Shown piece after piece: positions 1-64,000 of a stretch of 64,000 bases of DNA. Origin of the DNA: Natronoarchaeum mannanilyticum (GTDB lineage Archaea > Halobacteriota > Halobacteria > Halobacteriales > Natronoarchaeaceae); NCBI RefSeq assembly GCF_039522665.1, contig NZ_BAAADV010000001.1, forward strand, positions 1,216,133 through 1,280,132, read 5' to 3'. The notes below the pieces were generated by a model. That model was not told where the DNA came from, did no database searches, and saw only the letters and a program-made list of their open reading frames with translations. The position numbers and the translations under genes were made by a program. The stretch's first letter is position 1. Each line of letters begins with the position of its first letter.

Positions 1-403
1 CGACCAGCAGGCAAATCGTGAACATCGTCGCGAGCACGCGCGGGCGCTTGATCGCCCGCAGCTCGTCGCTGCCGAGCACCCCGCTGATCGGGTCGCCCAG
101 CGTCAGCATCAGCATCGCGGGGATGGCGATCCTGGGCTCTAACAGCAGGACGACGATCGTCAGGCTGAACATGTACAGCGCGTAGCCCGCGGGGTTGTCT
201 TGCTCGTACTCGCGGGTGAGCTTGTCGTAGATCCACCAGTCCAGCCCGAACGAAAGCCGGATCACCTCCAGGATCGCCGCGACGCTGCTGCCGATCAGCA
301 GGAACCACTGGAGGTTCTCCCAGCTGAATATATCGAGGAGGTACAGCACCGGCATCCCCGTCCCGCTGATGTGCACGAGGCGTCGCTTGATCTCGTCGGC
401 CAT
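1..403 (-). CDS. Dolichol kinase-like membrane protein (partial, C-terminus cut by window edge)
   Basis: The reverse strand reads from an ATG at 403 to the window edge without a stop, giving 134 residues beginning MADEIKRRLVHISGTGMP. There are about four hydrophobic helices and the motif LGDPISG near residue 108, typical of the CDP-diglyceride/dolichol kinase-like family. In haloarchaea such proteins are annotated as dolichol kinase, which would phosphorylate dolichol for N-glycan lipid carriers in the membrane. It starts only 7 bp after the glyS stop, so it is probably the distal gene of the CBS-glyS operon. Family assignment is from motif and context; the catalytic C-terminal part is not visible. 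Confidence 0.6.
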   Translation of the reverse strand, partial: MADEIKRRLVHISGTGMPVLYLLDIFSWENLQWFLLIGSSVAAILEVIRLSFGLDWWIYDKLTREYEQDNPAGYALYMFSLTIVVLLLEPRIAIPAMLMLTLGDPISGVLGSDELRAIKRPRVLATMFTICLLV

Positions 404-410
404 CGCTCGG

Positions 411-2177
411 TTAGTCCTCCTCGACAGGCTCGCCGTCGACGTCCGCGAACGCGAGATCACCCTCGCTGAGCGCCGTCAGCGTCTCGTCGAGGTCTTCGAG
501 GGGGACGCGGAGCTGCTCGGTCGAGTCGCGCTCGCGGACCGTCACGGTGCCGTCTTCGAGCGTCTCGTAGTCGACCGTGACGCAAAAGGGCGTGCCGATC
601 TCGTCCTGTCGGCGGTAGCGCCGGCCGATGGCGCCCGAGTCGTCGTAGTTGACCGAGAGGCCCGCCGCGCGCAGCTCCGCGGCGAGGTCGCGGGCGCGCT
701 CGCCGAGGCCCTCCTTGTCCATCAGGGGGAACACGCCGACGGTCGTCGGCGCGACTTCCGGATCGAGCGAGAGGTAGGTGCGCTCCTCGCCGCCGACCTC
801 GTCCTCGGCGTAGGCGTGATCGAGGATCGTGTACAGCAGCCGATCGACGCCGAACGACGGTTCGACCACGTGAGGCGTGATGTGTTCGCCGGACTCGGTG
901 ACCTCGTCGACCGAGAAGTCGGTCTTCTCGACGGGGACGGTGTACTCCTCGCCGTCGACGTCGACCGTCACGTCCTCGCCCTCGAACGCCGAGCGATCCT
1001 CCTCGGCGAGCGATTCGAGCGCGTCGGCCACGTCCTGGGCCTGCCCGCCGAACTCGGGGCCGAGGTAGCTCATGTCGGGATCGACCGTCGCGCGCTCGAC
1101 GGTGACCGGCTCGTCGTACTGCTTGAAGATCGTGAAGTCCTCGTCGGAGTGCTCGGCGTGCTTGGAGAGGTCGTAGTCGCCGCGGTACGCGAAGCCGGCG
1201 AGCTCGATCCAGTCCTCATCTAACTCGGCTTCGGCGTCCCAGCAGTCGCTGGCGTAGTGGGCGCGCTCGCCCGAGAGGTGCTGGCGGAACCGGAACCGAC
1301 TCTTGTCGACGCCGACGCGCTCGTACCACTCCTGGGCGATGCCGAGGTGGTAGGCGATCCACGGGCTGGCGAGCGTGCCGTCCGCGACGGCTTCACCGAT
1401 CGTCGTCTCGATCAGCTCGCCCTCCTCGTCTTCCTGCTCGCCGATCGGGTAGAGCCGAACCTCGACGTCTTCGACGCGCGAGAGGTCGGGCCCCTCGCCC
1501 TCGGGGTCGACGAACAGTTCGAGTTCGGCCTGCGTGAACTCCCGCGTGCGGATGACGGACTTGCGCGGGCTGATCTCGTTGCGGTACGCCTTGCCGATCT
1601 GCGTGACGCCGAACGGCAGCTGGTTGCGGGCGTACTCCTTGAGCAGCGGGAACTCGACGAAGATGCCCTGAGCGGTTTCCGGCCGGAGGTAACCCGGCGA
1701 GGAGTCGCCGGGGCCGATGTTCGTGCCGAACATCAAGTTGAAGTCGTCGACCGGCTCGCCGGAGAGGTCGGCGCCACAGGAGGGGCAGACGAGCTGGTGC
1801 TCGTCGATCAGTTCCTCGACCTCCTCGATGGCGATCGACTCGGCCTCCTCGATCGCGGTGTTGTCCTCGATCAGGTGGTCGGCGCGGTGGCTCTCGCCGC
1901 ACTCGGCGCACTCGACGAGCATGTCGTCGAAGCCGTCGAGGTGGCCCGACGCCTCGAAGACGGGCTCGGGCATCACGGTCGGCGCGTCGATCTCCTGGTG
2001 GCCCTCCCGGACCGCGAACCGCTCGCGCCAGGCGTCCTCGACGTTCTGCTTGAGCGCGGCGCCCTGCGGGCCGAACGTGTAGAAGCCGGCGACGCCGCCG
2101 TACGCGCCCGCCGACGGGAAGAAGTACCCGCGGCGCTTGGCGAGCTCGACGAGCTTCTCGGCGGTGCTCTCACTCAT
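411..2177 (-). CDS. glyS: Glycyl-tRNA synthetase (class II, archaeal/eukaryal type)
   Basis: This 588-residue protein charges tRNA-Gly in the cytoplasm. It has the class II architecture: an N-terminal part with the family signature GAYGGVAGFYTFGPQGAALK (residues ~22-41), motif 2 with RNEISPRKSVIRTREF (~201-216), motif 3 near PSFGVDRLLY (~442) and an anticodon-binding domain (~475-570). Residues ~91-137 carry two Cys pairs (CAECG and CPSCG) that look like a zinc ribbon. Its ATG overlaps the end of the upstream CBS gene by 8 bp, so the two are translationally coupled. Length and motifs are normal for the family. Confidence 0.97.
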   Translation of the reverse strand: MSESTAEKLVELAKRRGYFFPSAGAYGGVAGFYTFGPQGAALKQNVEDAWRERFAVREGHQEIDAPTVMPEPVFEASGHLDGFDDMLVECAECGESHRADHLIEDNTAIEEAESIAIEEVEELIDEHQLVCPSCGADLSGEPVDDFNLMFGTNIGPGDSSPGYLRPETAQGIFVEFPLLKEYARNQLPFGVTQIGKAYRNEISPRKSVIRTREFTQAELELFVDPEGEGPDLSRVEDVEVRLYPIGEQEDEEGELIETTIGEAVADGTLASPWIAYHLGIAQEWYERVGVDKSRFRFRQHLSGERAHYASDCWDAEAELDEDWIELAGFAYRGDYDLSKHAEHSDEDFTIFKQYDEPVTVERATVDPDMSYLGPEFGGQAQDVADALESLAEEDRSAFEGEDVTVDVDGEEYTVPVEKTDFSVDEVTESGEHITPHVVEPSFGVDRLLYTILDHAYAEDEVGGEERTYLSLDPEVAPTTVGVFPLMDKEGLGERARDLAAELRAAGLSVNYDDSGAIGRRYRRQDEIGTPFCVTVDYETLEDGTVTVRERDSTEQLRVPLEDLDETLTALSEGDLAFADVDGEPVEED

Positions 2178-3021
2178 ACAGCGCCTCCAGCAGGTCCATG
2201 TCGAGCACGATGCCCACGAGGTCGCCGCCCGAGACCAGCGGGATCTGCTCGATGTCGTTGGTGATCATCAGCTGGGCGGCCTCGCGGGCGGTCTTGCCCT
2301 CCGAGACGGTGACCAGATCCTCGGTCATGAACTCGGAGACCGGGCCCGCGGGCAGCTCGACGTTCCGGACGGTCATCGAGCGGCTGCCGACGCCCTTGAT
2401 CCCCTCCCACATCCAGTCGTCGTCCTGGTCGGCGAAGCTGTTGCCCGTCTGCTCCTCGTCCTCGACGATCTCGGCGACGTCCAGCACGTCGACCTCGGTG
2501 AGCATGCCGGCCGGCTCGCCGGCCTCGTCGAGCGCGACGGCGTAGGGGACGTTGGCGTAGTTCAGCTCGCGCAGGGCGACGGTCAGCGGCGCGCCCGAAA
2601 AGGTGGTGTTCACGTCGCGCGTCGCGATTCCGCCGACCTCGACGTCGGCGTCGACGTCGCCCGTCGCGAGCGCCCGGATCACGTCCGTGATCGTGACGAT
2701 CCCCTCCAGCTCGCCGTCCACGACGGGAACGCGCCGCGCGCCCTCCGTGACCATCAGTTCGGCCAGCTCCTCGATGCCGGCGTCGCGCGTCACGGTCGGG
2801 ACGTCCTCCATCAGCAGCGCGAGCTGGTCCTCGTCGGGGTGTTCGATCAGGCTCTCGCGGGAGACGAGCCCGCGGTACTCCTCGCCGTCGTCGCCGGGCT
2901 TGACGACCGGCACGGAGGAAAATTCGCGATCCTGCAGGTACTCCAGGGCGTCGTCGCGGCTGCCGGGGAGCTCGACGGTCACGAGCTCTCCTCGCGGCGT
3001 CATCGCGTCGGACACATTCAT
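2170..3021 (-). CDS. Four-CBS-domain protein
   Basis: The 283-residue protein consists almost entirely of CBS repeats (two Bateman modules): MNVSDAMTPRGELVTVELPG at the start, then further repeats with phrases such as TRDAGIEELAELMVTEGA, FMTEDLVTVSEGKTAREA and IEQIPLVSGGDLVGIV. Such domains bind adenosine nucleotides or SAM and act as energy or metabolite sensors; no catalytic domain is attached. I chose the ATG at 3021 because a TATA box (TTTATGAC on the coding strand) lies about 27 bp upstream, as expected for a leaderless mRNA; a longer form starting at 3048 is possible but lies inside the TATA box. It is co-transcribed with glyS. Confidence 0.85.
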   Translation of the reverse strand: MNVSDAMTPRGELVTVELPGSRDDALEYLQDREFSSVPVVKPGDDGEEYRGLVSRESLIEHPDEDQLALLMEDVPTVTRDAGIEELAELMVTEGARRVPVVDGELEGIVTITDVIRALATGDVDADVEVGGIATRDVNTTFSGAPLTVALRELNYANVPYAVALDEAGEPAGMLTEVDVLDVAEIVEDEEQTGNSFADQDDDWMWEGIKGVGSRSMTVRNVELPAGPVSEFMTEDLVTVSEGKTAREAAQLMITNDIEQIPLVSGGDLVGIVLDMDLLEALYE

Positions 3022-3043
3022 ACCACGCGGTACGTCCAAAACC

Positions 3044-3051
3044 GTCATAAA
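3044..3051 (-). promoter_or_regulatory. TATA box for the CBS-glyS operon
   Basis: TTTATGAC on the minus strand lies 23-30 bp upstream of the ATG at 3021, the usual archaeal TATA distance for a leaderless start. This decides the start codon of the CBS gene. Confidence 0.6.
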
Positions 3052-3313
3052 GGCCGTGCTTCGGCGGTCGCCCGCGGAAGCCGGCCGTCGGCGCCGCCGG
3101 AGCGCCGGTATCCGGGTACCTGCGTCACAGTTGACCGGTTCGTTTCCCGAGGAGCTCCGTCGGCGAACCGCCGTCCGTCGACTGCTCGGTCCGGCGCGAA
3201 CGACGCATCGCGGCGCTTCGCCGCCGAATTCCCTCGTTGCGCCCCGCCAGACGGTTTCTGACGCGCGTTCGGGAAACATCCGTTCGATCCGAAACGTCAG
3301 TCAAATCCGACGG

Positions 3314-3319
3314 GTTTAT
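3314..3319 (+). promoter_or_regulatory. TATA box for small protein at 3339
   Basis: TTTATC lies 20-25 bp upstream of the first of two in-frame ATG codons (3339 and 3345), favouring a leaderless transcript starting at or near one of them. Confidence 0.45.
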
Positions 3320-3338
3320 CCATGTGTGAAAGATAATT

Positions 3339-3512
3339 ATGTATATGTCGTCGTCAGGTTACAGCGACACGTCGCGCGGCGCGAGAGAGATCGTCGGCTC
3401 CGTCGACGGTGACGGGGACGACGAGCAGTACGTCATCGCCGACATCACGGCGGACGACGCCTGGCTCGCGATGGCGGTAGACGACGCGCCGTCGCTCCCC
3501 TCTTGCCGGTAA
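3339..3512 (+). CDS. Small acidic haloarchaeal protein (DUF7556-like)
   Basis: A 57-residue frame (55 from the second ATG at 3345) with strong haloarchaeal codon bias. It is acidic and ends with the stretch YVIADITADDAWLAMAVDDA followed by PSLPSCR. Short proteins ending in a DDAWL(S/A)M phrase are widespread in haloarchaea, annotated as a domain of unknown function. No catalytic motif or membrane segment is seen. A TATA-like TTTATC at 3314 supports expression. Function unknown; which of the two closely spaced ATGs is used is uncertain. Confidence 0.6.
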   Translation: MYMSSSGYSDTSRGAREIVGSVDGDGDDEQYVIADITADDAWLAMAVDDAPSLPSCR

Positions 3513-3595
3513 CTCCCGCGGTTTTCGCTGCTTTCGATTCTTAGCCCAGCGGCTGTCGACCCCACCGTTTTTCCGCTCGCCGTGGACGTACGCCC

Positions 3596-4903
3596 GTGAG
3601 CGCGTACGACGTCGGACTGATCGTCGTCGCGGTGGCGCTACTGGGCGCTGTGCTGCTTCCTCGATTTCTGGCCGGCAAGCCGCTCTCGCTGCCGATCGTC
3701 TACGTCGGGGGCGGGTTCGCGCTGTTCGCGGCGGTGCCGGGCGTCCCCGCGCTCGATCCCGTCGTCAACGCCGATCTCACCGAACGGCTGACCGAGCTGG
3801 TCGTGATCGTCGCGCTGATGGGCGCCGGCCTCAAGATCGACCGGCCGTTCGACTGGCGCGGCTGGGCGTCGACCTGGCGGCTCCTCGCGATAGCGATGCC
3901 GCTGACGATCGCCGCGACGGCGCTGCTGGGCCGGTACGCGCTCGGCCTGCTGGTTCCGACGGCGCTGTTGCTCGGCGCGGTCGTCGCGCCGACCGACCCG
4001 GTGCTCGCCTCTGACGTCGACGCCGGCGCGCCGCTGACCGAGATCGAGTCCGAGCGGGCGCCCGTCCACGAGTGGGGAAGCATCCGCTTCGCGCTGACCT
4101 CCGAGGCGGGGCTGAACGACGGGCTGGCGTTTCCCTTCACGTACCTTTCCATCGCGGTCGCGGGCGCGAGCGCCGGCGACGGGTGGTCGTGGCTCGTCGA
4201 CTGGGCGCTCGTCGACGTGGGGTACAAGATCCTGGTCGGGCTCGTCCTGGGATATCTGATCGGGCACCTGATGGCGCGGCTGGTGTTTTACTCGCCGGAC
4301 CCGACCGAACGCGCGGAGGTGCTCGCCGGCGCCGAGGCGCTGGTCGTCACCCTGCTCGCCTACGGCATCACCGAGGTGGCGTCCGGCTACGGGTTCGTCG
4401 CGGTGTTCGTCGCCGCCCTCGAACTCCGGCGCTTCGAGTGGGAACACGAGTACTACCAGTACCTCCACGACTTCGCGGCGCTGATTGAGCGGCTGCTCAC
4501 CGCGACCGTACTGGTGCTGTTCGGCGGCGCCATCGCGGGCGGCTTGCTCGCGCCGTTGACCCCGACGGGGGCGCTCGTCGGACTCGCGATCGTCCTCGCG
4601 GTCAGACCTGCAGCAGGACTGATCGCGTTTCTCGGCTCCGACGCGCCGTGGCTCGACCGCGCCGTCGTCTCGTTCTTCGGCATCCGCGGCGTCGGCTCCT
4701 TCTTCTACCTGTCGTACGCGCTGGCGCAGGCGTCGTTCGAGGAACTCGAACTGCTCGTCCAGGCCGAGGTGCTCTGGGCGATCCTCGGCTTCGTCGTCCT
4801 CTCGTCGGTCGTCGTCCACGGCGTCGCGTCGGGGCCGGTGATGGCCGCCGTCGATCGGCGGCGCGACCCCGTCACGCGGGAGCAAATCGACGAAGCCGAG
4901 TGA
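3596..4903 (+). CDS. Cation:proton antiporter (CPA1/NhaP type)
   Basis: A 435-residue membrane protein with about 12 hydrophobic helices starting at GTG 3596. It carries the CPA1 hallmark APTDPVLASDV (residues ~129-139, the unwound ion-binding helix with its Asp pair) and SEAGLNDGLAFPF (~165-177), where the conserved Asp of the ND motif sits. The family exchanges Na+ or K+ for H+ across the plasma membrane, supporting salt and pH balance. It stands alone, convergent with the catalase gene. Ion specificity cannot be read from the sequence. Confidence 0.9.
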   Translation: MSAYDVGLIVVAVALLGAVLLPRFLAGKPLSLPIVYVGGGFALFAAVPGVPALDPVVNADLTERLTELVVIVALMGAGLKIDRPFDWRGWASTWRLLAIAMPLTIAATALLGRYALGLLVPTALLLGAVVAPTDPVLASDVDAGAPLTEIESERAPVHEWGSIRFALTSEAGLNDGLAFPFTYLSIAVAGASAGDGWSWLVDWALVDVGYKILVGLVLGYLIGHLMARLVFYSPDPTERAEVLAGAEALVVTLLAYGITEVASGYGFVAVFVAALELRRFEWEHEYYQYLHDFAALIERLLTATVLVLFGGAIAGGLLAPLTPTGALVGLAIVLAVRPAAGLIAFLGSDAPWLDRAVVSFFGIRGVGSFFYLSYALAQASFEELELLVQAEVLWAILGFVVLSSVVVHGVASGPVMAAVDRRRDPVTREQIDEAE

Positions 4904-4975
4904 AGCGAGCGGTCCCGCGGGCCGACACCCGTCGGCGTCCGATCGCCGAAGAAATTTGATATAGCGCTCTATGAT

Positions 4976-8163
<3,188 letters not shown>

Positions 8164-8197
8164 CGGTTCGCCGGCCCGGCACAGCCGGCGACGAGGG

Positions 8198-8887
8198 CTA
8201 CAGCCGCTTGCTCCGCGAGGCGACCACGTCCAGTCCAGGACTGTAGTAGTACACCGGCTCGGCGTCGGGCTCCGCGAACCCGTGGGCCGCCAGCAGCGTG
8301 TTCGTCTCGATGTCGGCGTCGGCGGGGTACAGCGTCCAGGGGTCGTGCTCGACGTCCGTGTACCGGATCGACCCGTCCTGAGCTTCGGTGTAGAACCGGT
8401 AGCGCTCGACGAGGAACTCCCCGAACGGATCGTCGGGCGCCGCGAACGGCTCGCCGCTCGGCCGGTACGTCCCCTCGTAGCGGGCGGGGCGGGCGCCCGG
8501 GTGGCGACGCCGACTGCGAAAATTCACCCGGCCGTCGGTAACCTCCAGCGAAATCCGGGCGTAGTGGTACGGCAGGTGGTGGAAGATCCGCGCGCCGAGG
8601 ACGCTCGCGACGTCCTGCGCGTCGAGCGTGAAGAAGTAGACGCTGGGGACGCCGTCGCGGGTGACGTACGTTCTGAGGTTGAGTTCGGGCAGTCGGATTC
8701 CGAGCGGTTCGGGGACGCCCTTCGGGCGCACGGCGACGTTGGTGAACGGCACGACCGAGAGCCACGCCGAGCCGTCGTACGTGTCGGGCGCGAGCCCCTC
8801 GGGGAGGTGCGCGTCCATGACGTCGGGCTCGACCGGCCGGTTCTCGAACAGGAGGTGACGCCACCCCATCTCCAGCGGGACGACCAT
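8198..8887 (-). CDS. DUF2071 (YqjF-like) family protein
   Basis: The 229-residue soluble protein begins MVVPLEMGWRHLLFENRPV and contains the family phrases LSVVPFTNVAVRPKG and VYFFTLDAQDVASVLGARIF, with a later acetoacetate-decarboxylase-like beta-rich region (YHYARISLEV). DUF2071 proteins are distant relatives of the acetoacetate decarboxylase fold, but no reaction is established for this group. It is convergent with ligA (34 bp between stops) and follows the ABC-2 permease gene on the same strand. Length is normal for the family; function unknown. Confidence 0.8.
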   Translation of the reverse strand: MVVPLEMGWRHLLFENRPVEPDVMDAHLPEGLAPDTYDGSAWLSVVPFTNVAVRPKGVPEPLGIRLPELNLRTYVTRDGVPSVYFFTLDAQDVASVLGARIFHHLPYHYARISLEVTDGRVNFRSRRRHPGARPARYEGTYRPSGEPFAAPDDPFGEFLVERYRFYTEAQDGSIRYTDVEHDPWTLYPADADIETNTLLAAHGFAEPDAEPVYYYSPGLDVVASRSKRL

Positions 8888-8970
8888 ACGATATCTAAGC
8901 GGTCTGAACGAAAAGCGGCTTCGACCCGGCATCGGCGTCACGCGACGGCGTCGACGCGGACGCCGCCGCG

Positions 8971-9810
8971 CTACAGGTCGACGGCGTCGAACCGCCAGAG
9001 GCCGATCGTCAGCGCGCCGACGGTCCACAGCGCCAGCACGACCCCGCCGGTCCAGGCGGTCATGTACGGCTCGGCGTACCAGACCGAGTACTCCGTCAGC
9101 ACGACGTCCCGGAGCACGATCTGGTAGGCGTTGTGCGGGCTGAGCATGAACATGACCGACACCCACTCGGGGAATCCGCCGATCTGGACGACCCACTCGC
9201 CGGTCGCGAGCCGCGCCCTGACGGCGTTGGTCGCGAGCACGAGCGCGCCCCAGAGCCACTTGAACACGAGGTAGTACGCCAGCACCCCGGCGGCGGCTTT
9301 CGTCGTCGAGCCGGTCGACGCCGAGACCGCGATCGCGATCGCGACGTAGGCGATCCCGACCAGCAGCAGGGCTCCGAGGAAGCCGACGTAGCCGGCGATC
9401 GAGTAGGCGTCGAACGCGACCGCGACGACGCCGAAGCCCGCCGCGAACGCCAGCGCGATCGGGACCGCCAGCACGACCGCGCGGCCGACGAACTTCCCGA
9501 TCACCACGTCGTCCCGGCTGTGGGGCTGGGAGAGCAACAGCGCGAGGCTGCCGCTCTCGCGCTCGCCGACGATCGCCTTGTAGCCCAGCATCGCGGCGAG
9601 GATCGGCACGAACGCCGACGCCGGGCCGAGCGATGCGACGAAGTTCTGGAACGTCAGGTTGCTCGCGGGCGTGCCGAACAGCCGCGGCGCGCCGACGTAC
9701 ACGCCCATCAGCGCCAGCGCGATCAGCACCATCGCGCCCGTCAGCGCGTGGAGCACGCGCGAGCGCGCCGCGTCCTGGACCTCCTTGCGGGCGATGATCT
9801 GCCAGCTCAT
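8971..9810 (-). CDS. ABC-2 type transporter permease
   Basis: A 279-residue membrane protein with about six hydrophobic helices, starting MSWQIIARKEVQDAARSRV. The cytoplasmic loop GERESGSLALLLSQPHSRDDVVIGKF is the classical ABC-2/NosY-like signature. It pairs with the ATPase encoded immediately upstream: the ATPase stop and this ATG overlap in an ATGA, which indicates coupled translation. The pair probably exports a lipid, copper-enzyme factor or antimicrobial compound; the substrate cannot be inferred. Confidence 0.88.
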   Translation of the reverse strand: MSWQIIARKEVQDAARSRVLHALTGAMVLIALALMGVYVGAPRLFGTPASNLTFQNFVASLGPASAFVPILAAMLGYKAIVGERESGSLALLLSQPHSRDDVVIGKFVGRAVVLAVPIALAFAAGFGVVAVAFDAYSIAGYVGFLGALLLVGIAYVAIAIAVSASTGSTTKAAAGVLAYYLVFKWLWGALVLATNAVRARLATGEWVVQIGGFPEWVSVMFMLSPHNAYQIVLRDVVLTEYSVWYAEPYMTAWTGGVVLALWTVGALTIGLWRFDAVDL

Positions 9811-10715
9811 GTCGACGCCTCCGTGTACTCCCGAAAGAGGTCCTCCAGCGACGCTTCCTCGGTCGAGAAGTCCGAGACGGCGACGCCCTCGTCTTCGAGC
9901 GTCGACACCACCGCCGACTTCGTCCCGTCGGCGCAGCGGACCAGGATCTCGTCGCCCCGAATTTCGGCGGCCGTCACGCCGTCTAACTCGCGGACGGCGT
10001 CGACCGCCGCCGGATCGGCGCGGTCGACCGACACGCGCAGGCGCGCCCCGGAACCGGCGGCCTCGCGCAGCCCCTCGACGCTGTCCTCGGCGACGAGCTC
10101 GCCGCCCCGCAGGATGCCGACGCGGTCGCAGACCGCCTCGACCTGATCGAGGATGTGGCTGGAGAAGAACACCGTCGCGCCCCGGTCGCGCTCCGCGAGG
10201 ATCAGCTCGCGCATCGCCCGGGCGCCGTTGGGATCGAGCCCGGTCGTCGGCTCGTCCAAGATCAGCAGATCGGGGTCGCCGACCAGCGCCATCCCCAGCG
10301 CGAGGCGCTGGGTCATCCCCTTCGAGTAGTCCCCGGCCGTCCTGTCGGCGGCGTCCGCGATGCCGACGCGCTCTAATATCGCCTCGGGATCGGCGTCGAC
10401 CTCGCGGGACTCGCAGGCGAACCTGACGTGCTGGCGGCCCGTGAGCCGGTCCCACGGGCTGAAGCCGTCGGGGAGGACGCCGACGCGCTCGCGGACGGCC
10501 ACCGGTTCGGCCTGACAGTCCAGCCCGAACACCCGCGCGGCGCCCGCGGTCGGCCGCGCGAAGTCAAGCAACACGTTGATCGTCGTCGACTTCCCGGCGC
10601 CGTTGGGGCCGAGGAAGCCGTAGATCTCGCCCGCCTCGACGGCGAGATCGAGATCCGACAGCGCCGTGACGCCGCCGTAGCGTTTGCTCACGCCGTCCAG
10701 CTCGATGGCTGCCAT
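9807..10715 (-). CDS. ABC transporter ATP-binding protein (ABC-2 exporter)
   Basis: This 302-residue ATPase has Walker A GPNGAGKST (residues ~34-42), a DrrA/CcmA-like signature YSKGMTQRLALGMAL (~129-143) and Walker B LLILDEPTTGLDP (~149-161), followed by an accessory C-terminal domain (~215-302) of the kind found in exporter ATPases. It drives the permease encoded by the overlapping downstream gene. ATG 10715 is the only start that precedes the conserved IELDGVSKRYG strand closely. Confidence 0.92.
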   Translation of the reverse strand: MAAIELDGVSKRYGGVTALSDLDLAVEAGEIYGFLGPNGAGKSTTINVLLDFARPTAGAARVFGLDCQAEPVAVRERVGVLPDGFSPWDRLTGRQHVRFACESREVDADPEAILERVGIADAADRTAGDYSKGMTQRLALGMALVGDPDLLILDEPTTGLDPNGARAMRELILAERDRGATVFFSSHILDQVEAVCDRVGILRGGELVAEDSVEGLREAAGSGARLRVSVDRADPAAVDAVRELDGVTAAEIRGDEILVRCADGTKSAVVSTLEDEGVAVSDFSTEEASLEDLFREYTEAST

Positions 10716-10821
10716 GGCCGACGGTTCAGCGCACCGCCGCTTATGTTCTGTGATGGGTCTCGCGCTCGGACGCCGCCGATCACGCACCCCCGCCGAGCGT
10801 CGACGACCCCGTCCGGGTCGC

Positions 10822-11112
10822 TCAGAGCTCCTCGTCCGGATCGTACTGCTCGCGCACGGACGCGACCTCGTCGGCGTAGCGCGCCCGGGTGTCGGCGTCC
10901 TGCACGTCCTCCAGTTCGTCGGCGGGGATCTCCCGCGCCGCGGTCACGTCGATCTGGGAGAGCGCGTTGCCCGACAGCTCGCGCTGCTGGTAGCGCTCGC
11001 CGTCGGGCGTCGCGTACACCAGCGTCACGAGGTTGCGCTGGTCGAACGACCGCTCGACCAGCCAGCACTGTACCGCGTCGGTCGCGTCGCCGTCGGTCGC
11101 GTCGTCGGTCAT
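10822..11112 (-). CDS. Small conserved haloarchaeal protein, function unknown
   Basis: A 96-residue acidic soluble protein starting MTDDATDGDATDAVQCWLVER. The core (QCWLVERSFDQRNLVTLVYA and DGERYQQRELS) looks like a short antiparallel beta unit followed by a charged C-terminal helix. I recall similar short proteins across haloarchaea, but no function is known. It is the first gene on the minus strand beyond the ABC-2 pair and lies divergent to the GH13 gene. No motif for catalysis or metal binding is visible. Confidence 0.7.
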   Translation of the reverse strand: MTDDATDGDATDAVQCWLVERSFDQRNLVTLVYATPDGERYQQRELSGNALSQIDVTAAREIPADELEDVQDADTRARYADEVASVREQYDPDEEL

Positions 11113-11323
11113 GTGTCCCGGTTCGTGGCCAGGCCCCGTATGCCTCCCGGCTCGATTTCGGCGTCGTTCCGTCCGCGGGCTGCCGGCGCCCCGACCGCGA
11201 CTCGCCCCGCTCCGGCTCGCGCTGGCTCGGCGCCGCGGCTCCTGGCACGCGGTCCCGGCGCTACCGGCAAGTAGTTCCTGAGTTCGGGTAGTGAAAACTG
11301 TGATGAAATAATGCTTCGTGAAC

Positions 11324-11331
11324 GTTTTATG
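11324..11331 (+). promoter_or_regulatory. TATA box for the GH13 gene
   Basis: GTTTTATG centred about 25 bp upstream of GTG 11353. It falls inside the longer frame that begins at ATG 11311, so the leaderless GTG start is preferred over that ATG. Confidence 0.55.
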
Positions 11332-11352
11332 CCCTGCCGACCGCGTGTGTAT

Positions 11353-13446
11353 GTGAAACGTAGTACGCACATCGCCACTCTGAGTTCGCTGGTCGACGCT
11401 CCCCGCCCGGACGGCGGCGAGCGGCGACCGGCGGAAGACGGCTCCGAGCGCGGCGACGACTCCTCCCACCCCGGCCCGCCGCGGTTCGTGGCGGTCAGCG
11501 AGACGATCGAGGACCCGAACGGGAACGATCAGCACGACCGCGACGCGCTGGCGCCGCGTAATCCCGACCCGGACGCCGAGTACTCCTGGTCGGTCGCCGA
11601 CGCGCCCGACGGCAGCGACGCCACCGTCGGTGCGGACCCCGTCGTCTCGTTCGATCCGGACGTGCCGGGCGCGTACACGCTCGAACTCGAGGCTCCCGAC
11701 GGCCGCCACGAGCTGACCGTCCACGCGTTCCCCGAAGAGGACGAGGACGATCCGCGGCCCCGCGTGGAGATCGACGCCGAGACGGTCGGCGATCGGGTGG
11801 TCCTGACCGCCGCCGCGACGACGCCGCCGGCCGACGACTCGATCGACCCCGCCGTCGACGTCGAGCTGTACGTCGACGACCGCGACAAGGACGTTCTGGC
11901 CGAGGCGAGCGGCGCGATCTCGGCGTCCGAACTCGACGAGCCGGTGCGGATCTACGCCGTCGCGGCGGGACGCCGCTACAGCGTCGCCGACGCGATCGAG
12001 CTCGTCCCCGAGGGCGATTCGGTGACCGTCGAGCGTCCCTACGATCCGCCCGAGTGGCTCGACGACGCCGTCTTCTACGAAATCTTCACTCGTCGGTTCC
12101 CCGATCAGGACGATCCGACGTTCGAGACGATGGCCGAGCGCGTCCCCTACCTCGCCGACCTGGGCGTCGACGCGCTCTGGATGACGCCGTTCGTCGAAGC
12201 GAACAGCAGCTTCGGCACCGACGCCGAGCGCGGCGGCCCCCACGGGTACGACGCGCTGGATTACTTCTCGGTCGACCCCGAACTCGGCACGATGGAGGAG
12301 TTCGAGGCGTTCGTCGACGTCTGCCACGACCACGGTATCAAGGTCGTGTTCGATCTGGTGGTCAACCACACGTCGATCCTCCACCCGCACTTCCAGGCCG
12401 CCGCGGACCCCGACCACGAGGACCACGAGAAGTACCGCGACTGGTACCGCTGGGAGGACGAGGGCGAACTCGAACCGGACACGTACTTCAACTGGAGCAC
12501 GATCCCGAACCTGAACTACGAGAACCCCGAGGTCCGGGAGTTCGTCCTCTCTATCGTCGACTTCTGGGCCGACAAGATCGACGGGTTCCGCTGCGACGTC
12601 GCCTGGGGCGTCCAGCACTCCTTCTGGAAGGAAGTGTACGAGCGCACCACGGCAAAGGACGACGAGTTTCTGCTGCTCGACGAGTCGGTGCCGTACTTCG
12701 CCGACTTCTCGGAGGGCGAGTTCCACATCCACCACGACGACCGGCTCCACAAGGCGCTGAGCATGGCCGCCGACGGCGACGCCGACGCGATCCTCGACGC
12801 CGTCGAGCGCCGGGCTAACGTCGGCGTCCCGGCGTACCGACCGTTCCTCCAGTACGTCGAGAACCACGACCTCGATCGCTTCATCGCGGAGTACGGCCGC
12901 GAGGCACAGATGGCCGCCGGCGCGGCGACGTTCACGCTGCCCGGAAATCCGATGCTGTACTACGGGCAGGAGACCGGCCTCGAAGGGTATCGCGACGCGA
13001 TGAACTGGGGCGAGTTCGACGAGGAACTCAACGGATTCTACCGCTCGCTGATCGAGGCTCGCAAGTCGATCCCCGCGCTTGGCAGCGACGCCGGGATCGA
13101 GCGGATCCCGTTCCACGCCGAGTCGGATCACGTGCTCGCGTTCTCTCGAGTCGCCGACGACCAGCGCGTCGTCGTCCTGCTCAACTTCGCCGACGGTCCC
13201 CGCTCGGTTCGCGTGGGAGACTACGTCGAGACGACCGATCTGCGCACCGGCGAGGCGGTCGCGCCGACGACCCACGACGACGGCTCGCTGGAGTTCGAGG
13301 TCGACAGCGTGGTCGTCGTCGAAGCCGATCGGCCGACGCCGGGTACCGGTCCCGAACCGGCCGACGAACGCGCCCCCGAACGCGACTTTGACGACGCGGA
13401 CGGACTCGCCGCCGTCACCGGCGACGACGCGGACGACTCCGAGTAA
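11353..13446 (+). CDS. GH13 alpha-amylase family protein with N-terminal Ig-like region
   Basis: The 697-residue protein lacks a signal peptide, so it is probably cytoplasmic. An N-terminal beta-rich region (about residues 30-225, PKD/Ig-like phrase PGAYTLELEAPDGRHELTV) precedes the GH13 barrel. Catalytic residues are readable: nucleophile Asp ~415 in GFRCDVAW, acid/base Glu ~444 in LLLDESVP and transition-state Asp ~506 in VENHDLDR; the conserved region DLVVNHTS precedes them. It should hydrolyse or transglycosylate alpha-glucans or maltodextrins. The GTG start is chosen from the TATA box at 11324. The neighbouring exported glucodextranase-C-like protein suggests a shared role in starch-like glucan use. 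Confidence 0.88.
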   Translation: MKRSTHIATLSSLVDAPRPDGGERRPAEDGSERGDDSSHPGPPRFVAVSETIEDPNGNDQHDRDALAPRNPDPDAEYSWSVADAPDGSDATVGADPVVSFDPDVPGAYTLELEAPDGRHELTVHAFPEEDEDDPRPRVEIDAETVGDRVVLTAAATTPPADDSIDPAVDVELYVDDRDKDVLAEASGAISASELDEPVRIYAVAAGRRYSVADAIELVPEGDSVTVERPYDPPEWLDDAVFYEIFTRRFPDQDDPTFETMAERVPYLADLGVDALWMTPFVEANSSFGTDAERGGPHGYDALDYFSVDPELGTMEEFEAFVDVCHDHGIKVVFDLVVNHTSILHPHFQAAADPDHEDHEKYRDWYRWEDEGELEPDTYFNWSTIPNLNYENPEVREFVLSIVDFWADKIDGFRCDVAWGVQHSFWKEVYERTTAKDDEFLLLDESVPYFADFSEGEFHIHHDDRLHKALSMAADGDADAILDAVERRANVGVPAYRPFLQYVENHDLDRFIAEYGREAQMAAGAATFTLPGNPMLYYGQETGLEGYRDAMNWGEFDEELNGFYRSLIEARKSIPALGSDAGIERIPFHAESDHVLAFSRVADDQRVVVLLNFADGPRSVRVGDYVETTDLRTGEAVAPTTHDDGSLEFEVDSVVVVEADRPTPGTGPEPADERAPERDFDDADGLAAVTGDDADDSE

Positions 13447-13517
13447 CGTCCGGCTTTTTTCCATCGCGGCAACTATCGGACAAACAGCTGACAACTGTGT
13501 CGAAATAATTCATAATG

Positions 13518-13526
13518 TTTTTATAG
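13518..13526 (+). promoter_or_regulatory. TATA box for the glucodextranase-C-like gene
   Basis: TTTTTATAG lies 22-30 bp upstream of ATG 13548, consistent with a leaderless mRNA. Confidence 0.6.
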
Positions 13527-13547
13527 ACATCTACAAAGTGTGGTACC

Positions 13548-14660
13548 ATGGACCGAAGACAGTACCTGAGCGGCTTGGTTGCGGCGAGCGGACTAGCAGT
13601 TACGGGCGTCTCGACGGTTTCGGCGCAGTCGGACGCGATCGCCTCGTGGGACGACGCCACGGACGACGCGAACGGTCCCGGCAACTACACGCGCCCGACC
13701 GGCGACAGTTACTCGGACGCGACGTGGGACATCTCGTCGTTCAGCATCCACTCGGCCGACGGCGAGTACCAGTTCAAGCTGACGGTCGATGGAACGATCT
13801 CGAACAGCTTCCCCCTGGAGAACGGCTTTTCCCACCAGCACATTCAGGTGTATCTGCGCGATCCCAGCGCGAGTGGCGGCGCCAGCGCTGCGCGTGAGGG
13901 CGTGAACGCGAATCTCGCCGCGAACTACCAGATCCGGATCCTCGTCGACGGCCAGAACGGCGTCCGCGTGCAGGACGCGGAGGGCAGCGAACTCGCCACC
14001 GGAACGCCCAGCGTCGAGGGCGATTCGACGATCGTTTTCTCGGTGTCTCAGGACACGATCGGCGACATCGAGGCGATGGAAATCGTCCCGCTGATGCTCG
14101 GCTTCGACGGGTTCGGGCCCGGTCAGGTTCGGACGGTCGAATCCGAGGCCAGTCAGCACAAGTTCGGCGGCGCGGAAAACGAGAACGCGCCGAACGTGAT
14201 CGACCTGATCGCGCCGGGGGGCACGAACCAGAGCGACGCGCTCGCGTACTCCAGCGATTCCAAGGCGTCGATCCCGTTCCTCGCTGTCACCGACGATAGT
14301 AGTTCCGGCGACGGTAGCTCGGATGACGGCAGCTCCGATGACGGAAGTTCGGACGACGGAAGTTCGGACGACGGTAGCTCGGACGACGGTAGCTCGGACG
14401 ACGGTAGCTCGGACGACGGTAGCTCGGACGACGGTAGCTCGGACGACGGTAGCTCCGATGATGGTAGCTCGGACGACGAGAGTTCGGACGACAGCTCCGA
14501 CGACGGCAGTTCCGACAACGGCGGATCCGGCGAGGACGACAGTTCCGACGAAGAGGACAGCGGTCTCCCCGGATTTGGTCTCGGCGTCGGTCTCGTCGGT
14601 GCGGCCGGCGGTGCGCTCGCGGCGCGACATCGCGGGGAGTCGGACAGCGACGAAGCCTGA
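13548..14660 (+). CDS. Exported glucodextranase-C-like domain protein with Asp/Ser repeat stalk and PGF-CTERM-like anchor
   Basis: The 370-residue protein opens with a Tat-type leader (MDRRQYLSGLVAASGLAV, cleavage likely near VSA-QS at 25-27). Residues ~30-245 resemble the C domain of glucodextranase, a carbohydrate-associated beta-sandwich (WDDATDDANGPGNYTRPTG, YQFKLTVDG, HQHIQVYLRD). Residues ~250-340 are a low-complexity stalk of tandem SSDDG units. The end (LPGFGLGVGLVGAAGGALAARHR) has a PGF-like motif, a hydrophobic helix and a basic tail, fitting archaeosortase-processed surface proteins. It probably binds or presents glucans outside the cell for the enzyme encoded just upstream. The binding role is inferred. 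Confidence 0.8.
   Translation: MDRRQYLSGLVAASGLAVTGVSTVSAQSDAIASWDDATDDANGPGNYTRPTGDSYSDATWDISSFSIHSADGEYQFKLTVDGTISNSFPLENGFSHQHIQVYLRDPSASGGASAAREGVNANLAANYQIRILVDGQNGVRVQDAEGSELATGTPSVEGDSTIVFSVSQDTIGDIEAMEIVPLMLGFDGFGPGQVRTVESEASQHKFGGAENENAPNVIDLIAPGGTNQSDALAYSSDSKASIPFLAVTDDSSSGDGSSDDGSSDDGSSDDGSSDDGSSDDGSSDDGSSDDGSSDDGSSDDGSSDDGSSDDESSDDSSDDGSSDNGGSGEDDSSDEEDSGLPGFGLGVGLVGAAGGALAARHRGESDSDEA
14290..14512 (+). repeat. Tandem 15-bp repeat encoding SSDDG
   Basis: About 13 units of a 15-bp repeat lie inside the preceding gene. Units between about 14372 and 14452 are nearly identical (GGTAGCTCGGACGAC), while flanking units vary at third positions. The uniform centre suggests recent expansion by slippage or recombination; the protein product is an extended acidic stalk. 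Confidence 0.9.
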
Positions 14661-15626
14661 TCCCTGCGGCGTCTTTCTTTAGTGCGGTATCGACTGTTTT
14701 TCGTGCACCGTGTGGCGTCGGAGTCTCGTGTCGGCGTATCTGATCGACAGTCGTAGACCGCTCGTGACCGGCGATATCTACCGTTGCGGTTGTTCGGGGT
14801 TCCGTCGTCCCGCGAACACGTATTGTGACGCCGGTCGGAGGGCTGTGAACCGGCGCACCACACGGAATATATTCTATAACGCTATACGAAATCGCTCGGC
14901 GTCACGATTCCGACAACCGATCGGGCGAGCCTCGATACGGTCCTCGCTTTCCGTTGTCACGCCGGTTAGAGGGTTCGCATGCATTGGTGGACGAGGGGCA
15001 ACCCCGCGCTGGCGATCCAAGAACGACTCTCCAGTATCCCTACTTCAGGGAAGTTCGCAAGTGTACGATTCCGGGCGCAACGAGTTGAAGATCGTCAGAC
15101 CGGTGGGATCACTGACGTGATGGTCGGCCAGCTACCGCGGACGACGTGGGTGTCGCTGCGAGCGTCATCACACATCGAACACGCGTACGCCGCGCGGTAC
15201 AGGATCCGTCGGCTCGTTCGCGTACCCGGGACTTCGATCGTGGGGCCGCGTCGTCGCGACTCGGCTTCGACACTCCGGGTGAGCGACGACGCCTCATCGG
15301 GAGCCGGTGATCGCTCTCCCGGCGAATGTTCTTCATCCGCGCGTGGCATCACCCCGTGTCCCGTCAGCATCCGAGCGTTGGCCTGAGGGATACTGCTCGC
15401 TGACTGGGATTCGTTCTGGTCAGTCAGGACATCCTCGTTCGGACGGCTCCCCGACTATTCTATATTGCACTATGTGATTTATTGAGCTGTGCGAACAGGA
15501 CCGCCGGGGGACGAACTCCCGTCGACCCCGGATATCGTGGTCGATTCCGCGACGAAGCCGCCGAGCGACCCGTGCCGACGACCGCCATTCGGCCGACTTT
15601 TGTGTACCTCGCTCGTTCGATCCCAC
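14661..15626 (+). other. 966-bp region without a convincing gene
   Basis: No frame here shows haloarchaeal codon bias with a family I recognise; the frame 14979-15386 is open but looks like chance. Two similar 24-bp segments (14823-14846 and 14954-14977, sharing ACGCCGGT and AGAGGG-type cores) and AT-rich clusters near 14867-14885 and 15457-15482 are present. The latter cluster is too far (~145 bp) upstream to be the core promoter of the next gene. It may be decayed sequence of unknown origin. Confidence 0.5.
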
Positions 15627-15947
15627 ATGACCGAGTTCGATCCCGAGCAGTTCGAGGACAAGTACGCGAACTACTTCCCGGAGCTCCAGCGGGCCTACAA
15701 GAACGCCTTCGAGACGATGAACGACGCCTACGACTCCCAGCTGATCCACGGGATCGACCAGCAGGTGCTCAACGAGAGCGAGCCGTTCTACGAGGGCGAC
15801 GGCGAGTTCCGGATCGAGCTCCCCGAGGAGCCCTACGAGCGCCTGACCGCCGTCGTCGTCGATCGCGAGAAGTTCGAGGCGGTGCTGGAGCGGTATCTCG
15901 ACGAGATCGAGGCCGAACTCCGACGCGTCTTCGAGTTCGAGGACTGA
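15627..15947 (+). CDS. DUF5783-like haloarchaeal protein
   Basis: A 106-residue acidic, mostly helical protein starting MTEFDPEQFEDKYANYFPEL. The segments LQRAYKNAFETMNDAYDSQL and IHGIDQQVLNESEPFYEGDG match a conserved haloarchaeal family that I recall as DUF5783. No metal-binding or catalytic signature is seen. It is followed by the NifU-like gene 62 bp downstream on the same strand, so the two may be co-transcribed. Function unknown. Confidence 0.75.
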   Translation: MTEFDPEQFEDKYANYFPELQRAYKNAFETMNDAYDSQLIHGIDQQVLNESEPFYEGDGEFRIELPEEPYERLTAVVVDREKFEAVLERYLDEIEAELRRVFEFED

Positions 15948-16009
15948 CGCCCGCGAGCCCGAACATCGGAGACCAAAGGCCTAAGACCGACCGCCACCTA
16001 CCTCGTTCC

Positions 16010-16369
16010 ATGAGCACGGACACGTCCAACGACGGCGACGACCTCGAAGATCGCGTCGCGAACTTCCTCCGCCGCAACTTCCCGCAGATCCAGATGCACG
16101 GCGGCAACGCGGCGATCCAGGACCTCGACCGGGAGACCGGCGAGGTGTCGATCCAGCTCGGCGGCGCCTGTAGCGGCTGTGGCATCTCTCCGATGACGAT
16201 CCAGGCGATCAAGAGCCGGATGGTCAAGGAGATCCCCGAAATCGAGACCGTTCACGCGAACACGGGCGAGGCGGCCGGCCACGGCGGTGGCGGCATGAGC
16301 CCCTCGTTCCCCGGCGAGTCCAGCGACGACGACGCCGACTCCGACGAAGGCCCGCAGGCGCCGTTCTGA
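16010..16369 (+). CDS. NifU C-terminal-domain iron-sulfur carrier
   Basis: The 119-residue protein contains one Nfu/NifU-C domain (residues ~10-85) with the cluster-binding CxxC in GGACSGCGISPMT. Such proteins receive and pass on [4Fe-4S] clusters during iron-sulfur assembly in the cytoplasm. The N-terminal scaffold domain of full NifU is absent, as in most archaeal Nfu proteins. A Gly-rich and acidic tail (residues ~86-119) is a halophilic extension. Confidence 0.88.
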   Translation: MSTDTSNDGDDLEDRVANFLRRNFPQIQMHGGNAAIQDLDRETGEVSIQLGGACSGCGISPMTIQAIKSRMVKEIPEIETVHANTGEAAGHGGGGMSPSFPGESSDDDADSDEGPQAPF

Positions 16370-16442
16370 GGTCTCCGTCGGACTGTTCCGACGTTCGGGC
16401 TCTTTTTCGTCCCCCGGTCGAATCGGCCGTCGACTGGATCGA

Positions 16443-17348
16443 TTACGGCTCTCGTAGCCCACGCTCTCGTTCCCAGCTCCGTACTACCCCCGCCAACAGC
16501 TCGTTCGTCGGCGCGTCGATTCCGTGATCCTCAGCTCGCTCGACGACGGCCTCGCTGACGGCGTCGATCTCGGTTCGGCGTCCCGCCGCGACGTCCTGGA
16601 GCATCGAGGACCGGTTCTCGGCGGTCGTCTCGACGACGCGTTCGAGGGCCGCCAGCGCCGCGTCCGTGGACAGATCTACGCCTTCGGCGCGGGCGGTTCG
16701 CGCGGTCTCCTTCGCAGCTCGCCTCGCGATATCGCGGGCGGGCGGCGCCGCGAGTGCGCCGTTCGGCACTCGCGCGAGCGCGGTCACGGGGTTGATGCCG
16801 GCGTTGACGGCGACTTTCTCCCAGAGCCGGTGGGGCATCGATCCCGACGCGCTCGTCTCGACGTCGGCGTCCCGGAACGCGCCGGCGATCCGTTCGGCCT
16901 GCGGCGAAGCGCCGCCCGACGGAGCGCCCAGAACGATCTCGCCGACGCCCGTGCACTCGGCGTGCCCCGGTTCGATCAGGCGGGCGCCGTAGGTCGCCGT
17001 ACCCGCCAGTACCTCGCAGTCGAGGGCGTTCGCCAGCGTCGCCTCGTTGCCCAGCCCGTTCTGGAGCGACAGCGCGGCGTCGAACGATCCGGCGGCTAGT
17101 GCTGTCGCGGCCTGATCGGTGTCGTAGGCTTTTACCGTCACGACGGCCAGCTCGGCGTTCAGATTCGTTCCGTCGGTCGTCGCCGCTGGCTCGACGGCGG
17201 CGTCGATCCGATTCGAGATCCGGAGTCCGGACTCCGCGACCGTCGCGACGTGCGGGTCGCGCCCCACCAGCGTCACAGCGTGTTCGCGGGCGAGAAGCCC
17301 GCCCAGTAGGCTCCCGAGGCTTCCGGCTCCGAAGACGACGATCTCCAT
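16443..17348 (-). CDS. ApbA/PanE family 2-dehydropantoate 2-reductase
   Basis: A 301-residue soluble reductase with an N-terminal Rossmann motif GAGSLGSLLGGLLA (residues ~7-20) and the family phrases VTVKAYDT and LSLQNGLGNE; the C-terminal helical domain includes LWEKVAVNAGINPVTAL with the conserved Lys and Asn. The reaction would be NADPH-dependent reduction of ketopantoate to pantoate in CoA synthesis. The gene stands alone, so an alternative ketoacid substrate cannot be excluded. Length is typical. Confidence 0.85.
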   Translation of the reverse strand: MEIVVFGAGSLGSLLGGLLAREHAVTLVGRDPHVATVAESGLRISNRIDAAVEPAATTDGTNLNAELAVVTVKAYDTDQAATALAAGSFDAALSLQNGLGNEATLANALDCEVLAGTATYGARLIEPGHAECTGVGEIVLGAPSGGASPQAERIAGAFRDADVETSASGSMPHRLWEKVAVNAGINPVTALARVPNGALAAPPARDIARRAAKETARTARAEGVDLSTDAALAALERVVETTAENRSSMLQDVAAGRRTEIDAVSEAVVERAEDHGIDAPTNELLAGVVRSWERERGLREP

Positions 17349-17384
17349 ACTCTCCCCGGGGTCGCCGCCGACAAAACTGCTGGG

Positions 17385-17711
17385 TCAGTCCTCGGTCCAG
17401 TAGTAGATCTCTTCTTTGGGGACGCCGCAGTTCGGGCACTCGTCCGGGAACCCGTCGTCGATCGCGCCCATCTCGCCGCAGTTCGTGCAGCGCCACATCA
17501 ACTCCGCCTCGCCGAAGCTCTGGCCCGACCGGGCGTGCTCGACCGACAGCGCCTCGTACCCCTCGCGCATCGTGACGTAGAACCCGCTCTTGTCGAATCC
17601 TCGTATCTCACCGAGGCGGTTGCCTTCCTCGTCGAACACGCCCATGCCCAGGTCCAGTTTCTGGAGCTCTTCCTCGTCGACGTCGTCGGGCTGCTCGCCG
17701 GTTTCCACCAT
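17385..17711 (-). CDS. Haloarchaeal rubredoxin-like zinc-ribbon protein (DUF7130-like), copy 1
   Basis: A 108-residue protein with an N-terminal PRC/beta-barrel-like part (LGMGVFDEEGNRLGEIRGFD) and a C-terminal rubredoxin-like ribbon: WRCTNCGEMG ... CPNCGVPKEEIYYWTED. The two CxxC pairs should bind zinc or iron. It is paralogous to the next gene upstream (17771-18064), and the last 24 bp of the two genes are identical. Start 17711 is chosen because a TATA box lies 24-31 bp upstream; ATG 17726 is in frame but too close to that box. Function unknown; possibly electron transfer or regulation. Confidence 0.8.
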   Translation of the reverse strand: MVETGEQPDDVDEEELQKLDLGMGVFDEEGNRLGEIRGFDKSGFYVTMREGYEALSVEHARSGQSFGEAELMWRCTNCGEMGAIDDGFPDECPNCGVPKEEIYYWTED

Positions 17712-17734
17712 ACGCGGGCCTACCACGAATAACG

Positions 17735-17742
17735 GTATAAAC
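17735..17742 (-). promoter_or_regulatory. TATA box for zinc-ribbon gene copy 1
   Basis: TTTATACC on the minus strand, 24-31 bp upstream of ATG 17711. Confidence 0.55.
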
Positions 17743-17770
17743 GTCGGTTGCGACTCCTTCGATCCGCCGG

Positions 17771-18064
17771 TCAGTCCTCGGTCCAGTAGTAGATGTCCTC
17801 GCGAGGTGCGTCACAGGACGGACAGTTATCGGGAATCTCGCCGATCTTCCCCATCTCGCCGCACTGCCAGCAGCGCCACATCAGATCCATCTCGCCGGTC
17901 GGCCCGCCCGAGCGCATCCGTTCGGTCTCCTCGGCGACGGCGTCCTCGGCCAGCGTGACGTAGAACCCCTCGTCGTCGAACCCCCGGACGGTACCGAGCC
18001 GCGTTCCGTCCTCGTTGTAGATCGGAACCCCCAGGCTGACGTCCGCTCGCTCTTTCTGCGCCAT
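17771..18064 (-). CDS. Haloarchaeal rubredoxin-like zinc-ribbon protein (DUF7130-like), copy 2
   Basis: The 97-residue paralogue of the preceding protein. It has the same order of parts: LGVPIYNEDGTRLGTVRGFD, then FYVTLAED, then WRCWQCGEMG ... CPSCDAPREDIYYWTED with two CxxC pairs. It has its own TATA box (TTTATGCC on the minus strand at 18087-18094), so the two copies are probably transcribed separately and could respond to different conditions. Function unknown. Confidence 0.8.
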   Translation of the reverse strand: MAQKERADVSLGVPIYNEDGTRLGTVRGFDDEGFYVTLAEDAVAEETERMRSGGPTGEMDLMWRCWQCGEMGKIGEIPDNCPSCDAPREDIYYWTED

Positions 18065-18086
18065 GTGTTATCGTTTGGCGCGAACG

Positions 18087-18094
18087 GGCATAAA
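18087..18094 (-). promoter_or_regulatory. TATA box for zinc-ribbon gene copy 2
   Basis: TTTATGCC on the minus strand, 23-30 bp upstream of ATG 18064. Confidence 0.55.
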
Positions 18095-18238
18095 TCCCGT
18101 TCGTCGTTTATCTCCGCCTGTACGCCGTCGTTTCGCTGCTTTCGGACGAAACCGGCTCTCTCTGTGGTGTCTGCTGCCGACCCGGACGATCCGGAAGTAA
18201 ATCAATAAACGCTATACAGAATCTGGGTGTCCGGCTCG

Positions 18239-18658
18239 ATGTCCGGCAGGACCACCTTCAAATCCGACGGCGCCGTACGGCCGGGCGTGACCGACCCCTT
18301 CGACGAGGACGAGTTCGACCCGCTCGATCCGGACGGCGAGATCGACGACACGCCGACGATCGCCTGCACGCGCTGCGGGCGCGAGTGGGATCTGGGCTAC
18401 GAGCTCGACGATCTGGGCATCGGCAACCAGGCGATCGAGCAGTTCGCGCTCGACCACAAGCGCCACACCGGCCACTATCCCGACGGCGTCGCGCCGTGGC
18501 TCGCGGACTGTCGCAACTGTCCCGAAGGCGTCGAACGCCTCTCAAACGACGCCGCCCGGCGCTGGGCGAAGACCCACGCCCGACACACGCGCCACGAGGT
18601 CGACGTCGGGCGCGCGAACGAGGAGGAATCGACGGTCGTCGGCGCGCCCGAAGAGTAA
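18239..18658 (+). CDS. Double zinc-module protein, function unknown
   Basis: The 139-residue acidic protein contains two similar Cys/His modules: CTRCGREWDLGY ... DHKRHTGHYPD and DCRNCPEGVE ... KTHARHTRHE. Each pairs a CxxC with a downstream HxxxH-type cluster, the arrangement of a C2H2-like zinc-binding fold. Such modules in small haloarchaeal proteins often mediate nucleic-acid or protein contacts. ATG 18239 lies about 25 bp after a TATA-like GCTATACAG, so it is preferred to GTG 18227. The role is not known. Confidence 0.7.
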   Translation: MSGRTTFKSDGAVRPGVTDPFDEDEFDPLDPDGEIDDTPTIACTRCGREWDLGYELDDLGIGNQAIEQFALDHKRHTGHYPDGVAPWLADCRNCPEGVERLSNDAARRWAKTHARHTRHEVDVGRANEEESTVVGAPEE

Positions 18659-18737
18659 CCGTACGGACCACTCAGACCGGCTGATACTCCGAGACGCGAC
18701 CGAAAGATTGTCGTTGCGGTTCGTCGCACACCCGGGC

Positions 18738-19082
18738 ATGGTCCGCGACGTGATCGCCATCCCCGAGGAGGCCGCGCGGCAACTCGACCGCGACGTCGAG
18801 GGCGGGCTGAGCGACCGGGACGACCTGTTCGCGCACCGCTCGCGCGAGGCGGTCGAGCGCCTGCGCGAGCGCGCGGAGGCGTCGGACGAGCCGGTGCGTT
18901 TGGTCGTCGATCTCGATCCCGCCGAGAAGCGGGCGATCCGGAAAGCGCTGGGCTACGACGAGAAGCGCCACGAGTGGCTCCAGCGCGCGGTCTGCAAGAC
19001 GTTCAGCGGATCGCGCGTCAACCGGCTCCCGCCGATCGACGTGATGATCGAGCGCGCGATCCGGGAGTGCGCGAGCATCTGA
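18738..19082 (+). CDS. Unrecognised conserved-looking small protein
   Basis: A 114-residue charged, mainly helical protein starting MVRDVIAIPEEAARQLDRDV. Codon use is typical of real genes here. The segment RLVVDLDPAEKRAIRKALGY followed by DEKRHEWLQRAVCKTF is rich in basic residues for this acidic proteome, which could suit RNA or DNA contact. I do not recognise the family. It is convergent with polC; the fossil polC tail and a strong hairpin lie between them. Confidence 0.6.
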   Translation: MVRDVIAIPEEAARQLDRDVEGGLSDRDDLFAHRSREAVERLRERAEASDEPVRLVVDLDPAEKRAIRKALGYDEKRHEWLQRAVCKTFSGSRVNRLPPIDVMIERAIRECASI

Positions 19083-19115
19083 GGGCGGTTTTCGGCGTCG
19101 CTTCGGTCAAAAACG

Positions 19116-19139
19116 GGCGGGACGCCGTGGCGTCCCGCC
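19116..19139 (-). terminator. Perfect GC hairpin between convergent genes
   Basis: GGCGGGACGCC-GT-GGCGTCCCGCC, an 11-bp perfect inverted repeat with a 2-nt centre. It sits immediately beyond the fossil polC tail on the minus strand and 34 bp after the stop of the convergent plus-strand gene. It could end transcription from either side. Confidence 0.5.
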
Positions 19140-19143
19140 TACT

Positions 19144-19180
19144 CACATGAAGCCCGCGATGCCGGTCTGCTTGTTCCGCG
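19144..19180 (-). pseudogene. Fossil copy of the polC 3' end (PIP-box tail)
   Basis: On the minus strand this stretch reads RNKQTGIAGFM followed by TGA, almost identical to the true PolC ending DKNKQTGIADFM encoded 130 bp upstream. Over the codons NKQTGIAxFM there are three synonymous and one amino-acid change (D to G). No start codon or upstream reading frame accompanies it, so it cannot be a gene. It is best read as a remnant of an earlier polC 3' end left beside a replaced or inserted copy. Confidence 0.7.
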
Positions 19181-19271
19181 ACGACCTTTTTCCCGTTCGG
19201 GTCGCCTTCGGCGACCTCTCACGGCAAAAAGCTCGGCCAAAAAGCCGCTCATCCCGACGGGGTTTGCGGTC
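19181..19271 (-). terminator. T-rich terminator region after polC
   Basis: On the minus strand, after the polC stop, two T5 runs (GGCTTTTTGG and GCTTTTTGC) are followed by a small hairpin GGTCGCC-GAA-GGCGACC at about 19199-19215. T-runs are the main archaeal termination signal, so polC transcription probably ends here, before the fossil tail. Confidence 0.5.
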
Positions 19272-22200
19272 CTACATGAAGTCCGCAATACCTGTCTGCT
19301 TGTTCTTGTCGTTCTCGAAGATGCTCTCCAGGGACTTTTCGAGCACCTCCAGGCGCTGTTTCGTGTAGTCCCGGGCGCCGAACTCCTCGGCGACCCGGAT
19401 CGCGGTGTCCATGTACTTGTTGACCGACCCCTGGTGGACGGTGAGGTTCACCCGACCGCCGCACTCCCGGCAGTCGCCGGTCAACGGCATCCGGCGGTAC
19501 TTCTCGCCGCAGTCGAGACAGCGCGTCTCCTGGCGCGAAAAGGCGCGAAGGTTGCCGATCAGGTCCGGCAGGAAGTGGTACTCGATGACGCGCTCGGCGA
19601 CGTCGGTCTCGTCGACCGCCCGGAGCTTCCGGGAGATCTCGAGCTGGGCGTCCATCTTGTCCATCATCGACCCGAGCGTCTTGTACGCCGAGAGGTCAGG
19701 CCCCAGCGCGATGTCGCTCGTGTCGTGGGTGTGTCGGAAGCCGGTGTACTCCAGGTCGGTCCCGAGGGTGTCCTCGGCGATCTCGACGTCGACCTCGCCC
19801 GGATCTGCCAGCTCGCGGGTCGCCTCGTAGAACTCCAGGGGGTACCGGTCGACGACGTCCATGTTGTGGGCCTCGTCGTCGATCTCGGAGGGGTCGATCC
19901 GCGAGGACATCACCAGCGGGGCGTCCATCCGGCCGCCGCGCTGGTCCGGCAGGTAGCTCTTGCTGAAGTTCAGCAGGCCGTCGAGCAGGAGCATCACGCA
20001 GTCCTCGTCGCCGTCGCACTGCTTTTCTGATAAGTCGTTCGCGATGAGCGAATGCGTATCTTCCACGGTCAGGCAGTATGTCGAGTCGACGTCCGCCTTG
20101 ACGATGTCGACGGACGTTACTGACTCGACGAGATAATCACCATCGCCGCCATCGAAGACGCGTCTGGCGGAGGTGTTGACGCTGTCAACCTGTGATTTCA
20201 ACAGCTTGGATTTCCTCGAAAGATGAAAACCGACCTTGTCTGCGTATGCGACCGCGTCGTCAGAGGTGATGTTCACTACGTATCCTGGCGTAGACATCTC
20301 CGGATCGTCTATCTCGTAGTGTTCGGGAAACTTCTCGCAGAGAGGTACTGGGTCCGTTTTGTCGACGCGAGCAGTGATTCCGAGTCGACTCAGCAACGCG
20401 ATGATGCCTTCCTTGAGATTCCTGCTAACCGTTGTCGCGGAGACCACTAAGGCGTTTGAGTCGACCGTCCCGTCGCCGCTGAAGTACCCGCGGAGGTACG
20501 CTGCGACGGTCTCGTCAGGAGCATCGAAGATACACTGCGGCACCCGTTTCGTGTCCGCAGACGCACTAGCGTCGAGCACCGTGTCGAAGAACATCCGCAG
20601 AAGTCTGCCTGATGCGGTTATCTTCGCATGGTTCTCTTCATATGGTTCGACGCCGAACTCTTTTCTAAGTACGCTCTTGAAAAACTCTCTGGCCTCCGAC
20701 TCAACGCCGCAGATCGTCGTCTGGTGGATCGTGCCTTTTGGCGTTTTCTGGGTGCGAGCGAATCCCTCGGCAGTGTAGTATCCAATCAGCGTTGCGACTT
20801 GATCGTTCAACTCGATCCGCCGATCGATGGTCGTCGAATCGCGTTTCATCCCGAGTTCGACGTCTGCGGGGACCCACGCGAGCAGTTCTGCGGGAGACTC
20901 GAAACACTCGGTCAGAATGCTAATAGGAATGCTCTCTCGGTACAGGTAGTTACTGAGCGTCTTTTTGTTGATTCCCAGATGTTCGGCGGTCGAGTAGAGC
21001 GGGTAGAACTGCCCGTCCCACTGGTCAGCGAACGCATTCTCGAAGAGGTCGTACACTCGGTCTTTGTCGAGACCGTGGACCATGAGGCGATCCAGTTCGA
21101 TCTCGTCGATCGCGATGCCTTGCGCGAGGAGGTCGAACACTCGTCCCGTCTCCGACGGATCTATCGAGTCGAGATGCTGCGGTTTGACGACTGAATCGCC
21201 CTTTGATAGCTCCGAGGCCCGCTCGGACGCGATCCCGTCTCCGTCGAAGACGTGCACGTCGTGATCGGGCGTTACCGTTATTTCCCGTCCGCTTCGGGTC
21301 TCGATCTTTACGAGATGTTCCGGCGCCTCGTGCTTCGATACTGCCTCGACGCGCTTGCGTTTCAACGTCCCGTCTTCGTCAATCGACGGCACGTAGACCT
21401 CGCCGTCGAGATTCTGTACGAGCGTGCCGAAGTCATCCTCTTCAGGATCGTTCAGTCGCTCCTCTACGAGCGTTCGGATCTCCTCGTAATGCCACTGTCC
21501 GCCTTCGTCCTCGTACCAGACTTTCGTCTCCGGATGGAAGCAGTTTCGACGTTTCGAAGCGTGGAAGAACGGATGAGCGTAGCCGACTGCCGCGCTCGTG
21601 AATCCTACGACCCTCCCTACGACAGCCGCGCTCGTGTGCGGCGCCATCCCGAACACCAGCTTCCCCACCAGATCGTCGCGCTCGTCGACCTCGTAGTACC
21701 GGTCGAGTCCGTAGTACTGCTCCAGGAGGTCGTCGACGAAGTCGGCGGTCTTGAGCATGTGCTCGGCGGCGCCGTCCGAGAGCACGACGTCCTGGACTTT
21801 CAGCTCGACGAGCTGGTCGTCGTGCTGGAGCGGGTCGCCGTGGATGTCCTCGTCGTAGCCCAGCTGGCGGAACTGGTCGGCCGTGACGTCGAGTTCCTCG
21901 GGGCGGACCGACGTGACCGGCAGGTCCGTCATGTCGTAGCGGACGGTGCCGTCCTTGAACGACGAGACGTCGTGTTTCGCCCGAAGGATTCCCTTCTCGA
22001 TCGGCTCGGGCGTCTTGGTCGCCGAGGAGAGCCCCTTGACGCCTTTGAGCATGTCGAAGGCGTTCTCGCGCTCGCCGACAGTCTTCATCGCGTCGCGGAA
22101 CTCCGCGTTGACGTCGATCACGCGGTCCTCGACGCAGGTGCCCTCGACCTCGCAACGGTCGCAGTGGACGCGACCGGACTCGTCGGGCTCCAGTCTGGTC

Positions 22201-24443
22201 TCGCAGTCCGGACACCGGTACACCGGCTCGGTCTGCCCGTCGCAGTCGGGACAGGCCGCCTTGAACGTCTCGGCGCCGCAGTCGACGCACTCGCGGTCGG
22301 CGACCTCGACCTCGATCATGCCGGGCGTATCCTCCATCGTGTCGGCGTGCTTCCCGGCGGCGGCGACGTCGCGCTGGCTGCCGCCGGCCTCGCCGATCGG
22401 GAACAGCGTGTGGACCGCGGGGCTGAGCTCTCGCTCCTCGGATTTTTCGGGCCTACCCATCCGGTTGCCGACGCGGGTCGGCGCCCGCTCCCGGACGTCG
22501 AACGGCGCGACCTCGCGGACGGCCTCCATCGCGTTGGGCCACGACCGGGCGTCGGGCGAGAGCTCGTCCCAGGTGCGTTCGAGCGTCGGGGCGTCGGCGG
22601 CCACGACGCCGCCGTCCGTTTTCGGCGCCGCCTCGCCGCCCCCCGCTCCGGCATCGACCCCCTCGTCGATCTCGAAGCCGAGCGTCAGCGCGAGCGGCCG
22701 CCAGACCGGGATTCGCAGGCGTCCGTCGGTCTGGGTGTGGGGGACGATCAGCGACTCGATCGCGTCCTGAACGTCCTCGTCGCGCTCGAGCGCGAGGTGG
22801 TCGCCGGTCCGGCCGCCGGCGGTGGGGTGGTCGATCGGCTCTGGATCGACGGTACCCGCCGCGACGGCGTCGGCCAGCGCCTCGAACTGCTCGGCGTCGA
22901 CGTCGTGCCAGAGATAGGTGTAGTCGGGGTGCAGCGGCGCGTCGTACTCGCGGGCCCACGCGAGCGCTTCTTCGGGGTCGGGGTCCGAGAGATCGACGCC
23001 AACCGAGTCCTGCATCGCCTGCACGTCGGCGCCGGACTCGGCGAACTCCTGGATCCACCATTCGACGGTGTAGGACGCCGGGGCGAGCGGGTGGTTGTTC
23101 TCGACGAACTCGCCGTAGTTGACGAGGTACTCGCCCAGGTCGAGGATCTTCTCGACGCCGTTGCGAAGCTCCAGGGCGGTCTCGGGGTCGTCGATCCGCC
23201 GGACCTCGCCGTTGGCCAACCGGACGGTCGGCCCCTCGATCGAGTCGACCGGGATGACGCCGGCGGCCTTCCCGGGCAGCTCGGTCTTGATCTGCGTCCC
23301 GGTCGCGAGGAAGTCGTCGACCAGGTGCATCGTCGCGGGGTGGACGCCCGCGGTCGCGAACCCGTGGTTGCGTGCGCGGCCGTAGCGCAGGCGGAATCCG
23401 CCCTCCTCGCTGGGGTGGGAGAAGACGGGGCGCCCGGCGATCAGGTCCCGCAGGAACTTCTCGCTCGGATCGACGCGGGGCGGACCGTCGGGGTCGGCGT
23501 CCTCCGCGTCGCCGTCCGCGCCGTCGGCGTCGTCGCCCTCCGCAGCGGCGTCTTCGGCGTCGTCCGCGTCCGCTTCGTCGTCCTCGGCGTCCTCGCCGTC
23601 TTTCCCGATGGTGCCTTCCATCAGGTCGGTGAGCCAGGGCCACTCGACCTCGTCTAACTGTGCCGTGTAGCGCTTGATCTTCGGCGCCTTGAGCGCGATC
23701 CCCTCCGCGAGCACGAGACACATCCCGCCGCGGGCGCTGTTGGTGTCGATCCGCTCCAGGTCGCGGAAGCCCGAGACCTCCTCGTCGCCGGTGGCCTCCC
23801 CGTCGAGCATGATCGGGCAGTTCTCGGTGATGAACTTCGTCTCCTTGTCCTTCGGCGAGTACTGCAGCCCGGTCTCCTTGTCGTAGAGGCCCACTTCCTC
23901 GGCGTAGCGCTCTACCTCGTCGTCGCGGGGCTTGAACCGATCGACGTCCAGCAGCGACCGGGCGTAGTCGGCGACGAGCACGGAGAGCGCCTGCGCCGTC
24001 CCGCCCGCCGAGCGGATCGGCCCGGCGTAGTAGACGGCGACGAACTCGGTGCCGTCGTCGTTCTCGTTGATCTCGACGCGGTCGATCCCCTCGATCGGCG
24101 CCGCGACGACGCCCTCGGTCAGCAGCGCGACCGCGGTTCGGACCGCGCCCTCGACTTTCCCCGCGCGGCTCTCGTAGTCGCCGACCTCCCCGTCGACGAA
24201 GTCGGTCACCAGCTCCAGCGCGGCCTCCTCGCGGCTCATCTCGCCCTCGAGCTCGCGGACGCGCTCGGCGACGCCGTCGATCCCGAGGATGTTCTCGACC
24301 CGGTCGGCCATGTCCCGCGCGGTGGGGATTTCGACCTCGGGCTTCGGGTCGCCGCCGCGGCGCTTGGCCTCGCGGGCGACCTCGAAGGCCTCTTCGAGAG
24401 GATTTTCGAGTCGTTCGAAGTACCGTTCGTCTTCCTCGCGCAT
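19272..24443 (-). CDS. polC: DNA polymerase D large subunit DP2, interrupted by an intein
   Basis: The 1723-residue precursor encodes the catalytic subunit of the archaeal replicative polymerase PolD; removal of the intein (residues 968-1475) leaves about 1215. N-terminal motifs include FVAVYYAGPIRSAGGTAQAL; an acidic halophilic insertion of ~35 residues lies near 280-320; a multi-Cys zinc region (CVDCG ... CPDCD ... CPDCE ... CDRC) lies near 715-765. The catalytic motif NCDGDED is split by the intein. A second zinc ribbon (CLDCGEKYRR ... CRECGG) is near the C-terminus, which ends in the PCNA-binding PIP box QTGIADFM. The next gene upstream ends directly against this ATG. The intein is clearly AT-richer than its host exons. 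Confidence 0.97.
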   Translation of the reverse strand: MREEDERYFERLENPLEEAFEVAREAKRRGGDPKPEVEIPTARDMADRVENILGIDGVAERVRELEGEMSREEAALELVTDFVDGEVGDYESRAGKVEGAVRTAVALLTEGVVAAPIEGIDRVEINENDDGTEFVAVYYAGPIRSAGGTAQALSVLVADYARSLLDVDRFKPRDDEVERYAEEVGLYDKETGLQYSPKDKETKFITENCPIMLDGEATGDEEVSGFRDLERIDTNSARGGMCLVLAEGIALKAPKIKRYTAQLDEVEWPWLTDLMEGTIGKDGEDAEDDEADADDAEDAAAEGDDADGADGDAEDADPDGPPRVDPSEKFLRDLIAGRPVFSHPSEEGGFRLRYGRARNHGFATAGVHPATMHLVDDFLATGTQIKTELPGKAAGVIPVDSIEGPTVRLANGEVRRIDDPETALELRNGVEKILDLGEYLVNYGEFVENNHPLAPASYTVEWWIQEFAESGADVQAMQDSVGVDLSDPDPEEALAWAREYDAPLHPDYTYLWHDVDAEQFEALADAVAAGTVDPEPIDHPTAGGRTGDHLALERDEDVQDAIESLIVPHTQTDGRLRIPVWRPLALTLGFEIDEGVDAGAGGGEAAPKTDGGVVAADAPTLERTWDELSPDARSWPNAMEAVREVAPFDVRERAPTRVGNRMGRPEKSEERELSPAVHTLFPIGEAGGSQRDVAAAGKHADTMEDTPGMIEVEVADRECVDCGAETFKAACPDCDGQTEPVYRCPDCETRLEPDESGRVHCDRCEVEGTCVEDRVIDVNAEFRDAMKTVGERENAFDMLKGVKGLSSATKTPEPIEKGILRAKHDVSSFKDGTVRYDMTDLPVTSVRPEELDVTADQFRQLGYDEDIHGDPLQHDDQLVELKVQDVVLSDGAAEHMLKTADFVDDLLEQYYGLDRYYEVDERDDLVGKLVFGMAPHTSAAVVGRVVGFTSAAVGYAHPFFHASKRRNCFHPETKVWYEDEGGQWHYEEIRTLVEERLNDPEEDDFGTLVQNLDGEVYVPSIDEDGTLKRKRVEAVSKHEAPEHLVKIETRSGREITVTPDHDVHVFDGDGIASERASELSKGDSVVKPQHLDSIDPSETGRVFDLLAQGIAIDEIELDRLMVHGLDKDRVYDLFENAFADQWDGQFYPLYSTAEHLGINKKTLSNYLYRESIPISILTECFESPAELLAWVPADVELGMKRDSTTIDRRIELNDQVATLIGYYTAEGFARTQKTPKGTIHQTTICGVESEAREFFKSVLRKEFGVEPYEENHAKITASGRLLRMFFDTVLDASASADTKRVPQCIFDAPDETVAAYLRGYFSGDGTVDSNALVVSATTVSRNLKEGIIALLSRLGITARVDKTDPVPLCEKFPEHYEIDDPEMSTPGYVVNITSDDAVAYADKVGFHLSRKSKLLKSQVDSVNTSARRVFDGGDGDYLVESVTSVDIVKADVDSTYCLTVEDTHSLIANDLSEKQCDGDEDCVMLLLDGLLNFSKSYLPDQRGGRMDAPLVMSSRIDPSEIDDEAHNMDVVDRYPLEFYEATRELADPGEVDVEIAEDTLGTDLEYTGFRHTHDTSDIALGPDLSAYKTLGSMMDKMDAQLEISRKLRAVDETDVAERVIEYHFLPDLIGNLRAFSRQETRCLDCGEKYRRMPLTGDCRECGGRVNLTVHQGSVNKYMDTAIRVAEEFGARDYTKQRLEVLEKSLESIFENDKNKQTGIADFM
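20019..21542 (-). mobile_element. Intein with LAGLIDADG homing endonuclease in polC
   Basis: The 508-residue in-frame insertion begins at Cys in RRN-CFHPETKVWY and ends ...ANDLSEKQ before Cys of CDGDED. Splicing blocks are visible: block A at the start, block B REITVTPDHDVHVFD (Thr and His), block F STYCLTVEDTHSLI. Two LAGLIDADG-type helices are present (LIGYYTAEG near precursor residue 1215 and YLRGYFSGDG near 1316), plus an HTH-like TAEHLGINKKTLSNYLYR. The last residue is Gln rather than Asn and the penultimate is Lys rather than His. Lower GC and different codon use than the exteins suggest separate mobility. Confidence 0.92.
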
Positions 24444-24863
24444 CTACAACCAGAGGTCCAGTTCGGTGGTGTCGTCGTACTCTCGCTCCAGTTCGCCCTC
24501 GAACGCGCGCAGGTGGACCTCGCCGGCCCACACCGTCGCCGAATCGAGGTGGCCCGCGAGCGCCTGCCCGCTCGGCCGCGAGAGGACGGCGTGAGTGTGG
24601 GCGAACCGGTCGCCATCCAGCAGCGAGACGTTCCCGACGCAGCTCGCGACCTCCAGCGGCTCGTCGAAGGTCATCGACTGGTACTCGCAACTGTCCTGAT
24701 CGTAGAACCAGAGCTCGGCGTCCTGCACGGCGCCCATCGCGGCGAACCACGCGGCGTCGGCGTCGACGTCGGCGGCGAGCGCCTCGATCTCCGCGCGCCA
24801 GTCGGCGCCCGTCTCGAGGCGGGCGAGATACTCGCCCGTGGTCGTGACCTCCCGATAGTTCAT
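24444..24863 (-). CDS. PPC/DUF296 domain protein
   Basis: The 139-residue single-domain protein matches the PPC (plant and prokaryote conserved, DUF296) fold: YREVTTTGEYLARLETGADW at the start, then a core with AAWFAAMGAVQDAELWFYD and the conserved region DRFAHTHAVLSRPSGQALAGHLDSATV. Prokaryotic members form trimers, and some are annotated as DNA-binding, though the evidence is limited. Its stop codon abuts the polC ATG with no gap, so the two are co-transcribed. ATG 24863 (MNYREV) is chosen over an upstream ATG. Confidence 0.85.
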   Translation of the reverse strand: MNYREVTTTGEYLARLETGADWRAEIEALAADVDADAAWFAAMGAVQDAELWFYDQDSCEYQSMTFDEPLEVASCVGNVSLLDGDRFAHTHAVLSRPSGQALAGHLDSATVWAGEVHLRAFEGELEREYDDTTELDLWL

Positions 24864-24978
24864 ACTCTCTCTCGTGGGCGGCACGGGCAAAAAATGTGAG
24901 CCTTCCGGCGCGACGCGCGGCCGGGGTCCGCCGGCGCGGCGTCGAGCCGCTACGGGCGCGTTCCGACGCTCCCGTCGG

Positions 24979-26091
24979 TTACAGCCCGGCGACGTCCTCG
25001 ATGGCGTCGGTCAGCTCCTTGATGCTCTCGACGTCGTGCTCGCCCATGTGGCCGATGCGGAACGTCTTCTCGCCCAGCGCCGAGCCGTAGCCGTTCGAGA
25101 ACGCGAAGTCGTACTCCTCGGAGACGGTCTCGATCGTCTCGGCGACGTCGATCCCCTGGGTGTTCTCGATGCAGCTCACAGTTTGAGACTCGTAGCCCTC
25201 CTCGGGGAACATCGCGAAGTGCTCGCGGGCCCACTCCCGGGTGTACTCGGCCATCTCGCGGTGGCGCTCGTCGCGACCCCGGTGGCCCTCCTCGAGCATG
25301 TGTTTCATCTGCTGGCGGTAGGCTAGCATGATCGGGATCGCGGGCGTCGAGTGGGTCTGGCCCTTCCGATCGTAGTAGTCGATCGTGCGCTGGAAGCCGC
25401 CGTACCACGACGCCGAATCCTTCTCCAGTTCGCGCTCGTAGGCCTCGTCGCTGACGGCGCAGACGGCGAGTCCGGGAGGCATCGCGAACGCCTTCTGGCT
25501 GGACGCGAAGATCACGTCGATCTCGTGCTCGTCGATGTCGACGTAGTCGCCGCCCAGCGAGGAGACCGCGTCGACGACGAAGTACGTGTCGGGGTACTCG
25601 GCGATCACGTCGCCGATCTCCTCGATCGGATTTCTGACGCCCGTCGAGGACTCGTTCATCACGGTCGCGACGACGTCGTACTGTTTGTCGCTGGACTCGA
25701 GCTCGGCGCGGATGTCCTCGGGCTTGATCGCCTCGCCCCACTCGTACTCCAGCCGGTCGACGTCCTTGCCGAGGCGCTCGGCGACGTTGGCGTGGCGCTC
25801 GCTGAAGCTGCCGCAGGTCGGGACGAGGATGTTCTCGTCGACGAGGTTGAGCGTCGAGGCCTCCCAGAACTCGGTGCCCGACCCCGTCAGGATGACGACC
25901 TCGTTGTCGGTGCCGAGGAACTCCTTCGTGTCCTCGACGATGGTCGTGTAGAGGTCGGTCATCCGGTCCATGCGGTGGCCGAACATCGGCTCGCACATCG
26001 CCTCGATGACGTCATCGCGCACCTCGGTCGGGCCGGGGATGTACAGCGTCTTGTCGTCGTAGTCGTCGCGGTATTCGCGTTTTTCGGTCAC
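24979..26091 (-). CDS. Class V PLP-dependent aminotransferase (alanine/serine-glyoxylate type)
   Basis: A 370-residue fold-type I enzyme starting at a GTG (TEKREYRDDYDDKTLYIPGP). The PLP lysine is ~Lys200 in FASSQKAFAMPPG, with VVDAVSSLGGDYVDID providing the PLP Asp upstream. The family includes serine-pyruvate, alanine-glyoxylate and ureidoglycine-glyoxylate aminotransferases; the substrate cannot be told apart here. No ATG precedes the conserved N-terminus in frame; GTG 26100 is an alternative to GTG 26091. It lies downstream of the GH3 gene on the same strand. Confidence 0.85.
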   Translation of the reverse strand: MTEKREYRDDYDDKTLYIPGPTEVRDDVIEAMCEPMFGHRMDRMTDLYTTIVEDTKEFLGTDNEVVILTGSGTEFWEASTLNLVDENILVPTCGSFSERHANVAERLGKDVDRLEYEWGEAIKPEDIRAELESSDKQYDVVATVMNESSTGVRNPIEEIGDVIAEYPDTYFVVDAVSSLGGDYVDIDEHEIDVIFASSQKAFAMPPGLAVCAVSDEAYERELEKDSASWYGGFQRTIDYYDRKGQTHSTPAIPIMLAYRQQMKHMLEEGHRGRDERHREMAEYTREWAREHFAMFPEEGYESQTVSCIENTQGIDVAETIETVSEEYDFAFSNGYGSALGEKTFRIGHMGEHDVESIKELTDAIEDVAGL

Positions 26092-26182
26092 GGAGCTCAC
26101 CTGATACTGCCCACTGCTCGGCGAGACGGCATGGTACTTTTGATCCGGCGCCGGAAACTCCTCGGAAACCCGGTCGGAGAGG

Positions 26183-28324
26183 CTACCTGCGAACGTCGAC
26201 CCGACTGCGAACGTCCCGCGACGACCGCCCGATCTCGATCTCGTAGGTCCCCTCGTCGACCGTCCAGCCCGCATCCTCGTCGTAGCGCGCGAACGCCATC
26301 TCAGAGAGCTCGATCTCTACCGTCTTGCTGTCGCCCGCCTCAACCTCGACGGCGGCGAACCCCGCCAGTTCGCGCTCGGGGCGCTCGACGCCCGTCTCGG
26401 GCGGTCGGACGTACGCCTGGACTACCTCCCGACCGGCGCGGTCGGCGACGTTCTCGACGTCGACCCGCGCGACGCCGTCCTCGACCGTCGCGTCGCCGTA
26501 CTCGAACGCGGCGTAGGACTCGCCGTGGCCGAAGGGGTAGGTCGGCGCGGCGTCCGCGGCGTCGAAGTGTCGGTAGCCGACGAACACGCCCTCGTCGTAG
26601 TGAGCGCGGTCGTCGACGCCGGGGTACTGGCGGGGTTCGGTCGCGGGATACTCGCCTTCGGGCGCGACCGTGACCGGGAGCCGGCCGCCGGGATCGGCGT
26701 CGCCGTACAGCACTCGGGCCAGCGCCTCGCCGTCGACCTGTCCGGGGTACCAGGTTTCGAGGATCGCGTCGACCTCCTCGCGCCAGGGCAGCTCAACCGG
26801 CCCGCTCGACCGCACTGCAACGATCGTTTGCTCCGCCGCGGCGGCGACGGCCTCGACCAGCTCGTCCTGCTCGCCGGGCAGTCGCAGGTCCTCGCGGTCG
26901 GCGGCCTCGGTCGTGCTGTCGCGGACGACCACGACCGCGACGTCGGCGGCCGCCGCGGCGTCGACGGCGTCGTCGAAATCGACGTCTTCCTCACCTGCTT
27001 CCTCGCCGCCCTCCTCGCCGGCGAGTAGCTCGAAGAACGAGGGGCTCTCGATCCTGGGGACGCCCCGCTCGACCGTCACCGATCCCGCGGCGCGGTCGCG
27101 GACGCCCGCCGCCGTCGAGGTCGCCTCTCGCGGCGTCGTCTCCGAGGAGCCGCCGCCGCCCAGCGTCGCCTCGTCGACGTTCGGCCCGATCAGCGCCACG
27201 TCCGCGTCATCGGACAGCGGGAGCCCCCCGTCGTTTTCGAGCAGTACCGTCCCTCGGGTCGCGATCTCCGTTGCCAGCGAATCGTGGGCTTCGGCGTCGA
27301 CCGTCGGGGCTTCGCGCTCGCCGTCGAGCACGCCGAACCGCTTCATCTGGCCGAGGATGCGGGCGACCATGTCGTCGAGGCGCTCGGCGGGCACCTCCCC
27401 GGCGTCGATCGCGTCGCCCAGCGCCGCGCCGAACCGGTCGTAGTTCTCGGGGTCGGGCAGGCCGTCGGCGATCGGGCCGAGGTCGACGGCGTCGCCGCCG
27501 CCAGACTCGCCGTCGCCGCCGCCAGATTCGACATCGTCGCCGCCACCGCCCGGTCCGGCCATCTCCTGCTGGGGGATCCCCGGCATCTCCAGGTCGAGCC
27601 CGGCCGTCGCGGCGTCGACGGTGCTCTCGGTGCCGTACCAGTCAGACATCACGACGCCGTCGAACTCCCACTCCTCTTTGAGGACCTCGGTGACGAGCCG
27701 GCGGTGCTCGCTCATGTACGTGCCGTTCACTCGGTTGTACGCCGTCATCACGGCGCCCGCGCCGGCCTCGACGGCGGCGCGGAAGCCCGGCAGGTAGAGT
27801 TCGCGGAGCGCCCGCTCGCTCACCTCGGCGCTCACTCTCGCTCGGCCGGTCTCCTGACTGTTAGCGACGAAGTGTTTCGGCGTCGCGACGACGCCGTCCG
27901 ACTGGATTCCGTCGACCGCGGCGGCGGCCATCGCGCCGGTCAGCTCGGGGTCCTCGGCGTAGTACTCGAAGTTCCGCCCGCAGTTGGGCACCCGGATCAG
28001 GTTCAGCCCCGGCGCGAGCAGCACGTCCTGGTTCTTCGCTCGGGCCTCCCGCGCCATCGCCGCGCCCTTGCGTCGCGCGAGCTCGGGATCGAACGTCGCC
28101 CCCGCCGCGATCGGCGCCGGGAACGCCGTCGCCGACTCGCCGGGGATCCGAACCCCGAGCGGGCCGTCGACGAGCCGTAACTCGGGGATTCCGAGCCGCT
28201 CGACGCCCGGCACGTAGCCGGTCGCGGTGCCCTCCGGATCGACCGCGCCGCGGACGAGATCGAGCTTCTCCGCCCTGGTGAGCGATTCGACGAGTCCTGC
28301 GACCGCGTCGCCGTCCCGTGTCAT
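26183..28324 (-). CDS. GH3 family beta-glucosidase
   Basis: The 713-residue protein has a complete GH3 layout: the N-terminal barrel with GVATPKHFVANSQET-like KH motif (PKHFVANSQ) and the nucleophile Asp ~228 in VVMSDWYGT, the alpha/beta sandwich domain beginning near GTVLLENDGGLPLS, and a C-terminal fibronectin-III-like domain (YPFGHGESYAAFEYG ... GREVVQAYVRPP). A Gly/Asp/Ser-rich insertion (GGGGDDVESGGGDGESGGGD) sits near 255-275. There is no signal peptide, so it probably cleaves imported beta-linked oligosaccharides in the cytoplasm. Confidence 0.93.
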   Translation of the reverse strand: MTRDGDAVAGLVESLTRAEKLDLVRGAVDPEGTATGYVPGVERLGIPELRLVDGPLGVRIPGESATAFPAPIAAGATFDPELARRKGAAMAREARAKNQDVLLAPGLNLIRVPNCGRNFEYYAEDPELTGAMAAAAVDGIQSDGVVATPKHFVANSQETGRARVSAEVSERALRELYLPGFRAAVEAGAGAVMTAYNRVNGTYMSEHRRLVTEVLKEEWEFDGVVMSDWYGTESTVDAATAGLDLEMPGIPQQEMAGPGGGGDDVESGGGDGESGGGDAVDLGPIADGLPDPENYDRFGAALGDAIDAGEVPAERLDDMVARILGQMKRFGVLDGEREAPTVDAEAHDSLATEIATRGTVLLENDGGLPLSDDADVALIGPNVDEATLGGGGSSETTPREATSTAAGVRDRAAGSVTVERGVPRIESPSFFELLAGEEGGEEAGEEDVDFDDAVDAAAAADVAVVVVRDSTTEAADREDLRLPGEQDELVEAVAAAAEQTIVAVRSSGPVELPWREEVDAILETWYPGQVDGEALARVLYGDADPGGRLPVTVAPEGEYPATEPRQYPGVDDRAHYDEGVFVGYRHFDAADAAPTYPFGHGESYAAFEYGDATVEDGVARVDVENVADRAGREVVQAYVRPPETGVERPERELAGFAAVEVEAGDSKTVEIELSEMAFARYDEDAGWTVDEGTYEIEIGRSSRDVRSRVDVRR

Positions 28325-28384
28325 TGCCGTATTGCTCGGCGGGACGGTAATGATTGTACGGGTAGCGACACCCGACGTGCGTAT

Positions 28385-28594
28385 TTAGCCCTGAGCCTTC
28401 TGCATCACCAGCAAGGAGATCGGAACGCTCGCCGCGACCAGCCCGAAGGCGCCGCCGATCAGCGGCTCGACGCCGAGCGCCGGACCGAGCAGGTAGCCCG
28501 CAAGAAATCCGATCGGATCGAGCGCGAGCGCCGAGATCAGGACCTGCTGTTCGAAGGGCTTCGACTCCAGCCAACCGGGGAAGATGCCGAGCAT
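28385..28594 (-). CDS. Small two-helix membrane protein
   Basis: A 69-residue protein (MLGIFPGWLESKPFEQQVLI) with two hydrophobic stretches, about residues 19-40 and 44-64. Codon use and a Lys/Gln-containing C-terminus look genuine. I recall similar short proteins in haloarchaea, but with no known function. It lies 60 bp upstream of the GH3 gene on the same strand. Confidence 0.65.
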   Translation of the reverse strand: MLGIFPGWLESKPFEQQVLISALALDPIGFLAGYLLGPALGVEPLIGGAFGLVAASVPISLLVMQKAQG

Positions 28595-28696
28595 CGTCTA
28601 CCGCGTTGAATTTTCTTTCTGGGAAATAACCTTTGTGCCGCGTCTCGCTCGCCGTCACGTCACAAGGTATTCACGTTCTCGACGAGAAGCGACGGT

Positions 28697-29038
28697 ATGG
28701 CCGCGGTCGTCTCACTGCTGGGGATCGTGCTCGCACCTGTGGCTGCGGGTGTCGTCTACGCCGATGCGAGCCGACGCGAGCTTTCACCGCCGATTCGGCG
28801 GTTGTGGGCCGGGAGCGTCGGATTCGCGACCGTCGTCGGATTTTTCCTGCCCGCGTTGTTCGAGGGCGCGCTCCACGAGTTCTACTTCGGGGTGGTCAAG
28901 TCCGGTCCCGTCGTCCACACGCCGTACGAACTACTTGTCCTCGACGTGAGCGTCGGTCTCGCCGCCGGTCTGCTGGCGATCGCTCTCTACCTGTTCGGCA
29001 GCCGGACCGTAGCGGACGGTCGAGGCGTCGGCGCGTAA
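28697..29038 (+). CDS. Three-helix membrane protein, function unknown
   Basis: A 113-residue integral membrane protein: hydrophobic segments at about residues 3-22, 37-58 and 78-101. It starts MAAVVSLLGIVLAPVAAGVV. No conserved catalytic residues are visible. It is divergent from the small membrane protein gene to its left, with roughly 100 bp between starts, and convergent with the acidic repeat protein gene. I do not recognise the family. Confidence 0.6.
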   Translation: MAAVVSLLGIVLAPVAAGVVYADASRRELSPPIRRLWAGSVGFATVVGFFLPALFEGALHEFYFGVVKSGPVVHTPYELLVLDVSVGLAAGLLAIALYLFGSRTVADGRGVGA

Positions 29039-29114
29039 GAACGTCCGTACGGTTCGTCGCGCCGGCCGCGACGATCGTCGTCCCGCCGCGATCGTCGTTC
29101 CGTCGGCCGGCTCG

Positions 29115-29825
29115 TCACTCCGGGTCGGTCTCGTCCTGCCGCGGATCGTCGTCGCTGCTTCCCTCGTCCGCGTCGTCGTCCTCCTCGTCCTCCGGTTCGA
29201 CGTCCGTCTCGTTCTGACGAGTTTCGATCGGTCCGTCGTTCTCGTCGCCGCCGTCGTCGATGTCGACGCCGTCGTCGCCGCCGTCGTCGATGTCGATGTC
29301 GACGCCGTCGTCGCCGCCGTCGTCGATGTCGATGTCGACGCCGTCGTCGCCGCCGTCTTCGATGTCGATCCGGATCGGCTCCGTCCCCTCGTCCGGACCG
29401 CTCGGCCCGAACGGCAGCAGGCCGCCGCCGTTCCGCTGGTCGGGAATCAGGTCGTCGACGTCCCGTTCGTTCGCATCGCGAGCGACGTCCCGGAGCACGC
29501 GCTCGATCTGGCTCCGTTCGAGTTGCTGGCCGACGCGCTTGCCGACGACGCCGCCGACCGCGTAGCCCACGAACTGCTCGACGGTCTGGCCCGGCGTGTA
29601 CCGGCCCACCGAGTTGCGGACGATCAGCCGCCCGGTCATCTGACCGACGAGTTCGCCCATCTTCTCGTACTCCATCGGCTCTTCGAGTCCCTCGCCCGAC
29701 AGCAGGGCGTCGACGTCGACGGCGTCGAGCACCTGCGTGATCGTGTCGGTCGCGAAGTACGCTTCGAGCCCTTTCTCGAGGCCGCGCTGTACGTGGTTCG
29801 AGACGTCTGCCGGTCCTGGCGTCAT
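29115..29825 (-). CDS. Acidic protein with glycine-zipper-like core and Asp repeats
   Basis: The 236-residue protein starts MTPGPADVSNHVQRGLEKGL. Residues ~70-115 (VEQFVGYAVGGVVGKRVGQQ) form a Gly-rich amphipathic segment resembling a glycine-zipper. The C-terminal third is extremely acidic and contains a tandem repeat GGDDGVDIDIDD (three copies). No signal peptide is seen. The Asp repeats could bind calcium, but this is only a suggestion. Its start is divergent to the acetamidase gene over 145 bp of promoter DNA. Confidence 0.65.
   Translation of the reverse strand: MTPGPADVSNHVQRGLEKGLEAYFATDTITQVLDAVDVDALLSGEGLEEPMEYEKMGELVGQMTGRLIVRNSVGRYTPGQTVEQFVGYAVGGVVGKRVGQQLERSQIERVLRDVARDANERDVDDLIPDQRNGGGLLPFGPSGPDEGTEPIRIDIEDGGDDGVDIDIDDGGDDGVDIDIDDGGDDGVDIDDGGDENDGPIETRQNETDVEPEDEEDDDADEGSSDDDPRQDETDPE
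29249..29369 (-). repeat. 36-bp tandem repeat encoding GGDDGVDIDIDD
   Basis: About three near-identical 36-bp units lie within the preceding gene; one unit is shortened by a codon pair. Near-perfect DNA identity indicates recent expansion. Confidence 0.85.
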
Positions 29826-29937
29826 AGTTTGGAATCCCCCGGACGTTCGCGTGCGTCGGTACGTTCTGTGGCCTCGAAAAGGTCGGGTTTGCGAGGGCAA
29901 GCCCGCCCGGAGAGCTTTCCGGATCCTGCCAGCCGAG

Positions 29938-29943
29938 TTTATC
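29938..29943 (+). promoter_or_regulatory. TATA box for the acetamidase gene
   Basis: TTTATC lies 28-33 bp upstream of ATG 29971 and overlaps the earlier in-frame ATG at 29944, so ATG 29971 is the better start. Confidence 0.5.
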
Positions 29944-29970
29944 ATGATCGATAGCGTAGTTTCGAACGGT

Positions 29971-31278
29971 ATGGCACAACGAGAGATCCACGACGTACTG
30001 GAGGTCGATCGGTACACGCTCGGACTGGTCGGCCCCGATCAGGAGTGGGCCGGCACGGTCGCCGACGGCGGGACGATCAAGACCCACACGCCGCCGGCGT
30101 GCTGGGGGCCGATGATCACGCCCGAGTTCCGCGGCGGCCACGAGGTGACCCGTCCGATCCGCGTCGAGAACGCCGAGGTCGGCGACGCGGTCGCGCTGAA
30201 GATCAAAGACATCGAGGTGACCAGCGTGGCGACCAGCACCGGCTCGATGCGCGAGCGCGAGGGAGCGTTCGGCAGCGACCCGTTCGTCGACCACCGGTGT
30301 CCCGAGTGCGGCACCGAGTGGCCCGAGAGCGTCGTCGAGGGCACCGGCGAGGAGTCGATCAAGTGCAAGGACTGCGGCGCCAACGCCTCGGCGTTCGGCT
30401 TCGAGTTCGGCTACACCGTCGCGTTCGACGACGACCGGTCGGTGGGGATCACGGTCGGCGAGGAGGGCGCCCACGATCTGGCCGAGCGCGCCGAGGAGGC
30501 GATGGCGATCCCCGAGCACTCCCGCCAGCATCCGATCCTGCTGTACGAGCCCGACGAGATGCCGGGGACGCTCGGGCGCCTGCGGCCGTTCGCCGGCAAC
30601 ATCGGCACGACGCCGCCGGTCGAGCTGCCGGATTCGCACAACGCCGGCGACTTCGGGCAGTTCCTGATCGGCGCCGACCACGAGTGGGGCCTGGAGGACG
30701 AGGACGCCCTCGCGGAGCGCACCGACGGCCACATGGACGTTCCGGAGGTGCGGGCCGGCGCGACGCTGCTCTGTCCCGTGAAGGTCGACGGCGCGGGCGT
30801 CTACGTCGGCGACCTCCACGCGAACCAGGGCGACGGCGAGCTATCGCTGCACACGACCGACGTGAGCGGGCGCACCGAGGTCGAAGTGAAGGTCATCAAG
30901 GACCTCGACATCGACGGCCCCGTTCTGCTGCCCAACGAGGAGGACCTGCCCCACATCAGCAAGCCCTACAGCGACGAGGAGCTCGACGCCGGGCGCGAGC
31001 TGGCCGAGCAGTACGACACCGACCTGACCGAGGAGATGGGCCCGATCCAGGTGATCGGCTCGGGCGAGACGATCAACGCCGCCACCGAGAACGCGTTCGA
31101 CCGCGCCGGCAAGCTGCTGGACATGACCGAGGGCGAGGTCCGCGGCCGGTGCACGTTCACCGGCGGCGTCCAGATCGGCCGGCTCCCCGGCGTCGTCCAG
31201 CTGGACATGCTGGCGCCGATGGAGAAGTTGGAGGAGCGCGGGATGGACCACCTCGTGCGCGAACAGTACGGGCTCTGA
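29971..31278 (+). CDS. Acetamidase/formamidase family protein with zinc-ribbon insertion
   Basis: A 435-residue FmdA/AmdA-like protein with family phrases THTPPACWGPMITPEFRGG (residues ~31-49) and LLCPVKVDGAGVYVGDLHANQGDGE (~267-291). The family hydrolyses short amides such as formamide or acetamide to ammonia and the acid. Residues ~110-140 carry a four-Cys ribbon (CPECGTEW ... KCKDCGAN) inserted in the N-terminal half, which the usual bacterial enzymes lack as far as I know. The rest is full length. It is likely cytoplasmic and may supply nitrogen from amides. Confidence 0.87.
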   Translation: MAQREIHDVLEVDRYTLGLVGPDQEWAGTVADGGTIKTHTPPACWGPMITPEFRGGHEVTRPIRVENAEVGDAVALKIKDIEVTSVATSTGSMREREGAFGSDPFVDHRCPECGTEWPESVVEGTGEESIKCKDCGANASAFGFEFGYTVAFDDDRSVGITVGEEGAHDLAERAEEAMAIPEHSRQHPILLYEPDEMPGTLGRLRPFAGNIGTTPPVELPDSHNAGDFGQFLIGADHEWGLEDEDALAERTDGHMDVPEVRAGATLLCPVKVDGAGVYVGDLHANQGDGELSLHTTDVSGRTEVEVKVIKDLDIDGPVLLPNEEDLPHISKPYSDEELDAGRELAEQYDTDLTEEMGPIQVIGSGETINAATENAFDRAGKLLDMTEGEVRGRCTFTGGVQIGRLPGVVQLDMLAPMEKLEERGMDHLVREQYGL

Positions 31279-31467
31279 TCCGTCAGGGCTCCGCTGCCGC
31301 TTCGATTCACCCGTCGATGCGTCGCGGGTGACCCGTCACGCCCGATCGCCGCTCTATTTACCGTCTCCGCTCGCACCGTTCCCGCTACGTACAGCTATTG
31401 GCCTCTCGTACCGCTCCGGAACGCGCGTGATCGATTCGGACGCCGACGGCGATATACCGTATTGTTA

Positions 31468-31481
31468 ATATATAAATTATA
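31468..31481 (+). promoter_or_regulatory. AT-rich promoter of the alkaline phosphatase gene
   Basis: ATATATAAATTATA lies about 40-53 bp before the ATG, predicting a transcript start near 31495-31500 and a leader of roughly 20-25 nt. A phosphate-response element may lie in the surrounding AT-rich stretch (31455-31500), but I cannot identify one. Confidence 0.5.
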
Positions 31482-31520
31482 AAAGTACTACTTGCAACGA
31501 AATTTCGATCTACGTGCAGC

Positions 31521-33137
31521 ATGCGACGACGACAGTTCATCACGGCGCTGGGTGCAACGGGACTGCTCGGAGCGGCCGGACCTGCGAGCGCGGGTACCGG
31601 CGAGGGGGCTCTGGGGAGTGAGATCGAGAACGTCATCGTGCTGATCGGCGACGGGATGGGGTTCGACCCGATCGAGGTGACGTCGGTCGTCCACGGCGAC
31701 CTGTCGATGCAGTCGATGACCGGCGTGGGCTACACGCGGACGAACTCTCGGAGCGGCGAAGTGACAGATTCGGCCGCCGCGGGGACGGCGTTGGCGACCG
31801 GACACAAGGCGTACAACGGACAAATCTCGGTCCGAGGCGAGCAGGGTGACGAAGATCCGACGCCGCTACTGACGCAACTCGAACTCGCCCAGGAGCGGGG
31901 CAAGGCGACCGGGCTTGTCTCGACGACGCGGATCACGCACGCGACGCCCGCGGCGTTCGGCTCGCACGTTCCGGACCGGGGCATGGAGGAGGTCATCGCG
32001 GAGCAGCTCGTCGACACCGGCGTCGACGTCCTCATGGGCGGCGGGCGCGACCAGTGGTCCGGCGACCTGCTCGACCGGGCGCGCTCGGAGGACTACGAGG
32101 TGCTGTTCGACGAGAGCGACCTCCGGGGCGCCGACGGCGACCGGCTGCTGGGCCTGTTCGACGACAGCCACGTCACCTACACGCTCGACCGCGACGATTC
32201 GATCCCGTCGCTCCCGCGGATGACCGCGTCCGCGGTCGACCGCCTAGAGGGCGACGAGGGGTTCTTCCTGACGGTCGAGGGCGGCCGCATCGACCACGCC
32301 GAGCACGGCAACGACGCCCAGACGACCGTCGCCGAGACGGCGGAGTTCGACGCGGTCGTCGACTGGGCGCTCGACTACGCCGAGGGGCGAGACGACACGC
32401 TCGTCGTCGTCACCTCGGATCACGAAACCGGCGGGATGGCGACCGGGAACGGTTACGGCTCGCCGATCGAGGCCGACGCGATCCGGTCGGCGCAGGCGAG
32501 CAACGCGGCCATCGCCGCCGCCATCGACGACGGCGCCGACGTCCGCGAGGCCGTCGAGGGGAATGTCGACGTCGAACTTACCGACGAGGACGTCGCGCGG
32601 ATCGAGGACGCCCGGGACGCCGACGGCTCCTACGCGCTCTCGAACGAACTCGGAGCGGTCGTCTCCGAACACCTCGGCGTCGCCTGGGCCTCGAACGCCC
32701 ACACTGGACCGGCCCAGACGGTCATGGCTGCCGGCCCCGGCGTCGAGCCGTTTGACGGCTGGATCCACCACGTCGACCTGTCGGTGACCGTCGCGGCCCT
32801 CCTGCTGTTCGGACGGCTCGCGGACGTCTCGGACGACGAACGCGAGCGCTGGGAGCGTCGGGTGGCCCGGAACGGTCCGAGCGGTCGTCTGGACGCCTAC
32901 CTCGCCCTGGAGTACGTCGGCCCCGCCACGGACGACGTGACCGAGGCGCTCGACGTCGACGGGGACGGGGTCGTCGACTACGCCGACGTGCTTCGGATTC
33001 TGGACGACGAGGAACCCTCGGACTCGAAGCCCGGTCGAGGTCGCGGACGGGGCCGCAACCGGGATGACGACGGGCGCGGTCGCGGCCGCCCCGACAAGTG
33101 GGAGCGCCGCACGCCGGACCGGTTCCACGACGCCTGA
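31521..33137 (+). CDS. phoA: Exported alkaline phosphatase with dockerin-like tail
   Basis: The 538-residue protein starts with a Tat leader (MRRRQFITALGATGLLGAAG, cleavage likely near PASA-G). The nucleophile is Ser ~84 in VTDSAAAGTALATG; metal-ligand motifs GGRIDHAEHGND and VVTSDHETGG are present. It hydrolyses phosphate monoesters outside the cell. After the enzyme domain, residues ~478-495 form one dockerin/EF-hand-like unit (DVDGDGVVDYADVLRIL) and the end is a basic Gly-Arg-rich tail (RGRGRGRN ... GRGRGRPDKW), unusual in this acidic proteome. A single dockerin repeat and the Arg-rich tail might tether the enzyme to a partner or to DNA; this is inferred. Confidence 0.92.
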   Translation: MRRRQFITALGATGLLGAAGPASAGTGEGALGSEIENVIVLIGDGMGFDPIEVTSVVHGDLSMQSMTGVGYTRTNSRSGEVTDSAAAGTALATGHKAYNGQISVRGEQGDEDPTPLLTQLELAQERGKATGLVSTTRITHATPAAFGSHVPDRGMEEVIAEQLVDTGVDVLMGGGRDQWSGDLLDRARSEDYEVLFDESDLRGADGDRLLGLFDDSHVTYTLDRDDSIPSLPRMTASAVDRLEGDEGFFLTVEGGRIDHAEHGNDAQTTVAETAEFDAVVDWALDYAEGRDDTLVVVTSDHETGGMATGNGYGSPIEADAIRSAQASNAAIAAAIDDGADVREAVEGNVDVELTDEDVARIEDARDADGSYALSNELGAVVSEHLGVAWASNAHTGPAQTVMAAGPGVEPFDGWIHHVDLSVTVAALLLFGRLADVSDDERERWERRVARNGPSGRLDAYLALEYVGPATDDVTEALDVDGDGVVDYADVLRILDDEEPSDSKPGRGRGRGRNRDDDGRGRGRPDKWERRTPDRFHDA

Positions 33138-33219
33138 TCGTCGCCGTTCCGAGTTCTCTTCTTATTCGTCCGGCGGGTCATTGTCGGATGCCGCGGCTCG
33201 GTCGTCCGGACGCCGCAGT

Positions 33220-34425
33220 TCAGTCGGCGTCCCCCGTCCCGGCTCCGACGATCGGCTTGCCGCCGAGGCCGAGCCGGAGGAACGCCGGGATCGTCACGAG
33301 CGCGATCAGGATCTCCAGTCCGCCGGCGACGAAGAACGCCGCGAGGTAGCCGAACTCGCTCGCGACGCCGCCGCCGACGAGAAAGCCCGTCAGGAAGCCG
33401 ACGCTGCCGAACAGGTTGAACCCGCCCATCGCGACGCCGCGGTCGCCGTCGCGGGCGACGTCGGTGACCAGCGCCATCGTCGCCGGCGAGATGAGCGCGC
33501 CGAGCACGCCGACGACGACCATGCCGACGCCCGCCAGCCGGAGCGTCGGCGCCAGCCCGACGCCGATCACGCCGAGCCCGTACAGCGCCGAGCCGACGAC
33601 GATCGGAACGCGGCGTCCGATCCGGTCGGACAGCTTGCCCATCGGATACTGCAGGAGCGCGAAGGGAGCGAAAAACAGCATCAGGACGAGTCCCGTCTCG
33701 CCCGGCCCGATCCCGAACTGGTCCTGGAAGTACAGCGTCCCGACCAGCGCGAAGAAGCCGGCGGTCAGCCGGTCGATCAGGCCGAAGGCGTACGGAATCC
33801 CGAGCGTCGGCGTCGCGCGGAGCGACGCCACCGCCTCGCGGGCGCTACGCCCGCCGGACGGGGCGCGATCCTCGACGAACCAGACCAGCCCGCCGGCGGC
33901 GAACAGCAGCGCGCAGGCGAGATACAGCGGCGCGAGCGGATCTATTTCGGAGAGCTGGCCGCCCAGCGGCGCCCCGACGGCCGTCCCGGTGCCGATGGCG
34001 ATGCCCGCCGCGCCCATGTTCCGGCCGTGGCCGCCCTCCAGATCCATCAGCATCGTCATCGCCAGCGAGAACGCGCCGATCGTCGCGGCGCCCTGGACGA
34101 CCCGCAGGACGAGCACGGCGCCGAAGCTGGGCGCGGCGATCGCCGGCAGGGCGCCCAGTGTCGCGTAGCCGATCGCGCCGCCGAACGCCCCCGCGGCGAT
34201 GAAGGGAACCCGTCGGCCCGTGGCGTCGCTGAGCGCGCCCCAGACGCCGACGAACGTCACGAACGCCGCGAACTCGGCGGCGAGGAACCACATGCCGGCG
34301 TCGAGCTCGGTCGTCGCGCCGAGGGCTTGCACGAGGCCGCCGATCCCCGGATAGAGGAGGACCTGCGCGAGCAGGACCGAGGCCACGACGGCGGCGAGCA
34401 CGATGCGGTCGCGGTGAGTACTCAC
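33220..34425 (-). CDS. MFS transporter
   Basis: A 401-residue membrane protein starting at GTG with about 12 hydrophobic helices. The loop 2-3 motif GALSDATGRRVPFIAAG and its repeat in the second half (GKLSDRIGRRVPIVVG) are typical of drug/metabolite MFS proteins. A cytoplasmic loop near residues 185-195 separates the halves. The substrate cannot be predicted; an efflux role is common for this subgroup. No operon partner. Confidence 0.88.
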   Translation of the reverse strand: MSTHRDRIVLAAVVASVLLAQVLLYPGIGGLVQALGATTELDAGMWFLAAEFAAFVTFVGVWGALSDATGRRVPFIAAGAFGGAIGYATLGALPAIAAPSFGAVLVLRVVQGAATIGAFSLAMTMLMDLEGGHGRNMGAAGIAIGTGTAVGAPLGGQLSEIDPLAPLYLACALLFAAGGLVWFVEDRAPSGGRSAREAVASLRATPTLGIPYAFGLIDRLTAGFFALVGTLYFQDQFGIGPGETGLVLMLFFAPFALLQYPMGKLSDRIGRRVPIVVGSALYGLGVIGVGLAPTLRLAGVGMVVVGVLGALISPATMALVTDVARDGDRGVAMGGFNLFGSVGFLTGFLVGGGVASEFGYLAAFFVAGGLEILIALVTIPAFLRLGLGGKPIVGAGTGDAD

Positions 34426-34512
34426 GGTTGCAGGATGTTGGGCGTCGAGCGTGTTAACGGCTGCTGAATCGGTCGGCGGTTCCTGACTATTCGTCCGGTT
34501 CAGGGGCTGTGC

Positions 34513-34884
34513 TCAGTCCAGTCGCTCGACCAGCTCGACGACGTAGCCGTCCGGGTCCTCGACGAACGCCACTCGCCGATCGATGTCGTCCATCGTCGTC
34601 GGCTCCGTGCGAACGGGCGGGTCGGCGCGCTCGACGAGGCGCTCGAACGTCTCGTCGACGCTGTCGACGCCGACGGCGACGTGGGCCACCGATCCAGCGT
34701 CGATCTCCGGTCCACCCTCGGGATCGTATTTAAACTGGAACTCGCCGTGCTCGCCGCCGATATACACGTTCTGTACGCCGTCGCTGGTGAACGACCAGTT
34801 CTCCTCCAGGCCGAGGGCGTCGACGTAGAACGACCGCGTTCGGTCGATGTCGGACACCCACAGCGCGGTGTGGATCACGTCCAT
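34513..34884 (-). CDS. Glyoxalase/VOC superfamily protein
   Basis: The 123-residue protein has the two-module VOC fold: HTALWVSDIDRTRSFYVDAL at the start and HVAVGVDSVDETFERLVER in the second half, ending with FVEDPDGYVVELVERL. The putative metal ligands (His near residues 5 and 68, Glu near 118) match lactoylglutathione-lyase-like enzymes, though haloarchaea lack glutathione, so the substrate is unknown. It is divergent from metY. Confidence 0.85.
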   Translation of the reverse strand: MDVIHTALWVSDIDRTRSFYVDALGLEENWSFTSDGVQNVYIGGEHGEFQFKYDPEGGPEIDAGSVAHVAVGVDSVDETFERLVERADPPVRTEPTTMDDIDRRVAFVEDPDGYVVELVERLD

Positions 34885-35059
34885 GGGCGTGGTGTCGGCG
34901 GCCGGAGAGAAGTCGGTTGCGTCTCGACGGAGTGGTTCGCATCGTCGAAGATTCGAGCAGCGCCGGGGTCGACGATCATCCGTGCTAACTATTGGCAATA
35001 TTTGCGAATCTTGCCGTAACTGGCGGTTATTTCCGCGTGGGGAGATATGCGTCGTATAC

Positions 35060-36349
35060 ATGACCGACTCGGACGAGCCGGAGTTCCGAACCCGCAGCCT
35101 CCACGCGGGGCAGGAGCCCGATCCGGCGACGGGGGCCCGGGCACCGCCGCTCTACCAGACCACGTCGTACGTCTTCGACGACGCCGACCGCGCCGCCGAC
35201 CTGTACGCGCTGGAGGCCGACGGACACATCTACTCGCGGATGACAAACCCGACGGTGCAGATGCTCGAAGAGCGCCTCGCGGATCTGGAGGGCGGCGCGG
35301 GCGCCGTCGCGACCGGCAGCGGGATGGCCGCGCTCGACGCCGCGACGCTCGTGCTCGCGAGCGTGGGCGACAACGTCGTCTGCTCGACGGACACTTACGG
35401 CGGCACGACGGCCTATCTCTCTCACACCGCCAACCGACGGGGGATCGAGGCCCGCTTCGTCCCGACGCTCGACTACGAGGCCTACGAGGAGGCGATCGAC
35501 GAGGACACCGCCTACGTCCACCTCGAAACCATCGGCAACCCCTCGCTGGTGACGCCGGACTTCGAGCGCGTCGCCGAGCTCGCACACGAGCGAGACGTGC
35601 CCGTCGTCGGCGACAACACGTTCGCGACGCCCGCGCTCTGTAACCCCCTGGAGCACGGCGCCGACGTGGTGTGGAACTCGACGACGAAGTGGATCCACGG
35701 CTCGGGGACGACGATCGGCGGCGTCCTCGTCGACGGCGGCGACTTCGACTGGGAAGCGGGCGGCTACGAGGAGATCGCCGGGACGAACCCGGCGTACCAC
35801 GACACCGACTTCAGCGAGGACTTCGCCGACGCGCCCTTCGCCGCGGCGGCGCGGTTCCGCTCGCTGCGGAGTTTAGGGAACCAGCAGCACCCCTTCGACG
35901 CCTGGCAGACCTTACAGGGCCTGGAGACGCTGCCGATCCGGATGGAGAAGCACTGCGAGAACGCCGCCATCGTCGCGGAGTACCTCGCGGACCACGACGA
36001 GGTCGCGTGGGTGTCGTATCCGGGCCTGGAGAGCCACGAAACCCACGGGAACGCGAGCGAGTATCTGGATGGCGGGTACGGCGGCATGATCGCGTTCGGT
36101 CTCGAAGGCGGATTCGAAGCGGGCAAGCGCTTCTGCGAGGAGGCCGAACTCGCGAGCTTCCTCGCGAACATCGGCGACGCGAAGACGCTGGTGATCCACC
36201 CCGCGAGCACGACGCACGGCCAGCTGACCCCCGAGGAACAGGAGGAAGCCGGCGTGACGCAGGATCTGATCCGGCTCTCGGTGGGGATCGAGGACCCCGC
36301 GGACATCCTGGCCGACATCGAGCACGCGATCGGGGCTGCCGGCGAGTAA
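35060..36349 (+). CDS. metY: O-acetylhomoserine sulfhydrylase (Cys/Met metabolism PLP enzyme)
   Basis: The 429-residue PLP enzyme starts MTDSDEPEFRTRSLHAGQEP. Family features include YSRMTNPTVQMLEERLADLE, the PLP lysine ~Lys210 in NSTTKWIHGSG and the C-terminal KTLVIHPASTTHGQL. Its length and the long insertion around residues 220-260 fit O-acetylhomoserine sulfhydrylases rather than the shorter cystathionine gamma-synthases. It would convert O-acetylhomoserine and sulfide to homocysteine. metX, which makes that substrate, follows on the same strand, supporting the call. A TATA-like GTTATTTCC is at about -30. Confidence 0.92.
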   Translation: MTDSDEPEFRTRSLHAGQEPDPATGARAPPLYQTTSYVFDDADRAADLYALEADGHIYSRMTNPTVQMLEERLADLEGGAGAVATGSGMAALDAATLVLASVGDNVVCSTDTYGGTTAYLSHTANRRGIEARFVPTLDYEAYEEAIDEDTAYVHLETIGNPSLVTPDFERVAELAHERDVPVVGDNTFATPALCNPLEHGADVVWNSTTKWIHGSGTTIGGVLVDGGDFDWEAGGYEEIAGTNPAYHDTDFSEDFADAPFAAAARFRSLRSLGNQQHPFDAWQTLQGLETLPIRMEKHCENAAIVAEYLADHDEVAWVSYPGLESHETHGNASEYLDGGYGGMIAFGLEGGFEAGKRFCEEAELASFLANIGDAKTLVIHPASTTHGQLTPEEQEEAGVTQDLIRLSVGIEDPADILADIEHAIGAAGE

Positions 36350-36489
36350 CGCGCAAGAATCATGACATGCCGATGCTCTAGAACGACCGTGAAACGAGCG
36401 AATCGGGCGACGAATCTCCCGTCAGAAGCCGAGCGTCGGCGTCGAGCCGGCGCCACTTCGGCGTCGACGAGCACCGGAGGTGACCGCCG

Positions 36490-37722
36490 ATGAACGCCGA
36501 CGCCGGCGTGCTCGATCTCGGCGAGTTCGAGTTCGAGTGCGGCGAGTCGATCCCCCGGCTCGACGTCGCCTACGAGGCCTACGGCGAGTTCGACGGCGAG
36601 AACGCGGTGCTGGTCTGTCACGCCCTGACCGGCAGCGCTCACGTCGCCCACCGCCGGCTCGACGACGAGCCGGCCGACGCCCAGCCCACCGGCGGCCAGG
36701 CCCACGCCTGGTGGTCCGACATCGTCGGGCCGGGCAAGGCCATCGACACGAAGGAGTACTACGTCGTCTGCGTGAACATCCCCGGCTCGTGCTACGGGAC
36801 GACGGGCCCGGCCAGCGAGAACCCCGAGACGGGCGAGGCCTACGGCGCGGAGTTCCCGCCGGTGACCGTCGCCGACTGGACCCGCGTCCAGCGCCGCGCG
36901 CTCGACGCGCTCGGCGTGGGGCGACTCCACGCCGTCGTCGGCGGCAGCGTCGGCGGGATGAACGTGCTGGACTGGGCGAAGCGCTACCCCGACGACGTGC
37001 GCCGGCTCGCGCCGATCGCCACCGCCGGCCGGCTCGACCCCCAGAGCCTCGCGCTGGACGCCATCGCGCGGCGGGCGATCCGCGCCGATCCGAACTGGAA
37101 CGGCGGGTACTACTACGGCGAGGATCAGGAGCCGCCCTCCGAGGGGCTGGCGCTGGCCCGCCAGATCGGCCACGTGATGTACCTCTCGAAGGCGTCGATG
37201 TCCCAGAAGTTCGGCCGGCGCGCCGCGGGCCGGGACGCCGGCGGCGAGCAGTTCCCGGCCGACGCCGCGGCGGCGTTTTTCCCCTACCGGGACGTCGAGT
37301 CCTACCTCGACTACCAGGCCGAGAAGTTCGTCGACCGGTTCGACGCCAACAGCTACCTCTACCTGACCCGCGCGATGGACAACTACGACCTCGCGTCGGG
37401 CTACGAGAGCGACGCCGATGCGCTGGCGGCCTTCACCGGCGAGGCGCTGGTGATGAGCTTCACCGGCGACTGGCACTTCACGACCGAGCAGGCCGAGTCG
37501 CTGGCCGACGGGTTCCGGGACGCCGACGTCGAGATCGCTCACCACGTCATCGAGTCGGACCACGGCCACGACGCCTTCCTCGTCGAGCCGGACAACGTCG
37601 GCCCGCCGCTCGCGGATTTCCTGTCGGCCGGCGTCGAGGGCAAGGCCGTCACCGACACCGACGAGGACCCCCGCGAGGACTCCGACTTCGCGCCGGTCCA
37701 CACGAGTCTGTTTTCGGACTGA
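36490..37722 (+). CDS. metX: Homoserine O-acetyltransferase
   Basis: A 410-residue alpha/beta-hydrolase-fold enzyme. It shows CHALTGSAH, the conserved [15 protein letters not shown], the nucleophile elbow [13 protein letters not shown] (Ser ~153), Asp in FTGDWHFTT and His in [10 protein letters not shown]. It acetylates homoserine, providing the substrate of MetY encoded 140 bp upstream. The gap holds no gene, so the two are likely one operon. A slightly extended acidic C-terminus is normal for haloarchaea. Confidence 0.93.
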
Positions 37723-37753
37723 GGGTCGGCTGACGGAACGCGGTTCGGTTTGA

Positions 37754-37846
37754 AATCCGGAACTAGCTACCGCCCGTGGCGGAACCGACATTGGCGACGG
37801 CGTCCGAAAGGCCAACGAGCACTTCGCGGCGGCGAGCAACGACTCG
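37754..37846 (+). pseudogene. Remnant of a VWA-domain gene
   Basis: The frame opened after TGA at 37751 reads LATARGGTDIGDGVRKANEH followed by FAAASNDSR. This closely matches the metal-site strand and helix of von Willebrand A domains (GGTxIxxG followed by an A-rich helix). There is no ATG, GTG or TTG in frame here, and nothing upstream belongs to a VWA protein. The frame continues without a stop into the next gene, which suggests a deletion that joined a VWA gene fragment to it. Confidence 0.65.
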
Positions 37847-37900
37847 CGGTCCCGGTACGGTCGCTACCGCGATATCACGGAAGTCGAGCACTGCAAAATC

Positions 37901-38749
37901 ATGGACTTCACAGAACAGGAGCTTCAGGATAGGTACGACAAGGACAACTATGCGCTTCGGTTCCACAGGGACGACCTGGAGAGTCAACTGCGTCGGAAAG
38001 ATGCACTCGATCTCGTCAGCAAGCACAAGACCGTCTGGCACAGAGAAAGTGCTAAAGGCGCCACGGAGCTGCATCTCGGCCGGTACGAGAGGTCGCGAGA
38101 GTGCTTTGCAGAGGGAACAGCGTTCAAGACGGCGTATCTGCACATCGTCGAAACCGCCCACCGGCGGGGGGAGCGGCTCGGCGGCGACTGGAACGCGTAC
38201 CTTCAAAACGCAGAGGAAACGCTGGAAACGGCAATTCTCGGCAGCGATCCGGTCCTCGAAGCCCGCGTCGTCGAACAGGCCAGACAGTATACCGACGAGG
38301 ACGCGACCAAGCCGCATTTCGAGTACTGGCACAACCGGGTTCACGCGCTCGCGGCGCTGGTCGACGGCACCGACGACCGAGCACTCGAGCGTCTCGATGC
38401 TGCGGCGGAACACCTCGAGGTAGTCGGCTTCGCCACGGCCGAACCCGCGCTCGACCTCTACCGGGGGCTCGCCGTCGCGGACGAGGCTGCCATCGAAGAC
38501 GCCGCAGCGGACCTCGCAGCGATCGCAGAGCGGGAGTTCGAGCCGACAGTCGCACACGGGGGCCAGCTCGTCAGCTTCCACGCGATCGCCGGCCTCGCAC
38601 TCGCGCGTCGGCGCGGGCTGGACGTCGCCGTCGAGAGCAACGCGATCCCCGAGGAAGTGTGTCGGCACGACTGGGCGCACCGCGAGCACGATCTCTCGGA
38701 GCTGGCCCGGACGACGCTCGCCGCCGTCGACGCGGACAAATGTGAGTGA
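37901..38749 (+). CDS. Imm49-like candidate immunity protein
   Basis: A 282-residue soluble, mainly helical protein starting MDFTEQELQDRYDKDNYALR. The C-terminal part (LDLYRGLAVADEAAIEDAAA ... AIAGLALARRRGLDVAVESN ... AIPEEV) resembles the Imm49 family of immunity proteins from polymorphic toxin systems; I rely on remembered family pattern, not a search. It follows a VWA remnant and precedes a gene with pre-toxin-like sequence, which fits a toxin/immunity island. If correct, it would neutralise a cognate toxin in the cytoplasm. The first 60 residues have mixed codon use and may derive from a rearrangement. Confidence 0.5.
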   Translation: MDFTEQELQDRYDKDNYALRFHRDDLESQLRRKDALDLVSKHKTVWHRESAKGATELHLGRYERSRECFAEGTAFKTAYLHIVETAHRRGERLGGDWNAYLQNAEETLETAILGSDPVLEARVVEQARQYTDEDATKPHFEYWHNRVHALAALVDGTDDRALERLDAAAEHLEVVGFATAEPALDLYRGLAVADEAAIEDAAADLAAIAEREFEPTVAHGGQLVSFHAIAGLALARRRGLDVAVESNAIPEEVCRHDWAHREHDLSELARTTLAAVDADKCE

Positions 38750-38841
38750 CGAGGCCGTTGGAGCCACTTTCGGGGTCCGACCAACACAGTGATTAGCAGA
38801 TAGCTCACTGGGGGCACACTCACACCGCAACTCGCGAGGAC

Positions 38842-39840
38842 GTGAGTGGCGACATTCGCAAGCGGTGGGCCAATCAGGCGCTCCCGTCTGAAGAGGTCGA
38901 CACCAGTTCGATCGAATCGACGTTTGTCTCGTTCGGAAGTGCAACCCGTGATTTCGCAAGCGATGCGACGGGAGCGGTCGCGGACGTGACGCTCGGGACG
39001 ACGGTGTACGTGCGGGCGACCGACGAGAACGAAAACAGCAAGCGCGCCGTCGGCGTCGAGCGGGCGAACTTCTACAGCTACATCGCTGGCGACCTCTACA
39101 CGGGGACGCTGCTCGACTACGCCGTCGCCACCGAGTTCGGGAAGGTCTCCGGATTCTCGGCGAGCATGGGGATCTTCCTGAAGGACCTCTCGGCGTTCAT
39201 CGAGGATCCCACGGCGTTCGTCGACGGGATCAAGGCGCTGTTGAAGCTCCTGGCCGAAGGGGACGTCGACGTCCAGGCGATCATCGACGGGTACGTCACG
39301 CAGTTCCAGCAAAAACAGGCCCAGAACAATCCGTACGACCCGACAGATCCCGACGAAGAACACCTCCACACCGCGTTCAAGGCAAGCTGGTACGAGGGAT
39401 ACGCGGCCGGCTTCGTCGCCAAGCTCGTGATCAGCGCCGGTCTCGGGAAGGCTGCCAAGACGGCGATCAAGCAGACCGACACGGTCGGCGACATCGCCGA
39501 TCGGCTCTCGGACACGGGCGCGGCGCGAGCGCTCTCGCGGATCGACAGCGCCAAAGAAGCGAGCAAGGCCCGTGCGACCGCGCGGATTTTGTTGGCGGTC
39601 GACGGGGCGGTTCCCGAACGGTTGCTGAGTCAGGCCGACACGGCAGGGCAGGCGTATCGGCTGTGGCAGTTGCAGCGCGGGATGGACGCCGACGCGGCGC
39701 AAGAAGCTCGGTTCTCCACGACTACGATCAACTGTGGGCCAGACTGGACGGCCACTCCCCGTTCGATTCGACGCGTACATCACCGACCTATAACTACTGA
39801 CAGGAGAACAGTGGATCAACTCGAGTACTCCGATGACTGA
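38842..39840 (+). CDS. Pre-toxin-like helical protein with probable frameshifted C-terminus
   Basis: The 332-residue frame starts at GTG 38842. Its middle (GFSASMGIFLKDLSAFIEDP, DGIKALLKLLAEGDVDVQAI, SWYEGYAAGFVAKLVISAGL, GKAAKTAIK) resembles the linker region preceding the toxin tip in polymorphic toxins. The last ~45 residues (FSTTTINCGPDWTATPRSIR ...) look unlike real protein, while the -1 frame over 39709-39807 reads VLHDYDQLWARLDGHSPFDS, then TRTSPTYNY and a stop. This suggests one indel near 39700-39715. No signal peptide or N-terminal delivery domain is present. It may be a toxin fragment cassette or a pseudogene. Confidence 0.5.
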   Translation: MSGDIRKRWANQALPSEEVDTSSIESTFVSFGSATRDFASDATGAVADVTLGTTVYVRATDENENSKRAVGVERANFYSYIAGDLYTGTLLDYAVATEFGKVSGFSASMGIFLKDLSAFIEDPTAFVDGIKALLKLLAEGDVDVQAIIDGYVTQFQQKQAQNNPYDPTDPDEEHLHTAFKASWYEGYAAGFVAKLVISAGLGKAAKTAIKQTDTVGDIADRLSDTGAARALSRIDSAKEASKARATARILLAVDGAVPERLLSQADTAGQAYRLWQLQRGMDADAAQEARFSTTTINCGPDWTATPRSIRRVHHRPITTDRRTVDQLEYSDD

Positions 39841-40843
39841 TCCCGACCGCCAGCCGTCGCCCGACCGGCCGTCCGAACTGCTCTCCGAGGGGTCTCGCGA
39901 GGACGCGATCGACGCTCTGGCCCGACTCGAAACGGCCGACGCGGATGCCCGAAAGCGGACGATCCGGACGCTTCAGGATCTCGCCGAGACGGAGTCGTCC
40001 GCTTTCGATGAGCTGGCGACGCCACTGACGACGTTCCTGAACGACGAGGAGCGCGCCATCAGGCTGACGACCGCCAAGCTGTTCGTCGCGCTCGCCCGAT
40101 CGGAGCCGGCCGTCGTTCGACCGGTCGTCGACGCGCTCGCGGCCCGATCGGCCGACGACGAGGAGTTCTACTACGTCCGGGCCCGGTGTGCGGAGGCGCT
40201 CGGCTACGTCGCGCTCGACCATCCCGACGCGGTCAGCGACCCGGAGCTACTGGCGGATCTCCGCGTCAGGCTGTCGTTCGACGAGCCGGAGGTCAGGGAG
40301 AAGCTGGCCAAGGCGCTGGCGTACGTCGCGATCGGCGACCCGAGCAGGCTCCGCCATCAGGTCTCCTCGCTGGCCGAGCATCTCGACGACGATTCCGAGC
40401 TCGTGCGGTACTACCTCTGTACGGCGCTGGCCGCGATCGGGTGCGATCACCCATCGAAGCTGGCGGACGCCCGCGACCCGCTCGGACAACTGCTCGACGA
40501 CGAGCGTCCCTACGTCCGCGGGCGGGCCGCGGAAGCGCTCGGACTGCTGGCGCGGTCCGGCGACGCCGACATCCGATCGCTCGACGGCGTCGACCCCGAC
40601 GAGGGCGACGCCGCGGCGTTCGTGGCCGATCGGGTGCGGTTCCTCGACGCGGCGCGAGACGGAGAGACGGGGGAACCTGCCGATTCGACCCCGGACGGCG
40701 TCGGGACGCTGGCCTCGATCCGCGGCGAAACCGAGGCGGTCGTCGAGGCGATGACGGCCTCGGACGACGACTGCCCCCACTGCGGGCACACGCTCGCCGA
40801 GGGACGGCCGCCGGTGTGCCCGCACTGCGGGGCCCCGCTCTGA
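39833..40843 (+). CDS. HEAT-repeat protein with C-terminal zinc ribbon
   Basis: A 336-residue protein. Residues ~15-240 are alpha-helical HEAT/armadillo-type repeats (TRTLQDLAETE-like, VREKLAKALAYVAIGDPSRL, VRYYLCTALAAIGCDHPSKL, VRGRAAEALGLLARSGD). A linker leads to a ribbon CPHCGHTLAEGRPPVCPHCG at ~311-333. HEAT arrays bind proteins; the ribbon may recruit it to nucleic acid or ribosome-like partners. Its ATG overlaps the end of the preceding toxin-like frame by 8 bp, but if that frame is shifted its true stop is 27 bp earlier. Function unknown. Confidence 0.75.
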   Translation: MTDPDRQPSPDRPSELLSEGSREDAIDALARLETADADARKRTIRTLQDLAETESSAFDELATPLTTFLNDEERAIRLTTAKLFVALARSEPAVVRPVVDALAARSADDEEFYYVRARCAEALGYVALDHPDAVSDPELLADLRVRLSFDEPEVREKLAKALAYVAIGDPSRLRHQVSSLAEHLDDDSELVRYYLCTALAAIGCDHPSKLADARDPLGQLLDDERPYVRGRAAEALGLLARSGDADIRSLDGVDPDEGDAAAFVADRVRFLDAARDGETGEPADSTPDGVGTLASIRGETEAVVEAMTASDDDCPHCGHTLAEGRPPVCPHCGAPL

Positions 40844-40915
40844 GCGTCGTCCCGGTCACCCGATCCCCGCGCCCCACCGAACCGGTTTTCACCCGTCGGC
40901 CCCCACGTCGCGCAC

Positions 40916-41596
40916 ATGAGCGTTCGCGAGGAGTTCGACGCCTGGGCCGCCGAGGGACGGGACCGCGGGATGGAGGATCGACACTGGCACACCGCCAAGC
41001 ACGTCCTCTCGCGGATGCCCGTCGAGGCGGGTGACGTCGTGCTCGACCTGGGCTGTGGCAGCGGCTACGCCGGCCGCGCGCTGCGCGAGGCCGCCGGCGC
41101 CGGGCGGGCGTACGGGCTCGACGGCTCACCCGAGATGACGCGCAACGCCCGATCGTACACCGACGACGAGTCGGTTGGCTACGTCGTCGGGGACTTCGGA
41201 TCGCTGCCGTTCGACGAGAACAGCATCGACCACATCTTCTCGATGGAGGCGTTCTACTACGCCGCCGAACCTCACGAGACGCTTCGGGAGATCCGGCGCG
41301 TGCTCCGGCCCGGCGGGACGTTCTACTGCGCCGTGAACTACTACGAGGAGAACGTCCACTCCCACGAGTGGCAGGAGTTCATCGAGGTCGAAATGACCCG
41401 CTGGAGCGCCCGCGAGTACCGCGAGGCGTTCCGCGAGGCCGGGCTCCACGTCGCCGAGCAGGACAACATTCCCGACAACGAGACCGAGATCCCGCCGGCA
41501 AGCGAGTTCCCGACCGAGGACTGGGAGACGCGCGAGGACATGGTCGAACGCTACCGGGAGTACGGCACGCTGCTGACCGTCGGCATCGAGCCCTGA
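40916..41596 (+). CDS. Class I SAM-dependent methyltransferase
   Basis: The 226-residue protein has motif I VLDLGCGSGYAGRALR (residues ~41-56), an acidic ribose-binding region YGLDGSPEM (~65-73), and motif IV/post-I region IDHIFSMEAFYYAAEPHETL. The C-terminal part after EIRRVLRPGGTFYCAV is typical of UbiE/COQ5-like methyltransferases acting on small molecules. The substrate is unknown. It lies alone between the HEAT gene and the convergent DUF1684 gene. Confidence 0.87.
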   Translation: MSVREEFDAWAAEGRDRGMEDRHWHTAKHVLSRMPVEAGDVVLDLGCGSGYAGRALREAAGAGRAYGLDGSPEMTRNARSYTDDESVGYVVGDFGSLPFDENSIDHIFSMEAFYYAAEPHETLREIRRVLRPGGTFYCAVNYYEENVHSHEWQEFIEVEMTRWSAREYREAFREAGLHVAEQDNIPDNETEIPPASEFPTEDWETREDMVERYREYGTLLTVGIEP

Positions 41597-41701
41597 CGCG
41601 GTCGCAAGAACTCTCCGCGGCGTCGAAACTTCGTCGCGGCGTCTCGACGCCGCTGCGCGGACGCCGTTTTCGAGTCGTCTTTCTTCGAGTCGACGGGCCG
41701 C

Positions 41702-42256
41702 TCAGGGCGCTCGCTCGCCCGCCTCGATCACGACGTCGAGCCAGTTCTCCTCGGGCGGGAGCGGGCAGGCGAACGTCTCGCTGAACGCGCAGAAGGGCGA
41801 GTACGCGAGGTTGAAGTCGACGACGATCTCGTCGCCGTCCGAGAGCTCCCGGTCGGCGTGGAGCTCCATGTACCGACCCTGGCGGTAGGTCTGCTGGCCG
41901 GTCGTCTTGTCGCGGAACGGGACGAAGTACGCCTCGTCGCCCTCCTGGCGGTACGCCGAGAGCGTCTGCTCGGTGCCCCTGATCTCGAAGGACAGCGTCG
42001 CCTCGCGGAGGTAGCGTACTTCGGGGCCGCCGCCGGTCGAGTCCATCGTGACGCCCTCGGGGTCGTCGTGGACGGTCACGTCGGCCGCGACCCGGTACTC
42101 GGGGTCGGGATCGAAGTAGTCGAGCCCGTCGAACTCGTCGCGCTCCTCGGGCGGGATCGGCGACTGTCGGTGCTCGGCGAAGAACTCGTCTTTCTCCTCG
42201 CGCTGTGCGGTCAGTTCGCGGCGCCACGCGTCGGCGTCGAAGGCGTCGTCGGTCAC
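41702..42256 (-). CDS. DUF1684 family protein
   Basis: A 184-residue soluble protein starting at GTG (TDDAFDADAWRRELTAQREE). The family signature is complete: REEKDEFFAEHRQSPIPPEER near the N-terminus, FVPFRDKTTGQQTYRQGRYM in the middle and the conserved FNLAYSPFCAFSETFACPLP near the end with its Cys pair. DUF1684 proteins are common in haloarchaea and bacteria; no reaction is established. The gene is convergent with the methyltransferase. Confidence 0.87.
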   Translation of the reverse strand: MTDDAFDADAWRRELTAQREEKDEFFAEHRQSPIPPEERDEFDGLDYFDPDPEYRVAADVTVHDDPEGVTMDSTGGGPEVRYLREATLSFEIRGTEQTLSAYRQEGDEAYFVPFRDKTTGQQTYRQGRYMELHADRELSDGDEIVVDFNLAYSPFCAFSETFACPLPPEENWLDVVIEAGERAP

Positions 42257-42306
42257 GAGCGTAGTTCTCGCTCCGGCACCAAAGGCGGTTTGCACTGGCG
42301 ACGGGC

Positions 42307-42549
42307 TCAGCTGACCAGCGCGAGCAGCACCGACGACGTCGCCGTCACGCCCACCGCGACGCCCGAGAACCCGGCCAGCGACCCCATCCCCGCGAGCTGG
42401 CCGAGCGCGGCGGCGATCACGCCGAGTCCGACGAGCATCGCGCCGAACGCGAGCGCGACGAGCCGCGGCATCTCGAACTCGTACCGGAGCAGCCCCCACA
42501 CGAGCCCGAACACTACGAGGAACCCCGCCAGTCCGGTATACGCTATCAT
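42307..42549 (-). CDS. Small membrane protein
   Basis: An 80-residue protein with hydrophobic segments at about residues 5-22, 30-52 and 56-78 (MIAYTGLAGFLVVFGLVWGL at the start). It lies 50 bp upstream of the DUF1684 gene on the same strand and may be co-transcribed. No family recognised, no catalytic residues. Confidence 0.55.
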   Translation of the reverse strand: MIAYTGLAGFLVVFGLVWGLLRYEFEMPRLVALAFGAMLVGLGVIAAALGQLAGMGSLAGFSGVAVGVTATSSVLLALVS

Positions 42550-42740
42550 CTTGGTTGTAATTTATTCAGCATCCTTATTAATTCTTTCTAGGTGTATGAA
42601 CATAATTGTATTCGAGATTATGGATTAACTACCGCTTACCGACGAGTAGCTACCGTTTACTTGCCGCCTACGCTGCGGCCCCGCTGGATCGCTCCCCCTT
42701 CCGACAACCCTAAACGGGGAGCCAGGAGTAGAACGTGTAG

Positions 42741-45065
42741 ATGCCCGGCTCCTGGCGAGACGTGTTCGGTCACGAGGATCCCTACGACGAGCAGGTCGAC
42801 GGGATCGAGACCGCGATCGACGCCGCGCGCGACGGCGGGTTCCTGGCGCTGGAGGGCGCCTGCGGCACCGGCAAGACGATGCTGGCGCTCGCGGCGGGGC
42901 TTCACCTCGTACGCGACCCGGACAGCGACTTCGAGCGCGTGCTGGCGCTGACCAGCGTCAAGCAACAGCTCCGGCAGTTCGAGGCCGACGTCGAGCGGAT
43001 CAACGACGAACTCCCCGACGACTGGCGCCCGTTCTCGGCGCTGACGCTGGTCGGGAAAGCCGACGTCTGTCCCTACAGCCGCGAGGAGGCGGCGGGGATC
43101 GACGACACCAACGTCTACGACCGCTGCGAGGAGCTGCGCGACACCACCCGCGCGCTGACCGGCGACGGCCCCGCCAGCGCGGGCGCGCTCGTCGACGACG
43201 CCCGGAGCCAGCAGATCGGGCTGGCCGACTCGGGGAAAGAGGGCGGGGCGGATTACCTCGAAACGGCCGGCGAACCGTCCCCCTATCCCACCGGGATGCC
43301 GACGCGCGACGACGCCGAGTACTGCCCGTTCTACGCCCGCTATCTCGACGACAAGCCCGACGACGGCGACGGCGATCCCGCCGAGGCCGTCCCCTTCGAT
43401 TTCACCGACGCCGGGCTGATCGACCCCGAGGAGCTGGTTCGTCGCTCCGTTGGGGCCGGAACCTGCCCGCATTCGATGATGGGCGCGATTTTGCCCCACG
43501 CCGAGCTCGTGCTGGGCAACTACTACCACGCGTTCGACCCCACGACGACGGGCTCCTTTACCGGCGCCCTGCTCGACGAGTCGACGTTCGTGATCTGCGA
43601 CGAGGCCCACATGCTCGAACCCCGCGTACGCGACCTGGTGAGCGACACCGTCGCAGACCGGTCGCTGCGGGACGCCGAAGCCGAGCTTACCAGAGTGCTG
43701 CAGGCCCTGCAGTTCGACGGCAAGGAAGGAACGAGCAGCGCCGACGCCGACCTCGTACGGGCGGAACTGCAGGAAGCGGAGGTCGCCCGGGACGAACTGG
43801 AGACGCTGCGCTCCTTTATCAGGGATCTCCGCGAGGAGCTCGACCGGCAGGTCACCGCCCACCTCGAACGCGAGCACCGCGGCTGGAAGAGCGACCTCAA
43901 CAGCCTGCCCGACGAGGAGATCCCGCTGCGCGATCCGGAGGTGCCCGCGGTCGACGAGATCACCGAGTGGGCAGAGCGGACCGGCTACGACGACCGCGTG
44001 TGGAGCCGCGCCGAGACGGTCGGCGCGGTCGTCAAGCGCATCCTCGACGAGGCCGACGACGACGCCAAGCAGCGGGCCGCTCCCGGCGTCGGGCGCGTGC
44101 TCGGCCGCTGGTACCGCGCCGACCACGAGGGCCACTTCCGCGAGATCGAACTCGATCGCACCTGGGACGACGCCGAGCCCCCCGACAGCTGGCGCCGGGC
44201 GTACAACGCGCGGCTGGCGATCCACAACTGCGTGCCCGGCGACGTCATCGGCGAGCGCCTCGCGGAGTTCGGCGGCGGCGTCCTGATGAGCGCGACGCTC
44301 GAACCGCTTGACGTCTTCGCGGAGGTCACCGGACTGGATCACCTCGAACACGAGGAGGATCGCCCGGTCGTCACCCGGACCTACGGCCTGACCTTCCCCG
44401 CCGAAAATCGCGAGAGCTTCGCGGTCGACGCTCCGAAGTTCACCTACGACAACCGGGGCGGCCCCCACGAAGATAATCCGACGCGCCAGGCGTACGCCGA
44501 CGCGATCCGCGACGTCGCCCGGAGTCCGGGCAACGTGCTCGTCGGAATGCCGAGCTACCGCGAGGCCGAGTGGGCCGCCGAGCGGCTGCGCGACGCCGTC
44601 GACAAGCCCGTGCTGATCGACGAGTCCAGCGGGGACGACGCCACCGAGGAGCTGAAGAGCGACTTCTTCGCCGGCGAGGGGAAGGTGCTGGTGACGAGTC
44701 TCCGCGGCACGCTCACCGAGGGCGTCGACTACCGCGGCGACCGGCTCTCGGCGGCGGTGATCTGCGGCGTCCCGATCGTCGACACCACGTCCCCGCGAAC
44801 GCGGGCGATCCGGACGGCCTACGACGAGGCGTTCGGCGACGGCTTCGAGTACGCGCTGACGGTGCCCGCCGTCCGCAAGGCCCGCCAGGCGATCGGGCGC
44901 GTGATCCGCGGCCCCGAGGAGGTCGGCGTCCGGGTGTTCGTCGACGCCCGGTACGCCCGGGACTCCTGGGACAGCGTCCGCGAGTACATCCCCGGCGAGG
45001 AGTTCCAGCCCGTGAGCACGGATATGCTCTCGCTCGGACTGGAGCGGTTCTGGGATCGACACTGA
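42741..45065 (+). CDS. Rad3/XPD-like superfamily 2 DNA helicase
   Basis: A 774-residue helicase. Walker A is EGACGTGKTMLAL (residues ~36-48), Walker B/DEAH is VICDEAHMLEP (~285), and C-terminal helicase motifs include LLVTSLRGTLTEGVDYRG-like VTSLRGTLTEGVDYRG (~651) and motif VI RQAIGRVIRGPEE (~713). Between Walker A and DEAH are cysteines (KADVCPYS, DRCEEL, EYCPFY, GTCPHS) in the position of the XPD/DinG iron-sulfur cluster. It should unwind DNA 5'-3' in repair. The extended acidic linkers are halophilic. Confidence 0.9.
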   Translation: MPGSWRDVFGHEDPYDEQVDGIETAIDAARDGGFLALEGACGTGKTMLALAAGLHLVRDPDSDFERVLALTSVKQQLRQFEADVERINDELPDDWRPFSALTLVGKADVCPYSREEAAGIDDTNVYDRCEELRDTTRALTGDGPASAGALVDDARSQQIGLADSGKEGGADYLETAGEPSPYPTGMPTRDDAEYCPFYARYLDDKPDDGDGDPAEAVPFDFTDAGLIDPEELVRRSVGAGTCPHSMMGAILPHAELVLGNYYHAFDPTTTGSFTGALLDESTFVICDEAHMLEPRVRDLVSDTVADRSLRDAEAELTRVLQALQFDGKEGTSSADADLVRAELQEAEVARDELETLRSFIRDLREELDRQVTAHLEREHRGWKSDLNSLPDEEIPLRDPEVPAVDEITEWAERTGYDDRVWSRAETVGAVVKRILDEADDDAKQRAAPGVGRVLGRWYRADHEGHFREIELDRTWDDAEPPDSWRRAYNARLAIHNCVPGDVIGERLAEFGGGVLMSATLEPLDVFAEVTGLDHLEHEEDRPVVTRTYGLTFPAENRESFAVDAPKFTYDNRGGPHEDNPTRQAYADAIRDVARSPGNVLVGMPSYREAEWAAERLRDAVDKPVLIDESSGDDATEELKSDFFAGEGKVLVTSLRGTLTEGVDYRGDRLSAAVICGVPIVDTTSPRTRAIRTAYDEAFGDGFEYALTVPAVRKARQAIGRVIRGPEEVGVRVFVDARYARDSWDSVREYIPGEEFQPVSTDMLSLGLERFWDRH

Positions 45066-45206
45066 GCCGCGAGACTCGCCGAGCGATTCGAAGCCATTTT
45101 ATAGGGTCTCATTCGAACGAAGTACAGCGCGATTCTCGCCGTCCCGTCGTGGTTACACGCTCCGACAGGAACCCCTTCGTTTCAACTGGAGATCCCGCAG
45201 CGGGCG

Positions 45207-46301
45207 CTACGGCGTCCCCTCGACGCGACGCTCTCCGTCGGTCGCGACGACGCGGACGTCGGCCGGATCGAACGTCACGGTCACCGTCTCGGCGTCCGGC
45301 GCGTCCGCGAAGCGCGCGACCAGCTCCCGGCCGCGCCACCGCAGTCCGACGCGGACGGCACCGCCGAGAAACTCCGTCGTGACGACGTCCGCGGTCAACC
45401 TGTTCGTCGCAGCACTGCTGCGGCCCGCTCCGTCACCGCTGTCGCCGTCGAGTCGTCGAACGTCCTCCGGGCGGACGCAGACCGTCGCGCGCTCGGCGTC
45501 GACGCGGGGGATCAGCAGGTCGAACCCGTCGACGTCCAGCGTCGATCGGTCGTCGCCCGCCGGGCTCACCGCGCCCTCGAACACGTTGTTGTCGCCGAGA
45601 AAGTCCGCGACGAACCGCGTCGCCGGGCGCCGATACACGTCGCGCGGCGTCCCGACCTGCTCGACGCGCCCGCGGTTCATCACCGCCAGCCGGTCGCTGA
45701 TCGCCAGCGCCTCGGACTGGTCGTGCGTGACGTAGACGGTCGTGACGCCCAGCTCCGACTGGATCTCCTGGATCTGGCGGCGCAGGCGCTTGCGCAGCCG
45801 GGCGTCGAGCGCGCTCATCGGCTCGTCGAGCAGCAGCAGGTCGGGGCCGGGCGCCAGCGCGCGGGCCAGCGCGACGCGCTGTCGCTGGCCGCCCGAGAGC
45901 TCGTCGGGATCGCGGTCCTCGAACCCCTCCAGATCGACCAGCGAGAGCAGGTCGGCCACGCGCTCGTCGCGGGACTCGCCGCCCGGCGGGTCCCGAAATC
46001 GCAGCCCGTAGGCGACGTTCTCGGCGACGCTCATGTGGGGGAACAGCGCGTAGTTCTGGAAGACGATGCCGACGTCGCGATCCTCGGGCCGGACGCCGAC
46101 GACCGACTCGCCGCCGATCAGCACCTCGCCCGCGTCGGGCTCCTCGAAGCCGCCGATCGTCCGGAGCGTCGTCGTCTTGCCGCAGCCCGAGGGGCCGACG
46201 AGCGTGAAGAACTCGCCGTCCTCGATCCGGAGGTCGACGCCGTCGAGCGCCGTCGCGCCGCCGTAGCGCTTCGTCACGCCGCGCAGTTCCAGCTCGCTCA
46301 T
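45207..46301 (-). CDS. thiQ: ABC importer ATP-binding protein, thiamine type
   Basis: The 364-residue ATPase has Walker A GPSGCGKTTTLRTIGGFE (residues ~38-55), signature LSGGQRQRVALARAL, Walker B LLLLDEPMSALD and a C-terminal TOBE-type regulatory region (~240-360). It energises the importer encoded by the two genes upstream. Similar ATPases serve spermidine, iron or sulfate, so its thiamine assignment depends on the gene neighbourhood. It starts 57 bp after the permease stop. Confidence 0.85.
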   Translation of the reverse strand: MSELELRGVTKRYGGATALDGVDLRIEDGEFFTLVGPSGCGKTTTLRTIGGFEEPDAGEVLIGGESVVGVRPEDRDVGIVFQNYALFPHMSVAENVAYGLRFRDPPGGESRDERVADLLSLVDLEGFEDRDPDELSGGQRQRVALARALAPGPDLLLLDEPMSALDARLRKRLRRQIQEIQSELGVTTVYVTHDQSEALAISDRLAVMNRGRVEQVGTPRDVYRRPATRFVADFLGDNNVFEGAVSPAGDDRSTLDVDGFDLLIPRVDAERATVCVRPEDVRRLDGDSGDGAGRSSAATNRLTADVVTTEFLGGAVRVGLRWRGRELVARFADAPDAETVTVTFDPADVRVVATDGERRVEGTP

Positions 46302-46358
46302 CGGTCTCCGCCTCCGGTCCCGTCGTCGCTCATCGACGCCCGCCTCCGTCGTCTCCCA

Positions 46359-48209
46359 TCAGTATCTCCCTCCGACGCGCTCGATCACCACGAAACTGGC
46401 GCTGGTCACCGCGAGCAACACCGTGCCCATCGCGGTCGCCGGGCCGAGCGTCCGGTCGCCGAGGTAGCGCTCGACGGCGACCGGCATCGTGTAGGCGTCG
46501 CCGCCCTCCGCGAGGATCACCGTCGAGTTGAACTCGCCGATGCTGATCGCCGCGGCGAAGGCGGCGCCCGCGACGACGCCGCTGATCGCGAGCGGAAGTT
46601 CGACGTCGAGCAGCGCCCGCGCCCGCGAGGCGCCCAGCGAGCGGGCGGACTCGACGAGCGACCGGTCGACGCCGCCGACTGCCGGCGCGGCGTTGCGCAC
46701 GACGAACGGGTACGCCGCGGCGGCGTGGGCGGCGACGATCGCGGCGACGCCGGTGACCTGCAGCCGGAACCCGCCGGGCAGCGGGACGCCGAAGACGAGC
46801 CCGCGGAGCAGGCCGACGCCCAGCACGATGCCGCTGACCGCCAGCGGCGCCGTCGCCAGCGCGTCGAGCACGAGGCCGCCGCGCCCGCCGCGGACGCGAC
46901 GCACCGCGACGACGACGCCGGTCGGCACGGCGATCGCGAGCGTCGCCCCCGCAAACAGCAGCGAGTTGCGCACCGCGGGCCAGGGTTTCACCTGGAACGC
47001 GGCGCCCTCTGCCTGCCGATTTATCAGGAACGCGTAGTAGCGCAGCGTCAACCCGTTCGGCCCGGTGAGGCTCTCGACGATCATGCTGGCGATCGGCCCG
47101 ACGAACACGACCGCGACGACCAGCCCGTAGGCGAAGATCGCGAGCCGACTGGGCTTGGCGAGCGCGCGCAGCGACGGAACCAGCGGCGTCCGCTCGCTCG
47201 GCGTCGGCGTCCTGCCCGAGCCGTAGCGCCGCGCCTCGAAGCGCAGGTAGATCGCCAGCACGGCGACTGCGATCGCCGTCTCGACGACGGCCAGCGCCGC
47301 GGCGCCCGCGAGATCGAGCTGGCGGATCCGGCTGTAGATCCACACCTCGACGGTCGCCAGCTCCAGCCCGCCGAGCGCGAGCACGATCGGGAACGTCCGG
47401 AACGTGAACACGAACGTCAGGATCGCCCCGGCCAGCACCGCGGGCGCGAGTTGGGGGACGATCACGTCAAGGAAGGCGCGGCGTCGGCTCGCGCCGAGGC
47501 TCCGGGCGGTCTCGACGGTGCGGGCGTCGACGCTCTCCCAGGCCGCCGTCGCCAACCGGGCGACCAGCGGCGCGTTGTAGAACGCGTGGGCGAGAACGAT
47601 CACCTCCAGCGAGAACAGGATGTCGACCGGGCCGAATCCGACGAGCCCGAGCAGCCGGTTGAACGGCCCGCCGGCGCTGAACATCGCGAAGAAGCCGACC
47701 GCGACCATGATCCCCGGCAGCACGAAGGGGAGAATCGTCAGCGAGCGCAGCAGGTCGCGGCCGGGAAACTCGAAGCGCGCGAGCACGTACGCGCCGGGGA
47801 GTCCGAGCGCGACGCTGGCGACCGTCGAGAGCAGCGCCTGGTAAGCCGTGAAGCCGATCAGTCCGAACGTCGGGACGGGGAAGCCGGCGCGCGCCCAGCC
47901 GACGAGCCCGCGGAGGTGCTCGCCGACTGCGAGCGGATCGGCGAACACGTTCGCGAGGGCGCCCACGTAGAACGGGTCGGTTAGGACGCCGCGGATCGGC
48001 GCCGCGGAGAGGGCGCCGTCGACGAGAATCGCCTCGACGAACACGACCGCGGCGGGGAGGACGAACACGACCGCCAGCACGGCGACCGCGACGCCGGTGG
48101 CCAGTCCGAGCGTGCGCCGTTCCAGCCACTGTCGCGTTCGTCGAACTGCAGCCGACAGCGCGTCCTGCGTCCCCGCACTCGCTTCGGCGTCGTCCCCTCC
48201 GCTCGCCAT
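46359..48209 (-). CDS. thiP: ABC importer permease, two fused permease halves (ThiP-like)
   Basis: A 616-residue membrane protein with about 12 helices and two inner-membrane-component domains, each with an EAA loop: ETARSLGASRRRAFLDVIVP in the first half and ESARSLGASRARALLDVELP in the second. This duplicated single-chain layout is typical of thiamine (ThiP) and ferric (FbpB/SfuB) importers. ATG 48209 follows the binding-protein stop by one base, showing tight coupling. The thiamine role is taken from the binding-protein similarity and a possible thiamine-type operator. Confidence 0.85.
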   Translation of the reverse strand: MASGGDDAEASAGTQDALSAAVRRTRQWLERRTLGLATGVAVAVLAVVFVLPAAVVFVEAILVDGALSAAPIRGVLTDPFYVGALANVFADPLAVGEHLRGLVGWARAGFPVPTFGLIGFTAYQALLSTVASVALGLPGAYVLARFEFPGRDLLRSLTILPFVLPGIMVAVGFFAMFSAGGPFNRLLGLVGFGPVDILFSLEVIVLAHAFYNAPLVARLATAAWESVDARTVETARSLGASRRRAFLDVIVPQLAPAVLAGAILTFVFTFRTFPIVLALGGLELATVEVWIYSRIRQLDLAGAAALAVVETAIAVAVLAIYLRFEARRYGSGRTPTPSERTPLVPSLRALAKPSRLAIFAYGLVVAVVFVGPIASMIVESLTGPNGLTLRYYAFLINRQAEGAAFQVKPWPAVRNSLLFAGATLAIAVPTGVVVAVRRVRGGRGGLVLDALATAPLAVSGIVLGVGLLRGLVFGVPLPGGFRLQVTGVAAIVAAHAAAAYPFVVRNAAPAVGGVDRSLVESARSLGASRARALLDVELPLAISGVVAGAAFAAAISIGEFNSTVILAEGGDAYTMPVAVERYLGDRTLGPATAMGTVLLAVTSASFVVIERVGGRY

Positions 48210-48210
48210 G

Positions 48211-49278
48211 CTATCCCGCGATCTCTCGCGCCCAGTCCTCGACCCAGCCGTCGAGGTTCCCCCGCAGCTCATCGTAGCCGTAGAAGACGGTTTCCGGCGG
48301 TTCGTGGGCGTACTGGTCGAACTCCTCGTTCAGGTCGGCGTCGGTGGTCGCGGGGAACTGGACGTTCAGCGTCGCGATCTGGCCCTGCGCTTCCGGCGAG
48401 AGCACGAAGTCGAAAAAGTCGTGGGCCAGCTCCGAGTTGTCGGAGTCGGCGAAGATTCCCATCCCCTCGGGGTTGGCGTACCCCTGGTCTTCGAGGAAGC
48501 CGAGCTGATGGCGCGACATGTCCAGTCCGTCCCGATTCGCGTACACCTGGTCGGTCGAGTAGGAGACGACCATCGGCCGCTCGCCCTCGCTGTAGGCGCT
48601 GTAGGAGTCCCACCACGAGCCGAGAATCCGGACGCCGTTGTCCTGCAGGTCCCGCCAGTAGTCGAGGTAGCCGTCCTCGCCGTACCGGTCGATCGTCCAC
48701 AGCAGGAACGCCTGCCCGGGGTCGCTCTGCTGGGCGTTCTGGGCGAGCAGCGTCCCCTCGTAGGCCGGTTCGAGCAGCTGGTCGAACGTCTCGGGGCCCG
48801 AGACCTCCCCCTCGTCGTACACGAGGCTGATGTAGCCGGTGTCGTAGGGCAGCAGGCGCTCTTCGGGATCGAACTCCAGTTCCGATTTGACGCTGTCGGC
48901 GTTTCCAATGGTGCCCCGGTCGAGATCCTGAAACAGCGAGTCGTCCAGCTGCTCGTCCGCGCGGATGAGGTCGTCGACGTTGACGCCGAGGTAGACGTCG
49001 GCGTCGAACTCGACGCCCTCGCCGGCACGCTGAACGTAGTGGTTCAGCCCGCTGTCGGGGTTCGTCCACTCGATCTCCACGTCGTCGTGCTCGCTCTCGA
49101 ACTGCTCTTTGATCCACGCGCCGGGCGCGTCGAGCTCGCCCTGCGACTCGAGGAACGAGTCGTAGGTGGCGACCGTGAGCGTTCCGTCGTCACCGGAACT
49201 GCCGGGACTGGCGATACAGCCCGACAGCCCGATCCCCGCCGCGCCGCCGACCGTCGCGAGATACTGGCGTCGTTTCAT
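48211..49278 (-). CDS. thiB: Thiamine-type ABC substrate-binding protein (Tat lipoprotein)
   Basis: The 355-residue protein starts with a Tat leader and lipobox (MKRRQYLATVGGAAGIGLSG, then Cys). The mature part opens GTLTVATYDSFLES and contains LPYDTGYISLVYDEG, SWWDSYSAYSEGERPMVVSYST and QGQIATLNVQFPATTDA, phrases that match TbpA/ThiB-like proteins. It would capture thiamine or a phosphate ester at the cell surface. A perfect palindrome overlaps the start codon (see operator). An alternative ligand such as iron or putrescine is less likely. Confidence 0.82.
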   Translation of the reverse strand: MKRRQYLATVGGAAGIGLSGCIASPGSSGDDGTLTVATYDSFLESQGELDAPGAWIKEQFESEHDDVEIEWTNPDSGLNHYVQRAGEGVEFDADVYLGVNVDDLIRADEQLDDSLFQDLDRGTIGNADSVKSELEFDPEERLLPYDTGYISLVYDEGEVSGPETFDQLLEPAYEGTLLAQNAQQSDPGQAFLLWTIDRYGEDGYLDYWRDLQDNGVRILGSWWDSYSAYSEGERPMVVSYSTDQVYANRDGLDMSRHQLGFLEDQGYANPEGMGIFADSDNSELAHDFFDFVLSPEAQGQIATLNVQFPATTDADLNEEFDQYAHEPPETVFYGYDELRGNLDGWVEDWAREIAG

Positions 49279-49302
49279 TACCCGGTGTTTTCGCCGGGTA
49301 AT
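49277..49302 (-). promoter_or_regulatory. Palindromic operator at the thiamine ABC promoter
   Basis: ATTACCCGG-TGTTTTCG-CCGGGTAAT, a perfect 9-bp inverted repeat with an 8-bp spacer. One arm overlaps the thiB start codon and the other touches a TATA-like CTTATC about 27-33 bp upstream. A regulator bound here would cover the transcription start and block it. Archaeal thiamine genes are often controlled by HTH-CBS regulators of the ThiR type, so that is the leading candidate. Confidence 0.6.
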
Positions 49303-49479
49303 GATAAGGGGAGCGGTACGCAGCGGCGTCTCGACGCCGTCGCCGCGCTTCGCTCGCGACGAGCCCCGACTCGCTTCGCTCGTCGCGACGCCGAACATCA
49401 AAAGCCGCCGCGCTCGATTGAGGGGTCTAGCCGGTCAGCGGGCAGTCTCTCCGGCAGTTCGAGTAGTCCGAGGGTCGAG

Positions 49480-49731
49480 TCACGAGTGCCGACCGACGTG
49501 GTAAATGATGCCCCACGCGAACGACAGTCCGACCATCACCACGAGCGTCCCGGCGAACTGCTCGTTCGCGGGCAGCTCCGCACCCGTGGTCGATCGGATC
49601 AGCTCGATCGTCAGCAGCGATAGCTCGCCCAGCGGCGGAACGATGTCCCAGATGAACTTCGACAGCAGCGTGCCGACGATCAGCGTACCGAACGCCGAGA
49701 ACCCGTGCGACAGTCCCGATGTGGTGGCCAT
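49480..49731 (-). CDS. Small membrane protein
   Basis: An 83-residue protein (MATTSGLSHGFSAFGTLIVG) with hydrophobic segments at about residues 12-32 and 61-78 and a short polar loop (RSTTGAELPANEQ) between them. A TATA-like TTTTAAATA lies 24-34 bp upstream. I do not recognise the family. It is 54 bp downstream of the rhodanese gene on the same strand but has its own promoter. Confidence 0.6.
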   Translation of the reverse strand: MATTSGLSHGFSAFGTLIVGTLLSKFIWDIVPPLGELSLLTIELIRSTTGAELPANEQFAGTLVVMVGLSFAWGIIYHVGRHS

Positions 49732-49785
49732 GCGCGACGTGTTTACGCCGCGATTATTTAAAATTCTGGACCGATCTGCCGCAGC

Positions 49786-50574
49786 TCACTCGGCGTCGGC
49801 CCCGCCGGTCTCGATCGGCCCGCCGGCGTCGGTCCATTCAGTAAAACTCCCCTCGTAGAACTCGACCGTTTCGTAGCCCAGATGCGAGAGCACGGCGTAG
49901 GTGTGGCTGATCCGCCGGGCGGTGTTGCAGTACAGCACGATTCGCCGATCGGTCGTGATGCCGCGCTCCTCGAGGATCGCGCGGATCTCCTCTTCGGGCT
50001 TGAGCCCCCGCGTCTCGTCGTCGACGAGCTCCTTCCAGTCCAGCCGAACGGCGCCGGGGATGTGGCCCTCGGCGAACTCCTCGGCGCGGCGCGTGTCGAC
50101 GATGACGGCGTCGGGGTCGTCCATCGCGGCCTCGACGGTCGCCATGTCGACCAGCGGCGTCGCCTCGGGCTCGCTGACGACGTAGTCGGTCGGCTCGATA
50201 TCGGGCGCGTCGTCGGTGGTCTCGTACTCGCGGTTCCAGGCGCTGTAGTCGCCGTCGAGCAGGTACAGCTCGTCGTGGCCGTAACACAGCGCCGTGACGA
50301 GAAAGCGCGCGGCGAACACGCCGTGGGTGTCGTCGTAGGCGACGATCGGGTCCTCCGGGGTGACGCCGGCCTCGCTCAGCAGCTCGGCGAACCGCTCGGC
50401 GCCGGGCAACATTCCGGCGTCGTCGTCGGCGGCGCTTCGGAACGAGTCGAAGGGGACGTTCGCGGCGCCCGGCACGTGGCCGATCCCGTCGTACTCCCAG
50501 GCGTCGCGCACGTCGACGATCCGCACCTCGTCGGCGTTGGCGTCGAGCCACGCCGGCGACACGAGTTCGATCAT
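49786..50574 (-). CDS. Rhodanese-type sulfurtransferase (two domains)
   Basis: A 262-residue thiosulfate/3-mercaptopyruvate sulfurtransferase with two rhodanese domains. The first (~1-120, VRIVDVRDAWEYDGIGHVPG) has no active-site Cys; the second (~135-255) carries the loop VLYCNTARRIS with catalytic Cys near 217. It transfers sulfane sulfur from thiosulfate or similar donors to cyanide or a thiol acceptor. It is divergent from a second rhodanese gene 258 bp away. Confidence 0.9.
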   Translation of the reverse strand: MIELVSPAWLDANADEVRIVDVRDAWEYDGIGHVPGAANVPFDSFRSAADDDAGMLPGAERFAELLSEAGVTPEDPIVAYDDTHGVFAARFLVTALCYGHDELYLLDGDYSAWNREYETTDDAPDIEPTDYVVSEPEATPLVDMATVEAAMDDPDAVIVDTRRAEEFAEGHIPGAVRLDWKELVDDETRGLKPEEEIRAILEERGITTDRRIVLYCNTARRISHTYAVLSHLGYETVEFYEGSFTEWTDAGGPIETGGADAE

Positions 50575-50801
50575 TGGCGGGCGTTGTGGGCGAACCTGTA
50601 TGAACGCGCTGATACGGTTCCGAGCACGGGCTCGGCGATACCGGACATACTTGCGTCGACCTCGCGCGGCGACCGGGCGTTACGGGCGGGGCGCTGACGC
50701 GAGTCGGCGCGTTGCGGCCCGGAGCGCCGACGCTTTCGCACCTTGCGGCAACAATTGACGCCGATCGCCACGAAAGGCCGTTACTGCCGATGCTGAAGGT
50801 A

Positions 50802-50810
50802 CTTTAATAG
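50802..50810 (+). promoter_or_regulatory. TATA box for the second rhodanese gene
   Basis: CTTTAATAG at 23-31 bp upstream of ATG 50833. Confidence 0.55.
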
Positions 50811-50832
50811 TGGGGCGCAAACGAGGAGCTGT

Positions 50833-51687
50833 ATGACTGACTACGCAAAGGACGTGCTCGTCTCGGCCGACTGGGTCGAGGGGCACCTCGACGAGTTCCA
50901 GAGCGACGATCCGGAGTATCGACTGGTAGAGGTCGACGTGGACACGGAGGCGTACGACGAGGCACACGCCCCCGGCGCCATCGGCTTCAACTGGGAGACA
51001 CAGCTCCAGGACCAGACCACGCGCGACATCCTCGACAAAGAGGAGTTCGAGGACCTGCTCGGTAGCCACGGCATCTCCGAGGACTCGACGGTCGTCCTGT
51101 ACGGCGACAACTCCAACTGGTTCGCCGCCTACACCTACTGGCAGTTCAAGTACTACGGCCACGACGACGTGAAGCTGCTCGACGGCGGCCGCGAGTACTG
51201 GCTCGAGAACGACTACCCGACCACCGACGAGGAGCCCGACTTCTCCGCGGTCGACTACGAGGCCTCCGGCCCGCGCGAGTCCATCCGCGCGTACCGCGAC
51301 GACGTCGAGAACGCGATCGACAAGGGCCTGCCGCTCGTCGACGTTCGCTCGCCCGAGGAGTACTCCGGCGAGGTTCTCGCGCCCCCAGGACTGCAGGAGA
51401 CCGCCCAGCGCGGCGGCCACATCCCCGGCGCCGAGAACATCTCGTGGGCCGCGGTGACCAACGACGACGGGACGTTCAAGACGCCCGAGGAGCTCGAGGA
51501 GATCTACGGCGAGTACGACATCGACGGCGACCAGACGACCGTCGCCTACTGCCGCATCGGCGAGCGCTCCTCGGTCGCCTGGTTCGCGCTCCACGAGCTG
51601 CTCGGCTACGAGGACGCCGTCAACTACGACGGCTCCTGGACCGAGTGGGGCAACCTCGTGGGCGTGCCGATCGAGAAGGGCGAATAA
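50833..51687 (+). CDS. Rhodanese-type sulfurtransferase (two domains)
   Basis: A 284-residue two-domain sulfurtransferase: inactive N-terminal rhodanese domain (YRLVEVDVDTEAYDEAHAPG) and catalytic domain with VAYCRIGERSSVAWF (Cys near 239). The C-terminus LVGVPIEKGE is the usual end of haloarchaeal thiosulfate sulfurtransferases. It is similar to but distinct from the divergent paralogue. The last 16 bp of the gene are repeated 62 bp downstream. Confidence 0.92.
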   Translation: MTDYAKDVLVSADWVEGHLDEFQSDDPEYRLVEVDVDTEAYDEAHAPGAIGFNWETQLQDQTTRDILDKEEFEDLLGSHGISEDSTVVLYGDNSNWFAAYTYWQFKYYGHDDVKLLDGGREYWLENDYPTTDEEPDFSAVDYEASGPRESIRAYRDDVENAIDKGLPLVDVRSPEEYSGEVLAPPGLQETAQRGGHIPGAENISWAAVTNDDGTFKTPEELEEIYGEYDIDGDQTTVAYCRIGERSSVAWFALHELLGYEDAVNYDGSWTEWGNLVGVPIEKGE

Positions 51688-52050
51688 CCGGCGAGAAGCG
51701 CGCAGCGTCTTCGAGCCGTGTTCCCCTTCTCGCAGAGAAGGGCGAATAACGTCGCTCAGACTTCGCGATTTTTTGCGGTAGCGTGATGTCGTCCCCGTGA
51801 GTCTCTCGTCTGTTTACCGCGACTAGCGCCAGTACTGACAGCCCGAAAGCCCCCGCAGTCTCGCCCCTGCGGGACTCGCTGTGCGCGCTCGCTTCGCTCG
51901 CGTGCTTACTTCGTCCGGGTGGGGCGAGACTGCGGCCCCTTTCATTCCCACCCGCCGGATGCCCGGATTGCCGGTATAGCGTCGAAGGTAGACGGATCGC
52001 ACCACAAACGCGGGAGCTTTTTGCGACTGCGGCGGGTCCTCACCGAGCAG
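51688..52050 (+). other. 363-bp intergenic region with long inverted repeat
   Basis: No gene is seen. Besides the tail-repeat hairpin, a 15-bp perfect inverted repeat (CCGCAGTCTCGCCCC at 51853-51867 and its complement at 51921-51935) encloses a second hairpin (CGCGCTCGCTTCGCTCGCG, about 51885-51903). It could fold as a structured RNA or be a small mobile-element remnant. The next gene has no clear TATA box. Confidence 0.55.
51724..51750 (+). terminator. Hairpin containing a repeated rhodanese gene tail
   Basis: CCCTTCTC-GCA-GAGAAGGG is a perfect 8-bp hairpin. Its right arm and following bases (51735-51750, GAGAAGGGCGAATAAC) are identical to the last 16 bp around the stop of the preceding gene (51673-51688). 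It is followed by a T6 run at 51771-51776, so it may act as terminator. Confidence 0.5.
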
Positions 52051-52485
52051 ATGCAACGAGAGGTTCCAGTTCCGCTGTTGCCGAGCCGATGGCGCTGGGC
52101 GCTCGTCGGCGTCGTCGCCGCGGTGATCTTCTACGCGTCGGTGCTCGTGGTCCCGCCCCAGACGCCCGATCCGGGTCCGATCGGCGTCGACAAGATCCAG
52201 CACGCGGCCGGGTACTTCGTCCTCGGCGTCACGATCGCGTACGCGCTGGTCGATCGCGGCGTCGAGCGCCGCACGGGACTCCTCGCGGTGCTGTTGCTCC
52301 CCGTCCTGTACGGCGCCGGGATCGAGGTCGCCCAGTCGTTCACGGCCGTCCGGACGTTCGACGTCGCGGATATGCTCGCAAACGCGGTCGGCGGGATGCT
52401 GGCCTGTAGCTGGTTCCGGATTGCGCCGCGGCTGTCGTTCGTCCCGCCGGAGCGGTGGTTGTCGATCGTCCGGTCCTCGGAGTGA
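52051..52485 (+). CDS. VanZ-like membrane protein
   Basis: The 144-residue protein has four hydrophobic helices and the VanZ-like signature: GVDKIQHAAGYFVLGVTIAY followed by YGAGIEVAQSFTAVRTFDVA with the acidic and Asp residues typical of the fold. VanZ-like proteins are small membrane proteins of unknown biochemical role outside glycopeptide resistance. It is convergent with the membrane protein gene to the right. Confidence 0.8.
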   Translation: MQREVPVPLLPSRWRWALVGVVAAVIFYASVLVVPPQTPDPGPIGVDKIQHAAGYFVLGVTIAYALVDRGVERRTGLLAVLLLPVLYGAGIEVAQSFTAVRTFDVADMLANAVGGMLACSWFRIAPRLSFVPPERWLSIVRSSE

Positions 52486-52574
52486 TCGGCGACGTCGAGA
52501 ACGCGTCCCAATCTTCCACGAGAGAGCGAGTTATCGATCGTACGCGGGCGCCGACCTGAACTGCAGGTTCCGCG

Positions 52575-53327
52575 CTATTTGCCGAACGGATCTTTCTCTC
52601 CCCCGATCGACCCGTCGTCTCGATCGGAGTGACGGACGAACTGGAACGCGAGTCCGGTCAGGAGCACCGCGCCGAACGCGAGCGGCGAACTGCGCGAGAA
52701 CTCCTCGGCGACGGCCGGGTCGCCGGCGAGCGTCCGCCGCCAGAGGGGGATCGCCACGCTGAGCAGCCCCGCTCCGAGCACCGTCATCGTGACTCCGACG
52801 AGCGGCTCGTAATACCGCCAGGCGAGCAGCGCGCCGATCAGCCCGACGACGCCGGCGATCAGCAGCAGGCGCTGGAACGCCTGCTGTTCGAACATCGGCA
52901 GCGACGCCAGCGCGTTCAGCACGGCGGCGATCTGTTCGGGGAGCGGGGCAGCGGTCGGACGTGCGGTGGCCACCGCGTTGAGAATCTGTTCACCCGACAT
53001 GGTTACTATCGTCGCGACGGACGTGGCGGCGAACCCGGCGATCCCGGCGACGAACCGACTCACCAGCGGAATCAGGGCGCGACCCAGAAGCGCGCCGAGG
53101 AACAGGAACACGACCGCGTAGAGAAGCCGTTGCTCGGACTGGACCGCGGCGTTCGCGGCCTGCGGAACGACGACCCAGCCGATCGTCCCGCCCAGAACGG
53201 CGCCCGCGATCCAGCCGATCCACTTCAACAGCGGCGCTGCCAGGTCGTAGCCGAAGTACGCGAACGCGCAACCGATCGCGGTCACGAGCGCCAGCGCCCC
53301 CGTGACGGTCGGTTCTATCTGTAGCAT
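52575..53327 (-). CDS. Multi-helix membrane protein, function unknown
   Basis: A 250-residue protein with about seven hydrophobic segments, starting MLQIEPTVTGALALVTAIGC. A Gly-rich segment WIGWIAGAVLGGTIGWVVVP near residues 37-56 and a soluble C-terminal tail are seen. I do not recognise the family; the N-terminal half loosely resembles DUF4203/TMEM198-like proteins. It has a strong TATA box (TATATATAAT) at 53346-53355. Confidence 0.6.
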   Translation of the reverse strand: MLQIEPTVTGALALVTAIGCAFAYFGYDLAAPLLKWIGWIAGAVLGGTIGWVVVPQAANAAVQSEQRLLYAVVFLFLGALLGRALIPLVSRFVAGIAGFAATSVATIVTMSGEQILNAVATARPTAAPLPEQIAAVLNALASLPMFEQQAFQRLLLIAGVVGLIGALLAWRYYEPLVGVTMTVLGAGLLSVAIPLWRRTLAGDPAVAEEFSRSSPLAFGAVLLTGLAFQFVRHSDRDDGSIGGEKDPFGK

Positions 53328-53345
53328 TGGCGATCATTTGGGGCT

Positions 53346-53355
53346 ATATATAATG
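53346..53355 (-). promoter_or_regulatory. TATA box of the 52575-53327 gene
   Basis: A TATATATAAT stretch on the plus strand (ATTATATATA on the coding strand) lies 19-28 bp upstream of ATG 53327. Confidence 0.6.
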
Positions 53356-54026
53356 AATCCCACGGTTACTGCAATCGTAATTCCAGGCCGACAGCGGTAC
53401 GATTTGCTCCTCGACGAGTGAACTGATATGACAACTACGGAACGTTCGAGGTTCGATCTTGTCGCTTCTGACCAGACGGCAGGGCTTATCGATCGGCGTA
53501 TCCGGTTCTGTGGCGGTCTGTTAGGTGAGCGGTTGGGCGCTCGCCAGTGCAGGTGTTAACTCTCCTTGACGGTGGGCGCTACGAAGCGGTAGCGAACGGA
53601 ACGAATACCGAGATTCTTACTATAATATAAATTATGCATATGATGACTAACCATACTACTGATACAATTGTGGTGCTTCCCTCTCGCAGCTAGCAGTCCA
53701 TTGGTATGCTACTCAATATAGCAGCGGGATCTGCGGTTTACAGCGCTAATAGTGCCGATATATCGAGAGTGACTCGCAGGATCGCCGTGTTTGATCCGTT
53801 CATCGTGTAGTATCGGTGATACCCAGTATCCAGGCGGTAATCGGCTCATATGGGCGCTTTATTACGATTCTTGGCTTCTTTTTGGGTCTCTCTACGTCGG
53901 TCTGCGATTTCCTATATTTTCCTAGAGGAGGGCGAAAACTATAATATTTGTGTTATGCAACTTCTATTGTTATTTGTCTCTATTACGGTAGTTCGAACGC
54001 AGATCTTACCGAGAGTCGGCGGCCGC
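53356..54026 (+). other. 671-bp AT-rich region without a supported gene
   Basis: GC drops clearly between about 53620 and 53990 compared with neighbours. One short frame (53428-53559, 43 codons) is open but has no family. Several TATA-like clusters (for example ACTATAATATAAATTATG near 53619-53637) occur. It could be decayed mobile DNA or hold an untranslated RNA; no terminal repeats were found. Confidence 0.5.
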
Positions 54027-54329
54027 TCAGCACATCCGGTACACTTCGTCCATCCAGGGGTCGTCCTCGTCCACGAGAATCGGCTCCATCACCTCGTCCC
54101 AGTCGGCCTGCGCCTCGCTCTCCTCCATGACCTCCCTGATGACCTCGGGGTCCTCGACTTCCATGTAGCCGAACACGTGTCCGTCCTTCTCGAAGACGCT
54201 GTAGGTTTCCAGCCCCGCGTCGGAGCCGAGATACGCCTCCTCTAACGCGGTCGAGACGTCTTCGTGTTCTGATCGGTACGCCTCTCGCTTTCCCTCCTCG
54301 ATGCGGAGGTGGAATGCGATTCGCTCCAT
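54027..54329 (-). CDS. rhaM: L-rhamnose mutarotase
   Basis: A 100-residue protein with the RhaM dimeric-barrel pattern: MERIAFHLRIEEGKREAYRS at the start with the conserved His in SEHEDV, TYSVFEKDGHVFGYMEVED in the middle, and DWDEVMEPILVDEDDPWMDE VYRMC at the end. The family interconverts alpha- and beta-L-rhamnose, feeding the sugar dehydrogenase. It is divergent from the lactonase gene; the 78-bp space holds TATA boxes for both. Confidence 0.85.
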   Translation of the reverse strand: MERIAFHLRIEEGKREAYRSEHEDVSTALEEAYLGSDAGLETYSVFEKDGHVFGYMEVEDPEVIREVMEESEAQADWDEVMEPILVDEDDPWMDEVYRMC

Positions 54330-54351
54330 GCGACTCCGGGTTGCACGTCTG

Positions 54352-54384
54352 CCGGCTTAATTCTTCTCCGGGCGCAAATTTAAG
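54352..54384. promoter_or_regulatory. Divergent TATA boxes between rhaM and the lactonase gene
   Basis: GAATTAAGCC on the minus strand is 23-32 bp before the rhaM ATG, and AATTTAAG on the plus strand is 24-31 bp before ATG 54408. The boxes are about 20 bp apart, so a single bound regulator could control both genes. Confidence 0.5.
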
Positions 54385-54407
54385 GGATATCGCACTACCG
54401 TTACAGT

Positions 54408-55277
54408 ATGATCGATAGCCACACCCACGCGTGGGGCGCGGCCAGCGAGGACCACCCCTGGATCAACGGACCGATCCTCGATCTCGTCGACGGGTTCGAC
54501 GTCCACACTGTCTACACGGCCGATCGGCTCCTGGATGACATGGACCGAAACGGCGTCGACGAGGCCGTCGTCGTCGGCTACCCTATCTGCGACTGGACGG
54601 ACAACTGGTACACGCTGCGGGCCGCCGCGGAGCACGACCGGCTCCACGGCATCGTGATGCTCGACCCGTTCGCGGACGACGCCGCCGATCAGCTCCGACG
54701 CTGCATGGCCACCGACGGCGTCCTCGGATTCCGGCTCGGCGCCGCCTGCCCCTACGATCGGATGTGGGAGACGTTCGATCCGAGTGTCACCTGGCTTCGG
54801 GACGCTATCCAAGAAACCGAGTTCTGGGAGGCCGCCGTCGAGACCGACGCCGCGGTCCAGATCCTCTGCGATCACGGCCAACTCGATCAAGCGCTCGAAC
54901 TCGTCGAGGCCTACCCCGAGCTCGCCTATCTGTTCGATCACTTCGCCCACGCGGGTCCGGAGACGCCGACCGAGGAGGGCACGTTCGCGCAGTTCGCCGA
55001 ACTGGCCGAGTACGACACCGTCGCCGTCAAGGTCTCGGAGATCGCGCACATGTCCGACTCGGCGTTCCCCTACGAGGACATGCACGACCACGTGCGGTGG
55101 TTCGTCGAGACGTTCGGCCGCGAGCGGGTGATCTGGGGGTCGGATTACCCGAACGTCAGCGACGTCGCCAGCTACGCCGAGGCGATCAACTGGCTGGGGC
55201 AGGTCGACGGTCTGTCGGACGCCGATCGCGAGTGGCTCACCGATCGGTCGTTCCGACGCCACGTCGGTCTCGACTGA
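54408..55277 (+). CDS. Amidohydrolase-family lactonase (probable L-rhamnono-1,4-lactonase)
   Basis: A 289-residue amidohydrolase-2 family enzyme with the N-terminal HxH motif in MIDSHTHAWGA, a His in LFDHFAHAGPE and the C-terminal metal/catalytic Asp in VIWGSDYPNVSD. Related enzymes open sugar lactones such as L-fucono- or L-rhamnono-1,4-lactone. Neighbouring rhaM, FAH hydrolase and SDR genes favour L-rhamnonolactone as substrate. It would yield L-rhamnonate in the cytoplasm. Confidence 0.8.
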   Translation: MIDSHTHAWGAASEDHPWINGPILDLVDGFDVHTVYTADRLLDDMDRNGVDEAVVVGYPICDWTDNWYTLRAAAEHDRLHGIVMLDPFADDAADQLRRCMATDGVLGFRLGAACPYDRMWETFDPSVTWLRDAIQETEFWEAAVETDAAVQILCDHGQLDQALELVEAYPELAYLFDHFAHAGPETPTEEGTFAQFAELAEYDTVAVKVSEIAHMSDSAFPYEDMHDHVRWFVETFGRERVIWGSDYPNVSDVASYAEAINWLGQVDGLSDADREWLTDRSFRRHVGLD

Positions 55278-55329
55278 GCCGGATCACGCCTGGCTCGGCC
55301 GTTCCCGCCTGATTCGGTCGGTCGCCCGA

Positions 55330-56172
55330 CTACTCGTCGGCTTCCTCGACGGTGTTGACGAGCGTGCCGACGCCTTCGACCTCGACCTCGACGGTCTCGC
55401 CGGGGTGGAGCTGGATGTCCTGGAACGTGCCGACGCCTTCGGGCGTCCCCGTAGCGATGACGTCGCCCGGTTCGAGCCGGACGCGCGAGGAGGCGAAGGA
55501 GACGAGGTCGGCAACCGACCGGATCATCATGCCGGTGTTGTCGTCCTGCATGGTCTCGCCGTCGACGCGCGAGGCGATCTCCAGGTCCTGCGGGTCGTCG
55601 ATCTCGTCGACGGCGACGTAGGGGCCGACCGGCGTCGTCCGCTCCATGGTCTTGCCGGAGAACCAGTCAAGCATGTCGTCGTCGCCGACCTGCAGGCCGA
55701 GCTGGAGATCCCGCGCGGACGTGTCGTTGAGGATCGTGTACCCGGCGACGTGGTCCAGCGCGTCCTCGGACTCGACGTGACGGGCCGGCTCGCCGATCAC
55801 CGCGGCGAGTTCGGCCTCGTAGTCGATCTCCTCCGTTACGCGGGTGTGATACGAGATCGGCTCGCCGTGGCCGACGAGCGTCCGCGGGAGCTTCATGAAC
55901 ACCAGGGGCCACTCCGGCACTTCGATGTCGGACTCCTCGGCGTGGGCCTCGTAGTTCAGCGCCGCGCAGAACACCGCGTTCTCGCGGGTGGTCGGCGGCA
56001 GGTGGGTGACCGAATCGAGATCGAACGTCTCGCCCTCGACGTCGGCGGCGTCCTCGGGCCGCGACACGGCGTCCCGGAAGTCCTCGAACTCGTCGGTGAC
56101 GTCCCGGACGGCGTCGTCCTCGAAAACTCCGATACGCGGCTGTCCGTCTGCTTTGAAGCGTCCAATACGCAT
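55330..56172 (-). CDS. FAH-family hydrolase (probable 2,4-diketo-3-deoxy-L-rhamnonate hydrolase)
   Basis: The 280-residue protein has the fumarylacetoacetate hydrolase fold: FCAALNYEAHAEES, metal ligands in TEEIDYEAELAAVIGEPA and NDTSARDLQLGLQ, and IATGTPEGVGTFQ near the C-terminus. In the known archaeal oxidative L-rhamnose pathway a FAH-type enzyme splits 2,4-diketo-3-deoxy-L-rhamnonate to pyruvate and L-lactate. Lut genes that consume lactate follow nearby, supporting the assignment. A TATA-like CTTTAGA... equivalent is 23-29 bp upstream. Confidence 0.82.
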   Translation of the reverse strand: MRIGRFKADGQPRIGVFEDDAVRDVTDEFEDFRDAVSRPEDAADVEGETFDLDSVTHLPPTTRENAVFCAALNYEAHAEESDIEVPEWPLVFMKLPRTLVGHGEPISYHTRVTEEIDYEAELAAVIGEPARHVESEDALDHVAGYTILNDTSARDLQLGLQVGDDDMLDWFSGKTMERTTPVGPYVAVDEIDDPQDLEIASRVDGETMQDDNTGMMIRSVADLVSFASSRVRLEPGDVIATGTPEGVGTFQDIQLHPGETVEVEVEGVGTLVNTVEEADE

Positions 56173-56260
56173 ATTCGTCTACTCTCGGTCGCGCGCCTTT
56201 AGATTTTCCGTTCGCCGACATCTCGGGGACGATCCGGCCTTGTCGCGGGGTTCTCCTCGA

Positions 56261-57058
56261 TCACCCTTTGAGATAGCCGCCGTCGACGGCGATCGACTCG
56301 CCGGTGACCCACTCGCCCTCCGCCGAGAGGAGCCACACCGCCGCGTGACCGATCTCCTCGGGCTTGCCGATCCGATCGAGGACGTGCTCGTCGATCGTCT
56401 CGGCCAGCAGTTCGTCCTCGGTGGCGTCCGACTCCGCGGCGCGCTCTTCGAGCCACTGCTGGACCATCGGCGTGTCGATCGTCCCCGGTTTGATCGAGTT
56501 GGCTGTGATGCCGTGGTCCGCCAGTTCCTTGGCGAGGACGGTCGTGAACGTGACGACCGCCGCCTTGGAGGCGCCGTAGGCGCCCTGGCCCCGGAACGGT
56601 CGATCGGCGCCGACGGAGGCGACGTTGACGATGCTCCCCCGCGTCTTGGTCTCGATCATCCGCTCGGCGACGCGCTTCGAGACGAGGAACGTCCCCTTCG
56701 CGTTGACGTCGAAGTGGCGATCCCACTCGTCCTCGGTCGTCTCCAGGATCGAGATCGACTGCTGGACGCCGGCGTTGTTCACGAGCCCGTCGATCGGCCC
56801 GAGCGCCGATTCGGCCGCCGCCACGGCGTCCTCGACCGCGTCGGCGTCGGTGACGTCGACCTCGTGGACGGACGCCGCGCCGCCGATATCACGTATTTCG
56901 GCGGCCGTCTCCTCGGCGACCGAGGGCCGCAGGTCGAAGATCGAGACGTCCGCGCCCGAGCGAGCGCACCGCGTCGCGATGCCGCGCCCGATACCTCTCG
57001 CCCCGCCGGTCACGACGACGTGGCGTCCGGACAGTCGGGTGTCGACCGGTTCGCTCAT
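56261..57058 (-). CDS. SDR-family sugar dehydrogenase (L-rhamnose or 2-keto-3-deoxy-L-rhamnonate dehydrogenase)
   Basis: A 265-residue short-chain dehydrogenase: VVVTGGARGIGRGIA (residues ~14-28), NNAG in VNNAGVQQ, catalytic SVGA ... YGASK (Tyr ~163, Lys ~167). The acidic residue in SIFDLRPS after the second strand suggests NAD+ preference. The rhamnose pathway has two SDR steps, oxidation of L-rhamnose and of 2-keto-3-deoxy-L-rhamnonate; the sequence does not say which this is. It lies between the IclR gene and the FAH gene on the same strand. Confidence 0.8.
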   Translation of the reverse strand: MSEPVDTRLSGRHVVVTGGARGIGRGIATRCARSGADVSIFDLRPSVAEETAAEIRDIGGAASVHEVDVTDADAVEDAVAAAESALGPIDGLVNNAGVQQSISILETTEDEWDRHFDVNAKGTFLVSKRVAERMIETKTRGSIVNVASVGADRPFRGQGAYGASKAAVVTFTTVLAKELADHGITANSIKPGTIDTPMVQQWLEERAAESDATEDELLAETIDEHVLDRIGKPEEIGHAAVWLLSAEGEWVTGESIAVDGGYLKG

Positions 57059-57153
57059 CCGTTTCGTCCTCCCGTCCGTCCGGCTGTTCGCGCTCCGCTT
57101 CCGCGGCAGAATTCGGTCGCTGCGCGGGTCGTCCCGTCCTGAACGCGTTGCAT

Positions 57154-57172
57154 CGTGTGATACTGTCGCACG
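57154..57172 (-). promoter_or_regulatory. Candidate operator upstream of the SDR gene
   Basis: CGTGTGA-TACTG-TCGCACG, a 7-bp inverted repeat with one mismatch and 5-bp spacer, about 95-115 bp before the SDR ATG and just after the iclR stop. It is a candidate site for the adjacent IclR-type regulator. Confidence 0.35.
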
Positions 57173-57193
57173 ACGCGACCTAACTGTTTCGCC

Positions 57194-57952
57194 CTACGCG
57201 TGCGAGAGGTTCACCTCGATGACGTTGGCGCTGCGCAGGAGCAGTTCGGGAATCTCCTCTTGGAACGTCTCGCCGCGCATGCGGCTCTTGGGCCCCGAGA
57301 CGCTGATCGCAGCGATGGCGCGCCCCTCCTCGTTGGTGATCGGGGCGGCGACGCAGCGCATCCCCTTGACGCGCTCCTCGTCGTCGTAGGCGTACTTTCG
57401 CTCTCTGATCTGGTCGAGCGCGTCGAACAGTTCCTCCCTGTCGCTGATCGTCCGCTCGGTCACCGCCGGCAGCCCGTGGCGGTCGATGATCGCCTCGACC
57501 TCCTCGCGCGGCCGGAACGCGAGGATCGACTTGCCCAGCGCCGTCGTCTGCAGGTGCACGCGCATGCCCGCGTGGGTGTCCAGCTGCACGGCGTCGGGGC
57601 CGCGGGCCTTGTACAGAAAGATCCCCTTCCCGTGTTCCTCGATCATCAGGTTCGTGTGCTCGCCGGTCTGTTCGGCCAGCTTGTCGAGTTCCTCGCTGGC
57701 GATCGGGTACACCTTGTAGCGCGAGCGGGCCTGCTCGCCCACGCCGAGAAATCGGGTGCCGACGTAGTACTCGCCGTCTTTCTTGACGAGGTACTCCTCG
57801 CTCTCGAGCGTGCGGAGGTGGTCGTGGATCGTGCTCGTCGGCTTGTCGATCCGCTCGGCCAGTTCGGAAACGCCCGCGCCCTGGAGCTCGCGGAGCGTGT
57901 TGATGATCTCGAAGGAGGTTTTCGCCGCCTTCACGGGGACTTCCTCTGTCAT
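57194..57952 (-). CDS. IclR-family transcriptional regulator
   Basis: A 252-residue protein with an N-terminal winged HTH (residues ~8-65; VSELAERIDKPTSTIHDHLR is the recognition region) and a C-terminal effector-binding domain (~75-250) with LDTHAGMRVHLQTTALGKSI and MRCVAAPITNEEGRAIAAIS. IclR proteins sense small metabolites and repress or activate catabolic genes. In the rhamnose cluster of Haloferax an IclR-type activator controls the pathway, so this protein is the probable regulator here. Start ATG 57952 directly precedes the conserved wing. Confidence 0.88.
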   Translation of the reverse strand: MTEEVPVKAAKTSFEIINTLRELQGAGVSELAERIDKPTSTIHDHLRTLESEEYLVKKDGEYYVGTRFLGVGEQARSRYKVYPIASEELDKLAEQTGEHTNLMIEEHGKGIFLYKARGPDAVQLDTHAGMRVHLQTTALGKSILAFRPREEVEAIIDRHGLPAVTERTISDREELFDALDQIRERKYAYDDEERVKGMRCVAAPITNEEGRAIAAISVSGPKSRMRGETFQEEIPELLLRSANVIEVNLSHA

Positions 57953-57983
57953 ACGTGGTACAATGGCACGCGATGCCAAAAGC

Positions 57984-58002
57984 TTTCCGCCATCACCGGA
58001 AA
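57984..58002 (-). promoter_or_regulatory. CCGG palindrome 1 upstream of iclR
   Basis: TTTCCGCCATCACCGGAAA, imperfect inverted repeat 32-50 bp upstream of the iclR ATG, just beyond a weak TATA-like CTTTTGG. It belongs to a 38-bp segment repeated with 30 matches at 58410-58447. Confidence 0.45.
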
Positions 58003-58176
58003 CTCGGCGGCGGGGGAGCGCTTTCCGAACGTTTTGACCGGGGGCATCAGCGTCGTTCTGGTTCCGTTCGTCACGGGACTCGCTGCCCTCTACAGCGTGA
58101 GTCCGGATTTCGCTCGTGTCACGTTCGACGGTGTCCCCACGAACGCAGCCCGGCACGCCGCGACGTACGGACGCTC

Positions 58177-58193
58177 GTCCGGTAATACCGGAC
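58177..58193. promoter_or_regulatory. CCGG palindrome 2 (perfect)
   Basis: GTCCGGTA-A-TACCGGAC, a perfect 8-bp inverted repeat around one central base. Confidence 0.45.
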
Positions 58194-58422
58194 GCATACC
58201 GGCCACAGCGCCTACCGCGGCGCCCTCGATATTACGGAGTTACTGCTGTAAAACATTGCTCGGTTGCTGCGCTACCGCTCGCCGAACCGAACTGCTGATT
58301 GCGACGCCGTCCGCCGATCGCAGGCGTTCGACGGTGGTCGTTCGGAGCGTCGTGGCGTCTCCGTCCGTTCACTCGGTCGTCCCGGGAAGTCGTCTCCTCG
58401 GCCGATCCGCAATGCGACAGAC

Positions 58423-58441
58423 TTTCCGGCATTACCGGAAA
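58423..58441. promoter_or_regulatory. CCGG palindrome 3
   Basis: TTTCCGGCA-T-TACCGGAAA, a 9-bp inverted repeat with one mismatch. The core matches palindrome 1 upstream of iclR. Confidence 0.45.
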
Positions 58442-58584
58442 CACGGCGTCGACGCTGTGGCGCGATCGCAGCCTTCCCTCGACGCGGACGGTTCGACTGT
58501 TCGAGCGGTCGCTTCCGATTTCGAGAACTTCGTCCGGGACGCGTCGATGTCGGCGCACAGAACGTAAAATTGTCCGGACGGCGC

Positions 58585-60765
58585 TCACTCGGACAGCAGT
58601 TCAATCGGGTGGCGGGGCTGGCGCTCCAGCAGGGCGTCGATCTGTTCGAGACAGGAGGTGCCGCTGGCGACGACCGGCCGCTCGCGAACGTCGTCGGCCT
58701 GAAGCTGGTCGCGGAGTCGGTCGCCGACGTCCATGCTCAGCTCGTAGTAGTCGGACTTGTACCCGAAGCTCCCCGCCATCCCGCAGCACTCGACCTCCGA
58801 GGTCGTCACGTCGTAGCCACACTCCTCCAGCACCGCGACCGTGTGGGCCTCCAGCCCGAGCGTGCGCTGCTGGCAGTGGCTGTGGTAGGCGATCTCCTCG
58901 CCGTCGACCGCGGGGAGCGCCGACGCGTCGGCGCCGTTTTCGAGGAGCCCGTAGACGTACTCCAGGAGTTCGTAGCTCTCCTCGGCGAGCCCGGTGAACC
59001 GCTCCTCGTCGAGGAGCTTCTCGTACTCACGCTGGAACATCGCGTGGTCGCTCGGTTCGATCACGACGACGTCCCGGCCCTCGGCGACGTGGGACGAAAG
59101 CGTCTCGGCGACCCGCTCGGCGTGGTCCGTCGCGGTCGCGACCATCCCCTGGGAGAGCGGGGCGCGCCCGCTCGAGGGGGCGGGCGGCACGACGACGTCA
59201 ACGCCCAGCGATTCGAGCACTTCGACGGCGGCCTTGCCCCGCTCGACCTGGACGTGGTTCGTGTAGAGGTCCGGGTAGAGCACGACTCGCCGGTCAGGAT
59301 TCTCGACCGCGGACTCCCGGTCGGCGAACCACTCGACGAGCGTCTCACGCTCGAACGAAGGGAGTTCGCGCCGGGGATCGATGCCGAGCACTCGCGACAT
59401 GAGTCGGCGAGAGACGCCGGTCTCGGCCAGCCAGTTCGATATCGGCGCCGTCGCGCTGCCGAGCTTGGCGACCGTCTCGAAGTTGCCAAAGAAACGCTTC
59501 TGGAGCGGCGCTCCCTCGTCTTCGGCGTCGGGCATCAGCCCGTCGACGAGCCACTCGGCGGGCTCGTCGCCCTCGCGATTGGCCCGATCCCGGACGACGG
59601 TGTTGATCCACGGGATGTCGATTCCGACCGGACAAGCGTTCACGCAGCGAGAACAGCCGGTACACAGGTCGTTGAACTCCTCGGCGACGTCGAGCCCCTC
59701 GATGCCGGCCTCCCAGCCGGTGGCGATGCCGCCCGAGTACGTCTCGCCGCCGAAGGCGTGGCCGCCGACCGACTGGAAGTTCGCACAGGAGTTCGAGCAC
59801 GCCGAACACCGGATGCAGTACAGCGTTTCGCGCAGGTGCTCGTCGTCGCGCATCGCCAGGCGGCCGTTGTCCACGAGCACGAGGTGGAAATCGCGATCGG
59901 CGTCCAACTCGGAGAGCGGCGTCTCGTCGTCCTCGAAGTCGACGACCGGCGTGTCGACCGGCGGCGTCAGCAGGGAGACGTACGACGTGATGTCCTGGCC
60001 CGTCCCCGAGCGGCCGATCAGCTCGATGAACGGGTGGAGATCCTCGACGGCGGGGACGATCTTCTCGACGCCGGCGACGGTGATCTGGGTGTCCGTCGCC
60101 GCGACGGTCTTGCGGGCGTTGCCCTCGCTGGTGACCAGCGCCATCGAGCCCGTGTCGGCGGTGAGGAAGTTCGCGCCGGTCATCCCGACTTCGGCGTCGA
60201 CGATCTGGTCGCCCAACTTCTCCCGCGCGAAGTGAGTCAGCTCCTCGGCGGTCTCTAAGGGTTCGTCGGGATCGAACCGCTCGTTGAACAGCTCCGCGAT
60301 GGCCTCGCGGGACTTGTGGATCGCCGGCGCGACGATGTGGGACGGCGCCTCGTCGGCCACCTGCAGCACCCACTCGCCCAGATCCGTCTCGACGACGTCG
60401 ACGCCGTCGGCCTCCAGGGCGTCGTTGACGTCGAGCTCCTCGCTGGTCATCGACTTGGACTTCACGACGCGCTCGGCGTCCCGGTCGTCGACGACCGACC
60501 GGATGTACCGGTTGGCGTCCTCGGCGTCGTCGGCGACGTACACCGTCCCGCCGTTTTCCTCGACGGTCTCGGTCAACTCCTCGACGAGGTCGGGAAGTCG
60601 CTCGATCGCGTCCTCCTTGATCGACCGGGCCTCGCGCTTGAGCTCCTCGTAGTCTTCCAACTCCGCGACCGATTCGTACCGCCCGTCGTTGAACGCCTGC
60701 GTGTTCTGGGCGACCGCCGCGCCCTCGGTCCGCATCAGCTCGCGGATCTCGTCGGCCGACGCCAT
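58585..60765 (-). CDS. LUD/iron-sulfur/CCG fusion protein (LutB-LutA-like lactate oxidation)
   Basis: A 726-residue protein joining three parts: a LUD domain (residues ~60-300, VKSKSMTSEELDVNDAL and TADTGSMALVTSEGNAR), two [4Fe-4S] sites (CIRCSACSNSCANF from Cys 317; CTGCSRCVNACPVG from Cys 368) and a C-terminal cysteine-rich CCG region (YHSHCQQRTLG; VECCGMAGSFG with Cys ~660). In bacteria LutB carries the first two and LutA the third as separate subunits; together with LutC they oxidise L-lactate to pyruvate. Here LutB and LutA are one chain. Its ATG follows the lutC stop by 2 bp. Confidence 0.88.
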   Translation of the reverse strand: MASADEIRELMRTEGAAVAQNTQAFNDGRYESVAELEDYEELKREARSIKEDAIERLPDLVEELTETVEENGGTVYVADDAEDANRYIRSVVDDRDAERVVKSKSMTSEELDVNDALEADGVDVVETDLGEWVLQVADEAPSHIVAPAIHKSREAIAELFNERFDPDEPLETAEELTHFAREKLGDQIVDAEVGMTGANFLTADTGSMALVTSEGNARKTVAATDTQITVAGVEKIVPAVEDLHPFIELIGRSGTGQDITSYVSLLTPPVDTPVVDFEDDETPLSELDADRDFHLVLVDNGRLAMRDDEHLRETLYCIRCSACSNSCANFQSVGGHAFGGETYSGGIATGWEAGIEGLDVAEEFNDLCTGCSRCVNACPVGIDIPWINTVVRDRANREGDEPAEWLVDGLMPDAEDEGAPLQKRFFGNFETVAKLGSATAPISNWLAETGVSRRLMSRVLGIDPRRELPSFERETLVEWFADRESAVENPDRRVVLYPDLYTNHVQVERGKAAVEVLESLGVDVVVPPAPSSGRAPLSQGMVATATDHAERVAETLSSHVAEGRDVVVIEPSDHAMFQREYEKLLDEERFTGLAEESYELLEYVYGLLENGADASALPAVDGEEIAYHSHCQQRTLGLEAHTVAVLEECGYDVTTSEVECCGMAGSFGYKSDYYELSMDVGDRLRDQLQADDVRERPVVASGTSCLEQIDALLERQPRHPIELLSE

Positions 60766-60767
60766 CG

Positions 60768-61289
60768 TTACGCTCCCTCCTCGACGACGATGACGTGCAC
60801 GTCCCTGGGCCCGTGGGCGCCTTTCACCAGCGCGCCCATGTCGGCGGTCGCGCTCGGGCCGGTCGCCAGAATCGCGCTCCCCCCCTCGTTGTTGAACTCC
60901 TCGTGGAGCTCGTCGACGGCGGCGTCCATGTCCGCGACGATATCGGCCGCGCGGACGACGGCGACGTGGCGCTCGACGAACAGGCTCACCAGTTCGCTCC
61001 CCCGGTCGGTCAGCGTCAGCGCGAGCGATCCGTAGTCGGCGACGCCCAGCTGTGCGGGGGTCACGCCCGTCGTCGCCTCGCGGAGAGACGCCGGCGTCGG
61101 GTCGACCTCGATCGGCGCGTCGTCGAGCGAGACGTCCGAATCTTCGAACGGCTGATCCAGGGGAACGCCGACGGCGGGCGGTTCGACCGTCTCGGCGAGG
61201 TTGTCGTCGAACGCACCAACAGTGGTCCGCGTTACCGATACGCCTAGCTCGTCGAGCGACGACTCGAACGTCGAGAGTGCGGTTGCCAT
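60768..61289 (-). CDS. lutC: LutC-like LUD-domain protein
   Basis: The 173-residue protein is a stand-alone LUD domain: ATTGVTPAQLGVADYGSLAL and a C-terminal GGSAILATGPSATADMGALV followed by KGAHGPRDVHVIVVEE, the LutC hallmark. It is the small subunit of the lactate utilisation complex and is translationally close to the LutB-LutA fusion gene. A TATA-like CTAAATG lies about 28-34 bp upstream of ATG 61289, followed by a small palindrome over the predicted start of transcription. Confidence 0.87.
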   Translation of the reverse strand: MATALSTFESSLDELGVSVTRTTVGAFDDNLAETVEPPAVGVPLDQPFEDSDVSLDDAPIEVDPTPASLREATTGVTPAQLGVADYGSLALTLTDRGSELVSLFVERHVAVVRAADIVADMDAAVDELHEEFNNEGGSAILATGPSATADMGALVKGAHGPRDVHVIVVEEGA

Positions 61290-61303
61290 CAGTACGCACA
61301 GAG

Positions 61304-61316
61304 TGGTGCCACACCA
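61304..61316 (-). promoter_or_regulatory. Candidate operator of the lut operon
   Basis: TGGTG-CCA-CACCA, a perfect 5-bp inverted repeat between the TATA box (61317-61323) and the lutC ATG. It would overlap the transcription start, so a bound regulator would repress. Confidence 0.4.
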
Positions 61317-61442
61317 TCATTTAGCTTTGGTTGCGACGGGTTGCAATCGCGCTTTCACCCGCTGCGACGCGTCGCCGGGACGCCGCTCGGTTCCTCGCCG
61401 GGGGTCCGCTGCCGGTCGGCGTGCTTTCGAGACGCCGATACA

Positions 61443-61448
61443 TTTATG
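61443..61448 (+). promoter_or_regulatory. TATA box of the sugar ABC operon
   Basis: TTTATG lies 34-39 bp before ATG 61482, predicting a short leader of about 10 nt. Confidence 0.5.
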
Positions 61449-61481
61449 CTACCTGACCGTCCACAATTCTCATAGAGTACC

Positions 61482-62864
61482 ATGACAGATAACGGCACGT
61501 CGAGTGGACTCGACAGACGGCAGTATCTGACCGGACTCGGAACCGCAGCAGCCGCAGGCCTCGCTGGCTGTATGGGTGGTAACGGCGGCTCCGACGGACT
61601 GGATTTCTGGCTGTTCGGCGGCATCCCGGCCGAGCGGGAGTACATCAGCAGCCACTACGAGAACTACGAGGGCGCGAGCGTCAACTACCAGCACCAGGAG
61701 TGGGGCCAGAAGTACCAGATCATCGCCTCCGCCGCGGCTAACCAGAACCTTCCGGACGTGATGGCCGGCCAGTGCCAGCAGATTCCGGACTACGTCGGCG
61801 CGCAGGCGATCCAGCCGATCGACCAAGAGGACTTCCAGGACGATCTCGAGGAGATCAACAGCAACTTCATCCAGGCCAACATCGACACGCTGATGTACGA
61901 CGGTCTGGGCGACACCGACGGCGAGCGCCAGTGGGCGCTTCCCGGCGGCTACGCCGACCTCGGCCCGTTCGTCGACATCCGGACCGACTACCTCGAACGG
62001 ACGAGCTTCGACGAACCGCCCCGGACGTGGCCCGAACTCATCCAGCTCGGCGAGGAGATGCAGGAACTGGACGAAGTCTCCGCGGCCATCACGGCGCCGG
62101 GGACGGACTTCGGTCTGACGTCCGGGTACTTCATCGGCTTCGTGTACGCGAACGGCGGCCGGTACTTCGATCCGGAAACCATGGAGGCGACGGTCGACCA
62201 GCCCGGCTTCGTCGACGCGGTCAGGCTCTACCAGCAGATCGCCGAGGCGGGGCTGTTCCCGGACTCGATCGCCGAGAACAACCACATCGCGGCCGGCCGG
62301 CTGCTCCGCGAGGGCGAGTCGGGGATCCTCATCACGTACTCGCACGCGAACGCGATCTACCAGACGACCGGCGCGCCACAGGAGTGGCTCGACGGCGAGG
62401 GCCACACGGTCACGCGCGCGCCGCTGCCCCAGAACCCCTCGGGGAACTTCGAGCCCCAGGACCTGCTCATGCAGAACGCTCAGGGGTTCATGCTCGGCAA
62501 CGATTCCCAGGAGGCGTTCGACTTCGCGAGCTGGTTCAACCAGCCCGACCAGCTCGCTCCCTGGACGTACGCTTCGGACGCCGACGAGGGTATTCGCGGC
62601 CGAGTGCCCACGCTCCAGAGCGCGTTCGAGGAGCCGTCGGACCTGTTCCAGAGCCAGTTCGGCGACCTCGTCACGCTGTACGAGAACGACGACCTGTTCA
62701 ACCGGACGTCCCGGTTCCCCTCGTTCTCGGGACTTTCCTCGGTTCAGAGCACCATCAACACGGAGGTCATCCAGCCCGTGGTGCTGGGCGAAGCCACGGC
62801 CGAGGAAGCCTGTGCTAACGCGAACTCCCAGGTGCAGGAAGTGATCGACGAAGAGCTCGCCTAG
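61482..62864 (+). CDS. CUT1-type sugar ABC substrate-binding lipoprotein
   Basis: The 460-residue protein begins with a Tat leader and lipobox (DRRQYLTGLGTAAAAGLAG then Cys ~34). The mature part has the periplasmic sugar-binding pattern (LDFWLFGGIPAEREYISSHY; ALPGGYADLGPFVDIRTDYL; NPSGNFEPQDLLMQNAQGFM). It would capture a sugar at the surface; position next to rhamnose genes suggests L-rhamnose or a rhamnose-containing oligosaccharide. The permease gene follows after 60 bp. Confidence 0.88.
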   Translation: MTDNGTSSGLDRRQYLTGLGTAAAAGLAGCMGGNGGSDGLDFWLFGGIPAEREYISSHYENYEGASVNYQHQEWGQKYQIIASAAANQNLPDVMAGQCQQIPDYVGAQAIQPIDQEDFQDDLEEINSNFIQANIDTLMYDGLGDTDGERQWALPGGYADLGPFVDIRTDYLERTSFDEPPRTWPELIQLGEEMQELDEVSAAITAPGTDFGLTSGYFIGFVYANGGRYFDPETMEATVDQPGFVDAVRLYQQIAEAGLFPDSIAENNHIAAGRLLREGESGILITYSHANAIYQTTGAPQEWLDGEGHTVTRAPLPQNPSGNFEPQDLLMQNAQGFMLGNDSQEAFDFASWFNQPDQLAPWTYASDADEGIRGRVPTLQSAFEEPSDLFQSQFGDLVTLYENDDLFNRTSRFPSFSGLSSVQSTINTEVIQPVVLGEATAEEACANANSQVQEVIDEELA

Positions 62865-62924
62865 GATCGCGTAGCAATACTTTTGTCGACGGACAATGAA
62901 TCTGCGGTCATACGATCATAAACA

Positions 62925-63851
62925 ATGAGTTACGTAGACCAAGCACAGTCGTCGTACGAGAGTGCGACCAGCCGGATTCCCGAGAGCCTCCGGGTGTATC
63001 TCCCGATACTCCCGGTGATGGCGCTCGTCGGCCTGTTCATCCTGTATCCGATCGCCCAGGCGATCTACTCCAGTCTCTTCAACAAGAGCCTCCTGGCGCC
63101 CGAGGACGCGGAGTTCGTCGGTATGGGGAACTACGCGGAGATCGCGAGTAACCCCGACATCCACCAGGTCCTCTGGAACACGTTCGTCTGGGTGACGGTC
63201 GGCAGCGTGGCGGCGATCATCCTCGGGTTCCTGATGGGCTGGTTGCTCCACGAGAAACTCCCCTACACGAGCGTCGCGAGCGCCATCGTCCTCATCCCGT
63301 GGGTGCTCCCCCGGGTGGTGGGGGCGTCGATCTGGCGGTTCATGTTCAACGGATCGCAGGGCGTCGTCAACCAACTGTTGGTGACGACCGGGCTGACCGA
63401 CGAGTACATCGTCATGCTCGGGTCGTCGGAGCTCTCGCTGTGGCCGCCGATCATCGGGATGATCTGGCGGCTGGCGCCGCTGTTCGCGCTCCTGACGCTG
63501 ACGTCTCTACAGGGCATCGACGAGCACCTGTTCGAGGCGGCGCGGATGGACGGCGCGACGCCCTGGGAGCGGTTCCGGCACATCACGATTCCGATGATGC
63601 GGTACAACCTGGCGATCGGGTTCCTGCTGATGCTCATCTACAACATCAGGAACTTCTCGATGGTCTGGGTGATGACCCGGGGCGGTCCCGGCGTCTCCAG
63701 TAGCACGCTGCCGGTGATGATCTACCGGTCGGCGTTCATCGACTTCCAGGTCGGCTTCGCCTCGGCGCTGTCGGTTCTGCTGTTCGCCGTGCTGCTGGTG
63801 TTCTCGTACTACTACATCAAGTTCTACGACAAGATGCGAGGTGGACTATAA
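62925..63851 (+). CDS. CUT1 sugar ABC transporter permease (MalF-like)
   Basis: A 308-residue membrane protein with six helices and the EAA loop FEAARMDGATPWERFRHITI (residues ~204-223). It starts MSYVDQAQSSYESATSRIPE. It forms the channel with the next permease, whose ATG overlaps this TAA by one base (TAATG). The substrate is predicted from context to be a rhamnose-related sugar. Confidence 0.92.
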   Translation: MSYVDQAQSSYESATSRIPESLRVYLPILPVMALVGLFILYPIAQAIYSSLFNKSLLAPEDAEFVGMGNYAEIASNPDIHQVLWNTFVWVTVGSVAAIILGFLMGWLLHEKLPYTSVASAIVLIPWVLPRVVGASIWRFMFNGSQGVVNQLLVTTGLTDEYIVMLGSSELSLWPPIIGMIWRLAPLFALLTLTSLQGIDEHLFEAARMDGATPWERFRHITIPMMRYNLAIGFLLMLIYNIRNFSMVWVMTRGGPGVSSSTLPVMIYRSAFIDFQVGFASALSVLLFAVLLVFSYYYIKFYDKMRGGL

Positions 63852-64000
63852 TGGCGACTGACAACACAGATCCGACGGCGGAGTTCCGGAAGAACCAATC
63901 GTGGCTGTTCGACTCGAAGGCGGGCGGGTACGTCAGGAAAACCGCGGTCGGTCTCCTGACGCTGGTCATCGCCGCGTTCGTGCTGTTCCCGCTGTACTGG
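63851..64000 (+). CDS. CUT1 sugar ABC transporter permease (MalG-like), partial
   Basis: Fifty residues are visible before the window edge, starting MATDNTDPTAEFRKNQSWLF and entering a first hydrophobic helix (TAVGLLTLVIAAFVLFPLYW). The phrase ending in FPLYW after the first helix is typical of MalG-type permeases. It would pair with the preceding permease. The rest of the gene lies outside the window. Confidence 0.85.
   Translation, partial: MATDNTDPTAEFRKNQSWLFDSKAGGYVRKTAVGLLTLVIAAFVLFPLYW

Follow-up and report, generated by a model that had tools for sequence, protein, structure and literature searches.

Introduction

Does the perfect palindrome that lies across the start of a thiamine-type ABC transporter operon serve as an operator, and if so, which protein might read it? 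The palindrome sits in a 64-kb haloarchaeal window, by which we mean the whole stretch of DNA analysed here. A preliminary description of this DNA had proposed that the palindrome may be the operator of a thiamine regulator of the HTH-CBS type (ThiR), and that its position predicts repression. We compared the palindrome and its surroundings across the window, the rest of its genome, and haloarchaeal and bacterial relatives, and asked which regulator best accounts for the pattern.

A Palindrome at the Start of a thiBPQ-Like Operon

The first gene of the operon encodes a thiB-like substrate-binding protein of lipoprotein type (355 aa; 48211-49278, minus strand), which scores 144.1 bits against the thiamine subfamily TIGR01254, above its cut-off of 93.4, and 100.3 against the thiB equivalog TIGR01276, below its cut-off of 317.15. 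It is followed in the same direction by a thiP-like fused permease with two BPD_transp_1 stretches (46359-48209, minus strand; the open frame begins at 48272, and the likelier ATG at 48209 was read from the translation) and by a thiQ-like ATPase with a TOBE domain (45207-46301, minus strand), an arrangement that we read as a thiBPQ-like operon. Neither permease nor ATPase passes a thiamine equivalog cut-off among the matches listed. Because all three proteins miss such cut-offs, the exact substrate of the transporter is one that we infer. Two rhodanese-like, sulfurtransferase-type frames, named by eye, lie near the operon on opposite strands (49786-50574 and 50833-51687).

The palindrome is where it was first placed: 9-bp arms around an 8-bp spacer, ATTACCCGG-N8-CCGGGTAAT, occupy exactly 49277-49302 (plus-strand letters ATTACCCGGTGTTTTCGCCGGGTAAT), the one match in the window when the whole of it was searched for these arms with a spacer of 4-12 bases. 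The perfect arms reach 11 bp, extending the repeat to 49275-49304. The thiB ATG occupies 49278-49276 on the minus strand (context ...CTCCCCTTATCATTACCCGGCGAAAACACCGGGTAATGAAACGA...), and the palindrome overlaps two of its bases. A TATA-like box, TTATCA, stands at 49302-49307 on the minus strand, 24-29 nt upstream of the ATG; the palindrome does therefore lie between a TATA-like box and the start codon, as proposed, with its outer ATT/AAT letters overlapping the end of the one and the beginning of the other.

Such inverted repeats are common. With arms of at least 9 and a gap of at most 12, 19 perfect ones occur in the window, against 8-19 in ten dinucleotide shuffles; with arms of at least 11 there are two, against 0-3. 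Symmetry alone is thus no evidence, as the shuffles hold similar numbers of repeats, and on numbers the palindrome might be a functionless product of chance. The evidence for function comes instead from its placement between TATA-like box and ATG and from its conservation in haloarchaea: position and letters are kept in 16 named genera, and the signal is present at three families of thiamine genes, as set out below. This leaves an accident of sequence with a negligible probability.

The conserved unit is not the 9-bp-arm palindrome. In its own genome, TACCCGG-N8-CCGGGTA has one exact place, and the others listed carry 2-3 mismatches. Taken as a genome-wide motif, the literal palindrome was rejected, as its weaker matches with 2-3 mismatches are diffuse (123, against 70 for a reversed control). 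Our analysis points to a 20-bp pair of self-complementary boxes within the palindrome as the real unit, so that the operator proposal stands while the unit first proposed for it does not.

A 20-bp Element at Haloarchaeal thiB Promoters

The putative operator core, ACCCGGC-GAAAAC-ACCGGGT (49280-49299, minus strand), consists of two self-complementary 7-bp boxes spaced 13 bp apart, 2-21 nt upstream of the thiB ATG. It agrees with the consensus ACYNRGT-N6-ACYNRGT in 11 of 12 letters, the upstream box departing at its final letter (C for T); a relative in the same genus (G001) has ACCCAGT-GAAAAC-ACCGGGT, a 12/12 match. In most haloarchaea a form near TTAAGAC-YACYCAGTGYAACNACCGRGTAATG stands directly upstream of the ATG, and TTAAGA or something similar occupies the place of the TATA-like box in many relatives.

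These relatives were the best 80 of 159 thiB matches, comprising 60 haloarchaeal and 20 bacterial loci from named genomes. Among the 45 haloarchaeal loci whose alignment starts at residue 1-2, 36 promoters match 11-12 of the 12 letters, one matches 10 and eight match 9 or fewer; dinucleotide shuffles score at least 11 in about 0.2% of cases. The 36 matching promoters span the 16 named genera. Of the remaining 15 haloarchaeal loci, scored later, eight reach 11-12, three reach 10 and three reach 8 (L059, L068, L070), one further locus (L043) being cut off. The nine of 45 that fall below 11 belong to Halosimplex (two), Halolamina (two), Halobacterium, two MAGs, SHR40 (score 9) and Halovenus salina (score 10).

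Halosimplex, Halolamina and Halobacterium have thiB relatives (L064, L066, L062, L067, L071) that lack the element despite their haloarchaeal origin; such element-free relatives may have other promoters or, alternatively, other substrates.

Bacterial thiB relatives served as an outgroup. In a first control none of the 20 scored above 8, a weak result because most of these alignments start inside the protein. When the stretch scored began 100 bp upstream of the first residue as inferred, none of the 20 scored above 9 (best scores 7-9). The consensus came from the same alignments as the matches counted against it, so that the matrix test described below is the fairer one.

Could the repeat act in the thiB transcript, as a hairpin, a terminator or a riboswitch? 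Its perfect symmetry could allow the RNA to fold. Several observations speak against this: a search of Rfam at E up to 1 gave nothing within 48000-50000; little of the element would be transcribed, because it directly follows the TATA-like box; and relatives preserve the letters of the boxes, whereas few keep a long perfect stem. We therefore regard an RNA or structural feature as very improbable indeed, and treat the element as a DNA site.

Recurrence Before thi4 and thiC

A matrix was built from all 45 thiB 20-mers at their fixed place, with no selection, and run on the regions upstream of thi4 and thiC, the window's own genome being among those that supplied these regions. Controls were 218 upstream regions from named loci, which precede mechanically chosen frames of at least 150 aa and not curated genes. 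This thiB-only matrix placed 22 of 24 thi4 regions and 15 of 16 thiC regions above the 99th percentile of the controls, and 18 of 24 and 12 of 16, respectively, above every control. The window site scores 18.1 and the thi4 site of the same genome 12.4, and no control exceeds 9.65. Among the 22 thi4 regions above the percentile are two composites spanning the start codon (L107, L111) and one that is barely over the line (L119), and the thi4 match of L124 is in a shifted register. Six of 30 thi4 loci and two of 18 thiC loci had been dropped for want of an anchor, and the thiC pieces L154 and L155 (G039) lie outside the count.

The exact consensus occurs at 97 places over 40 genomes, compared with 46 for its reversed control. 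Of these, 75 were listed, and 32 of the 75 lie at most 260 bp upstream of thi4 (11), thiC (8) or thiB (13), one of the 32 (thi4 of G018) being a composite across the start codon.

Six further high-scoring places in relatives lie outside thi4, thiC and thiB, and four of them are within frames or lack a clear promoter position. The other two are strong copies of the element. One (L310:1306-1325, G006) lies just upstream of a gene between thi4 and an HTH-ThiN gene, which makes that gene a possible further member of the regulon; the other (L308:1298-1317, G005) stands 6 bp upstream of a gene named by eye as universal-stress-protein-like, and may be due to chance.

The preliminary description had suggested looking for a second occurrence near thiamine genes in the same genome. 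There is one before thi4, as the 20-bp element and not as the literal palindrome, which does not repeat in this genome: ACTTTGT-GGTAAC-ACTAGGT (C1:10791-10810) lies three bases upstream of the thi4 ATG. This site and the thiB site (C1:1265412-1265431) each depart from the consensus by one mismatch, so that two thiamine operons of one genome carry the element.

The genome searched by itself is less telling. Its sole exact consensus match (C4:266307) falls within a coding frame, and we attribute it to chance; allowing one mismatch yields 50 places, compared with 30 for the control. A symmetrised matrix (73 sites) was applied to 18 of the 50 and to the exact one. It gives the window site 13.3, below the bottom tenth of the training set (15.3; median 20.8), and ranks three places away from thiamine promoters above it (14.3, 16.7 and 16.8), two of them inside frames and one with no adjoining frame of at least 90 aa. 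Inspection of C7:391650, C8:137749 and C1:491613 revealed no convincing promoter site. Given this weak score and the three higher places, a search of this genome alone would not single out the window site, and our case depends on its comparison with relatives.

HTH-ThiN Proteins as Candidate Regulators

The genome encodes three ThiN proteins: one kinase-ThiN fusion (ThiD-ThiN) and two in which an HTH domain precedes ThiN. Both members of the HTH-ThiN pair, C1:15229 (class A) and C7:564496 (class B), have HTH_3 (PF01381) and ThiN (PF10120) domains; their genes, at L099:1718-2614 (C1) and L100:2577-3512 (C7), represent two distinct classes in one genome. By sequence, the nearest solved relatives of the ThiN domain are 2php (MJ0236) and 2pb9, deposited as a phosphomethylpyrimidine kinase. 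Neither HTH-ThiN gene has a copy of the element upstream that would indicate autoregulation.

A search for CBS domains, which covered these two proteins, was negative for both at E up to 0.001, and the HTH-CBS label is therefore unfit for them. The early proposal of an HTH-CBS (ThiR) regulator thus keeps its thiamine regulator and loses its CBS domain, the candidates being of HTH-ThiN type. An unrelated regulator that controls thiamine genes, an HTH-CBS protein for example, might use the same operator, as DNA evidence alone names no protein. HTH-ThiN genes, however, are found close to thi4, some genomes have one close to thiC, and the title of a cited paper relates the published archaeal thiamine regulator to thiamine phosphate synthase. 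We consider an unrelated regulator highly improbable, and turn to the choice between the two HTH-ThiN classes.

We sorted 81 ThiN copies from 38 genomes, the window's own included, by similarity into class A, class B and ThiD-ThiN, three fragments among 84 ThiN rows staying outside the classification. Class A occurs in 34 of the 38 classified genomes. Of the 34 genomes that have thi4, 27 carry class A at most 15 kb from it, and one more has a ThiD-ThiN as the nearby copy. Three genomes (G012, G028, G039) have class A as the sole ThiN protein found and exact sites before both thi4 and thiB. In the three thi4-bearing genomes without class A, thi4 and thiC sites have a median score of 6.4 (n=5), against 15.2 elsewhere (n=35), a difference whose nominal p of 0.004 is to be read with the promoters not being independent and the class-A-less genomes being few; one of the five class-A-less promoters scores 15.5 through the G018 composite. 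Some of the genomes are incomplete, and the absence of a ThiN protein or class may thus be an assembly gap.

Class B is the rival candidate, whether as the reader by itself or together with class A. It has the same two domains and is encoded in the window's genome; 17 of the 38 classified genomes have it, and in four of the 19 thiC-bearing genomes (G004, G007, G011, G018) it stands 0.7-1.7 kb from that gene. Against it, the element persists in class A genomes that lack a class B match (promoter median 16.5, n=15, versus 13.4, n=20, with class B), and the three genomes named above have exact sites with class A alone found. A class B regulator, or both paralogues together, is accordingly an unlikely reading, if less so than those weighed above. 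Proximity to thi4, the genomes where class A is the sole ThiN protein found and the weaker sites where it is missing favour class A, which we conclude is the likely reader of the operator, on correlation and not proof.

Discussion

We propose, with considerable confidence, that the element at 49280-49299 is the operator of a ThiR-type HTH-ThiN repressor controlling thiBPQ. The sequence comparisons give the first idea of the palindrome as a thiamine-regulator operator good support: the element stands before thiB, thi4 and thiC in haloarchaea, precedes thi4 of the same genome, and is placed between TATA-like box and start. Binding, ligand, transcription start and repression are parts of the proposal that we deduce as follows. 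The TATA-like box lies 24-29 nt upstream of the ATG, which predicts a transcription start at or near it, and the start codon is probably the transcription start too; many haloarchaeal mRNAs are leaderless. The two boxes take up the stretch that separates the TATA-like box from the start codon; a protein bound there would keep RNA polymerase from assembling or starting, predicting repression. With thiamine phosphates occupying its ThiN domain, the repressor, presumably the thi4-linked class A protein (C1:15229), would bind the operator; when thiamine phosphates run low it would be released and uptake switched on. Thiamine phosphates are the presumed ligand because of the ThiN domain and of earlier work on ThiR.

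ThiC (PF01964) has no match in the window's genome (G000) or in its relative of the same genus (G001), both about 95% complete, and matches in 19 of the 40 genomes searched; we suspect that the genus requires external thiamine or its pyrimidine precursor. A further idea, which we offer as a speculation with the balance against it, is that the two HTH-ThiN paralogues (class A close to thi4 and in nearly all genomes; class B patchy and adjoining thiC in four genomes) respond to different thiamine intermediates at related operators, and so tune uptake, thiazole synthesis and pyrimidine synthesis separately. If that were true, the transporter operator in a genus lacking thiC would control access to an essential vitamin.

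What the analysis offers at present is a thiamine uptake operon tied to a defined 20-bp operator, readable in 16 or more named genera of haloarchaea, and with it an annotation route for vitamin B1 regulons, including those of species seemingly without thiC. The general picture of archaeal thiamine control is unchanged; the two HTH-ThiN classes and the missing thiC match are the parts that could grow.

Among known systems, the TPP riboswitch likewise switches thiamine genes; it differs in kind, as the present locus has no Rfam match and its element is one of DNA, placed after the TATA-like box and ahead of the start codon. ThiR operators are reportedly palindromic and lineage-specific, with Halobacteria among the lineages covered, according to work by Rodionov, Leyn, Li and Rodionova from 2017. 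The literature searched included no text giving the Halobacteria motif, and we do not suggest that it is unpublished. Hwang et al. (2017, J Bacteriol e00810-16), a work cited in a passage on thiamine synthesis in Haloferax volcanii, name ThiN in their title as a domain of transcriptional repressors; those repressors share the ThiN domain with our candidates. ThiR has been described as present in all Haloarcula and Natrinema species studied, balancing thiamine synthesis and transport (PMC12029414), and as a predicted regulator of thiamine transport in Pyrococcus furiosus (PMC10746257).

The closest counterpart is thus the ThiR regulon of archaeal HTH-ThiN proteins. The window's genome has its particulars, in two HTH-ThiN proteins and no thiC match, and the likeness rests on the type of regulator and the sites. 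Shared with the ThiR regulon are the encoding of proteins with an N-terminal HTH and a C-terminal ThiN domain, a dyad-symmetric operator in thiamine promoters (here thiB, thi4 and thiC), and the recurrence of the site at thiamine operons within one genome (here thi4 and thiB). What was first observed as a single palindrome is very probably a genuine and conserved operator, of a known regulon kind.
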